NCBI GenBank assembly: GCA_023544645.1
Contig: JAMJFO010000011.1
Span: forward strand, 1 to 64,000
From: Desulfobulbaceae bacterium
GTDB taxonomy: Bacteria > Desulfobacterota > Desulfobulbia > Desulfobulbales > Desulfobulbaceae
Direction of reading: 5' to 3'
Length of the DNA: 64,000 nucleotides
A program made the position numbers and the translations under genes. The first letter of the stretch is position 1. Every line of letters starts with the position of its first letter. The notes beneath the pieces were generated by a model that made no database searches, was not told where the DNA came from, and was given only the letters and a program-made list of their open reading frames with translations. Positions 1-64,000 of the stretch are shown piece after piece.

Positions 1-244
1 GTTTAATAATAAACAAAAACCAACTAAACCAAATTCAAAATTGTAATCCTTTGCTACCCTATAATGAATAGAGATTCATGTCAAATTTAATTGCAAATCA
101 AAGTATAGATTTGCACTGGAAATAGTAACTTTGTGAAAATGAAGAGAACTGAAGATTTATCGTACTTCAAATTATCTGATTGCTCTGACTGTCAGATGAG
201 ATTTAGATATTACACCTATGTCCTGATTTAATTTCCACCTGCTA

Positions 245-1696
245 TCAGTTACTGGAAAAAATATGCTGCACAGGCTGGATTCCGAATTCTGCCGGATGAT
301 AGGTTTCGATGATATCCCTGACATACCTGCCTGTTTCGGTGTCGCGTTCGTCAAGGTTAACAATTTCTTTTTTCCTGTAACTGCCTTCTCCTTCTTTTTC
401 CAGGACGCAGACAAGCGGCCTTTTGGAAAAATCCCTGCTGGGTGAGCTGACAACCAGGGCCAGTTCACCGGTGTCAAGCTTCATCAGGGTGCCGACCGGG
501 TATATCCCCATAATATTTATGAAAACCTTGATAATGACAGGATCATAGTCCTTGCCGGCCCGATCGAACATATAGCCCAGGGCGCGGTCCGGGCTCAGCA
601 GGAATTTCCGATAGGACCGCGACGATGTCAGTGTATCGTATTTATCGGCAATGGAGATTATCTTGCCAAAAAGGGTTAACGGTTTTTTCCAGTTGGCATG
701 GGGATAGCCTGACAGGTCGTATTTCAGGTGATGCTCAAACATCGGCACCAGTATTCTGGCCTTGCTGTCAGGAGAGGCCTTGAGTTTTAACATCAGCCTG
801 GAACTGTTCAATGAATGCTCATGGATCAGTTTCAACTCACGGTCATCAAGCTTCTCCTTTTTATGCAGAACTTCGTTGGGAATCTCGATTTTTCCAAGGT
901 CATGAAACAGGGCGCACATGCCGAGATTTACCAGGTTGCGGCGTGAGAGATTGATGCGCCTGCCGATGCACATGGACAGCATGGCAACGTTCACCGAATG
1001 GGTGTAGGTGTAGTCGTCAAATACCCGAAGTGTGCTGATGGCGGCATATACTTCGTCGTCCTCGATAAGATTGGTTACCGTGTCCTGGACGACCCGGACG
1101 GTTTTCCGGATACCCACCTCTCCTTTTCCCTCTTTGAGCTTCTGGCCGACCTCTTCGATTGATGCCTTGGCATACGTATAATCCCTTCTGGCCCTTTCCC
1201 GCCGTTCAGCCTTGCTCTTGTAGTATTCTTCATCAGGAGGTCTTTCCGTTTTCCTGATCAGCTCAACCCACTCAATATTTTCCGCAGCAAGACCGTTTTT
1301 GAGCCAGGCAAGAGGCTCCGGCTGCTGCCCGGAGATGGCCAGCAGCCGCATAAAAGTCAGGATCTCTTCAGCAGAGGCCATCTTGACGCTCTTGAGCAGA
1401 CACACACCTTCCAGATCGCGGCCATCACAATAACGGATGATGTTGTCAAACAGATTCTTTGTGGTTCTGTTGTAGGAGAGCTTTTCATCTTCAACATACA
1501 ACTGATCATTGGAAATTTTGAACGTCAGTGATTCATTCTCCATGCAGCGGTTGATGGATTCGGAGAACCTTTCAATTCCCTCCAGGACCAGGGTATGGCC
1601 TCCACTGTGAATTCTCGCAGTCTGGCTCAGGCTGTAGAAGTTGTGGAGGAATTCTTCATATTTGGAATAGGATCTGTATTTTGCCGCGTCACTCAT
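245..1696 (-). CDS. HD-GYP domain protein, predicted c-di-GMP phosphodiesterase
   Basis: Predicted cytosolic cyclic-di-GMP phosphodiesterase. The HD pair lies at residues 265-266 (FHDLGKI) and the GYP signature at 330-332 (LSGYP), in the order and spacing expected for HD-GYP enzymes. The first ~190 residues are not a recognisable REC or PAS domain; they resemble the N-terminal part of the upstream HEAT-repeat protein. A basic, charged linker around residues 160-190 leads into the catalytic half. The ATG at 1696 is chosen because it overlaps the upstream stop as ATGAGTGA, which implies translational coupling; an in-frame ATG at 1741 would overlap by 53 bases. Phosphodiesterase activity is inferred from the family and was not shown here. 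Confidence 0.9.
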   Translation of the reverse strand: MSDAAKYRSYSKYEEFLHNFYSLSQTARIHSGGHTLVLEGIERFSESINRCMENESLTFKISNDQLYVEDEKLSYNRTTKNLFDNIIRYCDGRDLEGVCLLKSVKMASAEEILTFMRLLAISGQQPEPLAWLKNGLAAENIEWVELIRKTERPPDEEYYKSKAERRERARRDYTYAKASIEEVGQKLKEGKGEVGIRKTVRVVQDTVTNLIEDDEVYAAISTLRVFDDYTYTHSVNVAMLSMCIGRRINLSRRNLVNLGMCALFHDLGKIEIPNEVLHKKEKLDDRELKLIHEHSLNSSRLMLKLKASPDSKARILVPMFEHHLKYDLSGYPHANWKKPLTLFGKIISIADKYDTLTSSRSYRKFLLSPDRALGYMFDRAGKDYDPVIIKVFINIMGIYPVGTLMKLDTGELALVVSSPSRDFSKRPLVCVLEKEGEGSYRKKEIVNLDERDTETGRYVRDIIETYHPAEFGIQPVQHIFSSN

Positions 1697-3449
1697 CGTT
1701 ATCTTCTCCAGCAAAGCCACGTATGGTCTTTGTTCTCGCAAAAGCTTTCCTGATCACCTTGAATCTGCTTTTTGAAGCCTTCTGGAGAACATCCTCTGCT
1801 TCGGGAGTATCGAGCAATGCCAGGGCAATGGCTGCCCCCTCCCGGAAAATCAATTTCCCTGAACCCATGAAACTGTTCCATCCCCTGCGGAGAAGCATTC
1901 TGCTCAGGAACGGGACAGACATGTTGGATCCGCAGCGGCCAAGGGCCTTGTAACAGGCATGGATGTGGGCTGGATCTCTTTTGGTGGAATTTTCTTTCAA
2001 ATAGTTCAGCAGCAGGTTTTCCAGCACCCTGGATCGCTGATTTGCAAAAGCTGCAAGAACAGAGGCGCGTATCTCTTTGCTGGGGTCATCAATGAGTGAA
2101 AAGAGGTTCTGGGCGTACCTGGGATCCCTGCCGACCAGCTCTTTGATGGCTTTCCTGCGCACCTTGTCCGATGAGTGGTCGCACATCCTGAAAAGAATTT
2201 TATTGACCCGGTCTCCCTGCAGGCGATTCAGTATGGCCAGAAGCCTGTCCCCCATCTCCGCGCCATGCTGTTCCGCTATTTTTTCAAGAGGGCCGATATC
2301 ACGCCGGCTCAGGTGCACCAACACCACCGAGACCATCTGTTGCATCTCGGGTGAACTGCTCTGCAGGATGACCGGCGCCAGATAAGGGATAAGTTCCGGG
2401 GAGAGATAAAGAAGCGCCTGGCCGAAAGCCTTCAGCTTGTCAATTTCAATGGTTTCCAGCTGCAGGAGCTTGTCGCTGATGAGTTGAAAAATTTCAGGTC
2501 TGGACAGATCCCGGAAAAAATCATTGACGCGGGAGACCTGCCAGTCCTTTGCAGCTGGGGATTCCGGAGAGAAGAGCTTGTGCAGCGACTGTAATAATAT
2601 GGCCAGCAGATCAAACCTTTCCTTCTCAATGGTCTCTATCGTCTCTTCCGCGATGAACGCAAGCACTGCCTCGAATTTTTCCCGGCCGGACTGGTTTTTG
2701 AGAATAACAATCAACGCTTCGATGAGATCCTCGGTAATAACCCAGTCCTCTTCCTCCTGGACCATTTGCTCAAGTGTTACATAATCGAGATTCGACAGCT
2801 CCAAGCGGTCATGACTGATCAAGGCAATACTTTCGGCAACAGCGTCATCGCCTTTCGGTTCTTCTGTTTCCGGGGATTGGTCCTGATTTTCCGGGTCGGC
2901 GTCTTTTTGGGGCGGCGGTGCGGGAGGGGGGAGCTGGGAGAAATCCATGAGCAGCAGATCCTGCCAGAAAATATCAACCGCCTTGAAATCTATACACTCA
3001 AGTTCTTCATCGGTCAGATCGGTGACGATGTCGCCCTCGGTCTCTTCGGCGAACAACCTGTATTTATGAGCTATCCTGAAAAAGGCGGCGATCTCCTCGA
3101 GGGGAAGACCCTCCTGAAACTCAATCCACTTGATTCCGTCGCGATAGAGCAGGGTAGTAACGTCTTCCGAGGATGCTTCCGGCGAAACTTTATAGATGAT
3201 CTCGGGCGCCCAGAGGAGACGGTCTTTTTCTACAGTCAGACGCAGATCTTCATGGTCCGTGAAAAAATTGTTGAATGCCGCAAGAAGTTTTTCAAAGGAT
3301 CTTTGAGTATTTACATGATCCTCCGGATACAGGCCGTAATTCTTCCAGGCCTGGATAAAAATGTTGATTACCTGCCTGGCATTCTGCAAATCCTTATCGG
3401 ACAAGGATGTTGCTTGAACCTGCTGTTCCTTTTTGTCTGCCTTCTGCAT
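1689..3449 (-). CDS. HEAT-repeat protein coupled to the HD-GYP gene
   Basis: Cytosolic protein of 586 residues, probably a scaffold or regulatory partner of the HD-GYP enzyme encoded after it. Residues 1-150 form a helical module that resembles the N-terminus of the HD-GYP protein. A Pro-rich, acidic linker (about residues 175-205) follows. The C-terminal half, from about residue 330, consists of helical pairs typical of HEAT repeats, for example the stretch with HSSDKVRRKAIKELVGRD. No catalytic motif is visible. The stop overlaps the HD-GYP start, so the two proteins are probably made in matched amounts. The specific function is unknown. Confidence 0.8.
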   Translation of the reverse strand: MQKADKKEQQVQATSLSDKDLQNARQVINIFIQAWKNYGLYPEDHVNTQRSFEKLLAAFNNFFTDHEDLRLTVEKDRLLWAPEIIYKVSPEASSEDVTTLLYRDGIKWIEFQEGLPLEEIAAFFRIAHKYRLFAEETEGDIVTDLTDEELECIDFKAVDIFWQDLLLMDFSQLPPPAPPPQKDADPENQDQSPETEEPKGDDAVAESIALISHDRLELSNLDYVTLEQMVQEEEDWVITEDLIEALIVILKNQSGREKFEAVLAFIAEETIETIEKERFDLLAILLQSLHKLFSPESPAAKDWQVSRVNDFFRDLSRPEIFQLISDKLLQLETIEIDKLKAFGQALLYLSPELIPYLAPVILQSSSPEMQQMVSVVLVHLSRRDIGPLEKIAEQHGAEMGDRLLAILNRLQGDRVNKILFRMCDHSSDKVRRKAIKELVGRDPRYAQNLFSLIDDPSKEIRASVLAAFANQRSRVLENLLLNYLKENSTKRDPAHIHACYKALGRCGSNMSVPFLSRMLLRRGWNSFMGSGKLIFREGAAIALALLDTPEAEDVLQKASKSRFKVIRKAFARTKTIRGFAGEDNDE

Positions 3450-3490
3450 GAAGTTGAGAGAACGAAATTAACGCTTCAGGTTAAAATTTT

Positions 3491-3530
3491 CCAATAAATA
3501 TCAGCCCCATAGGGGCCGGTTATTTATTGG
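3491..3530 (-). promoter_or_regulatory. Hairpin in the leader of the HEAT/HD-GYP operon
   Basis: A 40-base inverted repeat has perfect 10-base outer arms (CCAATAAATA / TATTTATTGG) and an inner GCCCC/GGGGC stem. It lies 41 bases before the ATG at 3449, inside the likely 5' leader. No T-run follows it in either direction, so it is not a classical terminator. It could be an operator, an mRNA-stability element or a protein-binding hairpin. Confidence 0.5.
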
Positions 3531-3681
3531 GACAATGTTAGGCGCTGTGAAGATTATATCGTCACAATCATTAGTCTATATATAGCACTAAATCCTGCGT
3601 TTTGTCGAAAGTTAAGATCGCAGCATTTCAGCTCAACAATTGTATAATTTCACGTCAAGTTGAACGTACTTTGCGATACCA

Positions 3682-5076
3682 TTACTGCCATCGGTCAAAA
3701 ATCTCTCTTCTGGCCGCGGCGGAGCGGCGGAGTACGGGCACATGGATGTCGACATAATCAATGACCTGGGCCTTTTTATTTTCCGACGGACGCATTATCC
3801 GGCCCACCACCTGCAGCAACCGCCCTTCAAATTTGATCGGAGTTGACAGGACAAGGGTGTTCAGACCGGGGCAGTCAAAACCTTCTCCGATCAGCTGCAG
3901 GGTGGAGATCAACACCCTGATCTTACCATCCTGCACATCTTCGACAATACGGAACCGCTCATCCGCCGGCACCCGTCCGGTAAGAAGCGCGGATTCTATG
4001 CCGTGGTCCCGGAGCTTCTCCTGCAGTATTTCACAATGGGCCACCCTGTCGGATACGACGAGAACAGTTCCTTCATGCCCGGCATGGACCATTTCGGCAA
4101 CATCACCGGCTATCTGTGCGTTGCGGTTGTCATTCCCGGCCAGTGACTTGATCATTTTGGCATAATCGCCGCGAAAGACGAATTTGAATTCCGTGGACCG
4201 CTGGATAAAATCGGGCCGCACCACGGCGCCGCTTTCTTCCAGCACCCTGGAATTGACGGTATGGAGACGGTCTCCCATGTAGGTGTAGATAATCTGGGTC
4301 ATCCCGTCTTCCCGCCGGAAGGCAGTAGCTGAAAGACCGAGCATGAAATAGCTGTCAAAGCTGCTGACCACTTCGGTGAAGAGGCTGGCCGGCACCCGGT
4401 GGCATTCATCGACAATGATGTGGCCGAACTGTCCGGGCAGGGTGTCCAGGTGTTTGCGGGCGGTGTTGACGATGGCGACAGTCACCGGCTGGATATCATA
4501 CTTGCCGTCACCGGCCTGCCCGGCCTCGATTCGGAGAAATTCTCCGATCCGTTCGCTCCACTGATACAGGAGCTCCTTGTTGTGGACGATGATCAGGGTC
4601 GGCTGCTTTCGCTCGGCGATTATTTTCAGGGCCATAACCGTTTTGCCCGAACCTGTCCCCGCTTCCAGCACCCCGAAGGAATGCCTGATGACCGCGGCAA
4701 CAGCCTCCTCCTGGTACGGCCGCAGGGCGCCGTGGAAGGTCAGGTGGATCTCATCAAGGCGGCGGCGTTTATCGAATATATCCGGAATGACTCCGGTAAC
4801 CTGCCGGCAGAGCTGCACGGCCTGGTTGACAAAGCCGCGGGGAAAAAACAATCGATCGCCAGATTCGTGAAAAAAGAACAGTTTGGGCTTGAGTTTTTTA
4901 CCGATCCACCTGCTGTAGCGCCTGGCGGCCTGGTATTTGGGATTGATGACGGTGAGTTTCTGGCGGACAACCGCTTTCTGCGTTTCAGTCGCCCCTTCAA
5001 GGCAGGCTTCAGAATCAACGGTTATGCGGCAGGCAACTCCCGGCTTGCCCTGTTTTGAAGAATCTGCTACGCTCAC
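3682..5076 (-). CDS. DEAD/DEAH-box helicase of the XPB/SSL2-like (COG1061) type
   Basis: Predicted ATP-dependent superfamily 2 helicase of 464 residues. Walker A is GTGSGKT at residues 140-146, the Walker B/DEAH box is DECH at 223-226, and a SAT motif (LSATAFRRED) follows. The C-terminal RecA-like domain carries STLQLIGEGFD and the QVVGRIMRPS motif VI. About 115 N-terminal residues precede the helicase core (LRPYQEEAV marks the Q-like region). It stands alone, diverging from the DUF457 gene. The family is linked to DNA repair or unwinding; the substrate here is unknown. Confidence 0.88.
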   Translation of the reverse strand: MSVADSSKQGKPGVACRITVDSEACLEGATETQKAVVRQKLTVINPKYQAARRYSRWIGKKLKPKLFFFHESGDRLFFPRGFVNQAVQLCRQVTGVIPDIFDKRRRLDEIHLTFHGALRPYQEEAVAAVIRHSFGVLEAGTGSGKTVMALKIIAERKQPTLIIVHNKELLYQWSERIGEFLRIEAGQAGDGKYDIQPVTVAIVNTARKHLDTLPGQFGHIIVDECHRVPASLFTEVVSSFDSYFMLGLSATAFRREDGMTQIIYTYMGDRLHTVNSRVLEESGAVVRPDFIQRSTEFKFVFRGDYAKMIKSLAGNDNRNAQIAGDVAEMVHAGHEGTVLVVSDRVAHCEILQEKLRDHGIESALLTGRVPADERFRIVEDVQDGKIRVLISTLQLIGEGFDCPGLNTLVLSTPIKFEGRLLQVVGRIMRPSENKKAQVIDYVDIHVPVLRRSAAARREIFDRWQ

Positions 5077-5144
5077 ACTCTTTCCACAACCTGTTCCAAC
5101 CGGTCTTCAGGGACGATATAATCTAATCGGGTTGATACTCCATC

Positions 5145-6041
5145 ATGCCTAATACATTTGTACACCTTGGCATTCAGTCTGTCAGCACAAAAACCCTGCT
5201 GCGGACGGCGGATTTCAAATGGATCGCGGTCGGGTGCATAATACCCGATGTCCCGTGGATCATCCAGCGGATCCTGCTCATGATACAGGCAGGAGTTGAT
5301 CCGCTTTATCTGCGACAGTACGCAATAGTCCAAGCATCGTTGTTCGGCAGCCTGATCCTTTGCGGGGCGCTGGCGAGTCTTACCGCTGCCCGCGGCAGGA
5401 TTTTTGTGCTCCTGGCCCTGAATGTCTTTCTCCACCTGCTCCTTGACGCCGGGCAGATAAAATGGGCCGGCGGAGTTCATTTCCTTGCCCCATTTTCGTG
5501 GCAGCTGACCGGTTTTAACCTGATATGGCCGGAACATGCCATTACCCATATATTTAGCGCGGCAGGTTTTGCCGCGTTGGTGTATTATGGCGCCGGAGAC
5601 TGGAAAAAAACCGTTGTTCTTGCCACGGAGCGGTCAAAATACGCTGCCGCAGCCATATTACTGGTTTTGTATTTCATTCTGCCTTTCTGGCTCCGCTCCG
5701 GACCAGACCTGGCAGATAATCATTTTGTCGCCACCCTGCGCAATGTCGATGAGCGGCCCGGCAAATACCTGGAACTTGATCGCAGCCGCTACCGGAGCAG
5801 TGACCATACGGTCGGGATATTCTCCGGCGAACGCCTGCGGATCACCGGAACCCTCCCGGAGGGGGACGCGATTATATCCGTAAGAGGCCGTTTCAGCGAC
5901 AGGAAGACGATACACCTCTCAGCGTACCATGTCCACAGTCCACTGCGGGACACAAGCAGCGTCATAGCCCTGGCTGGAGTCCTGTTGGTCTGGCTGGCGG
6001 CGCTGATGAGGAAAAAAGTTACGGTTGGAAAAAAGGGTTAA
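5145..6041 (+). CDS. Membrane-bound metal-dependent hydrolase-like protein (DUF457/YdjM type)
   Basis: Integral membrane protein of 298 residues with several hydrophobic helices and the conserved polar signature of DUF457 proteins: an early His (FVHLGI), IPD near residue 35, and HLLLDAGQ near residue 104, which could bind metal. A C-terminal soluble stretch (residues ~190-270) precedes a last transmembrane helix and a basic tail. The family is called metal-dependent hydrolase by similarity only; no substrate is known. The stop codon directly abuts the MITE-like element downstream. Confidence 0.72.
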   Translation: MPNTFVHLGIQSVSTKTLLRTADFKWIAVGCIIPDVPWIIQRILLMIQAGVDPLYLRQYAIVQASLFGSLILCGALASLTAARGRIFVLLALNVFLHLLLDAGQIKWAGGVHFLAPFSWQLTGFNLIWPEHAITHIFSAAGFAALVYYGAGDWKKTVVLATERSKYAAAAILLVLYFILPFWLRSGPDLADNHFVATLRNVDERPGKYLELDRSRYRSSDHTVGIFSGERLRITGTLPEGDAIISVRGRFSDRKTIHLSAYHVHSPLRDTSSVIALAGVLLVWLAALMRKKVTVGKKG

Positions 6042-6042
6042 C

Positions 6043-6187
6043 TAGTGTCCATCCAGAAACGAGGATTTTTGTTCGAGGTCAAGGCATGCGAAAAAAATTA
6101 CCGCAGGCATATGTGTGATATTCCGAGGATAATTTTTTGAGCATAACGCAGAGATCGGGCAAAAAGACCGTTTCTGGACGGACACTA
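6043..6187. mobile_element. MITE-like element with 19-bp terminal inverted repeats
   Basis: A 145-bp non-coding segment is bounded by TAGTGTCCATCCAGAAACG on the left and, at 6169-6187, its inverted partner CGTTTCTGGACGGACACTA; 18 of 19 positions match. The interior has no open reading frame of note. This is the structure of a miniature inverted-repeat element moved by a transposase in trans. It sits immediately after the DUF457 stop and 20 bases before the next start, so it may supply or interrupt regulatory DNA. Target-site duplications are not clear by eye. Confidence 0.72.
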
Positions 6188-6207
6188 ACTACATATCGGA
6201 GGTTCAA

Positions 6208-6831
6208 ATGCGCTTATCCCGGTTCAGGATCATGCTGTTGGCATGGTTCATGGTTGCAGCTGTATGGTCCAACACCCCATGCCACGCCACAACAAGTACG
6301 ATGACCATCGCCCTGCCGGCAGACGTTATCCACCGCTCCCTGCAAAACATCCTGCCGCTCAATATTGATGAGCCCAACAAACATGTTGAGGGAAGGTTGA
6401 CCCTCCACTCGATCAGCAAACTGGAAATGGGAGAAAACAGCGCGGTCCTCCAGGGGTTGGTCATTGGCAAAAATGTTTCCATAATCACCCAGGTCGGCAA
6501 CCAGGACCTGCGGATCAGGATCGGCGACCTGGAGCTTCCCCTGACCTGTGACCTGGCATTTCGCTACGATCCCCGCGAAAAAATCCTGTATGTCATCCCG
6601 CGACTTCGACAACCGGTACCCGGGTCAATAACCGACATGGCAAATTCCGTGACGTCGCTGCTGACCATGTTCAATGACAGGGAATACCCGATTTCACTGA
6701 CCTCTCTGCAGACGCTGAATGCCAGAGTTGGCGATCAGGACATTTCCGTTGACATGGAACCGGTGGATATCCGGGTATCCAAAGGACAATTGATTGTCAT
6801 GATGTTGCCGCGGCTCAGCAAAACCAATTGA
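6208..6831 (+). CDS. Predicted secreted protein of unknown function
   Basis: Protein of 207 residues with a Sec signal peptide: basic MRLSRFR start, hydrophobic core, likely cleavage after CHA around residue 27. The mature part is rich in beta-strand-forming stretches and contains a short TCDLAFRYDP motif. It resembles in general style small periplasmic lipid- or hydrophobe-binding proteins such as the YceB/DUF1439 group, but the family is not recognised with certainty. It lies upstream of the HIT gene and the YdbH set on the same strand. No lipobox is visible. Confidence 0.6.
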   Translation: MRLSRFRIMLLAWFMVAAVWSNTPCHATTSTMTIALPADVIHRSLQNILPLNIDEPNKHVEGRLTLHSISKLEMGENSAVLQGLVIGKNVSIITQVGNQDLRIRIGDLELPLTCDLAFRYDPREKILYVIPRLRQPVPGSITDMANSVTSLLTMFNDREYPISLTSLQTLNARVGDQDISVDMEPVDIRVSKGQLIVMMLPRLSKTN

Positions 6832-6894
6832 TTTCATGGATAACTTTCGGTATGCTCCTGAGCAAGCTGTTCATTTTTCACCGGGAGAACGATT

Positions 6895-7236
6895 ATGTCA
6901 GACAACTGCCTTTTCTGTAAAATCATCAACGGGGATATTCCGGCGGACAAGCTCTACGAGGATGACGACCTCTTTGCCTTCCGCGACATAGCGCCCCAGG
7001 CACCGGTCCATTTCCTGGTCATCCCCAAAAAACACATCAGCGGCCCCTCGGGAGTGATGCCCGCGGATGAGCAGGTGATGGGCAAACTCATACGTATGGC
7101 CGACAAAATCGCCCGGGAAGAAGGTATAGAGCAATACCGCCTGGTCTTCAATAACGGTGAGGAGGCCGGCCAATCAGTTTTCCACATACACATGCATGTG
7201 CTTGGCGGCCGCCCATTGAACTGGCCTCCGGGCTGA
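6895..7236 (+). CDS. HIT family nucleotide-binding protein (HinT-like)
   Basis: Cytosolic HIT protein of 113 residues, the usual length for Hint-branch enzymes that hydrolyse adenosine phosphoramidates or AMP-lysine-type adducts. The signature FHIHMHVLGGR (residues ~99-109) holds the catalytic H-x-H-x-H triad. The N-terminal CLFCKIINGDIPADKLYEDD is also typical. It is followed 30 bases later by the YdbH-like gene, probably in the same transcript. Confidence 0.95.
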   Translation: MSDNCLFCKIINGDIPADKLYEDDDLFAFRDIAPQAPVHFLVIPKKHISGPSGVMPADEQVMGKLIRMADKIAREEGIEQYRLVFNNGEEAGQSVFHIHMHVLGGRPLNWPPG

Positions 7237-7266
7237 TCGGCCAGCTGACGCCTTCAGCCTGCAACC

Positions 7267-9882
7267 ATGTCGGGAAGAATGCAAAAATGGTTCTACGCTG
7301 CCCTGTTCCCGGCATTTTTTCTCATCCTGCTTGCCGGGTTTCTCCCTCTCCTTGTGCAGGAGCTTGTCCTCCCGCCGGTTTTGGCCAGGGCCGGTCTTGC
7401 CGGCTACGATCTTTCCATATCCCGTCTGGGACTGTATGGATGCTCCCTGCATATTGCAGGGCAGCCCCAGCTTCCTCCCCCGGTTGTCAGTGGAAGTATC
7501 AGGATTGCCTGGACCCCTTCCGGCCTGCTTAAGCGCCGGATAGATAAAATTTCAAGCAACGGCCTGCAAATCAACCTGGCTGACTTACCTTCTCCAGGAA
7601 AATCTTCTCCGGCACAACCGAACCAGGATGACAATATTGCTGGAAGCATCTCCCTTCCCGTGCTGGTTCAGCGGGTCGAGGTACATAACGGCTCTCTTCT
7701 TCTGCCCACAGTCAAAGGGGTCATCTACCTGCCCTTCACTTTTTCAGCCCAGCCGGCCGGAGACCTGGACCCGGCAGCCTCTTCCGGCGTCACTTTTTTC
7801 AAAGCCCGGATGCAGGTGGCGGAACAGGCCGTCAACGCGACCATTGCCATGAACCAGCAGGATGCATCCATGACCGGCGAACTGGACGCAAACCTCGATC
7901 TGGCACCATTGGCATTGATCAGTTCCATTCCCGGATCAACTGCCGGAAAAATCAGCGGCAGGGCCATGCTTAAAGCGAATATTGCCATGCAGCTGTCACC
8001 ATTCGCCATGAAGTCATCGGCAGCATCTGTTGTCTTTGATAAGCTGGCAATAGGTACTGACGGTTTCACCCTCCGTTCTCTCGATACGCTGCCGGCAAGC
8101 ATAGCTGTCTCCGGCACGGCTTCGCAGTTCCTGGTCAAGGGAACCGGCTTCCGGGTTGACGGGCCTGTGCGCGCCACCATGGATTTCACTGCCGATATGA
8201 CTACCACAGGCAGCAGCATCCAGTGGCAGGGGGCTCTTGACCTGAAACCCGAGGCTGGTCCAGTTCTGCAGGACCGGATCCTGGTGAAAAATGTCCAGGC
8301 TGTGCGCATCAATCACCACGGCACACGCAATGAAGATGAGATTGCGGTCATCCTGACAACATCCCTGTCCCCTGACAGTACGAAAAAAAAATCTTTTGCC
8401 GCCCGGCAAAAAGATGTCGAAGCAGCTATTGCTGGGTTTGATATTGATGCGAGCCTGACGTATCAGCAACAACCGTCGGGGAAAAATACCCTGGCCGGGA
8501 CAGTGTCATTCACCGGACACGACATAACCGTCGAAACGCCGCAGGAATCTTTCACCGTGCCAAAAATTACCGTGCTGGCCGACGGCTCAATACTCCCGGG
8601 ACAGACCGGCAATATTTTCGCGGCCCGTTTCAGGGTTGACGATACATCGCTCAACCTGGAAAAGCAGGGCATCCGGATGCAGGGGATACAGCTGGAATTA
8701 CCTGTCGCCCGGCCGGGGAAAGATAACGGCGAAAAAGGATCTCTGCGGATTGGCGCCATCCGGAAAAACGGCGCAGATGCCGGACACCTTACTGCTCAAA
8801 TTTCCCAAAACAAGACTGAACTGCAGATTAACGGGCTGCTGCATACTCTTTTGTTCCCGGAAGAGGACATCAGCCTGTCAGGCACCCTCCGGCCTCCGGC
8901 AGGGAATAATGTCTTTGCAGAATTTGCTTTTGACTTGGTGGACGGTAATTTTTCTTCCGCCAATTTTGCCCCGGTATTCCCTGCCCTGCAGGAAATAGAA
9001 GGCGCCGGCAGCATTGACGCGCATGGCAGCCTGTTCGTCTCGCCGTGCGGCCTGGCCGGCAATGCAGACCTGGCAGTGAACAGAGGTGGCCTGGTCCTCA
9101 AAGATGCGGACACGGAAATCGATGACCTCAATTTCAGCCTCCACTTCCCTGCCCTGCCCTCTCTCACCACCTCCCCGAAACAACAATTCTCCATCGGCGA
9201 GATCCGCAAAAAAAATATCATTGTCAACGATATCCTGGCATGGTTTGAAATAGAAGCGCCCGGATCACTGTTCATTGAACGGATATCAGGACGCTGGAGC
9301 GACGGCCGGGTATTCACCGGCTCCTTTCGAATCAGCCAGGATCAGGATGAATTTGACCTGGCCATCTTCTGCGACCGGCTCAAACTTTCTTCCATCCTTT
9401 CCCAACTCAACCTGGCTCAAGCCGGGGGGGAAGGCAGATTGAGCGGTCGTATCCCGCTGGTATATTCCCGGGGCAGCATTTTTGTCGATGACGGTTTCCT
9501 TTTTTCCACCCCGGGCGAAAAAGGGTACTTAAAGATTAAACAGAGCAAATACCTCGCAACAACCATACCGGCGGATGTGCCCCAATTTTCCCCGCTGCAT
9601 TTTGCGGGTGCGGCCCTGGCTGATTTTGAGTATAATTGGGCCAAGCTGCAGATAATGTCCGAAGAGGAATACCTGCTGGTGAAACTGCAGGTGGACGGCA
9701 GGCCGAAAGAAAAACTGCCCTACCGCTTCGATGCGGGAAAGAATGTTTTTGTCCGCCTGGATGATGAATCCAAAGGGGGAATTGACCAACCTGTCAAGCT
9801 GGATGTCAATTTCAATATACCGCTCAATGAATTGCTGCCCTATACGAACAAAATGATGCCGCTGTTCCGGAAATTCAACTGA
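7267..9882 (+). CDS. ydbH: YdbH-like AsmA-family intermembrane lipid-bridge protein
   Basis: Large protein of 871 residues with one N-terminal transmembrane anchor (residues ~8-32) and a very long, beta-rich periplasmic part, the architecture of AsmA-like lipid-bridge proteins. The C-terminus (PLHFAGAALADFEYNW, then LQVDGRPKEKLPYRF) matches the YdbH/DUF-type tail. In E. coli YdbH partners with the lipoprotein YnbE to span the periplasm and move phospholipids to the outer membrane. The next two genes encode YnbE-like and YdbL-like proteins, which strongly supports the assignment. Overall length agrees with E. coli YdbH (about 880 residues). Confidence 0.82.
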   Translation: MSGRMQKWFYAALFPAFFLILLAGFLPLLVQELVLPPVLARAGLAGYDLSISRLGLYGCSLHIAGQPQLPPPVVSGSIRIAWTPSGLLKRRIDKISSNGLQINLADLPSPGKSSPAQPNQDDNIAGSISLPVLVQRVEVHNGSLLLPTVKGVIYLPFTFSAQPAGDLDPAASSGVTFFKARMQVAEQAVNATIAMNQQDASMTGELDANLDLAPLALISSIPGSTAGKISGRAMLKANIAMQLSPFAMKSSAASVVFDKLAIGTDGFTLRSLDTLPASIAVSGTASQFLVKGTGFRVDGPVRATMDFTADMTTTGSSIQWQGALDLKPEAGPVLQDRILVKNVQAVRINHHGTRNEDEIAVILTTSLSPDSTKKKSFAARQKDVEAAIAGFDIDASLTYQQQPSGKNTLAGTVSFTGHDITVETPQESFTVPKITVLADGSILPGQTGNIFAARFRVDDTSLNLEKQGIRMQGIQLELPVARPGKDNGEKGSLRIGAIRKNGADAGHLTAQISQNKTELQINGLLHTLLFPEEDISLSGTLRPPAGNNVFAEFAFDLVDGNFSSANFAPVFPALQEIEGAGSIDAHGSLFVSPCGLAGNADLAVNRGGLVLKDADTEIDDLNFSLHFPALPSLTTSPKQQFSIGEIRKKNIIVNDILAWFEIEAPGSLFIERISGRWSDGRVFTGSFRISQDQDEFDLAIFCDRLKLSSILSQLNLAQAGGEGRLSGRIPLVYSRGSIFVDDGFLFSTPGEKGYLKIKQSKYLATTIPADVPQFSPLHFAGAALADFEYNWAKLQIMSEEEYLLVKLQVDGRPKEKLPYRFDAGKNVFVRLDDESKGGIDQPVKLDVNFNIPLNELLPYTNKMMPLFRKFN

Positions 9883-9895
9883 TACAGGAGGTACT

Positions 9896-10081
9896 ATGTT
9901 CCGATATCTGCCAATACCGATTTTTCTGCTGCTCCTCCTGGTTCCGGGGTGTACCCGTCACGAGGTGGAAATGAAGCCCGTGGAGATCAAGCCGATCCAC
10001 ATTACCGTCGATGTCAATGTCCGGATTGAAAAAGCCGTTGAGGATTTTTACGGTGATATTTATGGCTTGGAATCGGAATAA
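9896..10081 (+). CDS. ynbE: YnbE-like outer-membrane lipoprotein
   Basis: A 61-residue lipoprotein with signal peptide and lipobox LVPGC (Cys at residue 19). The short mature part contains repeated PVEIKPIHITVDVNVRI strands ending in VEDFYGDIYG, the typical YnbE pattern of beta strands that extend the YdbH groove. It starts 13 bases after the YdbH stop. It is predicted to sit in the outer membrane and dock the periplasmic end of YdbH. Length and gene order match the E. coli ydbH-ynbE-ydbL operon. Confidence 0.8.
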   Translation: MFRYLPIPIFLLLLLVPGCTRHEVEMKPVEIKPIHITVDVNVRIEKAVEDFYGDIYGLESE

Positions 10082-10125
10082 TTTTTTGTGATTGAAGAAT
10101 ATTTTCCCATGGTAAGGAGATCATT

Positions 10126-10509
10126 ATGAAAATCATTAGCGAAAAACGTTTTTTTCTGATTTGCTGTCTTTCATTCCTGTTCCTTTTTGTCTCTGCCGCA
10201 AGCGCCCAGAATCTGCAGGGAATCAAATCACGGATGCAGGAAAGAAAGCCCACCATTGATTCCTTGAAAAACCAGGGCATCGTGGGCGAGGGTGTTGACG
10301 GGTATCTCCACGTGCGGCAGAACAAAAGCAATGCCGCGGGAGTGGCTCAAGCTGAAAATGCGGACCGCAGGGCAGTGAATGAAACCATTGCCAAAAGAGA
10401 GGGAGCAACCGTGGACAAGGTATCAAGAAAGCTTGCAGCCAAATTGATCGAAGTGGCCAGGCCCGGCCACTGGATCCGGAAAGACGACGGATCCTGGTAC
10501 CAGAAATAG
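10126..10509 (+). CDS. ydbL: YdbL-like periplasmic protein (DUF1318)
   Basis: Secreted protein of 127 residues with a signal peptide cleaved near ASA-QN (residue ~26). The mature domain has the DUF1318 pattern: KSRMQERKPTIDSLKNQG, then IAKREGATVDKVSRKLAAKL and the terminal GHWIRKDDGSWYQK. In E. coli YdbL modulates the YdbH-YnbE bridge. It is the third gene of the set, with a clear AAGGAG ribosome site 9 bases upstream of the ATG. Confidence 0.85.
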   Translation: MKIISEKRFFLICCLSFLFLFVSAASAQNLQGIKSRMQERKPTIDSLKNQGIVGEGVDGYLHVRQNKSNAAGVAQAENADRRAVNETIAKREGATVDKVSRKLAAKLIEVARPGHWIRKDDGSWYQK

Positions 10510-10562
10510 CAGTTTTTCATCAAATACCATCAGGAAAGGAGCACGCCGAGGGGCAGCACAGA

Positions 10563-11006
10563 TTATTGATCCATCGGGTGCCCTTTCATGATGAATATTT
10601 CGAGGATATCATTATAGGTCAAAACCCCTCTGAACTTGGCGGTAATTTTTTTTACCATACCGGGACTGTAGGTTTTCCCGGTTCCCTTTGACAGGTCTTC
10701 CGCGGCTATTTCCCGGTAAATATCATTTTTCATCTCATCAAGAGAACCTGCTTCCGCTTTTCCGCCGTTACCCCGTCCTGATTGCAGGCCACCGTTTCCC
10801 CGTTTTTTCATTGGATACCGCAAGCTGAATGCCCGCACCTCGTTCTCCAGCAGACCGTCAATAAAGGTCTTTTTTACATTACCGGGCATATCAAACGCTG
10901 GGTTGAAGTGGCAGAACAGATACAGGGTTCTCGCCAGGACAAAGCTTGGCTTGACATTGAACTCTTCGACAAGCGCATCATACAGATATTGTTTAACATT
11001 CTCCAT
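10563..11006 (-). CDS. Hypothetical protein, unknown function
   Basis: A 147-residue cytosolic protein, not recognised. It has two alpha-helical parts (residues 1-65 and about 85-147) joined by a Gly-rich, basic linker (GNGGLQSGRGNGG). No catalytic motif, signal peptide or membrane segment is visible. It is transcribed against the YdbL gene; their 3' ends are about 55 bases apart. A TATAAT-like -10 lies near 11066-11071 in its leader, and the preceding ~140 bases contain a structured segment discussed under findings. Confidence 0.6.
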   Translation of the reverse strand: MENVKQYLYDALVEEFNVKPSFVLARTLYLFCHFNPAFDMPGNVKKTFIDGLLENEVRAFSLRYPMKKRGNGGLQSGRGNGGKAEAGSLDEMKNDIYREIAAEDLSKGTGKTYSPGMVKKITAKFRGVLTYNDILEIFIMKGHPMDQ

Positions 11007-11238
11007 TGACCTTCTCCGGATTTCTTTTCCGATCCATTGTATCCTTACATTGCCGGCCTGGTATTATACGAACAATATCAATTGATTAAAAAATAAGCAA
11101 AAACAATCCTGATTAGCCCGCTTTTCTCACCGGTTTCCGTTAGAAAGCCTGGAGATCGGAGTCTTTGCTTCCTGGTTTTCCCACAAGCGTTTCCAATCAA
11201 AAGGACGCGCAGACATAGATCTTTCGTAATCAATCCTG

Positions 11239-12627
11239 TTAATCTGAATGCACCCGCGCATTGAAACGGATACCGTATTTCTTGATCCATTTCCAGACAG
11301 TCACCCTGCTGACACCGAGAATCCGGGCAGCCTCGGTCTGGTTGCCGCCGCTTTGCTCTAGGGCTTCAATCAGCTTGTGCCGGCGTGTTTTTCTGACATC
11401 ACCATGCGGCTGTGGCGGGAAACTTGTTGACAATGACATTTCATGGCGCAGATGAGAGGGAAGATGCGACACCTGAATCTGGCCGCCGGGACAAAGAACA
11501 AAAGCATATTCAATGGTGTTGATCAGCTCCCTGATATTGCCGGGCCATGAATACTGCATGAGCAGATCAAGGGAAGTCCTGCTGATGCCGCTGATGGGCT
11601 TTGCCGTTTTTTCACCGATCTTTTTGATGAAGGTGTCAACCAGCTGGGGGATGTCGGAAACCCGTTCGCGGAGAGGCGGCAGGTAGATGGGGATAACGCC
11701 GATCCTGTAGTACAGGTCCTCCCGGAATGCTCCCTGGGCGATGAGCTGCTGTAAATCCTTATGGGTTGCGGCAATGATCCTGACATCGATTTTAACAGGA
11801 CGATGATCACCAACCCGCTCTATCTCTTTCTCCTGGAGAACCCGCAGCAGTTTGGTCTGTGTAGCCAGCGGCAGATCACCTATCTCGTCCAGAAATATGC
11901 TGCCGCCGGAAGCTGCCTCAAAGCGGCCGACACGGGTATAATCGGCCCCGGTAAAAGCGCCCTTGACATGACCGAACAGTTCACTTTCCAGGAGGTTGTC
12001 ATTGAGGGCGGCGCAGTTAACCTTGATAAAGGATTCCTCGCAGCGAGGACTGGCCATGTGGATGGCACTTGCGATTACCTCCTTGCCGGTGCCGGATTCT
12101 CCGTAAATGACCAGCGGGGCATCCGACTGCGCCGCGCTGGACGCAAGGTCAAGCACCTGGCGCATTACCTGTGTATTCCCGACAATTCCCTGAAACCCGT
12201 CATGATAGTTCAGCTGCTGCCGAAGATTGGCAATGATCTTTTCTTTTTCCTGGATTCTGCTGAGATCGACCATTGTTTCCACACCGCCGACAACATTGCC
12301 GTTTTTATCATGGATCAGCGCCGCGTTTTTCAATAGATGCAGGGACTGGCCATCCTTTTTCCGAAAAGTACATTCACTGCTCTTGACCTTTTTTTCCTCG
12401 AACAGGGCACAATATTTGTCCAGGCCCCCCGCACGGGCTGTAAAACAACGGTCGCACTGAAACACCTCGCAGCTGCTGCCGACAAGTTCTTCATTGACGT
12501 AGCCGACCATCTCTTCAAAAGCCTTGTTCACAAAAACAATACGCCCATTTTGATCAACAAGCATGAGTCCTTCCTGCATGGTATCAACCACGGTTTTCCA
12601 GAACTCACTGTCATATGTATCAAACAC
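11239..12627 (-). CDS. Sigma-54-dependent activator with Cys-rich PAS sensor and Fis-type HTH
   Basis: Enhancer-binding transcription activator of 462 residues. Residues 1-125 form a PAS domain with an unusual Cys group (CEVFQCDRC, then single Cys residues about 13 and 13 positions later), which could hold an Fe-S cluster, heme or redox switch. The AAA+ domain has Walker A GESGTGKE, the sigma-54 contact loop GAFTGA and [11 protein letters not shown] Fis-type helix-turn-helix ends the protein ([20 protein letters not shown]). The start is GTG at 12627, preceded by GGAGG. It diverges from the octaheme cytochrome gene, whose upstream DNA carries repeated palindromes and a -24/-12 promoter, so it very probably controls that gene. 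Confidence 0.93.
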
Positions 12628-12667
12628 TTCTTTACCTCCGCCAGGAAAATTCCAATCAGTAATTCAC

Positions 12668-12777
12668 GTTAACACGTTAACACATAATTAACCAACTGCA
12701 AACAATAATCTGTTAACAGGAGTCATCCTCGGGGAGTGAGCTCAGGAACAAAAAATACAAAAAAACAGATGGTTAAC
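12668..12777. promoter_or_regulatory. Cluster of GTTAAC palindromes, likely activator-binding sites
   Basis: GTTAAC occurs at 12668-12673, 12676-12681, 12712-12717 and 12772-12777, with a near match ATTAAC at 12687-12692. Two are part of longer palindromes, CTGTTAACAG and GGTTAACC. The three leftmost sites are 112-136 bases upstream of the sigma-54 promoter, a normal distance for enhancer sites, and the adjacent gene encodes a Fis-type HTH activator. Binding by that activator is inferred. Confidence 0.65.
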
Positions 12778-12803
12778 CATAATAATCCCGAACGCTCCCT
12801 GTA

Positions 12804-12819
12804 TGGCACAAACATTGCT
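12804..12819 (+). promoter_or_regulatory. Sigma-54 (-24/-12) promoter of the octaheme cytochrome gene
   Basis: TGGCAC at 12804-12809, a 5-base spacer, then TTGCT at 12815-12819 matches the TGGCAC-N5-TTGCW consensus exactly. It lies 82 bases before the cytochrome ATG, with the activator gene divergent and its likely sites upstream. Confidence 0.88.
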
Positions 12820-12900
12820 GAATGCATGTCCAAATACTCTTTCATTTGAGTATCATAGAAAAATTCAGGGGACCATCGAGATCCCGGGAGGATGTAAAGA

Positions 12901-14325
12901 ATGAAAAAAGCTGCACTCATCTCAGCACTTTGCGCGGGAACGCTTCTTTACGGAGCAGGCGCTCACGCAAACGAAGACCACATGGCCATCAAGGGTCCGT
13001 TCGCCGACCCCATGGCTGTCACCGATAAATGTCTTGAATGCCATGAAAATGCCGCTCATGACGTCATGCAGACCAGCCACTGGACCTGGGATCTGGAACA
13101 GGATATTTCCGGCCGGGAAAATGTTTATCGGGGCAAAAAAAATGCCATTAACAACTTCTGTATATCAATCAACGCCAACTGGCCCAGGTGCACCAGCTGC
13201 CATATCGGCTACGGCTGGAAGGACGGCGACTTCGACTTCAGTGATTCTTCCAGGGTAGATTGCCTGGTGTGTCATGACACCACTGGCACGTATAAAAAAC
13301 CGGGACCGGCTGCCGGCATGCCCGCCGGTTATACCGGTAATGAACAATTTGACCAGAAACCTGTCGACCTGGTGAAGGTTGCACAGAATGCCGGCGCCCC
13401 GAACCGCAGCAACTGCGTTTCCTGTCACGGCTACGGCGGCGGCGGCAACAATGTTAAACATGGCGATATCGATTCTTCCATGGTCGCTCCAACAGCGACA
13501 CATGACGTCCATATGGGGGCAGACGGGCAGGACTTCTCCTGTCAGACCTGCCATACCACTGCAGACCACGATATTAAGGGCAATGCCATGGTCGTTTCCC
13601 CGGGCGGTGAAAACCATATCGCCTGTACGGATTGCCATGATCAGAATCCTCACTCCGAGGCACTGCTAAACAATCACATGGATACCGTTGCCTGTCAGAC
13701 TTGCCATATTCCTGAATTTGCCAAGGAAATTCCGACAAAACTCTCCTGGGACTGGTCAACCGCCGGACAGGATAAAGTCGAGGCGGAAACCGATAAGTAC
13801 GGCAAGTCCGTCTATGACAAGAAGAAGGGCAATTTTGTCTGGGGCAAGAATGTAGTCCCGACCTATGCATGGTACAATGGCAAAGGCGGCGCGTATCTCC
13901 CCGGAGACAAGATCGACCCCGACAAGGTAACCAGACTGAGCTGGCCTGAAGGCGATCGGAGCGACATGACGGCGAAAATATTCCCGTTCAAGGTGCATAC
14001 GGCCAAACAGCCTTACGACACGAAGCACGGCTACCTGATCACCCCGAAGGTCTTCGGCAAAAAGGGTGATCCCGATGCATACTGGATCAACTATGACTGG
14101 AAAAAGGCCTCAGCGGCGGGGATGAAGGCCACCGGCCTGGAATTCAGCGGCGAATACGATTTTGCCCCCACCGAAATGTACTGGCGGATAAACCATATGG
14201 TTGTTCCGGCAGACGCGGCCCTGGGCTGCCTGGACTGTCATGGCGACAATGGCCGCCTGGACTGGAAAGCGCTGGGCTACGCTGCTGATCCGATGCGCGA
14301 CAGCAGCGTTTCACGCACCAAATAA
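12901..14325 (+). CDS. Octaheme c-type cytochrome, tetrathionate reductase (OTR) family
   Basis: Periplasmic multiheme cytochrome of 474 residues with a signal peptide cleaved near AHA-NE (residue ~23). Exactly eight CXXCH heme sites are present, starting near residues 44, 97, 121, 172, 214, 242, 265 and 443; the large gap before the last one is typical of OTR-type proteins. Characterised family members reduce tetrathionate, nitrite or hydroxylamine in vitro, and the physiological substrate is uncertain. It is monocistronic, with its own sigma-54 promoter and a strong terminator. Regulation by the divergent Cys-rich PAS activator suggests induction by a sulfur or nitrogen oxide or by redox state. 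Confidence 0.93.
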   Translation: MKKAALISALCAGTLLYGAGAHANEDHMAIKGPFADPMAVTDKCLECHENAAHDVMQTSHWTWDLEQDISGRENVYRGKKNAINNFCISINANWPRCTSCHIGYGWKDGDFDFSDSSRVDCLVCHDTTGTYKKPGPAAGMPAGYTGNEQFDQKPVDLVKVAQNAGAPNRSNCVSCHGYGGGGNNVKHGDIDSSMVAPTATHDVHMGADGQDFSCQTCHTTADHDIKGNAMVVSPGGENHIACTDCHDQNPHSEALLNNHMDTVACQTCHIPEFAKEIPTKLSWDWSTAGQDKVEAETDKYGKSVYDKKKGNFVWGKNVVPTYAWYNGKGGAYLPGDKIDPDKVTRLSWPEGDRSDMTAKIFPFKVHTAKQPYDTKHGYLITPKVFGKKGDPDAYWINYDWKKASAAGMKATGLEFSGEYDFAPTEMYWRINHMVVPADAALGCLDCHGDNGRLDWKALGYAADPMRDSSVSRTK

Positions 14326-14344
14326 AAGTAGTATCTCCTCCATC

Positions 14345-14393
14345 ACAACCCCGATATCCGCACGCGGAAAACGCGTGCGGATATCGGGGTTGT
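14345..14393 (+). terminator. Strong intrinsic terminator after the octaheme cytochrome
   Basis: A perfect 22-bp stem (14345-14366 with 14372-14393) closes on a GAAAA loop, about 20 bases after the cytochrome stop; a T-rich stretch (cttacgttttt) follows. The stem lacks mismatches and has no immediate T-run on the minus strand. Confidence 0.85.
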
Positions 14394-14531
14394 CTTACGT
14401 TTTTCGCAACTGCCCGTTTCCCACCGCTCACGCACCACCGACCAGCCCCCCTCTTTATCGACAGGAAGGACTTATCAGGACCAATACCGGTTCGGCATCC
14501 GCATGAAATTTCAGGAAATGGGGAAAAGCCG

Positions 14532-15128
14532 CTAGAACGTAAACCCCACCAGTATCTTACTGGAATTGAGCGGATCGTTGGGATCCTCGGTTCCGGCATT
14601 GGAAATATGGTGAAAACGGTATTCCACTTTGAGCCCGTTGCCCGACTGCAGCCGGTAACGCACCCCGCCCCCGAACTGCCAGTTTCCGTTCACCTCTGAA
14701 CCCAGACCGGGAATATCTGCGTTTGTATAGAGAATACCTCCACCGCCGAAGACGTACGGCTGCATGGTTTCGGAAGAGTCAAATGTCCAGGCCCCCAGTA
14801 CATTAACCCCGACCATGGGACTGACGTCAGGGTCAATGACAAGGGTCAGCGGCAACTCCAGCAGCAGGGAATGATACCCCTTGTACCAGGAGCTTCCCAC
14901 ATCCCGGAAAAGGATGCGGTTATACTGCGGAATAAGATCCAGGACCTGGACCTTCTCCCTGGTTTTCCCCAGTCCCTGGTGGGAGATCCCGTATCCGCCG
15001 AGAAGGGCCCAGGAGCTGTCCGGCGCCGCGGAAGCTTCCTGGTCGGCCTCCCCGGCACGGATGGCCGGGGGAAGAAGCATGGCCATGGATACAATGAGCA
15101 AACAAATTCTTCGCACAAATACAAGCAT
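14532..15128 (-). CDS. PagL-like lipid A 3-O-deacylase / acyloxyacyl hydrolase family outer-membrane protein
   Basis: Outer-membrane beta-barrel of 198 residues with a signal peptide (cleavage near IRA-GE, residue ~25), alternating hydrophobic strands and a C-terminal Phe (LVGFTF). Near the end it carries the PagL active-site pattern: YRFHHISNAG, giving the His-Ser pair, followed by an Asn a few residues later. PagL removes the 3-linked acyl chain from lipid A. It is convergent to the cytochrome terminator and lies just after the minus arm of the lipid cluster, so it may be the last gene of that arm or an unrelated neighbour. Confidence 0.75.
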   Translation of the reverse strand: MLVFVRRICLLIVSMAMLLPPAIRAGEADQEASAAPDSSWALLGGYGISHQGLGKTREKVQVLDLIPQYNRILFRDVGSSWYKGYHSLLLELPLTLVIDPDVSPMVGVNVLGAWTFDSSETMQPYVFGGGGILYTNADIPGLGSEVNGNWQFGGGVRYRLQSGNGLKVEYRFHHISNAGTEDPNDPLNSSKILVGFTF

Positions 15129-15160
15129 GATTGATTCCTCTTCAGCTCTTCTGTTTTATA

Positions 15161-16633
15161 TCATACACCCCGGCGATACGCTTTGCCGGTGCCGGTTTTT
15201 TCTATCTGTTCAACAAAATATATCTGCTGCGGGATCTTAAAAGGTGAAAGCCGGGCCCGGGCGAAACCGATCAGTTCTTCAGGGGATATTCTGACCCCTT
15301 CAGCCAGCACTACGCGGGCATGCACTGTTTCACCCATGCGCGGATGACTTGCGCCATAGACAAATGATTCCACAACCTGATGATGTTCATTAAGTACGGT
15401 TTCAACCTCTTCGGGAAAAACCTTTTCACCGCAGACATTGATCATTGATTTCTTGCGTCCGCAGACGGTCACAGTGCCGTCAGCCTCCAGGCTGGCCATG
15501 TCCCCGGTCATGAACCATCCCTTGCGCAGCACTTCTTCCCTTCTTCTGAACGGATCAAGGTAGGCAGAGAACATCCCCGGGCCCCGCACAGCCAGATGTC
15601 CTACTGTTCCAGGTTTCAGCCAGGATCCGTCATCATCCAGTATCCCCACTTCGTAATCAGGGAGGGCGCGTCCGATGGCATGGGCATTATGGATATTGCC
15701 GTCCAGATTGATGATCGGCAGCCCAACCTCGATGATTCCGTACGCCTGGGTGATTTTTCGGCCGAATGCGGTGTAAAATTTTTGCGCAATATCCGGAGAC
15801 AAGCCGGTTGACGTTGAAACAGCCATTGTGAGAGTTTCCAGATCCTTCCCCGGCGGACGGGCTGCGAGAAGCATGCGGTAATGGAAGGGCGAGGCATAGA
15901 GAAAGGTCACCCGGTGGCGGCTGATCATTTCCCCCAGGGCGGCGGCGGTATGGTCTCCGGCAATAACTATTGCCGCGCCCGCGTGGAGATAAAGAATGAT
16001 CGAAACATAAAAGTGATACGCCATGGGCAGGACGAACAGCACCGAATCATCCTCGTTAAGGCATAGCCCGCGGTTTGCCGCCAGGATCCGTTCATAAACA
16101 CCCCGGTGCGAAAGAACAACTCCTTTTTCGGCGCCGGTGGTGCCCGAGGTATAGCGAACAAACGCCGCATCAGGCACGCGGTCGACAATTCTCCGGTCCC
16201 GGGACAATCCGGTCTCGTACAAATGAAAGACCTGACCGCCGTTAATCGCCACCTCTTTGCCCCGGGTTGCAGAATCCCGGCTGCACTCCCTGTCGGTGAT
16301 GAGGACATGAACCGGGGTGCGGTCGAGAATCATTTTGCTCTCCGCCGGCACCAGGCTATGGGCAATGGGCATGACCGTGGCTCCACATCTGACAGCGGCG
16401 AAAACAGCAATGATAAACCCCCGTCCATTGCGGCTCTGGACCCCCACGCCATCGCCTTTGCGCAGACCATGCCCGGCCAGAACATCGGCCGTCTTTTCCG
16501 TTTCCTTGAGCAGAGTGCGGTAATCAAGGGTGCCGTGTTCATCGACAATGGCGGGACGATCCGGCCATTTCTCCGCGGAATGAACCAGAACGGAAAAAAT
16601 TGAGAAACTGTCGCTATCCATTATTTTCTTCAT
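15161..16633 (-). CDS. AMP-dependent acyl-CoA/ACP synthetase (adenylate-forming ligase)
   Basis: Class I adenylate-forming enzyme of 490 residues. The P-loop-like A3 motif YTSGTTGAEKG lies near residue 182, the adenine-site region QAYGIIEVGLP near 320, TGDMASLEADG near 395, and the C-terminal lysine region KTGTGKAYRR at the end. It activates a carboxylic acid as acyl-AMP and transfers it to CoA or a carrier protein. Its ATG overlaps the stop of the preceding flavoprotein gene (ATGA), so it belongs to the minus arm of the biosynthetic cluster. A role in loading a starter or recycling a released acid is inferred; the substrate is unknown. Confidence 0.88.
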   Translation of the reverse strand: MKKIMDSDSFSIFSVLVHSAEKWPDRPAIVDEHGTLDYRTLLKETEKTADVLAGHGLRKGDGVGVQSRNGRGFIIAVFAAVRCGATVMPIAHSLVPAESKMILDRTPVHVLITDRECSRDSATRGKEVAINGGQVFHLYETGLSRDRRIVDRVPDAAFVRYTSGTTGAEKGVVLSHRGVYERILAANRGLCLNEDDSVLFVLPMAYHFYVSIILYLHAGAAIVIAGDHTAAALGEMISRHRVTFLYASPFHYRMLLAARPPGKDLETLTMAVSTSTGLSPDIAQKFYTAFGRKITQAYGIIEVGLPIINLDGNIHNAHAIGRALPDYEVGILDDDGSWLKPGTVGHLAVRGPGMFSAYLDPFRRREEVLRKGWFMTGDMASLEADGTVTVCGRKKSMINVCGEKVFPEEVETVLNEHHQVVESFVYGASHPRMGETVHARVVLAEGVRISPEELIGFARARLSPFKIPQQIYFVEQIEKTGTGKAYRRGV

Positions 16634-17871
16634 CCCTTTTGCTGCTGCTCCTGCAGGTAAGCGACTGCTTCCTTCCGGGACCTTCCCTGTGCCTGGAAGG
16701 AGGCAAGAACACCGGCGGCATATCCGGTTCCCAGGGCCGTTCCTATCACCCGGGCCGAGCCCATGGCCATTTCTTCAGCACCAATGCATCTTCCACCCAT
16801 GAATACATTATCAAGGCCGGCGGCAACCAGGCAGCCGGCAGGGATATCATAATAATCACCTTGGGCAAGATAGGTGAGTTCGGGCCGGCGGCCACCGCTC
16901 CAGACCTCGACCGGCCAGCAACCTCGCGCAACACCGTCCACAGCCTTGGCGCACTGCAGAACGTGATCAAGGGTAAGGGTATTCACTCCCCCGGCCATAC
17001 GCCCGACCCTGACCCCGGCCTGCACCGCGGTCTCGGGGCTCACCGAACTCGGAACATACGATTGCGAGACCAGAAAGGCCATGACCTCTTCGATGATCCT
17101 GCGGCCATGAATTTCCATATCGGTCATGGAAAATGCGCCGGCACCGTCATGGGGAATCGGCACGGTCAACAGGCTGCTGCGGCCCCCGGCATGACCGGGA
17201 AAAAATGAGATATTCCGGCAATCATCATGAATAACCCCTTGTTCGGCAGCATGAACAATTTTCCGCATGAGTGCCAGGCGCTCTGCCCGGGTGCCGGCAA
17301 TCAGTCCGTTCACCCGAAAAAGCACTGCCCCATCCTGCAAGGTTCCCTGAACGGTTTCCCCGCCGGCAGAATCAACAAGGCTCGCCTCTCCCGTGCAGTC
17401 AACAACACATGTCGGACGGATCGTCAGCGCCGAATTCCAGTAACGACACTCGACTTCCGCCACGGACCGCCCTTCTTTCTTAACCGACAACAGGTGAGTA
17501 TGCAAAAAGGGACGGATGGAATCATTGCTGATAAATTCATCTGCCAGGCGGACAAGGTGCCATGGCCGGTACGGCAGTATGAACAGGCCATTGGGCAGGG
17601 CCAGCGGTTCGGCCTGCTGCCTGGCGGCAAGTTTTTTCGTAAACTCGGCCACAAAACCACCCGCGGCAGGCAGAGCCCTTCCTTCAGGGTTACGCAGATA
17701 AAGCCCGCAAACCGAGGAGACCATGCCGGCGGTTGCCATGCCGCCCATGAAGCCATACTTTTCCAGCAGAACGACTGTTGCCCCGGTTCGTGATGCACCC
17801 ACAGCTGCAGCCATCCCGGCGACACCGCCGCCGACAACCAGGACATCACACTGTTGTCTGCTTTGCTCCAT
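16630..17871 (-). CDS. FAD-dependent oxidoreductase (FAD_oxidored-type)
   Basis: Flavoprotein of 413 residues with an N-terminal Rossmann dinucleotide motif GGGVAGMAAA (residues 14-23) and the following acidic strand end VVLLEKYGFMGG. The GGMATAGMVS stretch and the C-terminal GGRCIGAEEMAMGSARVIGT are typical of the FAD-dependent oxidoreductase family related to fumarate reductase and tRNA-modifying flavoproteins. It could oxidise or reduce C-C bonds of an acyl chain. It is coupled to the ligase gene by an ATGA overlap and lies 70 bases after the radical SAM gene. It is not closely like the CrtI-type enzyme of the plus arm, so the cluster has two distinct flavoproteins. Confidence 0.82.
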   Translation of the reverse strand: MEQSRQQCDVLVVGGGVAGMAAAVGASRTGATVVLLEKYGFMGGMATAGMVSSVCGLYLRNPEGRALPAAGGFVAEFTKKLAARQQAEPLALPNGLFILPYRPWHLVRLADEFISNDSIRPFLHTHLLSVKKEGRSVAEVECRYWNSALTIRPTCVVDCTGEASLVDSAGGETVQGTLQDGAVLFRVNGLIAGTRAERLALMRKIVHAAEQGVIHDDCRNISFFPGHAGGRSSLLTVPIPHDGAGAFSMTDMEIHGRRIIEEVMAFLVSQSYVPSSVSPETAVQAGVRVGRMAGGVNTLTLDHVLQCAKAVDGVARGCWPVEVWSGGRRPELTYLAQGDYYDIPAGCLVAAGLDNVFMGGRCIGAEEMAMGSARVIGTALGTGYAAGVLASFQAQGRSRKEAVAYLQEQQQKG

Positions 17872-17941
17872 GCTGATATTCCGTTCAATATCCTTAATCA
17901 GAAAACTCCTGTCAGGGAAGCAGGCACAAACGCCGGGTCGC

Positions 17942-19339
17942 TCACGGTTTCCGCATATGCCTGCCGTAATTACTGATATTCTTCCACTGCGGCCGCTGCC
18001 CGGACAGGTTGACTATCTGCTGTATCCCGCGAAGCAGCGGTTTATTCCAGTCTACCGGGCTGGACCACTCCGGCCGCCTTCTGACAATGCCATCCAGGTT
18101 TGCCACCGGGTCGATCCCGAGTTTTCCGGAAACATAATAGGTGGGCAGAAAAAAATCAGTCTGCTCGCTGATCACCTTCTCCTGCAGGGCTGTTGCCGCC
18201 AGGGATGTATTTTCATAGATACGGATGCCGATGGACGCAAAAACCGCATGGGCGGTCGGACAGGTGTTGAGGAATTCCTGGGCCGCGACGATATCATCCG
18301 TCCCTTCTCCCGGTCCCCCGAACAGGAGATGGACGGCAAAAGGAATGGATGCCTGCCTGGCCGCAGTCATACTCCGGAATATCTCCGCCTGGGTAAAAGG
18401 CTTGCCCATGGCGGCCAGCATCCGGTCCGTAGCCGCATCCAGACCGAACTCAACACCGATACAGCCGGAGCGCGCCATCATTTCAGCCAGCTCCCTGTCA
18501 AAACCCACCGGGTTGCAATAGGCCATCCATTGTACCGGCAGTTTCCTGCGGACGATCTCTTCACACACCTGCAGGGCATGCTCCCTGGGCGAATTGAATA
18601 CACTGTCGGTGAAAAAGAAATGGCGGGCCTTCGAGTCTTTCAGCACCTGGTTGATCTCATCAGCGAGAATCTGCGGGGATCGCAGGCGGTACCGCTTTCC
18701 TTCCAGTTGTGAATAGACGCAGTAAATGCAGTCAAAGGGGCAGCCCCGTTTTGACTGCAGCCCGACAAAACCGCCCTTGCGTATGTACTGCGCGTAGTTG
18801 CACAGAGCATGGGCCGGCGAAGACAGGCCGTCAAGGTCGGCGGCATGTTTCAATGGTTCAGCTTTGCGGTCCGAACCCCTGCAGACAACCCCCGGCAACA
18901 TGCCGGGATCATCTCCTGCTTCAATTTTGGCCAGCAAGGCGGGAAATGCCGTATCACCCTCACCGACGACGCCGAACTGGGCATCAAGGGCATCCAGCCA
19001 TTTTTCCGGGGCCAAGGAAAACCCGCTTCCCCCCAGCACCAGAGGAATCAAACTATTCTCCCTGATAACCTCGGCAAAGGTGCGGATTTCATCGATGTAG
19101 CTCCTGGGGGAGCAGTAGGCGCAGTTGTCCAGGTTGCGAATGCTGAGGGCAGCCAGGTCATACCCCTTGCCGGCCAGCCGCTTTTTCAGACTGGCCTTGG
19201 GAAACACCTTGAAGGTCAGGTCAAGGAAATCAACATGATGTCCTGCCCGCCGGGCCGCCGAAGCAACGAACAGCGCACCGATGGGAGCCACCGGAAAAGG
19301 CGAGACTTCACGATTTGGATTGACAAGGAGGATGCGCAT
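17942..19339 (-). CDS. B12-binding-type radical SAM protein (cluster paralogue A)
   Basis: Class B-type radical SAM protein of 465 residues. Residues 1-150 form an N-terminal cobalamin-binding-like Rossmann domain (VNPNR start, GGSGFSLAPEKW, VVGEGDTAF), and the radical SAM core carries the CxxxCxxC iron-sulfur site at C200, C204, C207 (CPFDCIYC). Such enzymes perform methylations, cyclisations or rearrangements on unactivated carbons. It is clearly paralogous to the protein at 30794-32134: both share SIRNLD, VGEGE/D, KRGCP and FFTDSVFN. Its start shares one base with the stop of the condensation-like gene. Substrate unknown; the context suggests an ACP-bound or lipid acyl chain. Confidence 0.88.
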   Translation of the reverse strand: MRILLVNPNREVSPFPVAPIGALFVASAARRAGHHVDFLDLTFKVFPKASLKKRLAGKGYDLAALSIRNLDNCAYCSPRSYIDEIRTFAEVIRENSLIPLVLGGSGFSLAPEKWLDALDAQFGVVGEGDTAFPALLAKIEAGDDPGMLPGVVCRGSDRKAEPLKHAADLDGLSSPAHALCNYAQYIRKGGFVGLQSKRGCPFDCIYCVYSQLEGKRYRLRSPQILADEINQVLKDSKARHFFFTDSVFNSPREHALQVCEEIVRRKLPVQWMAYCNPVGFDRELAEMMARSGCIGVEFGLDAATDRMLAAMGKPFTQAEIFRSMTAARQASIPFAVHLLFGGPGEGTDDIVAAQEFLNTCPTAHAVFASIGIRIYENTSLAATALQEKVISEQTDFFLPTYYVSGKLGIDPVANLDGIVRRRPEWSSPVDWNKPLLRGIQQIVNLSGQRPQWKNISNYGRHMRKP

Positions 19340-20673
19340 CAGCCATTTTCCGGCAGCAGGTCTTTACGCAGCTGCTCTTCGAACAGCTTGAGATCATCCT
19401 CGGCGAGCAGCGAATTCCGGAAGGAGAGGATCGCTTTCAGGCGGTTGCGGTGGCGCATGAAAACCACTGAAAGCCCTGGAATACTGGTCGCCGGCGCCAG
19501 ATGGGTGACTTGTCTGACCAGCTGCCCCATGAAATTGTCCATGCCGGGACAACACTCTCCGGTATAGGAAAAAAAGAAACTGGCAAGCCGTCCCCCTGTC
19601 GGCCCTGACAGCAGCCTGGAATAAAGCGGGAGCGGCAGACGGCGGAGGATCTTCATCATTTCAGCATACGAATGAGGGATTTCCTGCATGACCTGGTTTC
19701 GCATCTGGTCTTTCAGGGAAACAACCATGGTCCTGAAGTCCTGGATTTCCTCCGGGGCGATCCGGTAAAAAAGAAAGGATACGTTATTGGAAAATGCCGG
19801 CCCGCTGCCCCCTTTCCTCCGGAGATTCAGGGGCACCGGAATCAGGTAAGGCGCATCGCCTTCTTTTTTTCGCAGCCTGACCGCATGCACCGCCCTTGCG
19901 GCCGCTGCCAGATAAAAAAGGCTGTGATAGTAGCTTAAGCCAATGGTTTCGCATTGCGAAACAATCCGTTCGGTCTCTTCCTCACTGAAGGAAATGGTAC
20001 AATACTGATCGGCGCATTCCCGGTTGTTGCCGTTTGGCTTCAGTATTGCAATGGGCATGGCCGATGCGTCGGCAATATAGCGGACCGACTTTCTCGCATA
20101 GGATAACCGTTCACCAAATCCTTGTGACCGCTGAACCCGGCCTCCGACACTCACCTGGTTTGACGGCAGCAGCCCCTCCAGGATTTCCTGCTTCTCCGGC
20201 GCCCGGGCAACGTGACGCATCAGAATTTCAGCGCCATGGGCGTCCATCAGGGTATGGTCCCAGTTCAGAATACAGGTGGACCGGTGATCATCATGGTTGG
20301 CAAGGGCAAAGGAAAGGGGTGAATGGATTCCGTCCTGCTCCGGAGGCCCGTGAAAGGAAAAATATGTCTCCCTGTTTCCTGAACAATGTTTCGCAACCCG
20401 GTCACAGGTGACGGGAACCGCGTTCCCTGTCCCGTTGCTCCTCCAGCGCGGGAGCGCAAAAGGAAATCTGCTGGTTTTTTGCACATTGACCATCCACTGC
20501 AAAACCTGTGAACAATTGATCGTATGGCGAAATTCTTCCGGATCGATGCAGCCTTCTAGTTCGACCACCAGGCGGCATAAACTGCCGGACCGGCCTGCCC
20601 TGCGCAAAATCCGGTCCATGGCGAAAAGAAAATAGTCAGAACCGCTGAGCTCAACCTCCGGCAGCATCTTCAT
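19339..20673 (-). CDS. Condensation-domain / WS-DGAT-like acyltransferase
   Basis: Protein of 444 residues with the HxxxD acyltransferase centre in NWDHTLMDAHGAEI (near residue 160), preceded by long beta strands. A DFGWG-like element of condensation domains is not obvious. The fold is predicted to be that of NRPS condensation domains or wax-ester/diacylglycerol acyltransferases, which join an acyl group to an alcohol or amine. The ATG at 20673 is chosen because it forms an ATGA overlap with the ACP stop; a GTG at 20694 would extend it by seven residues. The adjacent ACP is the obvious acyl donor. It may attach the finished chain to a head group. Confidence 0.7.
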   Translation of the reverse strand: MKMLPEVELSGSDYFLFAMDRILRRAGRSGSLCRLVVELEGCIDPEEFRHTINCSQVLQWMVNVQKTSRFPFALPRWRSNGTGNAVPVTCDRVAKHCSGNRETYFSFHGPPEQDGIHSPLSFALANHDDHRSTCILNWDHTLMDAHGAEILMRHVARAPEKQEILEGLLPSNQVSVGGRVQRSQGFGERLSYARKSVRYIADASAMPIAILKPNGNNRECADQYCTISFSEEETERIVSQCETIGLSYYHSLFYLAAAARAVHAVRLRKKEGDAPYLIPVPLNLRRKGGSGPAFSNNVSFLFYRIAPEEIQDFRTMVVSLKDQMRNQVMQEIPHSYAEMMKILRRLPLPLYSRLLSGPTGGRLASFFFSYTGECCPGMDNFMGQLVRQVTHLAPATSIPGLSVVFMRHRNRLKAILSFRNSLLAEDDLKLFEEQLRKDLLPENG

Positions 20674-20939
20674 GAACCCGGGGAGGGAGCACACGCGGTA
20701 ATTGCCAGCTGCCTGACCGAGGCAATATTATCCGGAGTCAGTCGCTGGTCATCGATATAAATATCGAAATTACGTTCAAGATAAAGGAGGATTTCCAGGA
20801 GCGAGACAGAATCTATCCCAACCTTGTCAAATGGCGTATCCGGTGAGAAATCCGCATTATCCGCGAGAATCGTAGATCGGATAAAGCACAGAAGGTCCCG
20901 GACCAGATCATCAGCAGTAACTTCATGCGGTTCTTTCAT
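20670..20939 (-). CDS. Acyl carrier protein 1
   Basis: Small acidic carrier protein of 89 residues with a phosphopantetheine site GIDSVSLLEILLYLE; the Ser is the attachment residue, and the usual DSL is DSV here. The ATG at 20939 is preferred over a much longer upstream reading because the extra 62 residues (Trp-, Cys- and Tyr-rich) look nothing like an ACP. It is the first gene of the minus arm, diverging from the first ketosynthase, and its stop overlaps the condensation-like gene. Confidence 0.85.
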   Translation of the reverse strand: MKEPHEVTADDLVRDLLCFIRSTILADNADFSPDTPFDKVGIDSVSLLEILLYLERNFDIYIDDQRLTPDNIASVRQLAITACAPSPGS

Positions 20940-21173
20940 GCCTACGGTAGTTGCCCTCCATAAATACCAAAACGAAGCATACAGCAGCCAGACAGCCGGT
21001 TCATCGGGATCGGTGACGGTAAAACCGACGCAGGAACATGTTATAATCATGAATCGTTTTTGACAAGAGTTTAAAACTTCTTGGTAAACCTGCCGGGAAT
21101 AATGTATGCATAAGTATGTGCGCAATGAAGTTGCAATTTATTTTCATACCAGCGTTTACGGCTGTCCCTGATC
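20940..21173. promoter_or_regulatory. Divergent regulatory region of the two-armed biosynthetic cluster
   Basis: The 234 bases separate the first gene of the minus arm from the first of the plus arm. A TTGTCA / TATAAC pair with about 15 bases between them could serve the minus arm (near 21045-21070), and a TTGACA near 21058 could serve the plus arm. Both are weak guesses. No clear operator or sigma-54 site is seen. Confidence 0.35.
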
Positions 21174-22406
21174 ATGCCCGGTCGTGAACGTGTTGTCATA
21201 ACCGGCCTGGGTATTATATCCTGCCTCGGCAACGACTGTGCCCGGGCGGCCGCGTCCCTGTTTGAAGGCCGCAGCGGGGTCGAGCTTCTCGAGGAACGGA
21301 AAAAGCTCGGTTTCAACAGCGGCCTCAGCGGGGTTATAAGGGATTTTGATCTTGATCTATACCTCACCCGCAAACAACGCAAAACCCTGCCCGAGTTCGG
21401 CATCTGGGCCTGGGCGGCTATTGAACAGGCCCTCGGCCAGGCCGGCATCGGAATTGAATCTCTTTCCGGGGATGAGCAAACCGGCCTTATTTTCGGCAAC
21501 GATTCATCCGCGGCCACCCCTGTTGAACAGGTGGACATTCTCCGGTCATCCGGGGAGACCAGATCCATCGGCAGCGGCCATATCTTTCGCTCCCTGACCT
21601 CGACCATCACCCTCAATATCTCCACCCTGCTCGGCATCAGAGGCATGTCCTGGACAGTGGCTTCCGCCTGTGCCAGCGGCGCCATGGCCATCGGGCAGGG
21701 AGCTGAACTGATCGCCGGCGGCAGGCAGAAAAGGATGATCTGCGGCGGCGCCCAGGAGATCACCTGGGAATCCATGTGCAGCTTTGACACCCTTAACGCG
21801 TTTTCACGCCGCGAAAATGCCCCGGCCGAAGCGTCCCGGCCATTTGACACGGAGCGCGACGGTCTGGTTCCCAGCGGCGGAGCCGCCTGTCTTGTCCTGG
21901 AATCACTGAACGAAGCGAAAGGGCGCGGCGCGACGGTATTGGGGGAGGTCGCGGGGTACGGCATATCGACTGACGGCCACCATATCGTTGTGCCCAGCGG
22001 CGAAGGCATTGAACGATCCATGAACATGGCCATCAGCAGCTCGGGCCTGCAGTCCGGAGATATCGATCTTGTCCTGGCCCATGCCACCTCCACACCTGCC
22101 GGCGACGAGAAAGAGGCGGAAGCGCTCACCAGAGTCTTCTCGGCAAATGACGCGCACCCGTATATTTTTGCCCCCAAGGCGTTGACCGGCCATGAATTCT
22201 GGATGGCCGGAGCATCACAGGCGGTTTACGGCCTGCTGATGGCCCGCAATGGTTTTATTGCCGGGAACCGGAACCTGCGCACTCCTGATCCCGCCGCCTC
22301 CAGCCTGAATCTCCCGCGCACCAATGTCCGGGTCTCGCCGAGGATACTGCTGTGCAATGCTTCCGGTTTCGGCGGCACCAACGCATCGCTGGTTCTCCGT
22401 ACATAG
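21174..22406 (+). CDS. 3-oxoacyl-ACP synthase (ketosynthase 1, FabB/FabF-like)
   Basis: Decarboxylating ketosynthase of 410 residues that would extend an ACP-bound chain by two carbons. The full catalytic set is present: Cys166 in SACASG, His303 in AHATSTPAGD and His340 in LTGHEFWMAGA. The second motif departs from the usual HGTxT (HATST) and the third from GHxLGAAG, so this is a divergent member, possibly of specialised substrate range. It opens the plus arm; the CrtI-like gene follows after 21 bases. No strong ribosome site precedes the chosen ATG. Confidence 0.88.
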   Translation: MPGRERVVITGLGIISCLGNDCARAAASLFEGRSGVELLEERKKLGFNSGLSGVIRDFDLDLYLTRKQRKTLPEFGIWAWAAIEQALGQAGIGIESLSGDEQTGLIFGNDSSAATPVEQVDILRSSGETRSIGSGHIFRSLTSTITLNISTLLGIRGMSWTVASACASGAMAIGQGAELIAGGRQKRMICGGAQEITWESMCSFDTLNAFSRRENAPAEASRPFDTERDGLVPSGGAACLVLESLNEAKGRGATVLGEVAGYGISTDGHHIVVPSGEGIERSMNMAISSSGLQSGDIDLVLAHATSTPAGDEKEAEALTRVFSANDAHPYIFAPKALTGHEFWMAGASQAVYGLLMARNGFIAGNRNLRTPDPAASSLNLPRTNVRVSPRILLCNASGFGGTNASLVLRT

Positions 22407-22427
22407 CAACGTCGAGCGAAAAAATTT

Positions 22428-23921
22428 ATGACCCGGACAATTATAATCGGCAGTGGTATAAGCGGACTGACCGCAGCCCTTCTCCTGCACCGGCAGGGGC
22501 ACGATGTCCTGGTGGTTGAGCAGCAGGCTCAGGCAGGCGGTGCCCTGCACCGGTTCCGGCGGCAGGGTGTTCCCTTTGATGTAGGATTCCATTACACCGG
22601 GGGCCTGGGTGAAGGAGAGATCCTGCGGACACTGTGGCGTTACTGCGGCATCGAATCCGCGATACGGACTATTGCCTTTCCGAAACACGCCGCCGACTGC
22701 ATTCGGGTAGAGGATTTCCCGGATCCGGTGCATGCCTATTTTTCCTACGACAGATTTACCGAAGAACTGAATCGCCTCTTTCCCCGGGAAAAAGATGGAA
22801 TAGCCAGGTTCTTCCGGGCGATCAGGGAAACCAGCGACCGCAATCCCTTCTACAACATGTCCCAACCCCTGACCGGCTTTCTCCGGGACCTGGCTTTTCC
22901 CGAACAGGCTACCCTGGGCAATTTTCTCCGGTCCTGCACTTCAAACGTTTATCTTCAGGCAGCGCTGTCACACCCGGTATTTCTCCATGGCGTCAAACCG
23001 GACGATGTCGGGCTGGCAATGCATACTTCCGTTGCTCACCCTCTCTATTCAGGGATGTACACCGTTGACCGCGGCGGCCAAGCAATTGCGGATGCATATC
23101 TCCACAAGCTGAAAGATTCCGGAATCGACGTGCTCACCGGCACACCGGTTGACAGTATCCTGACCGATAACGGCAAAATAACCGGCATCGCGACCCCCGG
23201 TGGAACATATGCCGCCACCAATGTCATCTTTACCGGCCACCCGGCGCAGCTTCCCGACCTGATAGCTGCCAATGCCCTGAGAAAGGTATATATCAGCCGA
23301 TTGCGGGAAATGACCAGCACCTGTTCCATGTTCATGGTTTTCGGCACAGTTGTTAACCACGCACCCGGCCTGAAGTGGAACAACTACTATGCCATGCCGA
23401 AAGGGCTGTGCATGCCCGGTACTGAATCGAACAGGCCGGAAGACTGCTTCTTTCTCAGCGGCTGCGGGCTCAGGGATAGGGATGCCGACGACCGGCAAGG
23501 CATGCCGCGGGCAGTCATTCTCATGCGCCCCGCTCACTGGGAAGAGACACTGACTTTTGATCTGGGCAGAAAAAAAAGAACATCCGCATATCGGGCATGG
23601 AAAGAGGAGGAAAGCCGCAGACTGATAGCTTCCGTCAACAGGAAATGGGATGGACTATTGGACGGTTTTCAGGTAATAAATACTGCTTCACCGCTTACCT
23701 TTCGCGATGAACTGAGATATGTTAACGGATCTGTTTACGGAGTACAGCACAACACTGATCAATTCGCGGTAGGAGCCAGAACAAGACTGCCGGGACTGTG
23801 GCTGAGCGGCCAATCAACGCTTATGACCGGAATTCTGGGCGCTTCCCTGTCAGCCCTGATCACTGTCGGGAACATGGTTGGCCTGGAATCATTATGGAAA
23901 GAAGTTCGGGACTGTACATGA
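22428..23921 (+). CDS. CrtI/phytoene-desaturase-like FAD-dependent oxidoreductase
   Basis: Flavoprotein of 497 residues. The N-terminal GxGxxG (IIGSGISGLTAALLL, residues 6-20) and the VVEQQAQAGGAL strand are typical of the CrtI/RetSat family; the C-terminal SGQSTLMTGILGASLSALI region matches the second FAD signature. Family members desaturate, isomerise or saturate conjugated isoprenoid or retinoid chains. There is no carotenoid synthesis gene in the window (no phytoene or GGPP synthase), so an acyl chain is a more likely substrate. It overlaps the next ketosynthase gene by ATGA. Similar desaturases have been proposed for ladderane synthesis in anammox bacteria. Confidence 0.85.
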   Translation: MTRTIIIGSGISGLTAALLLHRQGHDVLVVEQQAQAGGALHRFRRQGVPFDVGFHYTGGLGEGEILRTLWRYCGIESAIRTIAFPKHAADCIRVEDFPDPVHAYFSYDRFTEELNRLFPREKDGIARFFRAIRETSDRNPFYNMSQPLTGFLRDLAFPEQATLGNFLRSCTSNVYLQAALSHPVFLHGVKPDDVGLAMHTSVAHPLYSGMYTVDRGGQAIADAYLHKLKDSGIDVLTGTPVDSILTDNGKITGIATPGGTYAATNVIFTGHPAQLPDLIAANALRKVYISRLREMTSTCSMFMVFGTVVNHAPGLKWNNYYAMPKGLCMPGTESNRPEDCFFLSGCGLRDRDADDRQGMPRAVILMRPAHWEETLTFDLGRKKRTSAYRAWKEEESRRLIASVNRKWDGLLDGFQVINTASPLTFRDELRYVNGSVYGVQHNTDQFAVGARTRLPGLWLSGQSTLMTGILGASLSALITVGNMVGLESLWKEVRDCT

Positions 23922-25147
23922 ACCGGGTCGTCATAACAGGCAGAGGCGCTGTTTCCCCTTACGGTGTCGGGGTTGCGACACTTGTCGACAACTGCTGGCA
24001 CGGCAGATCAGCCGTCCGCTGCATGGATGAATGGCGGTCCATCAAAGGCCTGGCAAGTTTTCTGGCCGCACCGGTGCCACGCCTTGACCCCAAAAAATAC
24101 CTGCCCCGGTCAGCGCGCCGGACAATGGGCGACATGGCGATTCACGCGACCATCGCCGCCCGCGAGGCTCTTGCTGACGCAGGAATTACAGAAGAACAGC
24201 TTCATTCCGGAGAGATCGGCATTGCCATCGGCACCACCACCGGCAGCCCGGTGGAGTACAATAACTTCTATGCCGAATTCCTCTCCCACCAGAGCATCGA
24301 ATCCATGAAATCAGGCATGTTTTTCAAGATCATGGGGCACAGCTGCGCCGCCAATGTGATGTATGCCCTGGGGATAAGCGGTGAACAGTGGGCGCCGACC
24401 AGCGCCTGCACCTCTTCCAGCCAGGCCATGAGCCTGGGATATCTGCTGGTCAAGTCCGGCCGTCAGCGGGCAGTTATTTGCGGAGGCGCCGACGAGGTCC
24501 ACCACAGCGTTACCATGGTTTTTGATATCATCAGGGCAGCGTCACAGGATAATGACCACCCGCAACAGACCCCAAGACCATTTGACAAAAACAGAGATGG
24601 TGTGGTATGTGGGGGAGGTGCAGGAATACTGGTGATTGAAAGCCTTGATTCAGCCCTGGCAAGGGGCGCCGAAATTTATGGCGAAATCACCGGATTCGGT
24701 CATGCCAGCGATCCGGGACACATAGCCAACCCGAGTAAGACCGCAATGGCCGGCGTCATGAAAAAAGCGTTGCAGGAAGCTGAACTCCGGCCGGACGAGA
24801 TAGATTATGTCAACGCCCATGCCACCGGAACCGAACAGGGCGACCTGGCAGAAGCCCAGGCCATTGGAACCATAGTTGCTCCTGCTGTTCCGGTCAGTTC
24901 GCTGAAAGGACACATGGGGCATACCCTTGGCGCCTCGGGCGCGCTGGAAAGTATACTGGTCCTTGAAATGATGCAACGGGGGGAAATCCTGCCGACTCTC
25001 CATCTCAACGAGGTTGATCCCGGCTGCCGAGCAATAAATCTCATTAAAGATTTGACCCCCTGCCCCGTCAATACGGTTATAAAAAATAATTTTGCCCTGG
25101 GCGGAGTAAATGTAGCTCTGGTGTTTCAAAAATGGAGTAAATCATGA
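23918..25147 (+). CDS. 3-oxoacyl-ACP synthase (ketosynthase 2, FabF-like)
   Basis: Ketosynthase of 409 residues with a complete set: Cys164 (TSACTSSSQA), His301 (AHATGTEQGD) and His335 (KGHMGHTLGASG). Closest in style to FabF. The ATG at 23918 overlaps the CrtI-like stop (ATGA) and starts directly with the family N-terminus NRVVITGRG; a longer reading from 23798 would lie inside the upstream gene. The stop overlaps the start of ACP 2, so the ketosynthase and its likely carrier are co-translated. Confidence 0.93.
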   Translation: MNRVVITGRGAVSPYGVGVATLVDNCWHGRSAVRCMDEWRSIKGLASFLAAPVPRLDPKKYLPRSARRTMGDMAIHATIAAREALADAGITEEQLHSGEIGIAIGTTTGSPVEYNNFYAEFLSHQSIESMKSGMFFKIMGHSCAANVMYALGISGEQWAPTSACTSSSQAMSLGYLLVKSGRQRAVICGGADEVHHSVTMVFDIIRAASQDNDHPQQTPRPFDKNRDGVVCGGGAGILVIESLDSALARGAEIYGEITGFGHASDPGHIANPSKTAMAGVMKKALQEAELRPDEIDYVNAHATGTEQGDLAEAQAIGTIVAPAVPVSSLKGHMGHTLGASGALESILVLEMMQRGEILPTLHLNEVDPGCRAINLIKDLTPCPVNTVIKNNFALGGVNVALVFQKWSKS

Positions 25148-25428
25148 CCATGACCGACGATGATATTTTTCAACGCCTCAAATTGATTTTTATTGAGGAA
25201 TTTGAGCTTGAGCCGGAGCAGCTCATTCCCGAGGCAACCCTTTTTGATGACCTGGGACTTGACAGCCTCGATGCGGTGGACATGGTTGTTGCCCTGGAAA
25301 AAGAATTCGGTGTCAAGGTGAAGGACGAGGAATCCATTCGATCTGTCAGGACCCTGGATGATCTTCACCAATTACTGCTTGCTATTCATGCGCAAATGAC
25401 CGACCGTGATAAAGAAACTGCTGCTTAA
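25144..25428 (+). CDS. Acyl carrier protein 2
   Basis: ACP of 94 residues with the standard site LGLDSLDAVDMVV, Ser being the phosphopantetheine attachment point. Acidic and helical, normal length. It overlaps the upstream ketosynthase stop by four bases (ATGA) and the downstream PlsC-like gene by 23 bases. It is probably the carrier for ketosynthase 2. Confidence 0.95.
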   Translation: MTMTDDDIFQRLKLIFIEEFELEPEQLIPEATLFDDLGLDSLDAVDMVVALEKEFGVKVKDEESIRSVRTLDDLHQLLLAIHAQMTDRDKETAA

Positions 25429-26140
25429 CCTCTACATCTGGCCTCTTTTCTTTCTTGTAACCCTTGTCGCCCTTTTGCTTATTCCGATCATTTTCACGGT
25501 CAATCTCCTTTTTTTCAGGAAACCGGTGAACAGCCTGTTCCGAATAGGGGTGAGAGTATACGGATGGGTCCTGGTGCGCCTTATTCCTTTTTTTGCCCCG
25601 GTCAGGCTCCATGACCGCAGCGGCGGCAGGCCGGATACAGGAATTTATGTGGCCAACCACAATTCATCGGTTGACCCCTATTGTTTTGGAGTTATCCCTG
25701 GTGAATTTGCTTTTTTCACCTCGTGGCCTTTTAACATTCCGGTCTACAACTGGATTATGAAACAGGCTGAATACCTGAACACCGGGTGGGGGTGGCAAAC
25801 CCTGTATGAAAAATCCGTCCTCCTCCTGAAAAACAGCTGTTCACTCATAATCTGGCCGGAAGGCCACAGGTCAAGGACCGGCGAACTCACCAAATTTGAA
25901 AACGGGGCATTCCGCCTTGCCTGCGAGACCGGTTATCCGGTTGTTCCGGTATGCATAACCGGCACGCACAGGCTCATGGCCCCGGGGCAAAGGTTCTTGA
26001 CTCCGTCAAAGCTCAGCGTTACCATACTGCCCCCGCACTACCCGCCCAAGGGCCGGAGTGACCGGCAGAGTATCCAGCAATTGAAAGAACAGGTCAAAAA
26101 AACCTTTGACGATGAACTTCGCAGGCAGGAACATGACTGA
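25406..26140 (+). CDS. PlsC-like 1-acylglycerol-3-phosphate acyltransferase
   Basis: Membrane-associated acyltransferase of 244 residues with an N-terminal hydrophobic segment (residues ~10-35). The catalytic motif NHNSSVDP (H-x4-D) lies near residue 87 and the glycerophosphate-binding WPEGHRSRTGE near 152. PlsC-type enzymes place acyl chains on lysophospholipids or other hydroxyl acceptors. Located between an ACP and a ligase, it may transfer the cluster's acyl product to a lipid head. The start is GTG at 25406; no nearby ATG offers a better choice. Confidence 0.87.
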   Translation: MIKKLLLNLYIWPLFFLVTLVALLLIPIIFTVNLLFFRKPVNSLFRIGVRVYGWVLVRLIPFFAPVRLHDRSGGRPDTGIYVANHNSSVDPYCFGVIPGEFAFFTSWPFNIPVYNWIMKQAEYLNTGWGWQTLYEKSVLLLKNSCSLIIWPEGHRSRTGELTKFENGAFRLACETGYPVVPVCITGTHRLMAPGQRFLTPSKLSVTILPPHYPPKGRSDRQSIQQLKEQVKKTFDDELRRQEHD

Positions 26141-27446
26141 ATATTCGCTTACAGAAGCTCTTCATCTGCGTGAACGTCATTCGGAAGAGGTTGAACAGCA
26201 TCGGCTGGAACTCCTGCGCAAACATCTTGCCCACGCCGCCCGGGCCCCCTACTACAAAAAATTATTCGAGAAGAACAACATCCGTCCCGAAGAGCTGTCA
26301 ACACTGGATGACCTGCAGGCCATCCCCTTTACGGACAGGCAGGAACTTGACGGGCACGGCGATCTTTTCCAAACAGTTCCTGATGAACAGATCGTCGATC
26401 TTTCATTGACTTCCGGAACAACAGGTCCGCCGGTAAAAGTGCCATACACGACCGGAGACCTGCAGCGGCTTGCCTTTAACGAAACAATGGCTTTCTGGGG
26501 GGCCGGGATCAGGCCCGATGATACCTGCCTGATCGCCGTCACTCTTGATCGATGCTTTATTGCCGGTCTTGCTTATTATAACGGTCTGGTGCAGCTGGGT
26601 GCCAGAGCGATACGCAGCGGTCCGGGCCAGCCGGCACGGCAGTGGGAGCTCATCAGTATGCTCCGTCCCACGGTGATAGTCGGGGTGCCGACATTTCTTC
26701 TCCAAGTGGCAAAATGGGGTGTCGACCATGGCCATGACCCGTCCCGGGCAGGAATCCGCCTGCTGGTCACCATTGGTGAGCCGATTCGTCGTCCGGATTT
26801 TTCCCTGACCCCTCTGGGACAGACATTGACAGATGCCTGGAAATGCTCTATCCGCGGTTCCTATGGAGCCACGGAACTGGAAACCGGACTGACGGAATGT
26901 GGAGCGGAAAAAGGCGGGCATATTCATCCGGAACTCAGTATTGTGGAAATCATAGATGACCAGGGTAACGTCCTTCCCGACGGGCGCCGGGGCGAAATGG
27001 TTTTTACCCCGCTTGGAGTTGAAGGTTTTCCATTGATTCGATTTAAAACCGGGGATATAACAAGAAAATACACGGAAGAATGCAGCTGCGGATGGAAAAC
27101 AGCTCGTATCGGCCCCATTGAGGGCCGGGTTTCCCAACGGCTGAAGGTGAAGGGCACAACAATTTACCCGGAAACCATCTTTCACGTTCTCCAGGAAATA
27201 AGGCAGATCGATGCTTCATATATTGAAGTCCGTTCCGCCTATGATTTGTCGGATGAGATCAGGGTTGTTGTCGGCAGCCGGGCAAGCATCACCGAAAAGG
27301 AAATCGGAGCCCTGCTGCAGGCCAGATTAAGAGTACGTCCGGAGGTGAGTATTTTGGACACGCAAGAAGTACACAACGTTATGTTCAAGGAAGGAGGAAG
27401 AAAACCCAAACGTTTTTTTGACCTTCGCCGGGGAGAGGAAATATGA
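26133..27446 (+). CDS. PaaK-like adenylate-forming ligase
   Basis: Phenylacetate-CoA-ligase-type enzyme of 437 residues. The motif LSLTSGTTGPPVKVPYT lies near residue 90, a SYGATELETG adenine region near 245, and the C-terminal domain has RLKVKGTTIYPE. A Cys pair in EECSCGWKT may bind a structural metal. It activates an aromatic or other carboxylic acid for transfer to CoA or ACP. The ATG at 26133 overlaps the PlsC stop (ATGACTGA), and the stop overlaps the next gene (ATGA). It is the second ligase of the cluster, so two different acids may be activated. Confidence 0.88.
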   Translation: MTEYSLTEALHLRERHSEEVEQHRLELLRKHLAHAARAPYYKKLFEKNNIRPEELSTLDDLQAIPFTDRQELDGHGDLFQTVPDEQIVDLSLTSGTTGPPVKVPYTTGDLQRLAFNETMAFWGAGIRPDDTCLIAVTLDRCFIAGLAYYNGLVQLGARAIRSGPGQPARQWELISMLRPTVIVGVPTFLLQVAKWGVDHGHDPSRAGIRLLVTIGEPIRRPDFSLTPLGQTLTDAWKCSIRGSYGATELETGLTECGAEKGGHIHPELSIVEIIDDQGNVLPDGRRGEMVFTPLGVEGFPLIRFKTGDITRKYTEECSCGWKTARIGPIEGRVSQRLKVKGTTIYPETIFHVLQEIRQIDASYIEVRSAYDLSDEIRVVVGSRASITEKEIGALLQARLRVRPEVSILDTQEVHNVMFKEGGRKPKRFFDLRRGEEI

Positions 27447-28492
27447 GCTGCCAGCAGGAGCACTGGGGCCTGGAATTTTCTCCCGAGGAAATATCGGCCT
27501 GCCGGGAGAGCGGCGGTCTGCTGTCGCTTGAACTGGAGCTCTCACGGGCCTGTAATCTCCGGTGCATATATTGCTACGCCTCCTCAGGGAAACCTTTACC
27601 CGACGAACTTATCCTGGAGGAGATTTTTCAGATAATTGACCAGGCCGCCGGGCTTGGCGCCCGGAAAATAATCGTTCTCGGCGGCGGCGAGCCCCTGATG
27701 TTCTCCAGCCTGTTTACAATTATTGATTATATTATTTCCAGAAAGATAAAGGTCGACCTCTTTACCAATGGGACGCTCATCAACCGCGATATTGCGGAAA
27801 AACTTTTCCGCCGGAATGTTTCCATTTCCATGAAAATGAATTCCAGGAATCCGGAAGTCCAGGATGAGCTTGCAGGAAAAAAAGGCACCTATGAGGCCAT
27901 CGAAAAAGGATTGCATGCCCTGAGACAGGCTGGGTATCCCGACGACGACCATACCTTGGGAATCGAGACCATTGTCTGCCGCCAGAATTACGATGAACTT
28001 CCTGAACTGTGGCGATGGGCAAGGCAGAGGTCCATTGTCCCCTATATCGAGATAATGACCCTGCAGGGGCGGGCTGTGGACAACAGGGGGCTGGAAGTGG
28101 AGCCGCACAGGATTCGCGCCATGTTTGAAAAACTGGCTGAAATCGATGCCGCCGAATTCGGCAGGATCTGGTACCCGCTGCCGCCGCTTGCAGCTTCTCG
28201 CTGCGCCCGGCATGAATACTCCTGCACCGTCACCTCCATCGGCGATGTCAACCCCTGCCCCGGTGTTAGCATTCCCATCGGCAACATCAGGAAGCAGCCT
28301 CTGCGGGAAATTTTACAGACGAGCAAGGTTATCCATGAACTTCGGAATATCAGGCAGAACATCAAAGGACGCTGCGCGACCTGTACCCATAACGAATTCT
28401 GCTATGGCTGCAGGGGCCATGCCTACCAGGTTACCGGCGACCACCTGGCCGAGGATCCTATATGCTGGCTTGATGATCCATACAAAAATTAA
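27443..28492 (+). CDS. Radical SAM / SPASM domain protein
   Basis: Radical SAM enzyme of 349 residues without a B12 domain. The CxxxCxxC site is at C37, C41, C44 (CNLRCIYC). The C-terminal SPASM region has a Cys-rich array (CTVTSIGDVNPCPG and CATCTHNEFCYGCRG) that can hold extra Fe-S clusters. SPASM enzymes usually modify peptides or anchor redox steps; no precursor peptide gene is seen nearby, so a small-molecule or carrier-bound substrate is possible. It is coupled to the ligase gene by ATGA. Confidence 0.9.
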   Translation: MSCQQEHWGLEFSPEEISACRESGGLLSLELELSRACNLRCIYCYASSGKPLPDELILEEIFQIIDQAAGLGARKIIVLGGGEPLMFSSLFTIIDYIISRKIKVDLFTNGTLINRDIAEKLFRRNVSISMKMNSRNPEVQDELAGKKGTYEAIEKGLHALRQAGYPDDDHTLGIETIVCRQNYDELPELWRWARQRSIVPYIEIMTLQGRAVDNRGLEVEPHRIRAMFEKLAEIDAAEFGRIWYPLPPLAASRCARHEYSCTVTSIGDVNPCPGVSIPIGNIRKQPLREILQTSKVIHELRNIRQNIKGRCATCTHNEFCYGCRGHAYQVTGDHLAEDPICWLDDPYKN

Positions 28493-28526
28493 AGATCCGC
28501 AACAATCATAAAACACGGAGGACACA

Positions 28527-28970
28527 ATGAAGAAACGCACAGCTGCACTTGTTATTTTTTTACTCTTCAGCACAACGACAATTGCCCTGGCGCGGGACGA
28601 GCAGGTCCAGTTTTCCATTGAAGATGCCCTGAACAGTCTCAAGGTCCAAAGCGAACTGAACCCCGCTGTTCAATTATTCTGGGGCGACCAGAAGCATCCG
28701 GAGGCACAAACCACTTTTGGCGAATACAGAACCAGCCAACGGACCAATGCCCTCGGTAAAGCGAGGGAAGAGGCCTGTCAATGGGCTCTCGCCGCATGCA
28801 TTAAAGAGCTGCAGGCCCGCGCTTTGAGGGAAGGCGGCAATGCAGTCATCAATATTAAATCGAATATCAAGAATATTGAAACTTCCAGCGCCACGGAATA
28901 TCAATGTCTGGCCGGCAGTGTCATGGTCAATGTCGCCCTCAAGGGCACCGTGGTAAAGCTGGCCGAATAG
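28527..28970 (+). CDS. Small secreted protein of a family often mislabelled 'excinuclease ATPase subunit'
   Basis: Secreted protein of 147 residues with a signal peptide (MKKRT, hydrophobic core, cleavage near ALA-RD, residue ~22). The mature part has a helical half and a C-terminal ARALREGGNAVINIKSN ... ECQCLAGS-like beta half similar to YbjQ/DUF74-style folds. Proteins of this kind are sometimes annotated as excinuclease subunits without support. It has a clear GGAGGA ribosome site. A periplasmic role in the cluster, perhaps lipid handling, is only a guess. Confidence 0.6.
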   Translation: MKKRTAALVIFLLFSTTTIALARDEQVQFSIEDALNSLKVQSELNPAVQLFWGDQKHPEAQTTFGEYRTSQRTNALGKAREEACQWALAACIKELQARALREGGNAVINIKSNIKNIETSSATEYQCLAGSVMVNVALKGTVVKLAE

Positions 28971-28995
28971 CTTTTTTTCATCCCGGCAGAAATCC

Positions 28996-29520
28996 ATGCC
29001 TCGACAACTTGATTGCCTCCGGGCAAGACAGGATGATGCCGCCCGGAAACTGCTGGGCTCCTTTCCTGAACGCTGGGGCAGGATGGACCTGATGAGCCGG
29101 GAGGCAATTATCGGGGTCGGCCGCGTTCTCCAGGAAAAGGAAATGCTTGCCGGCCGCCCTCCCTGCCTGAACCAGGGGTGGCAGGGCGGCCTGATCGTCG
29201 GCACCAGACGAGGTTCGCTGGCAGTGGACATTGAGTACACCCGAACGCTCCTGGACGGACCGGGAATGGCCAGTCCGCATCTGTTCAGCTATACTCTGCC
29301 CAATATTCCCCTGGCCGAGGCGGCGATTCAATACGGCCTGACCGGACCTGTTTTCTGTCTGATCAGCGAAGCGCCCTATGATGACGCCCTGCTGGAAGCC
29401 CGGCAATGGCTTGGCGATATGCCCGGTACAAAAACACTCATAGTGGCTGGCGCCCTGGATGTCATTCCATCCGGGGCAACATCCGAAATAACAGCTCAAT
29501 TCAAGGTCCTGCAGACATAA
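28996..29520 (+). CDS. Ketosynthase-like N-terminal half protein lacking the catalytic Cys
   Basis: Protein of 174 residues that corresponds to the N-terminal half of the thiolase/ketosynthase fold: VGTRRGSLAVD, SPHLFSYTLPNIPLAEAA, then GLTGPVFCLISEAPYDDAL where active enzymes have the nucleophilic Cys followed by small residues. No Cys is at that position, and the C-terminal half with both His residues is absent. It is probably a non-catalytic partner (chain-length-factor-like) of one of the true ketosynthases. Its stop shares a base with the next start (TAATG). A truncated pseudogene is less likely, because the frame is intact and coupled on both sides. Confidence 0.68.
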   Translation: MPRQLDCLRARQDDAARKLLGSFPERWGRMDLMSREAIIGVGRVLQEKEMLAGRPPCLNQGWQGGLIVGTRRGSLAVDIEYTRTLLDGPGMASPHLFSYTLPNIPLAEAAIQYGLTGPVFCLISEAPYDDALLEARQWLGDMPGTKTLIVAGALDVIPSGATSEITAQFKVLQT

Positions 29521-30779
29521 TGACTCATCTTACCCTCATTTACCCCCGCTGGCCCAAGATTCCCGAACAGAGGGAATTCCACCTGCCCCCGCACGGACCG
29601 GTCTGCCTGGCTGCTGAAATCCCGGATGATTTCCAGGTGCGTTTTGTTGACGAGAATGTCGACACCCTGGATTTTGACCAGGATACCGATGTGGTCCTGC
29701 TTTCGATGATGCTTACCTGCCAGACTCCCCGCGGCAGGGAAATAGCCGAGATGTACAGAAGCAAAGGCATCAGGGTCATTGCCGGGGGAATTGCCACCAT
29801 GCTCCATAGTGACGAAATCGGGCAGTATGTTGATTCCATATTTCTGGGCGAGGTGGAAGACGGCCGCCTGGCAGCAGTCCTGGATGACTGGAAAAATGAC
29901 CGGCTGCAGCCGACCTATAATTTTTTTCACGACTTCCCCCCTATTACCTCGGTGGGCCCGGCCAACCGGGACATCCTCAACGATGATCTGTATACCTACC
30001 GCGGCGTGCGCATGGTCGATCTCGTCCATGCTTCCCGGGGATGCAAATTCAACTGCTTCCCCTGTTCCACCGCCTTTCTGGGCGGGCGGCAATTCCGCCC
30101 GCGGCCCATTGACAAGGTGGTTGAGGAGGTCGCCGGCATCAAAAACAACCGGCTGTTCTTTGTTGACAATTCGCTGGCCCAAGACAGAGAATGGCTGCTG
30201 GAGCTGTTCGCAGCCCTTGCCCCTCTCAAGAAAAAATGGGTCAGCCATCCGATCCTCGATGATGACGAGATCCTGGCCAAAGCTGCCGAAGCCGGCGCCT
30301 GGTATGTCTACCAGGCTATTTTCGACACCTCGGAGGTAATGCGCAACCGGGTGCGCCGCCTCAAGGAATTCGGCATCGGGGTCGAGGCGGCTGTTCTCCT
30401 GGGACCGGACAACCAGGATGTCGATTACATCAAAAAACTGGTTGATTTTCTGCTGGAGATCGATGTGGACATGGCGGAATTCTCCATCCTGACCCCTTTT
30501 CCGCACACCCCGGTCACCAAGCAGTTTGAGAAGGAAGGGCGCATCCTGCATCGGGACTGGAGCCGGTACACCACTGCCGAAGTCGTCTACCAGCCCAAGA
30601 AGATGACACCTGACCAACTGCAGGAAATGTATCACTATGCCTGGGACGTCTTTTACCGGGACATGTCCCAGTCGCTCAGGATGTCCCGCCTGTTCATGAA
30701 GGTTGTGCACGCGGAGATCGCCGACAACTCCTACCAGCCCACCCTGCGTTTGCACGAAAGACGGCAGTGGCATTCCTGA
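29520..30779 (+). CDS. B12-binding-type radical SAM protein B
   Basis: Protein of 419 residues: a short cobalamin-binding-like domain (residues 1-130, with IAGGIATMLHSDEI and VDSIFLGEVED) followed by a radical SAM core with the cluster site at C175, C179, C182 (CKFNCFPC). A C-terminal SPF-like stretch ILTPFPHTPV is typical of BchE/HpnJ-type enzymes. The ATG at 29520 overlaps the preceding stop as TAATG. Divergent from the other three B12-type enzymes of the cluster, so probably a different reaction. Confidence 0.88.
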   Translation: MTHLTLIYPRWPKIPEQREFHLPPHGPVCLAAEIPDDFQVRFVDENVDTLDFDQDTDVVLLSMMLTCQTPRGREIAEMYRSKGIRVIAGGIATMLHSDEIGQYVDSIFLGEVEDGRLAAVLDDWKNDRLQPTYNFFHDFPPITSVGPANRDILNDDLYTYRGVRMVDLVHASRGCKFNCFPCSTAFLGGRQFRPRPIDKVVEEVAGIKNNRLFFVDNSLAQDREWLLELFAALAPLKKKWVSHPILDDDEILAKAAEAGAWYVYQAIFDTSEVMRNRVRRLKEFGIGVEAAVLLGPDNQDVDYIKKLVDFLLEIDVDMAEFSILTPFPHTPVTKQFEKEGRILHRDWSRYTTAEVVYQPKKMTPDQLQEMYHYAWDVFYRDMSQSLRMSRLFMKVVHAEIADNSYQPTLRLHERRQWHS

Positions 30780-30793
30780 CATAACCGGCCGGT

Positions 30794-32134
30794 ATGCGCT
30801 GCTTTCTGATTGCAACCAACAAGGCCCAGACGCCTTATCCTGTTTACCCCTTGGCCCTGGCCTGCCTTGCCGGCGCCCTGATCGAGGCCGGACATGAGGT
30901 GGAGCAGTTCGACTGTCTGGGGCAGCAGGAGAATGTCCGCGAAAACCTGGCCGCAGCCATTGAACGCTTCCAACCGGAGCTGGTCGGTTTATCCATCCGC
31001 AACCTTGACTCGGAAGACAGTGCCCTGCCGGAAAGCTTTCTCCAGGACGCTACCCAGATCATGGGCTGGGTCCGCGACAATACCCCTGCACCGGTGATCA
31101 TTGGCGGCGCCGCCTTTTCCCTGATGCCTGAGCGGATCGTCAATCTCCTCCAGCCCGACTTCGGCATCGTCGGCGAAGGTGAACGGTTGCTTGTTGAACT
31201 CGCCGATTCCCTGGCCAACAATATGCCGCCGGCGGAAAAAATCCTTCGATCCCCGCTGGCAAAGGCGCCCTGGAAAAGCCTTTCCTTTGACCGCGAGATA
31301 AGCTCCTACTATCTCAAAAGAGGGGGGATCCTCAACGTCCAGACCAAACGCGGATGTCCCTACCGCTGCGCCTACTGCAGTTATCCGCTGCTCGAAGGAA
31401 AACAGATCCGGACCAGGGAGCCGGAGGCGGTTGTTGATGATGTGCTCCGGCTGGAGCGCGATTTCCAGGCCCGCTATATTTTTTTTACCGACTCGGTGTT
31501 CAACGATCCCGGCGGCTCCTATCTGGAGGTCTGCGAAGCGCTTATCCGGCGGGGCAACAAGCTGCCCTGGACCGGTTATTTTCGGCCAACCAGGATGAAA
31601 CGTGAACATATGGACATCATGAAACGCTCCGGTCTTGACGCCATGGAAGTAGGAACCGACTGCGGCTGCGACGCCACCCTTGCAAGCGTCAAAAAAGATT
31701 TCACCTTTGATGACGTCATCTCCTTCCATGAACTGGCAACGGAATTCAAGATTCCCTGCGCCCATTTTATCATGTTCGGCGCCCCGGGCGAGAACCGGGA
31801 AACGGTCCGCGAATCCCTGGACAACCTTGAACGGCTTGATCCCGCCGTACTCATGGCATTCAACGGCATCCGCATTCTTCCCCGTACCGGAATCCATGCC
31901 CGCGCCATAGCCGACGGGATCATCGACGAGAACCAGGATCTGCTGGAACCAACCTATTACTTTTCCCCGGAAATACAACCGGGTGAGATCGACACCCTGA
32001 TCCAGAAAAGCTGGCGGAACAGGCCCGACCGGATATGCCCGGGAGCATCTGACACGCAACGGGTGGCTATGTTTCATAAAAAGGGTTTTACCGGTCCCAT
32101 CTGGGATAAAATCATCCGTATGGGCTGGAAGTGA
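30794..32134 (+). CDS. B12-binding-type radical SAM protein C (paralogue of A)
   Basis: Protein of 446 residues with an N-terminal B12-binding-like domain (residues 1-150; GLSIRNLD, IIGGAAFSLMPE, IVGEGE) and the radical SAM site C188, C192, C195 (CPYRCAYC). It aligns end to end with the minus-arm enzyme at 17942-19339, including FFTDSVFN and the FGAPGE loop, so the two arose by duplication. The stop overlaps a GTG start of the glycosyltransferase gene (GTGA). Reaction unknown; a repeated C-C bond step on related positions of one chain would suit a duplicated pair. Confidence 0.88.
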   Translation: MRCFLIATNKAQTPYPVYPLALACLAGALIEAGHEVEQFDCLGQQENVRENLAAAIERFQPELVGLSIRNLDSEDSALPESFLQDATQIMGWVRDNTPAPVIIGGAAFSLMPERIVNLLQPDFGIVGEGERLLVELADSLANNMPPAEKILRSPLAKAPWKSLSFDREISSYYLKRGGILNVQTKRGCPYRCAYCSYPLLEGKQIRTREPEAVVDDVLRLERDFQARYIFFTDSVFNDPGGSYLEVCEALIRRGNKLPWTGYFRPTRMKREHMDIMKRSGLDAMEVGTDCGCDATLASVKKDFTFDDVISFHELATEFKIPCAHFIMFGAPGENRETVRESLDNLERLDPAVLMAFNGIRILPRTGIHARAIADGIIDENQDLLEPTYYFSPEIQPGEIDTLIQKSWRNRPDRICPGASDTQRVAMFHKKGFTGPIWDKIIRMGWK

Positions 32135-33345
32135 ACAATAGACCTTCCCCACAATTTCTGGTCGTCATCCCGGTATACAACCACCGGGAAACCCTGCGGG
32201 ATGTCACCATCCAGTCCCTGCGCACCGGCCTTGATGTCCTGGTGGTGGATGACGGCAGCACCGACTGCGGACTTGAATCCCTCAAGGATCTCACCTGTCT
32301 TACCCACATCCTTACCCCCAACCGGGGCAAAGGCGCCGCGATCCTTGCCGGAGCAGCCATTGCGGCTGAACGCGGCTTCGATGGAATTGTCACCATCGAT
32401 GCGGATGGCCAGCATGATCCCGCCTCCATCCGGGACCTGATCGAAAAAACAGCCGAACAGTGGCCGGCGCTGGTTATCGGCAACCGGACCATGGTCGCGG
32501 AGGAAATCCCCCGTTCCAGCTTATTTGGCCGTTCATTCTCCAACTTCTGGGTGCGCCTGGAAACCGGATGCGCGCTGCCGGATACCCAGAGCGGTCTGCG
32601 CCTGTACCCGGTCCGGGAACTCCTCCGGCTTTCAATACGCACCCGGCGCTATGATTTTGAAATTGAATCCCTGGTCCGTCTGGCCTGGGGGGGGATACCT
32701 GTTCATTCGGTGCCTGTTCCCGTCCATTATCCGCCATCGGATGAACGGATTTCCCATTTTCACCGGCTCTGGGATAATACACGGTTAAGTATGCTGCACA
32801 CCATGCTGGTCATCCGGGCACTTTTTCCCTGGCCGCATACCAAACTGGCGCCAAAGAAAACCGGTGATGAGCAGCCCAACCTGCTCCTGCATCCAGTCAG
32901 GCTCTTTAAAAAACTGCTCATGGAGCATGCCACCCCTTCGCAGATCGCCACTGCGGCATGGATGGGAGTCTTTCTCGGCGCCCTGCCGCTTATTGGAATC
33001 CATACGGTGGTCATCCTTTACATCTGCCATATGCTCCATCTCAACAAGATGGCTGCGGTGGCCGCAAGCCAGATATGTATGCCTCCGGTGGTCCCCATAC
33101 TCTGCATCCAGGTCGGATACTATTTTCGCCATGGAGAGTTGCTGCTCGATTTCACCCGGGAAACGCTCGTGGTCCAGATCGGAGAGCGGCTATGGGAATA
33201 CCTGCTCGGCTCACTCATAATCGGGCCGCTGCTTGGTTTTGTTGTGGCCGCCGCAAGCTATTTCACCATCCGTTTCTTTCGCAACCGAAAAACAGTTCAA
33301 ACAGTTGAAGCAGACCGTCTCGCAACAGATCAAGAAAAAGCTTGA
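32131..33345 (+). CDS. GT2 glycosyltransferase fused to a DUF2062 membrane domain
   Basis: Fusion protein of 404 residues. The N-terminal family 2 glycosyltransferase has VVIPVYNHRETL, DDGSTD and TIDADGQHD (the DXD region). The C-terminal part (from about residue 265) is a DUF2062 domain with three hydrophobic helices. Such fusions occur in aryl-polyene-type clusters and probably act at the inner membrane, glycosylating a lipid or polyene head group. The start is GTG at 32131, overlapping the previous stop by four bases. The C-terminus overlaps the next reading frame. Confidence 0.87.
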   Translation: MNNRPSPQFLVVIPVYNHRETLRDVTIQSLRTGLDVLVVDDGSTDCGLESLKDLTCLTHILTPNRGKGAAILAGAAIAAERGFDGIVTIDADGQHDPASIRDLIEKTAEQWPALVIGNRTMVAEEIPRSSLFGRSFSNFWVRLETGCALPDTQSGLRLYPVRELLRLSIRTRRYDFEIESLVRLAWGGIPVHSVPVPVHYPPSDERISHFHRLWDNTRLSMLHTMLVIRALFPWPHTKLAPKKTGDEQPNLLLHPVRLFKKLLMEHATPSQIATAAWMGVFLGALPLIGIHTVVILYICHMLHLNKMAAVAASQICMPPVVPILCIQVGYYFRHGELLLDFTRETLVVQIGERLWEYLLGSLIIGPLLGFVVAAASYFTIRFFRNRKTVQTVEADRLATDQEKA

Positions 33346-34198
33346 ATGGCTGGGCCATTGCTTTTTCTATACCGTGCTGGTACTGGGTGGCCAGCGTGCG
33401 GCCTATTGTTTCCTCTATCCGGTCATCTTTACCTATGTCCTGTGCGGCAGGAAGATCCATCGGGCAACGGCACCCTATTTTCGCCGGCGCTTTCCCTCGC
33501 ATAACCGGCTGGCTCTTCGCCTGGATGTCTTTAAAAATGTTCTCTCCTTTGGTAAGGTGCTGGTTGATCGCGGTTGGATGGGCCTTAACCCCAAGGCAGA
33601 ACTTTCCGGCAGATTTGACGACAGTGAAAAATTGCGCGCGGTTATCCGGGAAGGCAGAGGCGTCGTTGTTCTGCTGGCCCACGTGGGCAACTGGCAGACC
33701 TGTCTGGTCAGGCTGAAGGCGCTGAATGTTGAAGTGCATGCGCTCATGGAGTTTGACCAGGAACGGGTTTCCAAACATTTTTTCGAACTGCGGGGCGAGA
33801 GACCCTTCAACATCATTGACGTGCATGGTTTTCTCGGCGGCATGATCGAGGCTACCGCCGCTCTGCAGAAAGGGGACCTGGTGCTGATGATGGCCGACCG
33901 GCTGCATCAGGGGAGATCGGCATCCGTTGACTTTCTCGGCAGCAGGGCAAACCTGCCCATTGCCGCCTATCATCTTGCGGCAACGGCAGGATCGCCGGTA
34001 GTTGTCCTGTTTGCCGCCAAGACCGGCCGCAAAAACTATTCGCTGGCCATCTGGGATATTTTTTATCCGGGCCGGAGCGGAAGAGAAAAAAATGAAGAGT
34101 TCGTCCACTGCGCCCAGAGGTTTTCCTCGGCCCTTAAGAAGTATGTGGAGCAGTATCCCTATCAATGGTATAACTTTTTCGATATTTGGGCCCAATGA
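33233..34198 (+). CDS. LpxL/HtrB-like lipid acyltransferase
   Basis: Lysophospholipid-type acyltransferase of up to 321 residues with an N-terminal membrane segment (FFYTVLVLGGQRAAYCFL). The catalytic region reads LLAHVGNWQTC: the H-x4-D/E motif has Gln where an acidic residue is usual. MADRLHQG resembles the second LpxL motif. The first ATG (33233) overlaps the upstream gene by 113 bases; an in-frame TTG at 33305 is an alternative start. In aryl-polyene clusters an enzyme of this family attaches or modifies the membrane anchor. Activity is uncertain because of the Gln. Confidence 0.8.
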   Translation: MVLLWPPQAISPSVSFATEKQFKQLKQTVSQQIKKKLEWLGHCFFYTVLVLGGQRAAYCFLYPVIFTYVLCGRKIHRATAPYFRRRFPSHNRLALRLDVFKNVLSFGKVLVDRGWMGLNPKAELSGRFDDSEKLRAVIREGRGVVVLLAHVGNWQTCLVRLKALNVEVHALMEFDQERVSKHFFELRGERPFNIIDVHGFLGGMIEATAALQKGDLVLMMADRLHQGRSASVDFLGSRANLPIAAYHLAATAGSPVVVLFAAKTGRKNYSLAIWDIFYPGRSGREKNEEFVHCAQRFSSALKKYVEQYPYQWYNFFDIWAQ

Positions 34199-34227
34199 GG
34201 CGTCAACGTAACGACAACAGGTGGAGA

Positions 34228-34494
34228 ATGGAAAATTTAAAAAAAGATTTAAAGGAAATGCTGGTCAGGGATCTCAAACTCCAGGACATCAATCCCGAGG
34301 AAATAGGTGACGATGACCCGCTCTTTGAACAGGGACTGGGGCTTGATTCCCTGGATGCGGTGGAGTTAGTCGTCCTGATCAACAAGCATTACGGTTTGCA
34401 GATCAAGGATATGGAGGAAGGCAGGGTTGCCTTTGCCTCGGTCAATGCGCTGGCCGACTTCATTTCTGAACACCGTGATACCTCCACCGGTTGA
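34228..34494 (+). CDS. Acyl carrier protein 3
   Basis: ACP of 88 residues with the site LGLDSLDAVELVV. The ATG at 34228 has an AGGTGGAGA ribosome site; an earlier in-frame ATG at 34186 would add a basic, unlikely tail overlapping the acyltransferase stop. It is followed 16 bases later by ketosynthase 3 and a ketosynthase-like partner, so the three probably form one elongation unit. Confidence 0.93.
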   Translation: MENLKKDLKEMLVRDLKLQDINPEEIGDDDPLFEQGLGLDSLDAVELVVLINKHYGLQIKDMEEGRVAFASVNALADFISEHRDTSTG

Positions 34495-34510
34495 TTTTGC
34501 ATTACTCATT

Positions 34511-35752
34511 GTGAACAGGGGAAAAAATCATATTGCCGTGACCGGTATGGGCGGCTGCAGTGCTGCCGGCGGAACAGTTGCCGAAATACTGGCCAGCCTG
34601 GAGAAAGGATCGGTCCACTGTCGCCCGGTACCCGAAAATATCTTCCGAACCAGCCTCTCTTTCCCGGCCTTTGCCTTTGACCGCGCGATGCCCTCGCCCC
34701 GGAGCAGACGGCTGCTGGATCAGAGCAACATTGCCTGGACGCCGGAGCGGCTGAACCGCACGCTGCTCCTCACCCTGGAGGCCCTGGCGGAAGCCCTTGA
34801 AGATGCGGGGCTTGAACCGGAGAAACTTCGTTCCGCCAGAGTCGGCATCGCCCTGGGAACAACGGTTGGCTGCACCTTTCATGACGAACAGTATTATATC
34901 AGCTGGCGTAACGGCGAAAAACCCGATCCCGACCCGGTCTTCCAATACCTCGAATCAAACCTCGCCGCTTTTCTGCAGGCAATCCTCGGGGTCAGCGGCC
35001 CGGTGTCGGTGGTCACCAACGCCTGTGCGTCAGGGACAGACGCCATCGGAATAGCCCGCGGCTGGCTGGAAGACGAAATCTGCGACATAGCCGTGGCCGG
35101 CGGCGCGGATGCGCTGTCCCGCATTGCCTACTATGGTTTTGCCAGCCTGATGCTGCTGTCGGAAAAGCCCTGTTCACCTTTTGACCGCGGACGAGCAGGC
35201 CTGAATCTCGGTGAAGGAGCCGCCCTGCTGGTCATGGAAAAACGGCAACAGGCTGACCGCCGCAATGCCCGTCCCCATGGGTGGGTCCGCGGATACGGCG
35301 CCGCTTCGGACTGCTATCATCCCACCGCGCCCCATCCTGACGGCAGGGGGCTGCAGTCTGCCCTGCGACAGGCCATGGCCGATGCCGGGATTTCGCCGCA
35401 AGCAATCAGCTATATCAATGCCCACGGCACCGGAACCAGCGCCAATGATAATGCTGAAATGAACGCCCTGGCTGCCATGGGCTTCAGCGACTGCCCGGTG
35501 GTGTCAACCAAGGGGATCACCGGCCATATGCTTGGCGCTGCCGGGGCTATGGAAGCCATCCTGACCATCCTGACCCTGAAGCAGAAGAAGACCCGGGGCA
35601 CTGTCAGCTGCAGGGAGCCCGATCCGGGCCTTGCCCGTCCGCCCATGGCTGAATCGCAACAGGTTCGGCTGCAGGGTTTTATCGGCATCAGCCAGTCCCT
35701 TGCATTCGGGGGAACCAACTCCGCCCTGGTCCTTGAGGCAGCCACAAAATGA
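34511..35752 (+). CDS. 3-oxoacyl-ACP synthase (ketosynthase 3)
   Basis: Ketosynthase of 413 residues with Cys172 (TNACASGTDA), His305 (NAHGTGTSAND) and His339 (KGITGHMLGAAGA). The GTG at 34511 is chosen because the family N-terminus (HIAVTGMGGCSAAGG) begins just after it; the longer reading would run into the ACP gene. Its stop overlaps the next start by ATGA. The adjacent partner lacks a nucleophile, giving the classic KS-CLF arrangement of type II polyketide and aryl polyene systems. Confidence 0.93.
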   Translation: MNRGKNHIAVTGMGGCSAAGGTVAEILASLEKGSVHCRPVPENIFRTSLSFPAFAFDRAMPSPRSRRLLDQSNIAWTPERLNRTLLLTLEALAEALEDAGLEPEKLRSARVGIALGTTVGCTFHDEQYYISWRNGEKPDPDPVFQYLESNLAAFLQAILGVSGPVSVVTNACASGTDAIGIARGWLEDEICDIAVAGGADALSRIAYYGFASLMLLSEKPCSPFDRGRAGLNLGEGAALLVMEKRQQADRRNARPHGWVRGYGAASDCYHPTAPHPDGRGLQSALRQAMADAGISPQAISYINAHGTGTSANDNAEMNALAAMGFSDCPVVSTKGITGHMLGAAGAMEAILTILTLKQKKTRGTVSCREPDPGLARPPMAESQQVRLQGFIGISQSLAFGGTNSALVLEAATK

Positions 35753-36528
35753 TACCATGCGTCATTGCCGGGATTGACAGCGTTTCGCTGCCGATCCATG
35801 TTTCAAAACATTTCGCCCCTCAGCTGCGCCGGGCCGACGAATATATCAAACTCGGGGTGGCCGCGGCTGAAAAAGTCTTCACCGGAGTGGCTGCGGATCA
35901 GGAAAACAACAGGGCGGGATTGTTTGCCGGCACCGCTTTCGGGCCCATGCAGACCAATTTTGACGTCCTGGGCATGATCGCCAATGAAGACCAGACTTCG
36001 CCGACCCTGTTTTCCCACTCCGTCTTTAACAGTGCAGCCGGCTATATTGCCCGGCTGTTCGGCATAGCCGGCAGCTGTTTTTCCTTTACCGATTTCGGCT
36101 GGCCCTTTTTCCATGCCTTGGCCGAAGGACACCGCGCCATAAGCTCAGGGAGGCTGGACCGCTGCCTGGTCCTGCAGGTGGAAACCTACAGCGATCTGCT
36201 GATCGATGCGCGGCAGCGGACCGGAACAGAACCGGAGCCATGGCTGCCGGGGGCCGTTGCCTGGCATCTTGCCGCCGGAGCCAGCGGGACCGGATTGAAC
36301 CTGAAAAACATAGAAATCAGCAGCGTTTCAGCGCCGCCGCCAACCTATCTCCATCGCCGGGAGGAACTACACCATGACCAGGGGAACCTTGCATGCTCAA
36401 CGCCCCTGGCAGCTGCCGCCGCAATCACCTCCCTTATCCGGGAACCGGTCGGTGATCGGGAATGGACCTGCCGGCTGAGCGCGTCCCACGGTTCCGTCAT
36501 ATTAACCTTTCAACAGGCAAACGCATAA
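35749..36528 (+). CDS. Chain-length-factor-like ketosynthase homologue without catalytic Cys
   Basis: Protein of 259 residues with ketosynthase features: LFAGTAFGPMQTN, SVFNSAAGYIARLFGIAGSC, and a late ASHGSVILTF strand like the family C-terminus. At the nucleophile position the sequence reads SFTDFGWPFFHAL, without the expected Cys, and no HGTxT motif is present. It is shorter than a full ketosynthase (about 400 residues). The tight coupling to ketosynthase 3 (ATGA) suggests it forms a heterodimer that sets chain length, as ApeC-type factors do in aryl polyene synthesis. It overlaps the next start as TAATG. Confidence 0.75.
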   Translation: MIPCVIAGIDSVSLPIHVSKHFAPQLRRADEYIKLGVAAAEKVFTGVAADQENNRAGLFAGTAFGPMQTNFDVLGMIANEDQTSPTLFSHSVFNSAAGYIARLFGIAGSCFSFTDFGWPFFHALAEGHRAISSGRLDRCLVLQVETYSDLLIDARQRTGTEPEPWLPGAVAWHLAAGASGTGLNLKNIEISSVSAPPPTYLHRREELHHDQGNLACSTPLAAAAAITSLIREPVGDREWTCRLSASHGSVILTFQQANA

Positions 36529-37982
36529 TGGCGCAACTCAATTCCAATACAATACTGCTTGTCCATCCCCTTGGCTACGGATCGCAGGATGCTGACCGGG
36601 ACATATCCCGCAAAACCAATATCATGCCGCCCCTCGGCCTGGCATCGATGGCCGCTTATCTCGAACAGCGCAACATTTCCGCGCCGATCATCGACTGCTA
36701 CGCCCATCCCGATGCCCTGCCCCTGATACAGCAGATCCTTCATGACCAACGGCCGGCGTTCATCGGTTTTTCCTGCACGACCTCGACCTTTCTTGACGGG
36801 GTGAGGATCGGCAAAATGGCGAAAAGCCTGCTCCCGGGTATCCGGACCGTGTTCGGCGGGGCTCATGTTTCCGCCCTCAAGGAGAAAATCCTGGAGTCGT
36901 TTCCCGCCGTCGACTTCGTGGTGGCCGGTGAAGGCGAGGAGACCCTGTACGAGCTTATCAGCGCCGGCGGCACGGATCCGGGCCAGGTGACAGGGCTGGT
37001 GTATCGTGACGCCACCGGTCCGGTGTTCACCGGCTACCGCAAAAAACTGCTCGACCTTGACAGCCTTCCCTTTCCCGCCTATGAAAAACTGGCCGGATAC
37101 CCGGACCGCTACAAACTGCCTATTTTCAACTATCCCAAGGCCCCCAACACCAGCTGCATTTCGAGCCGCGGCTGCCCCTATGCCTGCAGCTACTGTGACC
37201 GCTCGGTATTCAAACGCTCATTCAGGTACAACTCGGCAATCTATCTGTACGAACATCTCCGCTACCTGAAGGAGCGCTTCGGCATTCGCCATATCAACTT
37301 CTACGACGACCAGTTCACCTTCAACCGCCAGCGGGTCGAAGACTTCTGCAACCTCATGATTAACAGTCCGCTGGGCATGACCTTCAACTGCGCCGTGCGG
37401 GCCGAACACATTGACTATAACCTCCTGCAGCTGATGAAAGCAGCCGGCTGCTGGATGATCAGCCTGGGCATCGAGACCGGGGATGAAGATCTCCTGGCCC
37501 AGCACCGGCAGAACGCCGACCTTAATATGCTGGCCGAAAAAATCCGCCTGATCCATCGGGTCGGCATCCGGATCAAAGGACTCCTGATGATGGGCCTGCC
37601 CGGGGAGAATGAAAAAAGCATCCAGCGCAGCATGGACTATATTTTCTCCCTGCCCGTTGATGACTTCAATCTTTCCAAGTTCACTCCTTTTCCGGGCTCC
37701 CCGTTATACCAGGAGATTGACAGACTCGGGACCTTTGACGAAAATTGGGAAAAAATGGACTGCATGGAATTCCTGTTCGTGCCCAAAGACATGACCAAAG
37801 AAAAACTGGATGAACTGTTCATCCATTTCTACCGGAGCCATTATACCCGGCCCAAGGTGCTGCTGGGATACGCGGCCATGCTCTGGAAATCTCCGGACAG
37901 CTGGCTCCGTTTCATCAAGGATCTGGGCAGTTTTATCCGGTTCGCCAGGAGCAACCAGAGAATGGCCCGACAGGAGCAGTAA
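36528..37982 (+). CDS. B12-binding-type radical SAM protein D (BchE/HpnJ-like)
   Basis: Protein of 484 residues. The N-terminal B12 domain (residues 1-150) has MPPLGLASMAAYLE, VFGGAHVSAL and VVAGEGEETL; the radical SAM core has C216, C220, C223 (CPYACSYC) and FYDDQFTFNRQRV, a pattern common in BchE- and HpnJ-type cyclases. The ILEKF-like C-terminal segment contains FTPFPGSPLY. BchE forms a ring in chlorophyll synthesis and HpnJ contracts one in hopanoid synthesis, so ring chemistry is plausible here. It is coupled to the KS-like gene (TAATG). Confidence 0.9.
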   Translation: MAQLNSNTILLVHPLGYGSQDADRDISRKTNIMPPLGLASMAAYLEQRNISAPIIDCYAHPDALPLIQQILHDQRPAFIGFSCTTSTFLDGVRIGKMAKSLLPGIRTVFGGAHVSALKEKILESFPAVDFVVAGEGEETLYELISAGGTDPGQVTGLVYRDATGPVFTGYRKKLLDLDSLPFPAYEKLAGYPDRYKLPIFNYPKAPNTSCISSRGCPYACSYCDRSVFKRSFRYNSAIYLYEHLRYLKERFGIRHINFYDDQFTFNRQRVEDFCNLMINSPLGMTFNCAVRAEHIDYNLLQLMKAAGCWMISLGIETGDEDLLAQHRQNADLNMLAEKIRLIHRVGIRIKGLLMMGLPGENEKSIQRSMDYIFSLPVDDFNLSKFTPFPGSPLYQEIDRLGTFDENWEKMDCMEFLFVPKDMTKEKLDELFIHFYRSHYTRPKVLLGYAAMLWKSPDSWLRFIKDLGSFIRFARSNQRMARQEQ

Positions 37983-38051
37983 AGACTATGCCAAACCACC
38001 AAACCGGAACAGATAATCCCGTGTTGTATTAAACAAGGGCGGACTGTGCAT

Positions 38052-38504
38052 ATGAAAAAAGGCGACGACCATATTCCTCTTCTCTGTGCGGCCGGCCGGC
38101 TGGTGCCGCACAAACCGCCCATGCTTCTGGTCAGCCGGTTGATCGAAAAGGTTGACAATTCCATTGAAGACAATATATCCATCGTCGAGGCCGAGGTTCC
38201 CGGCGGCGGCCCGTTCGTTCTCAACGGCGCCCTTTTGCCTGAGTATTATATCGAGGTCATGGCCCAGGCCATTGCCGCCAGCGACGGATATCCAAAGGTG
38301 GAAGGAAAAAAACCGGCGACCGGTCTGCTCACCGGGATCGAGGAATTTTCATGGATCGGCAATGCCCGGCCGGGTGAGCGTATCCGGATAACCTTGCGCA
38401 AGGTTTTTGAGTTTGGCGCCGCCTTTATTTTCTCCGGGTCCATCCGTGGCGATTCAGGGCAGATCGCTGCAGGGCGACTGAAAATATGGAAGGTGGAGGA
38501 GTAA
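38052..38504 (+). CDS. ApeP-like 3-hydroxyacyl-ACP dehydratase (hotdog fold)
   Basis: Hotdog-fold protein of 150 residues. The motif LVPHKPPMLLVSRL (His near residue 24) and LPEYYIEVMAQAIAA (Glu near 68) match the ApeP-type dehydratase family, which works together with ApeI to dehydrate 3-hydroxyacyl-ACP in aryl polyene synthesis. The ATG at 38052 follows AGGGCGGA. It starts a second block of aryl-polyene-like genes (dehydratases, LolA, exporter, lipoprotein, thioesterase, ketosynthase). Confidence 0.82.
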   Translation: MKKGDDHIPLLCAAGRLVPHKPPMLLVSRLIEKVDNSIEDNISIVEAEVPGGGPFVLNGALLPEYYIEVMAQAIAASDGYPKVEGKKPATGLLTGIEEFSWIGNARPGERIRITLRKVFEFGAAFIFSGSIRGDSGQIAAGRLKIWKVEE

Positions 38505-38505
38505 A

Positions 38506-39201
38506 TTGACTGGCAGGCGACCCAACCGATTTCCGGCAATGAACATTTCCCTGGTTCCCGTCCTGGTCCTATGCCTGTTCGCGTTGCCATTGCTGCTCGC
38601 GCTTTTCTCTACCCCTTTATCCGCTGATCCAGCCAATGGCCAGGCACAGCTTGAACAACTTCTCTCCGAGATCCGGGACCGGGTGAACACCACCGCCACT
38701 GTCCAGTGCACATTCGAGCAGGAACGAAAACTATCCGTTTTTGACCGGCCGATCCTCTTTACGGGAAAAATGGCCCTCAGCCGGCCTGATAAGCTGCGCT
38801 GGGAAAATGTCTCCCCTATTCCCTCTGTCCTGATTTTTGCCGGCGACCGAGGAATACGCTGCAACGACGATGCGCCACCGGTGCATTTCGAACTGGAAAA
38901 GGATCCGATCATGAATATGGTTGCCGAACAGATCTGGACCTGGGTTGACGGCGATTATGCCCGCCTGCGGAGCAAATATGACATCACCCTCACAGCTGAT
39001 AGGGAGATTGAGCTGGTTCCCTTGACCAGCGACCTTTCCCGGCCCATCGCACGGATCAGGGTAACCTTTGCCAGCGGGAACCTGCATCCGGAAACCATTG
39101 TCATCCATGAAACCGAGGGCGACAGCACCACCATACGTTTTGCCGATTATCAATTGAACCAGCCCGTCGACGACAAACTGTTCACAGCATGCTATCCCTG
39201 A
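38506..39201 (+). CDS. LolA-like outer membrane lipoprotein carrier family protein
   Basis: Periplasmic protein of 231 residues with a signal peptide (hydrophobic residues ~14-40, cleavage near LSA-DP). The mature part has the LolA-type pattern: TFEQERKLSVFDRPILFTGKMAL, KLRWENVSP and a late TTIRFADYQLNQPVDDKLF. In aryl-polyene clusters a LolA-like protein probably ferries the hydrophobic product across the periplasm. The start is TTG at 38506 with a GGAGGAG ribosome site 5 bases upstream; an ATG at 38539 is the alternative. Confidence 0.85.
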   Translation: MTGRRPNRFPAMNISLVPVLVLCLFALPLLLALFSTPLSADPANGQAQLEQLLSEIRDRVNTTATVQCTFEQERKLSVFDRPILFTGKMALSRPDKLRWENVSPIPSVLIFAGDRGIRCNDDAPPVHFELEKDPIMNMVAEQIWTWVDGDYARLRSKYDITLTADREIELVPLTSDLSRPIARIRVTFASGNLHPETIVIHETEGDSTTIRFADYQLNQPVDDKLFTACYP

Positions 39202-39241
39202 TCATGTCCCGTCATGCAACAACCAGACGGCCCGATGCGCC

Positions 39242-41623
39242 ATGATGACCCGATCATCGATCCTCCTGCGATGGACGCTGGTGCTGCTGGTGGTCCTCGG
39301 CTCCTCCTACTTTGCCGCAAACATCGAAGTCAAGGAAGATGCCCTTGATCTGTTGCCCGACGGTGTAGCGACCAGCGATCTCGAGCTGATCCGCCAGCTG
39401 GGCATGATCAATCGGGTCTATATCAGTTTGACCATTGAAACCGCGACCCCTGAAATTACTGATGCCGAGTGGCAGCGCCTCAGGCAGAGTGTGCTGGCAA
39501 CAGGATCACTCCTCCAGGAATCCCCTCTGCTGCCTACGGTGGTGTACCGCTTGCCGGCGGGAATTGAACATTCCCTGTTTCAGGAGCTGTGGCCCCTGCT
39601 GCCGGTTATTGCCGATGAAGAAGATTACCGGATATTCAACGAGGCGGTCACTGAGGAAGGAGTCCGCCTCCGGCTCAAGCGGGCCTTTCAGCTCCTCAAC
39701 AGTCCGGCGGGCATCGGCCTTAAGGATCGGATCGTCAACGATCCCCTGGGCCTGTCCCTGGTCACCTTTGACAAGCTCAAACAGCTGCGCGGCGAGTTTG
39801 CCGTCACCGCCAAAGACGGGGTTTTCACCTCCGACAACGGCAAATCCTGCCTGATCTGGGCCGACAGTTCGCAACCATTGACCGACTCCCAGCACGCGTT
39901 CCTGGTCCAGGAGGTTCTTGACCAGGCTCTGGAACAGGGACTGCACCAAGGGGTTACAGCCGAGGTGATCGGCACCCTGCCCCATACCCTGGCCAATATT
40001 ACAACGGTGAAGAAGGACCTGCGTCTGCTGCTGCCCCTTGCGACCCTTTCCCTGATCAGCTTTCTTGTCTATTCCTTCAGGAATGCGCGCGGAATTCTGG
40101 TGGTCGGCATCCCCTTTCTTGCGGCTCTGCCGGCCATTGTCCTGCAGAATCTCATCTGCGGCAAGGTAAGCGGGCTGGCACTGGGCTTCGGGATCGTATT
40201 GACCGGGCTGGCTGTCGACTTTGCCGTTCATCTTTACATGGCCCTCAGCCGCGAACCCGGAGATCGGGAAACAATCCTGCATAATCTGAAGCGACCCATT
40301 CTCCTCGCCTGGTGTACCACCACCAGCGTCTTTGCCATCCTGCTGCTTTCCTCTGTCCCTTCCCATCGCCAGATGGCGGTGCTGGCTATAGCCGGCATCT
40401 CCCTGGCCGTTGCCGTTTCCTGGCTTCTGGTGCCGACAATCAGCGGCAGGCCCCCAAACAGCAGGACAGCCGGCGAGACAACCACCCTGACATCTTCTTC
40501 CGGCCGCCTGCCCATAATGCTCTGGATCTTCCTGATCGCTGCCGGCGCGGCGTGCTGGCCGTGGCTCGAATTCAACGGGGACATGCGGGTGCTTGACGCC
40601 ACCAATGAACAGCTCAAATCCGTAGACAACAGATTTCACCGAACCTGGAGAGGCTCGGTTGATCAGGCTCTCCTGCTGAGCAGGGGAACCAGCCTTGACG
40701 AGGCCCTGGACGTCAACGATCAGGTTTTTGCATACCTTTCCCGTCAGGACATTGAACACTTCCAGTCTGTCGCGCCCATCCTGCCCGGACCGGCAATCCG
40801 GGAGCAAAGATTTAGCGACTGGCAGACATTCTGGAGCCGGAACCGTGACAACGTGGCCGCCAGCCTCAATCACCACGGCAGGGATCTCGGTTTCCGAGCC
40901 GGTTCATTCGATCCGTTTCTTGATTTTATCTCCACAGACACTTCCTCCTTTAATGCCGGCGCGGTCCTGCGGGGATCTATCTATCCCCTGCTGGCTTCAA
41001 TGGTCCGCTTTCTGCCGGACCCGGCAGGCCCGAATAACAGCGACCGGGTTATTGTCATGACCGTTGTCCCGGAAAATGACACCACCTGGCCTGTTTTACA
41101 GAAGTTGCAGGAAAAACAGATCGACGACCTGAGCATTATTTCCTTTCGCACCTGGAGACAGCAGGTTGAACACCTTCTCCGCCATGATATCATGCTGCTC
41201 TCCCTGCTTGCCGGCCTCACCGTCGCGACCCTGGTCGGCCTGTTCTTCCGCAACGTCCGGGCTGTCGGCGCCGCGCTGGCGCCGGTCGGCTCAGCCCTGG
41301 CCGGCATGTCGCTCTTCTCGTTTGTCACCGGGCAGGATATCAACATCATGCATATCCTCATGGGCATCATGGTGATCGGTCTTTGCGTCGATTATGGCAT
41401 TTTTTCTGTCTGTGCCCATGAAAAAGGCACCTCCCGGACCACACGGAAGGCCGTTTCGATCTGCGCGGTATCCAGCTGCATCGGTTTCGGCGTGCTTGCC
41501 TTTGCCGACCATCCGGCGTTATACTCCCTGGGAACGACGGTCCTGGTCGGCATCGGGGTGGCCTGGCCCACTGCGGTCTGGGTGACCCCAGCGCTGCTGA
41601 AAACAGGAGAAACTCTGCCATGA
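39242..41623 (+). CDS. MMPL/RND-family exporter of the aryl-polyene type
   Basis: Inner-membrane transporter of 793 residues with an N-terminal helix, a periplasmic loop (to about residue 260), a block of six helices, a second loop and a second helix block: the doubled RND/MMPL plan. It includes GFGIVLTGLAVDFAVHL and GIMVIGLCVDYGIF, where the Asp residues likely conduct protons. It is the size and type of the predicted exporter (COG4258) in aryl polyene clusters. Its stop overlaps the next lipoprotein start (ATGA). Substrate inferred to be the cluster's lipid. Confidence 0.9.
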   Translation: MMTRSSILLRWTLVLLVVLGSSYFAANIEVKEDALDLLPDGVATSDLELIRQLGMINRVYISLTIETATPEITDAEWQRLRQSVLATGSLLQESPLLPTVVYRLPAGIEHSLFQELWPLLPVIADEEDYRIFNEAVTEEGVRLRLKRAFQLLNSPAGIGLKDRIVNDPLGLSLVTFDKLKQLRGEFAVTAKDGVFTSDNGKSCLIWADSSQPLTDSQHAFLVQEVLDQALEQGLHQGVTAEVIGTLPHTLANITTVKKDLRLLLPLATLSLISFLVYSFRNARGILVVGIPFLAALPAIVLQNLICGKVSGLALGFGIVLTGLAVDFAVHLYMALSREPGDRETILHNLKRPILLAWCTTTSVFAILLLSSVPSHRQMAVLAIAGISLAVAVSWLLVPTISGRPPNSRTAGETTTLTSSSGRLPIMLWIFLIAAGAACWPWLEFNGDMRVLDATNEQLKSVDNRFHRTWRGSVDQALLLSRGTSLDEALDVNDQVFAYLSRQDIEHFQSVAPILPGPAIREQRFSDWQTFWSRNRDNVAASLNHHGRDLGFRAGSFDPFLDFISTDTSSFNAGAVLRGSIYPLLASMVRFLPDPAGPNNSDRVIVMTVVPENDTTWPVLQKLQEKQIDDLSIISFRTWRQQVEHLLRHDIMLLSLLAGLTVATLVGLFFRNVRAVGAALAPVGSALAGMSLFSFVTGQDINIMHILMGIMVIGLCVDYGIFSVCAHEKGTSRTTRKAVSICAVSSCIGFGVLAFADHPALYSLGTTVLVGIGVAWPTAVWVTPALLKTGETLP

Positions 41624-42180
41624 AGCGCTTTATCCCCTGGATGCTTCTGCTCGTCCTGACCGGCTGCTGCCGGGTTGCCGAACTGCCGACCTGGCCTGCC
41701 GAAAACCGGCCGGACACGACATCGGCGCTATACCGCTTTCGCCTGGAGCGTTCTGCCGAGACAAAATTTTCCGGCCTGCTGGCCCTGCAACCCCGTGCAG
41801 AGGGAATGTGGAGCGGGCTGCTGGATGCCACCGGTGTTCCCCTTGTCAAGATGGTCGTTTATCCGGACGGCACCAAGCACATTGAATACTGCGCCGCGGC
41901 CCTTCGCGGCAGCAGAATGCCTGAATTGCTTGGCAAACTGCTTGAATATATTTATTTTACACCTGCTGCCGCTGATTGCCCCTGGTATGCCTTTTCCTGT
42001 GTCTGCCTGGCAGCGGAAACACCGGAACAAATGGTGAAATGGAAAAGAATGGGTCCGCTTCGTCTCTGGAAGATTGAAACAATGTCACCACCGGATGCAG
42101 GGGAGAGGATAACCGTACACATAAACCTTTCATCCGTTACTGTGCATCTGGACCACATGGATAATAAAACAGGAAAATAA
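41620..42180 (+). CDS. DUF3261-type outer-membrane lipoprotein
   Basis: Lipoprotein of 186 residues with lipobox LTGC (Cys16). The mature part (FRLERSAETKFSGLLALQPR, then DATGVPLVKMVVYPDG) fits the DUF3261 family that regularly lies beside the LolA-like protein and MMPL exporter in aryl polyene clusters. It is coupled to the exporter gene by ATGA and precedes the dehydratase gene by two bases. Function unknown; probably part of the periplasmic or outer-membrane transfer route. Confidence 0.75.
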   Translation: MKRFIPWMLLLVLTGCCRVAELPTWPAENRPDTTSALYRFRLERSAETKFSGLLALQPRAEGMWSGLLDATGVPLVKMVVYPDGTKHIEYCAAALRGSRMPELLGKLLEYIYFTPAAADCPWYAFSCVCLAAETPEQMVKWKRMGPLRLWKIETMSPPDAGERITVHINLSSVTVHLDHMDNKTGK

Positions 42181-42182
42181 AC

Positions 42183-42572
42183 ATGAGCGGAGCCGGATCA
42201 ATCGAACAGAGCCTTATCGATGAGTGCCTGCAGACCGTCACCGAAGATGACAGCGGCGTGGTCACCGGCGTTTTTACCTTTGCCCCTGACTTTCCCGCCT
42301 TTGAGGGGCATTTCCCGGGAAAACCCGTTCTACCTGCAGTCGTTCAGCTTGCCGCAGTCAGGTTCCTCGCGGCAAGCTATCTTGGCAAGCCATTGCTTCT
42401 CGTCACCGTCAACCGCGCGAAATTTAAAACCATGATCGGACCGGAAGAACCGGTTACCATTACCATTCAGCTTGACCAATCAACAAATGATGTTACCATC
42501 TCCTTTACAATTGAAACGATTAAAGGCAGAGCCGCGGCAGGAGAAATTTCCTGCCGGGTCGCAACCGACTAA
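42183..42572 (+). CDS. ApeI/FabZ-like 3-hydroxyacyl-ACP dehydratase
   Basis: Hotdog protein of 129 residues. FEGHFPGKPVLPAVVQL (His near residue 41) matches the FabZ/ApeI active-site loop; the position of the usual catalytic Glu/Asp helix reads PAVVQLAAV, so the acidic partner must come from another chain. In aryl polyene systems ApeI pairs with ApeP, which the cluster also encodes. It starts two bases after the lipoprotein stop. Confidence 0.85.
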   Translation: MSGAGSIEQSLIDECLQTVTEDDSGVVTGVFTFAPDFPAFEGHFPGKPVLPAVVQLAAVRFLAASYLGKPLLLVTVNRAKFKTMIGPEEPVTITIQLDQSTNDVTISFTIETIKGRAAAGEISCRVATD

Positions 42573-42584
42573 AGGAAACCTCTC

Positions 42585-43097
42585 TTGCGAAAAGGAAAAC
42601 TTGCCGGACAATCCTACTTTGAAACCGAACCCGGCGCTCCTGAACCTCTCAGTATCCGGACCACCAGACGTGTCCGCTTCGAAGAACTGGACCCGCTGAG
42701 GATCGTCTGGCACGGGCGGTATGTGAGCTATTTTGAAGACGGCCGGGTCGCTTTCGGGCGAAAATACGGCCTGTCCTATGAATCGTTCATGGAGCACCGC
42801 CTGGCGGCGCCCATTGTCAAACTGCATATTGATTACCTGACCCCCTTGACCTTTGATGACCGGATCACCATTGAAACCACCCTCCACTGGTGCACAGCCT
42901 TGCGGCTTAACTTTGAATTCGCCCTGTTCAATGGCGCCGGAAGAAAAGCTGCTTCAGGGTATTCCGTTCAGGTGCTGACCGACCTGCAGGGCGGACTCCT
43001 CTTCATCGCCCCGGACTGGATAGAAGAATTCCGCCGCAAGTGGCAGAGGGGGCAACTGGAAAGCAATAGCTCCCCGGAACATGGTTCAACACCATGA
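42585..43097 (+). CDS. 4-hydroxybenzoyl-CoA-thioesterase-like (hotdog) thioesterase
   Basis: Hotdog thioesterase of 170 residues. The motif FEELDPLRIVWHGRYVSYFEDGR (here shortened to its key residues: Asp of LDPL and the HGRY turn) is that of the 4HBT family and YbgC-like enzymes. It would release the acyl chain or edit stalled carriers. The start is TTG at 42585 after an AAGGAAA ribosome site; the stop overlaps ketosynthase 4 (ATGA). Confidence 0.87.
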   Translation: MRKGKLAGQSYFETEPGAPEPLSIRTTRRVRFEELDPLRIVWHGRYVSYFEDGRVAFGRKYGLSYESFMEHRLAAPIVKLHIDYLTPLTFDDRITIETTLHWCTALRLNFEFALFNGAGRKAASGYSVQVLTDLQGGLLFIAPDWIEEFRRKWQRGQLESNSSPEHGSTP

Positions 43098-44209
43098 CCG
43101 ATCACAACGGACAGAAACCGGTTATTGCCGGGTACGAAATCCTGACAGCCCTCGGCGACCTGAATGCCACCTGGGAAGGGCTTATGGCCGGGCAAAGCAG
43201 CCTGCAGCCGGTCATGCTGCCCCATGTTCCCACCAACTATCCGGTTGGCCGGATTACAGGCCTTGGACAGGAATACGGTTCCGCCCGGCGCGTGGCTGAG
43301 CTTCTGCAGAGGGGACTGGCTCATTTTTTCAAGCGGCATGATCTCCCCGAGCCCTGTGACATCGTGATTGCCACAACCAAGGGCGCAGCAGATGAACTTC
43401 TCCTCCATGCCGATGATCCCGAGGGCCAGCCCTGGCATATTGCCGGCATGACTGCTGAAATTGCCGGCTGCAAGGACATGCGGCAAACCGTCAGCGCCGC
43501 CTGCGCCTCGGGAACCGTTGCCCTGATCCAGGCAGCCAGACAAATCAAGACAGAGATATCCGAGTGCATTCTTATCGTGGGCGTTGATGTGCTCAGCAGC
43601 TTTGTCATGACCGGATTTGACGTCCTGAAAGCTTTGTCACCCGGTCCCTGCACCCCTTTTGATAAGAACAGAAATGGACTTTCCCTTGGTGAAGGCATGG
43701 GCGTGGTTATCATGTGCAGTGAATCATACGCAGCCGCGCATCAACTGCAGGTCCAGGCGACGATCGAAAGCTGGGGAATATCCTGCGATGCCACCCATAT
43801 CACGGCGCCGAGCCGCTCCGGCAGCGGTCTGATACGGGTCGTTGAACAAGCCACCCGCAATAAAACAATCCCGGTCGGCGCGATCAATGCCCATGGCACC
43901 GGCACCGTGTACAATGATGCCATGGAGATGACCGCCTTCCATGCCTGCTGGGATCATCAGCCCCCCTTTCACTCGGTAAAAGGGGCCATCGGCCATTGCC
44001 TGGGAGCAGCCGGGGTCATCGAGGCCGCCATCGCCCTCCGCAGCCTGGAAAGGGGTATTATCCCCCCCTCCGTCGGATATCGTGAAGGGGAGGCTCCGGC
44101 AGGAACGATCTCGGGCTCATCTTCCCAGCCCCTTTTCTTTCCAACCATACTTGCCTGTAATTCAGGCTTCGGCGGCATCAATGCCGGCATTATTTTCGCA
44201 AAACCATAA
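43094..44209 (+). CDS. Beta-ketoacyl synthase (ketosynthase 4)
   Basis: Ketosynthase of 371 residues, shorter than the other three, with Cys137 (SAACASGTVA), His267 (NAHGTGTVYND) and His301 (KGAIGHCLGAAG) all present. The short N-terminal region (FabF-type GIGxV motif reduced to AGYEILTALGD) resembles the auxiliary ketosynthase of aryl polyene clusters (ApeR/ApeO style). It ends the biosynthetic arm; the zinc-binding protein gene begins two bases after its stop. Confidence 0.9.
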   Translation: MTDHNGQKPVIAGYEILTALGDLNATWEGLMAGQSSLQPVMLPHVPTNYPVGRITGLGQEYGSARRVAELLQRGLAHFFKRHDLPEPCDIVIATTKGAADELLLHADDPEGQPWHIAGMTAEIAGCKDMRQTVSAACASGTVALIQAARQIKTEISECILIVGVDVLSSFVMTGFDVLKALSPGPCTPFDKNRNGLSLGEGMGVVIMCSESYAAAHQLQVQATIESWGISCDATHITAPSRSGSGLIRVVEQATRNKTIPVGAINAHGTGTVYNDAMEMTAFHACWDHQPPFHSVKGAIGHCLGAAGVIEAAIALRSLERGIIPPSVGYREGEAPAGTISGSSSQPLFFPTILACNSGFGGINAGIIFAKP

Positions 44210-44211
44210 AT

Positions 44212-45126
44212 ATGACCATGACTCAACGCAGACTATATCTCATTACAATATTTTTTCTGGCAGCCGTTTCCTGCCTTTCATCCTGGACTATTTCCGCCCC
44301 TCAGGGGGCTGAACAGGAAAAACCCCTGCAGATAACCGTGTCCATCCTGCCGCAGGAATATTTCGTCAAGCGGATCGGCGGCAGTCGGGTCCGGGTGGAA
44401 AGCCTTGTCCAGCCCGGCCACAGCCCGGCAACCTATGCTCCCACACCCAGACAGATGGCCGGGCTGGCCACTTCAGAGGTTTACTTTCGTATTGGCGTGC
44501 CTTTTGAAAACGGGCTGATCCCGAAGCTGGCCCGTTCTGTTCCGGAGCTTACCATTGTTGACCAGCACGGTGGAATCGACTTGATACCCCTGGAGGAGGC
44601 GCACGAAGATCATGATGAACATGCAGGTGACCTTGACCCGCACACCTGGCTTGACCCGATGCTTGCCCTGAAGCAGTCCACGGTCATCCGTGACACCCTT
44701 ATGGATCTTGATCCGGCGGGTGCAAAAGAGTATAATGACAACTTCACCTCCCTGGCCCGGGATCTCACGGAACTGGATGCGCATCTCAGGAAAACCCTCG
44801 CTCCTTTTGCCGGTAAATCCATATATGTTTTTCATCCGGCCTATGGGTATTTCTGCCGGGCGTACGGCCTCATGCAAAAAGCGATCAGTCCCGGCGGCAA
44901 AGAACCGGGCGGCAGCTATCTGGCCCGGCACATTGAACAGGCCAAGGAAGATGACATGCGGGTTATTTTTGTTCAGCCCCAGTTTTCAGACAAAACCGCC
45001 CGAACCATTGCCAGGTCACTCGGCGGCAAAGTCGTCACCATTGATCCTCTTGCCGGCGACTATCTGGAAAATATGCAATCCATCGCCCGAGAGATTGCAT
45101 CCAGGATGCCCGATCCGGATCAATAA
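44212..45126 (+). CDS. ZnuA/TroA-like metal ABC transporter substrate-binding protein
   Basis: Periplasmic metal-binding protein of 304 residues with a signal peptide (residues ~8-30). PGHSPATYAPTPRQM carries the first His ligand; a His/Asp-rich loop (EDHDEHAGDLDPH) follows near residue 130, then HTWLDP and FHPAYGYF with further ligands. This is the ZnuA/TroA pattern for zinc or manganese uptake. No permease or ATPase gene is next to it, so it is an orphan. It begins two bases after ketosynthase 4 and probably shares that transcript. Confidence 0.9.
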   Translation: MTMTQRRLYLITIFFLAAVSCLSSWTISAPQGAEQEKPLQITVSILPQEYFVKRIGGSRVRVESLVQPGHSPATYAPTPRQMAGLATSEVYFRIGVPFENGLIPKLARSVPELTIVDQHGGIDLIPLEEAHEDHDEHAGDLDPHTWLDPMLALKQSTVIRDTLMDLDPAGAKEYNDNFTSLARDLTELDAHLRKTLAPFAGKSIYVFHPAYGYFCRAYGLMQKAISPGGKEPGGSYLARHIEQAKEDDMRVIFVQPQFSDKTARTIARSLGGKVVTIDPLAGDYLENMQSIAREIASRMPDPDQ

Positions 45127-45291
45127 CCCTGCCGGGAAGGTTATGGCGCCAATGGAGAAAAAACTGCCCGTGCTTTTTACCTGTCTTTCCCGCTCCCCGT
45201 TACCAAATAACGTTGATGCCGGCAGGTCTGACAAAGACAATTATCCTGTCTGCTCCGCCCCGAAAAACCAATATACACCGGTGAAGGAAGG

Positions 45292-45783
45292 GTGAAGATC
45301 ATCTCGGGCGGACAGACCGGCGCCGACCGGGCGGCACTGGATGCGGCCATCACGCTGGGCCTGCCCCACGGAGGCTGGCTGCCCCGGGGCAGAAAAACCG
45401 AGGACGGCCCTCTTCCTGCCAGGTACAAACTCACTGAACTGAATTCACAGCGTTATCGGGACCGCACAGAACAGAACATCATTGACAGCGACGCCACCCT
45501 TATTGTCTCCTTCGGCACCCTGACCGGCGGCTCCGCCCTCACCGAGAGTCTTGCCCTGCGCCACGACCGCCCCTGTTTGATCATCGACCTTGAATGTATT
45601 TCCAGAGAAGAAGCCATTGACGCTGTAGAAAAATGGCTGCGGAAAAACGACATAACGATCTTGAATATTGCCGGACCGCGGGAAAGCGGGGAACCGCGAA
45701 TCTATGATGCGGTGTACAAACTGCTGTTGTCGATCCATTGGAGCCGAATTACCGGACAAATGACCAGCGGTGACTGCGCGTAA
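45292..45783 (+). CDS. Putative molybdenum carrier / SLOG-fold protein
   Basis: Protein of 163 residues with the Rossmann-like pattern IISGGQTGADRAALDAA at the start and SFGTLTGGSALTESL near residue 80, as in the putative molybdenum carrier (PF12694) and YpsA-like SLOG families. Members bind nucleotides or molybdate cofactor precursors; the true ligand is not settled. The start is GTG at 45292. A 165-base gap precedes it; the M48 protease gene follows after 13 bases. Confidence 0.8.
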   Translation: MKIISGGQTGADRAALDAAITLGLPHGGWLPRGRKTEDGPLPARYKLTELNSQRYRDRTEQNIIDSDATLIVSFGTLTGGSALTESLALRHDRPCLIIDLECISREEAIDAVEKWLRKNDITILNIAGPRESGEPRIYDAVYKLLLSIHWSRITGQMTSGDCA

Positions 45784-45796
45784 GGAGGAAACCACC

Positions 45797-47116
45797 ATGC
45801 TGACCAGAAGAGATATGTTCAAATTGCTTGGAATAGCAACCGGCGCATGCCTTTCCCCTGCATTATTCTCCGGCTGTGCGATTAATCCGGTAACCGGCAG
45901 GCAGGAGTTTATGCTCATGACCCCGGATGAGGAAATTGCGCTGGATCGAAAGCAGTCTCCGTACCAATTTTCCAATGACTATGGAGCAGTGCAGGATCAA
46001 CAGCTCAATGCATATCTGAACCAGGTAGGCACTCAACTTGCTTCAATATCCCACCGGCCTGAAATGCCTTTTTCCTTTCGGGCGGTTAACGCTCCGTACA
46101 TCAACGCCTACGCCTTTCCCGGAGGCTCCATCGCAACAACAAGGGGCATTCTGGTAGAGCTGGACAATGAAGCCGAACTGGCCGCCCTGCTCGGCCATGA
46201 AATTGGTCATGTCAACGCCCGCCATACTGCCGAGCAGGTAACAAAAGGAACATTGACCAGCATCCTGGTCAGTGGTGCGGCCATTGCGACCAATGCAGCG
46301 GGTTACGGGAGTTATGGAGGGCTTGTTCAGGATCTGGGCGGTATCGGCACCGGCGCCCTGCTCGCCCATTACAGTCGTGACAACGAACGCGAGGCAGACG
46401 CCCTCGGCATGGAATATATGACCGGCAGCGGCTATACTCCGCAGGGAATGGTCGGTTTAATGAAAATACTTCTGGAAAACGGACAACGGAAGCCCAATGC
46501 GATTGAAACGATGTTCTCAACCCATCCGATGAGCGAGGAACGATACCAGACCGCGGTCCGTAATGCGCAGAACACCTACGGAAATATGCTTTCAGCACCC
46601 GATCATCGGGAACGATTCCTGGATAATACTGCCGGTCTGCGCAAAATCAAAGGAGCGATTACTGCTCTGCAGAACGGCCAGACCGCCATGCAGCAGAAAA
46701 AATATCAGGAGGCCGAACAGGAATTCAACAAGGCTCTTCAGATTGCCCCCAATGACTACGCTGCCCTCCTGATGATGGCCAAATGCAAAATGGCTCAGGA
46801 CAAACCCAATGAGGCCGAACAGCTTGCCCTGCAGGCCGGTGAAGTCTATCCCCAGGAGGCCCGGTCTCACGCATTTGCAGGCATTACGAGCATCCTAAAC
46901 AAAAAATATGAGCAAGCCCTTCAGCAATTTTCCACTTATGACAGGCTCCTTCCCGGAAACCCGGCAATCCTCTTTTTCCAGGGACTCTCCCTGGAGGGAA
47001 TGGAGAAGAACAAAAAAGCAGCCAACCTGTACTATCAATATCTGCAGCAAGTTAAGACCGGCACGCAAGCCCAGTACGCCTACAAACGGCTACAAAGCTG
47101 GGGATATATCAAGTAA
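45797..47116 (+). CDS. M48 family metalloprotease with TPR tail, probable Tat-exported lipoprotein (BepA/LoiP-like)
   Basis: Zinc metallopeptidase of 439 residues. A twin-arginine start (TRRDMFKLLG) and a lipobox LFSGC (Cys near 27) suggest a Tat-exported lipoprotein facing the periplasm. HEIGH at residues 134-138 binds zinc, with the third ligand in DNEREAD. The C-terminal ~130 residues are tetratricopeptide repeats. This matches BepA-type proteases that survey outer membrane protein assembly. The ATG at 45797 follows a perfect TAAGGAGG site. Confidence 0.9.
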   Translation: MLTRRDMFKLLGIATGACLSPALFSGCAINPVTGRQEFMLMTPDEEIALDRKQSPYQFSNDYGAVQDQQLNAYLNQVGTQLASISHRPEMPFSFRAVNAPYINAYAFPGGSIATTRGILVELDNEAELAALLGHEIGHVNARHTAEQVTKGTLTSILVSGAAIATNAAGYGSYGGLVQDLGGIGTGALLAHYSRDNEREADALGMEYMTGSGYTPQGMVGLMKILLENGQRKPNAIETMFSTHPMSEERYQTAVRNAQNTYGNMLSAPDHRERFLDNTAGLRKIKGAITALQNGQTAMQQKKYQEAEQEFNKALQIAPNDYAALLMMAKCKMAQDKPNEAEQLALQAGEVYPQEARSHAFAGITSILNKKYEQALQQFSTYDRLLPGNPAILFFQGLSLEGMEKNKKAANLYYQYLQQVKTGTQAQYAYKRLQSWGYIK

Positions 47117-47236
47117 TCAGGCATACAGATAAAACAGGTCATTATGCTGGCGGATTCTTCGGGAAAGATCGTCGGTGTGCCCAATATAGTAACGACCGGT
47201 TGACTGGGACTGGAGGATATAGACGTGGTAGGTCAA
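47117..47236 (-). pseudogene. Truncated GIY-YIG gene copy (duplicate)
   Basis: A 39-codon fragment copies the N-terminus of the neighbouring GIY-YIG gene (HVYILQSQSTGRYYIGHTDD), differing in a few positions, then runs into unrelated codons and a stop. The ATG has become TTG. It is the 3' part of the tandem duplication described for 47139-47358. Confidence 0.8.
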
Positions 47237-47358
47237 AAAAAAGCCCGGTCATTTCTGACCAGGCTCGAAAAAATGGCTCCTGGGGAGGTGACCCCCGACT
47301 CCTGTCGGGGCAGGGTGGTTAATCCCGACAATGTCGGGACTCTACCAACTGAGCTACC
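47139..47358. repeat. Tandem duplication copy A (ghost tRNA-Asn plus GIY-YIG 5' end)
   Basis: This segment repeats 47494-47700. The two share about 150 bases of near-identical sequence (47139-47288 with 47494-47644), covering the GIY-YIG start region, the terminator hairpin and the 3' end of the tRNA, and then diverge inside the tRNA body. Confidence 0.85.
47274..47358 (-). pseudogene. Ghost tRNA-Asn
   Basis: The CCA end, acceptor 3' half and part of the D-arm of tRNA-Asn are recognisable. The body is broken by extra palindromic sequence (CCCCGAC-TCCT-GTCGGGG and TCCCGAC-AAT-GTCGGGA), the anticodon stem is lost and the acceptor 5' half no longer pairs. Confidence 0.8.
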
Positions 47359-47591
47359 ATCTTTCTGCTCTTCCAACCCTTGATCTCTTTTTCCCGCAGC
47401 ATTGCTGAAGAGCGGGATTCACAGGTTTCGCAGTATACGAGCTCCCAAGGACCCTGAAAACGCTTGGTTGTTTTTGAACCATAATACTTGGGATCATTAT
47501 GCTGGCGGACTCTTCGGGCAAGATCGTCGGTGTGGCCGATATAGTAACGACCGGTTGACTGGGACTGAAGGATATAGACGTGATAGGCCAT
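47319..47591 (-). CDS. GIY-YIG endonuclease-like protein (UPF0213 style)
   Basis: Single-domain GIY-YIG protein of 90 residues. The VYIL-x9-YYIG pair gives the family name (residues 5-19), followed by R-rich DDLARRVRQHN, then PWELVYCETCESRSSAMLREKEIKGWKSRK, where the Glu of LREKEIK is the metal-binding residue. The ATG at 47591 is chosen; longer upstream reading would translate the tRNA-Asn gene. The last 13 residues (MVAQLVESRHCRD) are encoded by the ghost tRNA, so the natural C-terminus has been replaced. Small GIY-YIG proteins of this type are common; their function is unclear. Confidence 0.8.
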   Translation of the reverse strand: MAYHVYILQSQSTGRYYIGHTDDLARRVRQHNDPKYYGSKTTKRFQGPWELVYCETCESRSSAMLREKEIKGWKSRKMVAQLVESRHCRD

Positions 47592-47700
47592 AAAAAAAGC
47601 CCGGTCATTTCTGACCAGGCTCGAAAAAATGGCTCCTGGGGAGGGACTCGAACCCCCGACAGGGTGGTTAACAGCCACCTGCTCTACCAACTGAGCTACC
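47494..47700. repeat. Tandem duplication copy B (intact tRNA-Asn plus GIY-YIG 5' end)
   Basis: Source-like copy of the duplication. It contains the intact tRNA-Asn, its terminator and the first part of the intact GIY-YIG gene. Compare 47139-47358. Confidence 0.85.
47592..47621 (-). terminator. Terminator of tRNA-Asn
   Basis: Read on the minus strand, AGCCTGGTCA, loop GAAA, TGACCGGGCT form a 10-bp stem with one mismatch followed by a T-run. It lies directly between the tRNA end and the GIY-YIG ATG. The same hairpin is present in duplication copy A. Confidence 0.8.
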
Positions 47701-47705
47701 CAGGA
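47630..47705 (-). tRNA. tRNA-Asn (GTT)
   Basis: Full cloverleaf: acceptor TCCTGGG pairs with CCCAGGA, anticodon loop CTGTTAA gives GTT, T-arm has GGTTCGAGTCC, and CCA is encoded. Read from the minus strand. Confidence 0.96.
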
Positions 47706-47891
47706 ACTCAACTTATATTCAATTTTTTTTACTCTTTTCCTGAAGGAGCACCAAAGTGCTCCGCCTGAAAGCACCATTTAATAGCACAGCAAAATTTCAT
47801 CGTCAAGAGAAAGTTAAAAAAAGGGGTTGCGCTTGTGCGGAAAAACCGGTATCAGGTATCCACTTTTCTGCCGCTCGGCAGAATTCAGCGT

Positions 47892-47969
47892 CGGGGCGTA
47901 GCGCAGCCTGGTTAGCGCGCCTGCCTTGGGAGCAGGAGGTCGTAGGTTCGAATCCTACCGCCCCGACCA
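47892..47969 (+). tRNA. tRNA-Pro (TGG)
   Basis: Acceptor CGGGGCG pairs with CGCCCCG; anticodon loop CTTGGGA reads TGG; T-arm GGTTCGAATCC; discriminator A and CCA are encoded. Confidence 0.96.
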
Positions 47970-48498
47970 TATTTTCTTCATTTAATTTCAATCAATTGTG
48001 CTATACATAGTTGTTCAACTTGGTTGATAAGTGGTTGGTCATTCCGTCATGGTATAAACTCCTTTCAATTCTTCCCTGGACCGCTGAAAATATTTATCAA
48101 AAGCTTTGTTTGTTGAATGCATTGTCGCACGCCTGATATCTGTTCAGGAGCATGAACATGAGATTTGCGAAAAACTAGAAGTTTCAGTTAATTTGATAAA
48201 TAACACAAAAAATCAATATGCCCGCATCACTGATATTGTAAATTACCACACTCGACACGGTATAAAATTTAGGGGAAAGGATAAGATTCGCAACAAAAGC
48301 TTTTTAACAAGACAGAATGAATGGAAGCTAAAAAGTTTATATCCCCGCTGCCGTGATTAAAATGTGCGCAGATTTAAACACTGCCGACAGATGCCTGTCA
48401 ATCTTTGCAACCCCACTTTAACTCTGCCATACGGTCCGACATGTGAGGATGGGGGGGGATGAGTCATCCGCACGAATAGCGCACACACATACCTTGGC
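47970..48498. other. AT-rich gene-poor stretch after tRNA-Pro
   Basis: No convincing gene is seen in these 529 bases. A reading frame of 84 codons (48106-48360, plus) has no recognised motif, a poor ribosome site and an odd composition (many Asn, Lys, Arg), so it is left as doubtful. The region is AT-richer than its surroundings and adjoins a tRNA 3' end, so it may be the remains of an old insertion. Confidence 0.4.
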
Positions 48499-49041
48499 TT
48501 ATTGGTTCAAGTCTTTTATCCCCCTGGTAAATTTTTCTTTTTCGCCTGCTTCTCTTTCCCTGGCAATGGGCTTATACCAGTATGCTGCATATCCCCGTTC
48601 AGACACTCCTTTATATTGAAGCATGATATGTATATCACTGCCATCCCAGTTATAATCCTGCATAAACCTGTTTTTTCGATGGCCCTCACCATATAGTTGG
48701 TCGAAAGCCTGTTTTATTCTTGAAAAGTTGGAAACTTTATTAAATACAATGAATACGCTGCAGAATTTTCCTTTATAAAATCCATACGCCAATCTTTCGA
48801 TAGAAGCCTCACCAATTTTCATTTCCTCATTTTTCCTATGGTAATACTTTGTATCGCCGTTATCTTCGGCAAGACGCATATCGGACAATTCGGCAATATC
48901 AGTTCCCCATTTGATTCCTCGAAAATCTTCCAAATCTTCCGGTTCGTTTTGAAATGCAAATAAAAGAGGAGAAAATAAAAGAATAATCAAGACAACTGAA
49001 GCAAAAATTCCAAGGAAATACGTCCTCTTTCGATAAAACAT
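48499..49041 (-). CDS. Hypothetical exported/membrane-anchored protein
   Basis: Protein of 180 residues with a basic start (MFYRKRTYF) and a hydrophobic segment at residues ~9-29, likely a signal peptide or anchor. The mature part includes DFRGIKWGTDIAEL, a pattern seen in small secreted proteins of deltaproteobacteria, and a hydrophilic C-terminus. Function not recognised. It is AT-richer than the lipid cluster genes and has about 110 bases between it and the downstream transporter. Confidence 0.65.
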   Translation of the reverse strand: MFYRKRTYFLGIFASVVLIILLFSPLLFAFQNEPEDLEDFRGIKWGTDIAELSDMRLAEDNGDTKYYHRKNEEMKIGEASIERLAYGFYKGKFCSVFIVFNKVSNFSRIKQAFDQLYGEGHRKNRFMQDYNWDGSDIHIMLQYKGVSERGYAAYWYKPIAREREAGEKEKFTRGIKDLNQ

Positions 49042-49154
49042 TTCCGGCTCCCCTATACTATCCTCCGTTTACATGAACTACGTTTGGCCACCGCCTTGAC
49101 CATCTGGACGCCCTCTTTTCAAACATTTTCCGGCCGCCCCAACCTAAAACAGGC

Positions 49155-50207
49155 TCATTTCTTTGGATTGTCTCCCAAGATGATGGCAATGGGCTTTGTG
49201 TTGTCAAACTGCTCCAGGCTTATCTTCAGGGCAGCAGTCAACGGAACGGACAGGAGCATGCCGGGAATCCCCCAGAGCCAGCCCCAGAACAACAGAGAAA
49301 GCAGAACGACCAGGGGGCTGAGATCCAAACCTTTGCCAAGAACTCTGGGTTCGACAAAATTGCCGACAACAGTCTGAATGACCACAAACGCAACCGTAAC
49401 CAGCAAAGTCTTTGTTATGGATCCACTATCGAACAAGGTGAGCAGAATAGGCGGGATCCCGGCGACAATTGAGCCTATATTGGGAATGAAATTCAGCAGA
49501 AATGCCAACAGGCCCCAGAGAAAAGGAAAAGGCGCCTGCAACAGGGAAAGGGATATGGCGACCAGCACCCCGGTCAACAGGCTGATCAGCGTTTTCAACC
49601 CCAGGTATTGCTGAACGGATTTATTTATTCGACGCATGGTATCAAGAATATCAATCGCCTTCTCCGGGCCGAATCCTTTGACTATCTTTCGGGCAAGAGC
49701 AGCCCGCTCAGACAAAATAAAGATCACGAACAGAATCACCCAGACGGCATTTCCCATGAACGAAAAAAATGAACCACTCAGGTACTGCACCATTGACCCG
49801 ATCGGCTTCAAGCCTTCTTTGCTGAGATTAGAAAAAAAAGCTTTCAGGGTTTCCCTAGCCTCTTCCTCCGGAATTTCAAGCCGGGAAAGTATCATGTTGG
49901 CATAAATCCAGAATTTTTCCTCAAATTGCGGCCATGACTGCACCAGGCTGCTCAGGTTCTTTTGCAGGATTCTCTCAAGCCCGTAAAAAATTACCGCGAG
50001 AACCAGAACAGTCAGCAGAATACGTATGATCATAGGCACATGGCGCTTCTGCAGGTAGTCCATGGGCAGGCCGATGGCATAGCAGAAAAGGAGCGCGAAA
50101 AGAAAGGGAATGAGAATGAAGGACATGTGCTGCAGGATGAATACAAGGGCAATGGGAAACACGACCATGCATGTCAGATCGAGCAAATGGCTGGTTCTGT
50201 TAGTCAT
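49155..50207 (-). CDS. AI-2E family (PerM-type) transporter 1
   Basis: Membrane protein of about 350 residues with clustered hydrophobic helices at both ends and a soluble loop in the middle (residues ~60-130). The C-terminal half has FLLNFIPNIGSIVAGIPP, characteristic of the AI-2E/PerM family (UPF0118). Family members export small molecules or act in Na+/H+ antiport; the autoinducer link is weak. The ATG at 50207 overlaps the zinc-ribbon gene stop as ATGACTAA; an ATG at 50228 is also possible. Confidence 0.88.
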   Translation of the reverse strand: MTNRTSHLLDLTCMVVFPIALVFILQHMSFILIPFLFALLFCYAIGLPMDYLQKRHVPMIIRILLTVLVLAVIFYGLERILQKNLSSLVQSWPQFEEKFWIYANMILSRLEIPEEEARETLKAFFSNLSKEGLKPIGSMVQYLSGSFFSFMGNAVWVILFVIFILSERAALARKIVKGFGPEKAIDILDTMRRINKSVQQYLGLKTLISLLTGVLVAISLSLLQAPFPFLWGLLAFLLNFIPNIGSIVAGIPPILLTLFDSGSITKTLLVTVAFVVIQTVVGNFVEPRVLGKGLDLSPLVVLLSLLFWGWLWGIPGMLLSVPLTAALKISLEQFDNTKPIAIILGDNPKK

Positions 50208-50598
50208 CACTTCCTGCGTTTCGTTCAATTATTCTCGCAATCAGGTCTTTGGCAAACTCGACAATTGTCGGCTCGGCAAAATCACGGAATTCGCCGGCGT
50301 CAAAATAGCTGCCATGGCACCTCGGGCAGCTTTCGATCTGTATCGGCATCCTGCCGCGTTTTACTTCCTCCTTCTCCATTGACACATTACAGCGGGGACA
50401 CCGGATTTCCCGAATGGCATTATAATATTCCCCTATCGCCTGGTGCCCGATATCCGCCCTGTGCGACCCCGGGGCACTTTTAACCCGGCTCTGCTCCTGA
50501 TGGTCAAACCAGATCCCTCTGCATCGGGTGCAGCGATCAATCTCAATGGAGCAGATCCGGACCATCTCCATGTCTGCGTTACACTTCGGGCAGTTCAT
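50200..50598 (-). CDS. TFIIB-type zinc-ribbon protein
   Basis: Protein of 132 residues with two zinc-ribbon units: CPKC with CTRCRGIWFD (N-terminal) and CPRC with CPRCHGSYFDAGEF (C-terminal), the zf-TFIIB pattern. It probably binds zinc and acts in regulation or as a small chaperone. Coupled to the AI-2E transporter gene by an overlapping stop and start. Confidence 0.85.
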   Translation of the reverse strand: MNCPKCNADMEMVRICSIEIDRCTRCRGIWFDHQEQSRVKSAPGSHRADIGHQAIGEYYNAIREIRCPRCNVSMEKEEVKRGRMPIQIESCPRCHGSYFDAGEFRDFAEPTIVEFAKDLIARIIERNAGSDD

Positions 50599-50668
50599 CC
50601 GTACCGTTCACTTCTTGCTGTCGAATTATCAAAAATGTAATGCTTCATCCCTGTCAGCGGAAAGAGTA

Positions 50669-50836
50669 TCACAACGTTCCGAAGATAATTGATGAATCGT
50701 TCGGCCCCCTGAAGGGATGTCGGGCGATATTTTTCACCCCTGATTTTGCCAGCATTTCTGCAAGCTCCTCTTCCGAGTGGGAGCGTCCTCCCGGATTTCT
50801 CTCGCTGTCGCAGGCTGTATAAAACAACCAAAATAG
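50669..50836 (-). pseudogene. C-terminal remnant of a SAM-dependent methyltransferase
   Basis: On the minus strand, directly after and in frame with the stop of the cysteine peptidase gene, 55 codons read like the end of a methyltransferase of the acetylserotonin O-methyltransferase-like family: NPGGRSHSEEELAEMLAKSG, then RHPFRGPNDSSIIFGTL. No start or N-terminal part is present. It is a leftover from a deletion, not a gene. Confidence 0.6.
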
Positions 50837-51490
50837 TCAGCTTCCGGCCAAAACAACCGGTTTGCTGAGATAAAACATATCCTCGTCAATCATTCGCTGC
50901 AGCAGGCCCCACCACAAAGACAATTTTTCCGCATTGCCAACCCGCTTGCCCTGCCACTTCTTATCCTTTCTGGCGATCCAGTATCCATTCATATTAAAAC
51001 TGTAAACAGGCACAAGATCAGTACGTCTGGAAACAGGGAACAGCGCATTGACCATGGTATCCAGAACCAGCGGCTCCTCAGCCGGATCGAGCTGATAAGT
51101 AAGCACCATATGCGGCTTCCTGCTCTTAACCGGGATGACATAGGTAATCCGCATGTTATCTTCGGGCAGATCAAGATCCCTGAGAGTGAAATATTTCGCT
51201 ATGGCAAAATCCTCGCAATCACCGCTGCCCCGGACAAGGGTCTCCCTCATGGTCGCCCAGTAATCTTTACTGCCATACAGATCCTGATCTTCCACATAAA
51301 GGAACTCGTTGAAATAATTATTAACGGAAACCACTTTTTCCCTGGGCGGGGCTGAACGGTTTTCCTTCACAAACAGCTGCCAGTGCCGAATGCGGGCAAA
51401 TTCCGTATCGGTTGGGGCCTTAGCGCACCCGAACCCGGCCAGGACTGCCAGCAGAACAAACAATAAAAGCGGCTTATACCGAGAGAACAT
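50837..51490 (-). CDS. Bacterial transglutaminase-like cysteine peptidase (BTLCP), lipoprotein
   Basis: Lipoprotein of 217 residues with lipobox LAGFGC (Cys near 21). The catalytic Cys sits in GSGDCEDFAIAKY, His in KPHMVLTY and an acidic residue shortly after (PLVLDTM), the BTLCP set as in LapG-type periplasmic proteases. The ATG at 51490 is chosen because the upstream 53 codons are a basic, unlikely leader overlapping the next transporter gene. LapG is controlled by c-di-GMP through LapD in other bacteria; no LapD-like gene is seen here. Confidence 0.82.
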   Translation of the reverse strand: MFSRYKPLLLFVLLAVLAGFGCAKAPTDTEFARIRHWQLFVKENRSAPPREKVVSVNNYFNEFLYVEDQDLYGSKDYWATMRETLVRGSGDCEDFAIAKYFTLRDLDLPEDNMRITYVIPVKSRKPHMVLTYQLDPAEEPLVLDTMVNALFPVSRRTDLVPVYSFNMNGYWIARKDKKWQGKRVGNAEKLSLWWGLLQRMIDEDMFYLSKPVVLAGS

Positions 51491-51560
51491 AGCAGCCCGG
51501 CGGCTGTTGAACCGACTGTTCTTCAAACTGGATTTACTCTGGTCGCAAAATACACATAGA

Positions 51561-52751
51561 TCATCCTGCTTCTTCCTGCCCGGACTTCCAGGCCGGACTC
51601 GTTTCCGTATCATGTCCGCCGGTCGCCTCATCGTCCGTCCGGTAGACATTCATGTATAATTCCGACAGGGTCAGAAACGCGGTCACAATGAGGGGACCGT
51701 AGATAATTCCCAGAACGCCAAAGACACTCATTCCTCCGATGATGGCAAGGAAAACGAGCAGGGTGTGCATCCGGACGTGGTTTCCGACGAATTTAGGTTT
51801 GAGCAGATATTCGACTGAAAAGGAAAGAACTATATAGAATATAAAGACGATGATCGCCTTGCCGACATACCCGCCGGTTAGCAGAATGATCGAAGTCGGG
51901 ACCAGGATCAGCCCGATCCCGAAAATAGGCAGGAATGCAAGCACTGCCATCACGCTTCCCCAGAGGATGGGTGACTTGAGTCCAAGCAAGGCAAAAAAAA
52001 CACTGCCCAGCAGTCCCTGGAACAATCCGCTGATGCCGTTCACTACCAGAATCGCCCCGGAGATTTCCATGAACTTCTTAATCAGCAGCTCATCCTGATC
52101 ATCTGGCAGGGGAGAAAGTTTGATCATGAACAGCAGCAACCGGTCCATCTCGATCAGCAGAAAATACACCACCAGAATAAGGATACAGAAATGGAGGACA
52201 AAGCTCATGATATTGCCTGCCCAGACCGATGCCTGGCTGTAGATGAACAGCCCGACGGTACCGCCAATTCTGGACAGGGTCCCGGTGAGATCAGCAGGAT
52301 CAAAATTTATACCCATTCCTGCGAGAACTTCTTGTGCCTCTCGCATCAATGTATTATTTTGGATAAATTCCTGCAGCCGGAGCAATAGATTGGTGTCCTT
52401 GACAAGCTGATACAGGTTAAGCGTTTCACTTGAAAGCGCCCCGATACAGAAGGTCAATGGAACAAAAACGATCAGAACGATCAGCACACAGGTCATGATG
52501 GAAGCCAACCATGGCGACATCCAGCGAAGCAGCCAGGAATATACCGGGCGAAAAATGCCGGCCAGCAGAAAAGCCAGGATCAGCAGCTGCCAGAAAGGCC
52601 ATAGAACCCCGCCGAGCAGAATAATGGACAGGATAAATATAACAAAGAAAAACTTTGCCTGGGCCGTGTTAAGCGGCCTCCTGGCCGGAGGCCGCATGCC
52701 GCCGGATACCGCATCCGGTATACTGTCGTCCTTGTTGGCAGAATGATGCAT
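51561..52751 (-). CDS. AI-2E family (PerM-type) transporter 2
   Basis: Membrane protein of about 396 residues, a second AI-2E/PerM family member, with FLAIIGGMSVFGVLGIIYGP in the C-terminal half and long hydrophobic segments from residue ~30. It is only moderately like the first one 1.3 kb away. The ATG at 52751 (MHHSANKDD) is preferred over the earlier 52793. It lies upstream of the BTLCP gene on the same strand. Confidence 0.85.
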   Translation of the reverse strand: MHHSANKDDSIPDAVSGGMRPPARRPLNTAQAKFFFVIFILSIILLGGVLWPFWQLLILAFLLAGIFRPVYSWLLRWMSPWLASIMTCVLIVLIVFVPLTFCIGALSSETLNLYQLVKDTNLLLRLQEFIQNNTLMREAQEVLAGMGINFDPADLTGTLSRIGGTVGLFIYSQASVWAGNIMSFVLHFCILILVVYFLLIEMDRLLLFMIKLSPLPDDQDELLIKKFMEISGAILVVNGISGLFQGLLGSVFFALLGLKSPILWGSVMAVLAFLPIFGIGLILVPTSIILLTGGYVGKAIIVFIFYIVLSFSVEYLLKPKFVGNHVRMHTLLVFLAIIGGMSVFGVLGIIYGPLIVTAFLTLSELYMNVYRTDDEATGGHDTETSPAWKSGQEEAG

Positions 52752-52857
52752 AGCCGTTTTTCCCCGTGCTGGCGCAATATAAAGTGAGAACATTTGTTTT
52801 CGGATATTCTACCGTCTCAGATAAAAAAAGAAAACCAGTTTACGAAACAGGGCCCAA

Positions 52858-53946
52858 ATGATGCTGAACAAGGAGCTTGAAGTCACACTTAACAAGGCTG
52901 GGGATTCCCAGCTGAAAATAAAACCGGACCAAAACAAACTCGGATTTGGAGTCCATTTTACGGATCACATGTTCGTCATGCACTGGAACCATGAACAGGG
53001 CTGGCACAATGCCGAGATCTGCGCCTATCAGAATTTCTCCCTTGATCCGGCGGCCATGGTTTTCCACTACGGACAGGAAATCTTCGAAGGGCTTAAAGCC
53101 TACCGCGGCGCCGATAATCAGATCCTGCTGTTCAGGCCGATGGACAACCTGAACCGGATGAATAACTCCGCCCTGCGGTTATGCATGCCCCGCATGCCGA
53201 TGAAGGAAGTGCTCAAGGCGATGAAGGCCCTGATTTATCTGGACCGGGAATGGGTTCCGGGCAACGAGGGGGCGACCCTGTACATCCGGCCGACCATGAT
53301 CGCCACGGAACCGGCCCTGGGGCTGAAACCTTCCAGCCAGTATACCTTTTTCATCATCATGAGCCCTGTCGGCGCCTACTATGCCGAGGGCTTCAACCCC
53401 GTGCGCATCTATGTTGAAGAGACCTATGTCCGCGCTGTGGCGGGCGGTGTCGGAGAGGCCAAGACCGGCGGCAACTACGCGGCCAGCGTCAAGGCGCTCA
53501 CCGAGGCCCAGCAGAAAGGATATGCCCAGGTCCTGTGGCTCGATGCCGTGGAGCGGAAATATGTCGAAGAGGTCGGAACGTCAAACATCTTCTTTGTCAT
53601 TGACGACCAGCTTATCACCCCGCCTCTTTCCGGCACCATCCTGCCCGGCATCACCAGGGATTCCGTGCTCCAGCTGGCCCGTGATCTGGGCATCAAAACA
53701 TTGGAGCGGAAAATTACCATTGACGAGGTATTCCAGGCCTGGGAAAACGGCTCCCTGAAAGAGGTTTTCAGCACCGGTACGGCCGCCGTCATCTCGCCTG
53801 TCGGCGAATTGTGCTACAGAAACCAGGTCATCTCCATCAACGACAACAAACCCGGGGAACTGTCCACCATGTTCTTCAACGAACTCCAGGCGCTGCAACG
53901 GGGCCAGAGAGAGGACAAGCACAACTGGCTGGTCCGGGTGGCCTGA
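52858..53946 (+). CDS. ilvE: Branched-chain amino acid aminotransferase
   Basis: Class IV PLP-dependent aminotransferase of 362 residues that makes valine, leucine and isoleucine from their keto acids. The PLP lysine lies in GEAKTGGNYAAS (near residue 205), with EVGTSNIFFV and STGTAAVISPVGEL around the cofactor phosphate. The long N-terminal domain is that of the eukaryote-like/IlvE group of about 360 residues. It is monocistronic and followed by a terminator. Confidence 0.93.
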   Translation: MMLNKELEVTLNKAGDSQLKIKPDQNKLGFGVHFTDHMFVMHWNHEQGWHNAEICAYQNFSLDPAAMVFHYGQEIFEGLKAYRGADNQILLFRPMDNLNRMNNSALRLCMPRMPMKEVLKAMKALIYLDREWVPGNEGATLYIRPTMIATEPALGLKPSSQYTFFIIMSPVGAYYAEGFNPVRIYVEETYVRAVAGGVGEAKTGGNYAASVKALTEAQQKGYAQVLWLDAVERKYVEEVGTSNIFFVIDDQLITPPLSGTILPGITRDSVLQLARDLGIKTLERKITIDEVFQAWENGSLKEVFSTGTAAVISPVGELCYRNQVISINDNKPGELSTMFFNELQALQRGQREDKHNWLVRVA

Positions 53947-53990
53947 AAACCCGCGCGACACCCCGAAAATCCAACATTTTCCTTTTTTAT

Positions 53991-54030
53991 TCAAGGGAAT
54001 GAAATTTTTTTTTTCGTTCCCTTGATTTTT
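53991..54030 (+). terminator. Terminator after ilvE
   Basis: TCAAGGGAA pairs with TTCCCTTGA across an A/T-rich loop, and a T-run follows at 54026. It separates ilvE from the chaperone promoter, which begins immediately after. Confidence 0.8.
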
Positions 54031-54060
54031 CTTGAACCATCACTATAGTTTTGCCCATCT
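54031..54060 (+). promoter_or_regulatory. Sigma-32-like heat-shock promoter of groES-groEL
   Basis: CTTGAAC at 54031-54037 and CCCATCT at 54054-54060, with 16 bases between them, match the RpoH consensus CTTGAAA-N11-16-CCCATNT closely. No CIRCE inverted repeat is visible upstream of groES. Confidence 0.7.
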
Positions 54061-54181
54061 CATAGGCAGAAACCGTGTTTTTGTCAGGATTAAAGGGATT
54101 TGCGCCGAACCTGAACAAAGACTTTCATGACGGCTCAAGCCATTTACTCATCTAAATAATTTTTAAACAGGAGGACTATCC

Positions 54182-54472
54182 ATGAAAATTCGTCCGTTGA
54201 ATGACCGTATACTGGTCAAGCGATTGGAGGAAGAGGGAAAAACTGCCGGGGGAATTATTATCCCGGACTCTGCCAAAGAAAAACCGGCCGAAGGCGAGAT
54301 CGTCGCTGTCGGCGCCGGTAAAATGAACGATAAAGGCGAACGCATGGCCATGGATGTTAAGCCCGGTGATCGCGTATTGTTCTCCAAGTATGGCGGGACC
54401 GATGTTAAAATCGAAGGCGAAGATTACCTCATCATGCGTGAGGACGATATCCTTGGCGTTGTTGAAGGCTGA
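54182..54472 (+). CDS. groES: Co-chaperonin GroES
   Basis: GroES of 96 residues, the lid of the GroEL chamber. The N-terminal [14 protein letters not shown] and the mobile loop [13 protein letters not shown] (residues ~25-37) are typical, as is the C-terminal [19 protein letters not shown]-type ribosome site precedes the ATG. First gene of the two-gene heat-shock operon. Confidence 0.98.
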
Positions 54473-54489
54473 TTAAGATTTACATATAA

Positions 54490-56157
<1,668 letters not shown>

Positions 56158-56194
56158 CCCCCACCCTGCCATTCCGGCAGTTTATATATTAAGG

Positions 56195-56233
56195 AGTCCT
56201 TTCGCTGGTGCAATCCGGCGGAAGGACTTTTTA
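56195..56233 (+). terminator. Terminator after groEL
   Basis: AGTCCTTTCGCTGG (56195-56208) pairs with CCGGCGGAAGGACT (56215-56228) with G-U pairs, followed by TTTTT. Confidence 0.82.
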
Positions 56234-56305
56234 CTTTCCTGTTGACAAACAAACAGAAAAATTGCTAAATAACCCGTTTTAACATGCTTCATCTTATTTT
56301 TTCAT

Positions 56306-56382
56306 GGCGATGTAGCTCAGCCGGTTAGAGCGCACGGCTCATATCCGTGGTGTCCGGGGTTCAAGTCCCTGCATCGCCACCA
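56306..56382 (+). tRNA. tRNA-Met (CAT), likely island integration site
   Basis: Acceptor GGCGATG pairs with CATCGCC; anticodon loop CTCATAT reads CAT; T-arm GGGGTTCAAGTCCC; CCA is encoded. It could be an elongator Met or an Ile(CAT) tRNA. The integrase gene 180 bases downstream suggests that the 3' end of this tRNA is the attachment site. Confidence 0.9.
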
Positions 56383-56414
56383 CTTGCATAAACAGTATCG
56401 TCCGATACTGTCCG

Positions 56415-56446
56415 AAAAGGCCCGAAAAATCGGGCCTTTTCTTTTT
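56415..56446 (+). terminator. Terminator after tRNA-Met
   Basis: AAAAGGCCCGA (56415-56425) and TCGGGCCTTTT (56430-56440) form a perfect 11-bp stem around AAAA; T-rich sequence follows. Confidence 0.85.
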
Positions 56447-56490
56447 TCCTTTGTCCGACCAAGCATATCAGGATATAGTGAAATCCGAGG

Positions 56491-56556
56491 TTTTTGGGGG
56501 CCTTTTTTAAGGCAAAAAGCCCCCAAAGCAAAATGGAAGCCCCCAAAAACGGAGGA
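56491..56556 (+). promoter_or_regulatory. Integrase leader with three-way competing arms
   Basis: Arm A TTTTTGGGGGC (56491-56501) can pair with arm B GCCCCCAAA (56519-56527) over 9 bp or arm C GCCCCCAAAAA (56539-56549) over 11 bp. Arm C ends one base before the ribosome site GGAGGA, so the A-C pairing could reduce ribosome access. Function is inferred from pairing only. Confidence 0.45.
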
Positions 56557-56563
56557 AAGCACC

Positions 56564-57796
56564 ATGCCACGGAGGATTGCACCGCTCACTGACACCAAAG
56601 TCAGAACCGTTAAGCCGACGGCAAAACCGCAAAAGCTTTTCGACGGCTGGGGATTGTACCTCCTGGTGACCCCAACCGGGGGAAAACTCTGGAATCTCAA
56701 ATATCGTATCAACGGCAAAGAAAAAAAGTTGTCACTCGGCGCCTACCCCGACGTATCACTTGCCGATGCCAGGATGAAACGCGACCACGCCAGAACACTG
56801 CTGGCAAACGAGATCGATCCCAGCGACATAAAAAAAGCTCAGAAGGCTGCCGGCGTGCAGGAAACAGAAACTTTTGAGATTATCGCCCGGGAATGGCACG
56901 CTAAATTTTCTCCATCCTGGGCATCAAGCCATGCCACCAAGATCATCCGACGTCTAGAACTCTATGTCTTTCCTTGGCTCGGATCTAAGCAGATCAAATC
57001 CATCACTGCACCTGAACTATTGTCAGTCCTCAGAAGAATAGAGGCGAAAGGTACCCTTGAGACCGCTCACCGGACACAGCAGAACTGCGGACAGGTTTTT
57101 CGCTATGCCGTCGCCACCGGCCGAGCCGAACGCGACCCAACCGGCGATCTGCGCGGCGCTATACCTCCGGCCAATGGCAAACATATGGCCACAATTACCG
57201 ACCCGAAGGAAATTACCGGCCTGCTGCGGGCAATAAATGACTACCAGGGAAGTATTGTTACACGGTGTGCCATGCAACTTGCCCCACTGGTCTTTGTCCG
57301 TCCCGGAGAATTGCGGCATGCGGAATGGCGGGAAATAAATTTTGAAACAGCGGAATGGAGAATTTCAGCTGACAAAATGAAGTCAGGCTCTCCACATATC
57401 GTGCCGCTTTCGAGGCAGGCAATAGCTGTTTTGCAGGAGATACATCCCCTGACCGGACATGGCCGGTATGTCTTCCCAAGTCCCCGCACCGATACCAGAC
57501 CCATGAGCAACAATGCCGTTCTCGCTGCCTTGAGAAGAATGGGATATGCCAAGGAAGAAATGAGCGGCCACGGATTCAGGAGCATGGCCAGCACCCTGCT
57601 GAACGAGCAGGGCTGGAATCGGGACGCCATTGAACGTCAACTCGCCCATGCCGAACGCAACAGGGTGCGAGCCTCATACAATTATGCCGAATATCTCCCT
57701 GAACGAAGAAAAATGATGCAGTCTTGGGCCGATTACCTTGACCGCCTTGCAAGGGATGAGGAAAACAAAATCGTGCCAATCAGGGCTGCGAGATAA
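56564..57796 (+). CDS. Tyrosine recombinase / P4-type integrase
   Basis: Integrase of 410 residues. The N-terminal DUF4102-like domain (TDTKVRTVKPTAKPQKLFDG, then YRINGKEKKLSLGAYPDVSL) is typical of CP4-57/P4-type island integrases. Catalytic residues: R246 (RPGELR), H336 and R339 (HGFR), H362 (AHAERN) and Y372. The ATG at 56564 follows GGAGGA; a longer reading back to 56384 is translated leader. It sits directly after tRNA-Met, the usual target for this class, and marks the left edge of a genomic island. Confidence 0.95.
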   Translation: MPRRIAPLTDTKVRTVKPTAKPQKLFDGWGLYLLVTPTGGKLWNLKYRINGKEKKLSLGAYPDVSLADARMKRDHARTLLANEIDPSDIKKAQKAAGVQETETFEIIAREWHAKFSPSWASSHATKIIRRLELYVFPWLGSKQIKSITAPELLSVLRRIEAKGTLETAHRTQQNCGQVFRYAVATGRAERDPTGDLRGAIPPANGKHMATITDPKEITGLLRAINDYQGSIVTRCAMQLAPLVFVRPGELRHAEWREINFETAEWRISADKMKSGSPHIVPLSRQAIAVLQEIHPLTGHGRYVFPSPRTDTRPMSNNAVLAALRRMGYAKEEMSGHGFRSMASTLLNEQGWNRDAIERQLAHAERNRVRASYNYAEYLPERRKMMQSWADYLDRLARDEENKIVPIRAAR

Positions 57797-57887
57797 AGAT
57801 GTCAGGCATGATGGACCCAAAGGAAGATAAATTTACGGTACATAACACCTCATCACGTTCCATGGCGCCGTACTCCAGATATTGACA

Positions 57888-60557
57888 ATGAAGCAGACTA
57901 ACGAACTTGCCGCTGTATTGATGCCGGATGGTTCCATCCAGCTTGAGTGGGCTCCTCTTGTTACCGCGGGGCTGAATCAGCACAGTCTCACAGTGCAAAA
58001 TGAAATATACGCGCGCTATGCCGCCGAACCGGACGCTTGGCTGTTTTCCCTGGGTTTCTGCTCCAAAAGCACCCCTTTTCCTCCCTCATTGGCGTTCTGG
58101 CGAACATTCTCCAGTCTTTTTATTCATAAACTCAAGCTCACTCCCGACCTGGAGGAACTACGCTCCGACGCCTCGGTTTCCCTCTCGGATGACGAACGCA
58201 CCCAACTGCTGCAAACAGCCCCCCTCATGCCCGGTGGTGAATATCTGACCGCCGATGCTCTTACAATATTGTGGGAGGCTCTCCATGAAACTTTTTATCA
58301 AAAAATTGACGCATTCGACGGAACGGTTGCGGATTTTTTCCTGGAATACAGCCCGGATATCCATCTTGCGGGCCGGATTTATTTCCATCTGGTTGAAAAC
58401 CGCGAGCATGAATCCCCCTTTGCCTTTCTTGCCACCTATTCGACCAGGTTGAGCAAAGACGGAGAATCCAGGCACCTGCCCCTGAAATATGCCCTGGAAG
58501 AATACAGGGATGACAACGAGAAACTGCTGAAACTGCTGGTCACCGTTGATGACGCGGCGCAGAAAAGCGAGTTGATAGCAGGCCTGCGGGATAGCGGTGA
58601 GCTATTTTACCCTTTGGCCTGGTCATCAAAAGAGGCATTTGCCTTTCTGCGGGAAATCCCGATTTACGAAGAGGCCGGCATCCTCTGCCGCATCCCCAAC
58701 TGGTGGAAGAAAAAGAGCGCCGCCATCACCATTCAGGTCAGTATCGGTGAAAAGCCCCCCTCAATGGTCGGCATGGATGCCCTGCTTGACTTCACGCCAC
58801 GGCTGATGCTCGGCGACATGGAAATACCAGAGGAAGATGCCCGCAGGCTGATGCAGGAGTCCGAGGGACTGGCTTTTCTCAAAAACAAATGGGTGGCGGT
58901 GGACCCGGAAAAACTGCGGCAGACCCTGGAGGCATTTGAAAAGGCCGGCGCCCTGAACGGGGATGAGGGCATCAGTCTGCTTGATGCCATGCGTTTTTCC
59001 ATGAATCCCCGGAAAATGCTGGGCGCTGGGGCCGCGGATATATCCGGCATTTCCCACGGAGAATGGCTGCAAACGGTTTTTTCCCGGCTGCAGCGACCCG
59101 AGACAATCGGCAGGGTTAAAATCGGCAGGTCGTTCAAGGCCAGACTGCGGCCCTATCAGCAAGATGGCCTGAACTGGCTGTTTTATCTGCACAAGCTAAA
59201 ACTCGGCGCCTGCCTGGCCGATGACATGGGCCTGGGCAAAACCGTGCAGGTCCTGGCCTTGCTTGACGTGCTCAAAGCCGAAAGCAAGAAGGCAGCGGCA
59301 TCCCTTCTGATCATCCCGGCATCGCTTCTTGCCAACTGGACCGGCGAAATACAAAAATTTTCGCCGGGACTCTCGCACTTTGTCGCCCATCCCGATTTCC
59401 ACCGGCCCGGCCGGGTGCCGGCGTTCTCTGCGGAAGAACTTGACGGAATGGATCTGGTCATCACCACCTATGCGGTGGCCCAGCGATATGAGTGGATCCG
59501 GGAGCACACCTGGAATTACGTGATCCTCGATGAAGCCCAGGCCATTAAAAACCCGGGCGCCAAACAGACCAGGGCGGTGAAAAACCTTTCCGCCGGCAAC
59601 CGGATCATCATGACCGGCACCCCGGTGGAAAACAGGCTGTCCGATCTCTGGAGCCTGTTCGATTTTATCAATCCCGGACTTCTGGGCAACGCCAGGGAAT
59701 TCACTGATTTGACCAAAAGACTTGCCAATGACCCCAACGGCTACGCCGGGCTGCGCCGGGTGGTCAGTCCGTTTATTCTCCGGCGGTTGAAGACGGACAG
59801 GTCGATCATCTCCGATCTTCCGGACAAGGTGGAGATGAAAACCTGGGCTGCCATGAGCAAAAAACAGGCAGTCCTGTACGGCGAGGTCGTATCCGGCATC
59901 AGGAAGGCGCTTGAGCACACGGAAGGTATACAGCGCCGTGGGCTTATTTTATCGGCGCTCATCAAATTCAAGCAGCTCTGCAACCACCCGTCGCAGTATC
60001 TGGGCCTGGACCATTTCGATGAAAAGGAAAGCGGCAAATTCCAAAGACTGCGGGAAATATGTGAAACCATCTCGGAAAAAAGGGAGCGAGTTCTGGTCTT
60101 TACCCAGTTCAAGGAAATGACCGGTCCTCTTTCCCGTTTTCTGGCATCTATTTTCAAACGGGAAGGCTTGGTCCTGCATGGCAGCGTACCGGTCGGCAAA
60201 CGAAAAGAACTGGTTGAAACATTTCAGGGTCGTGATTATGTGCCTTTTTTTGTATTGTCCCTCAAAGCGGGAGGGGTAGGGCTCAATTTGACTGCCGCCG
60301 GCCACGTCATCCACTTTGATCGCTGGTGGAACCCGGCGGTGGAGAACCAGGCTACCGACAGGGCCTTCCGCATTGGCCAGAAAAAAAATGTCATGGTCCA
60401 TAAATTTCTGACCAAGGGTACCATTGAGGAAAAGATCGACCATATGCTTGTCGAGAAAGCAAAACTCTCCGATGAGGTGGTCGCAGCAACCGGTGAAAAC
60501 TGGCTCACCGAGATGAGCAATGAGGAACTGTTCGACCTGTTTACGCTGAATATGTAA
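57888..60557 (+). CDS. SNF2-family DNA-dependent ATPase (RapA/SWI2-like)
   Basis: SF2 SNF2-type ATPase of 889 residues. The N-terminal ~400 residues are a long helical/beta region typical of the bacterial SNF2 branch. The motor starts near LRPYQQDGLNWLF, with Walker A DDMGLGKT (near 445-452), DEAQ box at 548-551 and TGTPVENRLSDLW. The second lobe has FTQFKEM and GGVGLNLTAAGHVIHFDRWW, then QATDRAFRIGQ. It is followed at 16 bases by a SWIM zinc-finger gene, a known companion. Such pairs occur on islands and have been connected with defence, but the function here is unknown. Confidence 0.93.
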   Translation: MKQTNELAAVLMPDGSIQLEWAPLVTAGLNQHSLTVQNEIYARYAAEPDAWLFSLGFCSKSTPFPPSLAFWRTFSSLFIHKLKLTPDLEELRSDASVSLSDDERTQLLQTAPLMPGGEYLTADALTILWEALHETFYQKIDAFDGTVADFFLEYSPDIHLAGRIYFHLVENREHESPFAFLATYSTRLSKDGESRHLPLKYALEEYRDDNEKLLKLLVTVDDAAQKSELIAGLRDSGELFYPLAWSSKEAFAFLREIPIYEEAGILCRIPNWWKKKSAAITIQVSIGEKPPSMVGMDALLDFTPRLMLGDMEIPEEDARRLMQESEGLAFLKNKWVAVDPEKLRQTLEAFEKAGALNGDEGISLLDAMRFSMNPRKMLGAGAADISGISHGEWLQTVFSRLQRPETIGRVKIGRSFKARLRPYQQDGLNWLFYLHKLKLGACLADDMGLGKTVQVLALLDVLKAESKKAAASLLIIPASLLANWTGEIQKFSPGLSHFVAHPDFHRPGRVPAFSAEELDGMDLVITTYAVAQRYEWIREHTWNYVILDEAQAIKNPGAKQTRAVKNLSAGNRIIMTGTPVENRLSDLWSLFDFINPGLLGNAREFTDLTKRLANDPNGYAGLRRVVSPFILRRLKTDRSIISDLPDKVEMKTWAAMSKKQAVLYGEVVSGIRKALEHTEGIQRRGLILSALIKFKQLCNHPSQYLGLDHFDEKESGKFQRLREICETISEKRERVLVFTQFKEMTGPLSRFLASIFKREGLVLHGSVPVGKRKELVETFQGRDYVPFFVLSLKAGGVGLNLTAAGHVIHFDRWWNPAVENQATDRAFRIGQKKNVMVHKFLTKGTIEEKIDHMLVEKAKLSDEVVAATGENWLTEMSNEELFDLFTLNM

Positions 60558-60573
60558 GGGGGCAGAGACAAAA

Positions 60574-61587
60574 ATGAGTTACTGGGGATACCCAAAATAC
60601 GTCACGGTGGCCGAGAAAAAGGCCAAGGTGGAAAAAAAACTTGCGCAGCTCAGAAAAAAGAGGCCGGACATTACGCCGGTCGTTATTGAAGGTAAAACAT
60701 TGGCCCGTACCTGGTGGGGCAAGTCATGGAACAGGAACCTTGAGCGCTATGCCGACTACAGTAACCGCATCGGCCGGGGCAAGAACTATGTTCGCCACGG
60801 CGCCGTTCTGGACCTAAAGATCAAAGGCGGCCGGGTGACTGCCCTGGTCCAGGGAACCAGGGCCAAACCCTATGAGGTGGTTGTTCGTATTGCACCGGTG
60901 AAAAAGGCCAACTGGAACCATATCAGGAAGCAGTGCCAGGGAGAGCTGCGCTCCCTGGCAGACCTTCTGTCCGGTAAATTTCCCAAGGGACTGGGTGACA
61001 TCTTTCTGTCAGAAGGCAAGGGATTGTTCCCTACTCCGGAAGAAATCAGTTTCGACTGCTCCTGCCCTGACTGGGCCTCGATGTGCAAGCATGTGGCTGC
61101 CACCCTATACGGCATCGGAGCCCGGCTCGATGAAGACCCGCTTTTGTTCTTCATCTTACGGCAGGCTGATACCGAAGAGTTGTTGGTGAGGGCTGTTCAG
61201 GGAAAAACAGGCGATCTGCTGGCCAGGGCGGGCAGGAAGAGTTCCAGGGTGATCGACGATGCCGACCTCTCAGGACTTTTCGGCATTGATATGGATATAA
61301 AGCCGGATTTTGCTGCTGCCGACAAACCCCAAGCGTCCAGGAAGCAACCCCGGAAAACAACGACCACACCTGCCCCTTCAACAGAACAAGCCGCCAGGGC
61401 AAATCAATCACCAACCGCCACCGAACTGATCGAAGAGATCGTCAAACTGAACCCAAATGGCATCACCGTGGCCATGCTGGAGGAAGCAACCGGTTTTAAA
61501 CGCACGAAGATTTACGCCGTTTCCAGCAGGCTCCGGCAGCAGGGACGAATCAGCTATATGGCCCAGGGCCTCTATGGCCCGCCGTGA
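60574..61587 (+). CDS. SWIM zinc-finger protein with C-terminal winged-helix-like part
   Basis: Protein of 337 residues. The SWIM finger CxC-x6-CxH lies at C162, C164, C171 and H173 (DCSCPDWASMCKH). Residues 40-110 contain ARTWWGKSWNRNLERYADY, common in SWIM partners of SNF2 ATPases. A Thr/Pro/Lys linker (about 250-275) leads to a C-terminal HTH-like segment (GITVAMLEEATGFKRTKIYAVSSRLRQ is shortened here to GITVAMLEEATGF and KIYAVSSRLRQQG), which may bind DNA. It is probably co-transcribed with the SNF2 gene. Confidence 0.85.
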   Translation: MSYWGYPKYVTVAEKKAKVEKKLAQLRKKRPDITPVVIEGKTLARTWWGKSWNRNLERYADYSNRIGRGKNYVRHGAVLDLKIKGGRVTALVQGTRAKPYEVVVRIAPVKKANWNHIRKQCQGELRSLADLLSGKFPKGLGDIFLSEGKGLFPTPEEISFDCSCPDWASMCKHVAATLYGIGARLDEDPLLFFILRQADTEELLVRAVQGKTGDLLARAGRKSSRVIDDADLSGLFGIDMDIKPDFAAADKPQASRKQPRKTTTTPAPSTEQAARANQSPTATELIEEIVKLNPNGITVAMLEEATGFKRTKIYAVSSRLRQQGRISYMAQGLYGPP

Positions 61588-61621
61588 TTTCTTCCGGTTG
61601 CTCCCTCCCTCACTCCGGTTA

Positions 61622-62491
61622 TCAGGCAACAAGTCCAGCCAGGATTTTCTGCAAGTAACGGATATTTTTTTTGAAATCCTCTGAAAAAGCGGCTTGAGGC
61701 ATCATTGATTGGGCAAGCCTATTATTTCCCGACTCAGATGATTCCAACTCAAGAACGCCTTTCAAGATATCTCTAAGCCGGATTGTCACAACTCTGCTCA
61801 CATCTCTGCCCAGGAGATATGCTCCGGCCAGCTCCAAATCAAAATCTTCGGTTTGCAAGATATCCTTTTCTTCGCCAAACAGGCGTTCTCTGTTTATAGG
61901 GTCGCCATAATTTTTGATGAGAAAGTAAATATCTTTTGCATCTTTGTCGGAGCCGGCGCCCCTCTCTTTCCAGGCGAGAAGCTTGAGGACAAACTGGCTT
62001 GGCAAGGAAGCCACCCTTATCTCTAAATCCGGACTCTCTCTTAATTTTACAGTCTCGCAGTGTAAAAATGCCTCTTCAAATCCAGAAACGTTGAGAAGGA
62101 TACCATCTTCAGGATGAGGCCAGTGTATCTCGTTGTTTGAATCAGATATTTCACCGAAAGGCAGAATGTCGACTTCTCTTGGGATTTCTTGGTTTTGATA
62201 CAAGATTTTATGTATCTCTCTGGTGGACCGAAATTTTTCCAACGCAATCAGCTTATTTTTCAGCCTTTCAAAATGATCCCATCCGTTTACTCCCAATCTT
62301 ACCCCGACATCTATATCCATTGTCATCCGGTAGGGATCAATGTCATAGAATTTAAAGAGTAAATCCCTGGCAGTTGCACCGACTACCATAAATTGAATTC
62401 CAAGCTCTTGCGCCTTGGAATGAATAAGGTCCAATATCTCGACTAATATTGGGTTAATCTTCCCTGACAAGTTCAGCGATTTCATGTTCAT
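61622..62491 (-). CDS. AbiEii-like nucleotidyltransferase toxin (type IV TA)
   Basis: Nucleotidyltransferase of about 289 residues. The motif VVGATARDLL, followed by TMDIDVGVRL, forms the G-S-like/D-x-D active site of AbiEii/AbiGii toxins that transfer nucleotides to tRNA or other targets. Two near starts (62491, 62485) both give a small overlap with the upstream antitoxin gene, whose stop is at 62454; the 62548 start is less likely. It is transcribed convergently to the SWIM gene. Toxicity and target are inferred from the family. Confidence 0.85.
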   Translation of the reverse strand: MNMKSLNLSGKINPILVEILDLIHSKAQELGIQFMVVGATARDLLFKFYDIDPYRMTMDIDVGVRLGVNGWDHFERLKNKLIALEKFRSTREIHKILYQNQEIPREVDILPFGEISDSNNEIHWPHPEDGILLNVSGFEEAFLHCETVKLRESPDLEIRVASLPSQFVLKLLAWKERGAGSDKDAKDIYFLIKNYGDPINRERLFGEEKDILQTEDFDLELAGAYLLGRDVSRVVTIRLRDILKGVLELESSESGNNRLAQSMMPQAAFSEDFKKNIRYLQKILAGLVA

Positions 62492-63500
62492 AAACTCTTT
62501 TGGCCGTCTCAATATTTCTGGCATCACCGCTGGCGAGAAGATCCGCATACACGATGAATGGATGCACTATATTATTTTCACCTTTATAAAAATTTTCATT
62601 CCAGAAGGCTTCCAGCACTTCAATCTCTCCCCTAGGATCTTTTTTCAATTGATTCTCCAAGAGTACTTGCTGGTAGTTCACATGCGTATAAATGGTTATT
62701 ATTTCCGGCTGCAGGTATGCTGTCAATTTTGCGGCAGCTACTTCCCCTCCCCAATAATTATGTTCAGGCAATTGCGTTTCCTGCCACCAATATTTATTTG
62801 CCGCGGTAAATTTCCCTATTATCAGCCCTGTTCTCAAATTTTCCTGATAACCTGTAACCCACCTTTCCAATAATTTATTTTTATGCAGCAGATTTCGCCC
62901 CCGCCTGCCTTTGTCCATCAGGAACTTGAATCCTTTCAGATTGGTTAACACCGCATCCACAGTTCCTACCGCCACACCGGCAGCATCTGCTATGTCTCGG
63001 ATCGGTTTATCAGCTAATCCGGGATTACATAAGAGAGCAAAAACAACCTTCAACCCTGTTTTGGTAAACGCCCTTTGACCCGCAACTGTTATTTTCCCGC
63101 GATCATCAGGCTTATTTCCTAGAATGAACATATATAACGGAAAATGTTTAATAAATGCATTCCCACACGTGTCAATGAACTGAATTTCCAGTTTTTTCAA
63201 CTCCTGAGCCATCGCAGGATTCACATAGTCTGTAACGAGTAATTTCTCCTGATCAGTCTGTTTAAATGTATACGCCAGTGTGCCCAAAATATTTCGGGTT
63301 ACCCTTTTTTTCACTTCAACATGGTATTCAACATCTTTGTCTAACTGTTTTCCCGCCTTTATCACGACAACTACATCCTGATTTGTACCGATAACATCTC
63401 TCGCGTTATGAGTTACCCAGGTAACAGCTAAACCTGTTTCCTCCTCGAACCTCTTGGTTGCCTTGGCAAGAATTTCAGTCTCTATTTTTTTTCGCGCCAT
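62454..63500 (-). CDS. AbiEi-like antitoxin / transcriptional repressor (type IV TA)
   Basis: Protein of 348 residues, of the longer AbiEi type. The N-terminal part has the EYHVEVKKRVTRNILGTLA stretch (restriction-endonuclease-like), the middle a winged helix (PIRDIADAAGVAVGTVDAVL) and the C-terminus a conserved YWGGEVAAAKL ... IYTHVNYQQVLL region shared by AbiEi antitoxins. AbiEi proteins repress their own operon and neutralise AbiEii. The ATG at 63500 is preferred; GTG at 63509 is an alternative. Both genes are AT-richer than the chromosome around, which suggests transfer. Confidence 0.87.
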   Translation of the reverse strand: MARKKIETEILAKATKRFEEETGLAVTWVTHNARDVIGTNQDVVVVIKAGKQLDKDVEYHVEVKKRVTRNILGTLAYTFKQTDQEKLLVTDYVNPAMAQELKKLEIQFIDTCGNAFIKHFPLYMFILGNKPDDRGKITVAGQRAFTKTGLKVVFALLCNPGLADKPIRDIADAAGVAVGTVDAVLTNLKGFKFLMDKGRRGRNLLHKNKLLERWVTGYQENLRTGLIIGKFTAANKYWWQETQLPEHNYWGGEVAAAKLTAYLQPEIITIYTHVNYQQVLLENQLKKDPRGEIEVLEAFWNENFYKGENNIVHPFIVYADLLASGDARNIETAKRVYEHEIAELVRED

Positions 63501-63502
63501 TT

Positions 63503-63555
63503 TGTTCACTTTTTATTACTGTTCATTAATAATGAACATATTTAAAAAATGAACA
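63503..63555. promoter_or_regulatory. Symmetric TGTTCA operator upstream of abiEi
   Basis: TGTTCA at 63503 and 63520 and its reverse complement TGAACA at 63533 and 63550 form one symmetric array, both pairs spaced 17 bases apart; the centre is the palindrome TGTTCATTAATAATGAACA. This is the shape of a site bound cooperatively by AbiEi, as known for its relatives. Binding is inferred. Confidence 0.6.
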
Positions 63556-63883
63556 AAAGTCAAGAGTTGATCGGAATTTAATGTATATATTCAACAAATA
63601 ACAACATCTTGAGCTAGCATATTCAGCCCACCCTCTCATCGACAACGCCCCTTAATTTTTCGTTTTTTACCGATAAAAGTCATTTTTATCCCTCCCAAGA
63701 TGTCACCCCCCTGGAAATATAAAGGTAGAGAAGAATAATTCCGTCCAACGTAGTGGGATTAGAGGTCATACGATGCAACATTCCATCCATTCGCGCTATT
63801 CGGAGGAACTGCCCGGCTGATACTGTTGATATTCATCAGTGTAGTTACGGAATTCTTAATTCATCAACTCAGGAGGGAACTGA
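63556..63883. other. Non-coding stretch between abiEi and the AlpA-like gene
   Basis: About 330 bases hold no convincing gene. A very short reading frame near 63772-63819 (about 15 codons) has no ribosome site and is ignored. An AT-rich part near 63600-63750 probably contains promoter sequence for the downstream gene, but no clear -35/-10 pair is called. Confidence 0.45.
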
Positions 63884-64000
63884 ATGGAACAAACTGTCTT
63901 GAAAAGCACTCTGCCGGAAACCGGTTTTCTGCGCCTGGCCAACATCATCGGCGATGCAAAAGCAAGTCCGCCCATCCCGGCCATTATCCCGGTTTCAAAA
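63884..64000 (+). CDS. AlpA-like phage/island transcriptional regulator (partial, runs off the window)
   Basis: Only the first 39 codons are in the window. ATG at 63884 has a good AGGAGGGA ribosome site. The start TLPETGFLRLANIIG and PIPAIIPVSK closely resemble AlpA-family DNA-binding regulators that control excision genes in P4-like islands. It fits an island with the P4-type integrase at 56564. The rest of the gene and its end lie beyond 64000. Confidence 0.7.
   Translation, partial: MEQTVLKSTLPETGFLRLANIIGDAKASPPIPAIIPVSK

Follow-up and report, generated by a model that had tools for sequence, protein, structure and literature searches.

What is an octaheme cytochrome of the OTR family for in a member of the Desulfobulbaceae, and which signal calls for it? 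Reduction of nitrite, of hydroxylamine and of tetrathionate are all candidate physiological roles for OTR, and a dedicated regulator with relatives in sulfur relay makes the question testable via its inducer. Such a regulator appears to lie beside an otr gene in the window, by which we mean the whole 64,000-nucleotide stretch analysed here. The first-pass annotation had described a sigma-54 control unit in which a divergent activator faces an octaheme cytochrome; this unit is real, and its domains, promoter and GTTAAC sites could all be located in the sequence. The region that it covered, 12628-14325, runs through the cytochrome gene and the DNA between the two genes; the activator gene lies outside it, at 11239-12627.

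A one-component sigma-54 activator faces a single-gene OTR unit

The activator, encoded on the reverse strand (11239..12627), is a one-component sigma-54 activator (bEBP) with the Pfam domains PAS_9, Sigma54_activat, AAA_lid_14 and HTH_8. Its gene starts with a GTG at 12627 and has a GGAGG ribosome site. The AAA+ domain has Walker A and B motifs (Walker A at residue 176) and a GAFTGA loop at residue 223, and the protein ends in a Fis-type HTH whose HTH_8 match, with the recognition helix, covers residues 418-451 (11275..11376, reverse strand). The PAS sensor domain occupies residues 1-141 (12205..12627, reverse strand) and takes a PAS fold in an AlphaFold model of mean pLDDT 83, with 58-59 in the Cys loop as the least confident part. 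As had been noticed earlier, this domain contains five Cys, at positions 53, 58, 61, 73 and 86; by residue numbering, their codons span 12370..12471 on the reverse strand (C86 to C53). The modelled fold is nearest to LOV/NifL PAS domains, and C53 falls at the position of the LOV adduct Cys. A LOV photoreceptor was rejected as a candidate: the flavin-adduct motif GXNCRFLQ is absent, the activator reading GSSCEVFQ and the family consensus being GxSCxILxC. Identity with PrdR (392.7 bits, cut-off 795), NifA (377 bits, cut-off 529) or NorR (313 bits, cut-off 476) was also rejected, each score being below the NCBIfam cut-off.

The gene on the other side of the intergenic region (12901..14325, forward strand) encodes an OTR-family octaheme cytochrome c with a signal-peptide-like N-terminal sequence and, by count, eight CXXCH haem-binding motifs. 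The protein scores 603.2 bits against TIGR04315 (curated cut-off 375) and aligns with Shewanella OTR 1SP3 over its length (E 1.3e-176). In this alignment Lys186 (codon 13456..13458, forward strand), within YGGGGxxVKHGD, is equivalent to K153 of 1SP3, the distal ligand of the active-site heme in that protein. Because a strong terminator hairpin (14346..14392, forward strand; 20 pairs by scan, -46.5 kcal/mol, z -9.1) ends the gene, otr forms a one-gene unit. A convergent gene for a PagL-type lipid A 3-O-deacylase (14532-15128) comes directly after the terminator. Farther along the window, 15161-25428 holds an acyl-CoA ligase, FAD oxidoreductases, two ketosynthase-like genes, acyl carrier proteins and an acyltransferase, a set that resembles a fatty-acid/aryl-polyene-type biosynthesis cluster. 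Another octaheme cytochrome of the OTR family, with 38% identity, is encoded in the same genome (L044, G000:C153, 6611-8086); its gene is directly 3' of an ftsH-looking gene, and the same order is found in a second genome (G002, L045).

Four GTTAAC sites precede a predicted sigma-54 promoter

A motif scan of the 273-base intergenic region located four GTTAAC sites between 12668 and 12777, all 5' of a perfect -24/-12 element, in agreement with the clustering that had been reported. The first, a candidate enhancer site by virtue of the motif enrichment in the activator family, lies at 12668..12673, and the second, 8 bp from it, at 12676..12681. The third (12712..12717) is part of the perfect palindrome CTGTTAACAG, and the fourth (12772..12777), 26 bases 5' of the -24 box, is part of the perfect palindrome TGGTTAACCA. 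The promoter, TGGCACAAACATTGCT (12804..12819, forward strand), matches the -24/-12 consensus exactly, is conserved at the orthologous place and is the sole exact match in the 64-kb window. Its spacing to the cytochrome ATG at 12901 is 81 bases, one fewer than the 82 given in the earlier annotation, whose description of the element itself stands.

We compared these features with dinucleotide shuffles of the intergenic region. Not one of 20,000 shuffles reached four GTTAAC (mean 0.06, maximum 2), and an exact TGGCA[CT]-N5-TTGC[AT] arose in only 3 of the 20,000. Together with the family-wide enrichment and the recognition-helix association described below, the shuffles rule out that the GTTAAC sites are a chance product of AT-rich DNA. 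We also rejected a sigma-70 promoter as the start of otr transcription, the region containing just two 9/12 matches, which is below the shuffle level. RpoN is encoded in the genome (PF04552, E 8e-62).

The activator and otr are conserved as a pair

Related genomes and GTDB contigs served as sources of OTR relatives. The divergent activator-otr pair was found in seven distinct genomes, the L035 and L099 loci being one contig. Flanking genes vary among the seven loci, and both genes and their intergenic layout are kept. All seven OTR-linked activators retain the five Cys, and a -24/-12 element is directed at otr at every one of these loci. An exact -24/-12 element accompanied by GTTAAC lies 5' of otr in six of the seven loci with an adjacent activator, as against none of the 51 without; the seventh pair locus has GTTAAC and a degenerate -24 (TGGGTTAAAAATTGCT). 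This conservation across seven genomes gives strong support, at the level of comparative sequence, to the signal-to-gene pair that had been proposed. A tree did not resolve a single clade for the OTR-linked activators.

Two further observations concern OTR loci that depart from this layout. An exact -24/-12 element stands about 113-134 bases 5' of otr, with neither GTTAAC nor an adjacent bEBP, at six of the 51 loci (L050, L051, L052, L053, L059 and L094); a different activator, encoded elsewhere, must therefore act there. The sister genome G050 (L141, G050:C59) keeps the activator in the same purF/SIS flank as G037 (L036), but only a short remnant of otr is left (contig 25014-25124), which corresponds to OTR residues 431-467; here the target has been lost naturally.

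Could the main target of the activator lie elsewhere, the GTTAAC cluster being mainly autoregulatory and otr constitutive or under another bEBP? Further GTTAAC plus -24/-12 promoters do occur in the genome, and the six loci just described have an exact -24/-12 element with neither GTTAAC nor an adjacent bEBP. However, the pair is kept while its flanks change, and the promoter points at otr in 7/7 loci, so that we judge this reading very improbable.

The activator belongs to a Cys-PAS family associated with GTTAAC

A profile built from the PAS domains of the seven OTR-linked activators detected relatives in 72 of 395 genomes, an even sample across the phylum, with up to five per genome. C53, C61, C73 and C86 are invariant in 49/49 family sequences; at position 58, 41 sequences have Cys and the other 8 have Ser. 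Since the same Cys are conserved across the 49 sequences, the pattern is a trait of the family and is not specific to OTR. The idea of the Cys-PAS activator as a sensor for OTR consequently holds as regards its pairing with otr, but its membership of a large paralogous family deprives it of any exclusive link to this cytochrome. We found no description of the family in the open-access literature.

All 6-mers in the 49 family upstream regions were counted, without preselection of a motif. GTTAAC ranked first among the repeated 6-mers, at least two copies being present in 21 of the 49 regions where 0.2 were expected; TGTTAA came next (32 regions, 2.0 expected). GTTAAC preceded 31/49 family genes and none of 40 control bEBPs, a comparison that is imperfectly matched because most of the controls, taken from genomes mostly also carrying family members, are two-component regulators co-directional with their neighbour. 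In a better-matched contrast, within the family, the motif tracked the recognition helix: it accompanied 24 of 30 helices reading ...SRVTxWK and 2 of 14 with WN, WS, WH or Y (Fisher p = 5e-5, a value that takes no account of relatedness, the family counts including related sequences that are not independent). The DNA-reading residues of the activator are thereby tied to GTTAAC. These results support GTTAAC as the predicted operator of the activator, and the support extends well beyond the otr locus.

As a genome-wide regulon finder, GTTAAC pairs alone performed no better than a reversed control (8 vs 10). The composite GTTAAC-N75..136-TGGCAY-N5-TTGC gave repeated matches in the seven pair genomes and none in the reversed control of any of the seven. 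Two GTTAAC and a -24/-12 element also precede a gene for a Tll0287-like haem-sensor/PAS protein (L227 / L046, G000:C118:9758-9895), which adjoins an NtrC-type response regulator and may be a further regulon member or part of an independent system.

Gene neighbourhoods point to reactive sulfur

The signal had earlier been left open among redox, sulfur and nitrogen oxides. We examined by Pfam the promoter-side neighbours of 42 family members (114 proteins) and found TusA 20 times, FlpD 13, FeoA 8 and TauE 6; HdrA-like FAD/4Fe-4S proteins were also present, as were DsrE, rhodanese and CoA-disulfide-reductase-like proteins in individual cases. Among the neighbours of the 40 control bEBPs (112 proteins), HisKA histidine kinases were found 25 times and TusA, FlpD and TauE at most twice each. 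Opposite two further activator relatives with 51-53% identity (L104 and L105, with two and five GTTAAC sites, respectively) lie genes for a DUF3373 protein and a YeeE/YedE sulfur transporter, the latter followed by a small cytochrome c. A second GTTAAC/-24/-12 promoter in one of the pair genomes (G010) precedes two genes for rhodaneses, and genes of this rhodanese type adjoin family members at other loci. One Cys-PAS sub-clade (L161, L162, L166 and L174) adjoins feoA/feoB iron-uptake genes and not sulfur-relay genes. Because relatives of the activator mostly adjoin sulfur-handling genes, the switch probably answers reactive sulfur and not nitrogen oxides, although reasoning from neighbours to a signal is indirect.

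The same evidence bears on a sensor for nitrite, NO or hydroxylamine, in which case OTR would be an enzyme of nitrosative detoxification or of nitrite ammonification. Shewanella OTR reduces nitrite and hydroxylamine, and published OTR activity also extends to tetrathionate (PMC4484225); Desulfurivibrio dismutans growing on nitrate strongly induces a different octaheme cytochrome (PMC12142623). Against this, none of the 25 protein families counted most often beside the activator family relates to nitrogen oxides. Full-length NrfA is, moreover, encoded by 6/7 genomes with the activator-otr pair, so that nitrite ammonification needs no OTR here; a role for OTR as the sole nitrite reductase of the genome is ruled out, NrfA being present. 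We therefore regard a nitrogen-oxide signal as improbable, and of the signals originally listed it is sulfur that the family context favours. In a sulfur disproportionator, OTR has been proposed to act as a tetrathionate reductase (PMC4911364).

The main alternative to a reactive-sulfur signal is a sensor of redox state or oxygen, since the four invariant Cys are equally compatible with metal binding. The Cys group would then bind a cofactor ([4Fe-4S] or Zn), and the sulfur neighbours would reflect anaerobic metabolism and not the ligand. That exactly four Cys are invariant is what a four-ligand site would need, and the spacing C58-x2-C61-x11-C73 is like that of NreB. On the other hand, the fifth Cys, C58, is itself kept in most of the family, the last two spacings are long, and the neighbours are specifically sulfur-relay genes rather than general anaerobic or oxygen-stress genes. 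We consider such a metal-based sensor unlikely.

A proposed sulfur-responsive switch

On balance, the comparative evidence favours a FisR-like one-component switch, GTTAAC-binding and sigma-54-dependent, in which a Cys-PAS domain would respond to sulfane sulfur/polysulfide or to polythionate and bring about the synthesis of OTR; we hold this to be the probable function of the locus. The activator would bind the clustered GTTAAC, about 26-135 bases 5' of the otr -24 box, and its Cys-rich PAS domain would detect reactive sulfur species, most likely those just named. A persulfide or disulfide formed on the Cys loop may release the AAA+ domain onto RNA polymerase-sigma-54. The otr promoter would then be opened by the sigma-54 polymerase, and the synthesis of periplasmic OTR would be confined to conditions in which the sulfur species occurs. 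The cytochrome could in turn dispose of an oxidised sulfur compound (e.g. tetrathionate) or take it as an electron acceptor.

A broader reading, to which we give close to even credence, is that the whole phylum-wide family (C53-x7-C61-x11-C73-x12-C86, with GTTAAC) governs a general reactive-sulfur regulon of the Desulfobacterota. Its targets would include TusA/HdrA/FlpD relays, sulfur transporters and rhodaneses; the octaheme OTR would be a further target in certain Desulfobulbales-related lineages. If this is true, OTR gains a sulfur function in these organisms. GTTAAC combined with -24/-12 would also be a signature by which sulfate reducers, sulfur disproportionators and relatives of cable bacteria can be searched for a sulfur-responsive regulon; for these groups, the transcriptional control of the sulfur relay is little covered in the open-access papers examined.

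Comparison with known systems

NreB of Staphylococcus is a PAS sensor carrying a [4Fe-4S] cluster. Like the activator, it has a PAS domain with several Cys, in a spacing that is only partly alike; NreB, however, is a histidine kinase and not a bEBP. In sulfate reducers and sulfur disproportionators, the YTD and TusA-HdrA-FlpD sulfur-relay clusters consist of the same genes that adjoin relatives of the activator. The open-access papers examined on these clusters describe the enzymes, and name neither a Cys-PAS bEBP nor a GTTAAC operator for them. The Shewanella oneidensis OTR (PDB 1SP3) belongs to the same protein family as the cytochrome in the window, with eight hemes and a conserved active-site Lys. 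The OTR locus of Shewanella gelidii (L068) differs in having no activator, GTTAAC or consensus -24/-12 site.

The characterised regulatory precedent is FisR of Cupriavidus and Acinetobacter, which is encoded divergently from sqr-pdo-tauE, activates these genes with sigma-54 and has sulfide/persulfide as its signal (PMC7315123). Both are one-component bEBPs divergent from a sigma-54 target and associated with sulfur genes, including tauE (PMC7315123); the divergent arrangement is present at our locus and the sulfur-gene context in the activator family. In Cupriavidus FisR the Cys are in the regulatory domain and here they are in the PAS domain, a comparison made by description only. The target nevertheless differs, being an octaheme OTR, as does the host, an anaerobic member of the Desulfobacterota, and the locus has no sqr-pdo.

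A bEBP that faces an octaheme cytochrome is an arrangement of a known kind, since in Desulfovibrio vulgaris the one-component bEBP DVU3142 has been predicted to lie divergently, facing the sigma-54 promoter of the octaheme cytochrome operon ohcBAC (PMC4641369). The two loci are likened by arrangement only. The Desulfovibrio operon includes Fe-S and b-type membrane subunits, whereas otr is a single gene, with no ohcB or ohcC membrane subunit beside it and its terminator followed by the convergent pagL-type gene. What sets the present locus apart from DVU3142-ohcBAC is thus that its target is of the OTR type and forms a unit of one gene, and that its activator comes from the Cys-PAS family, with a putative GTTAAC operator.
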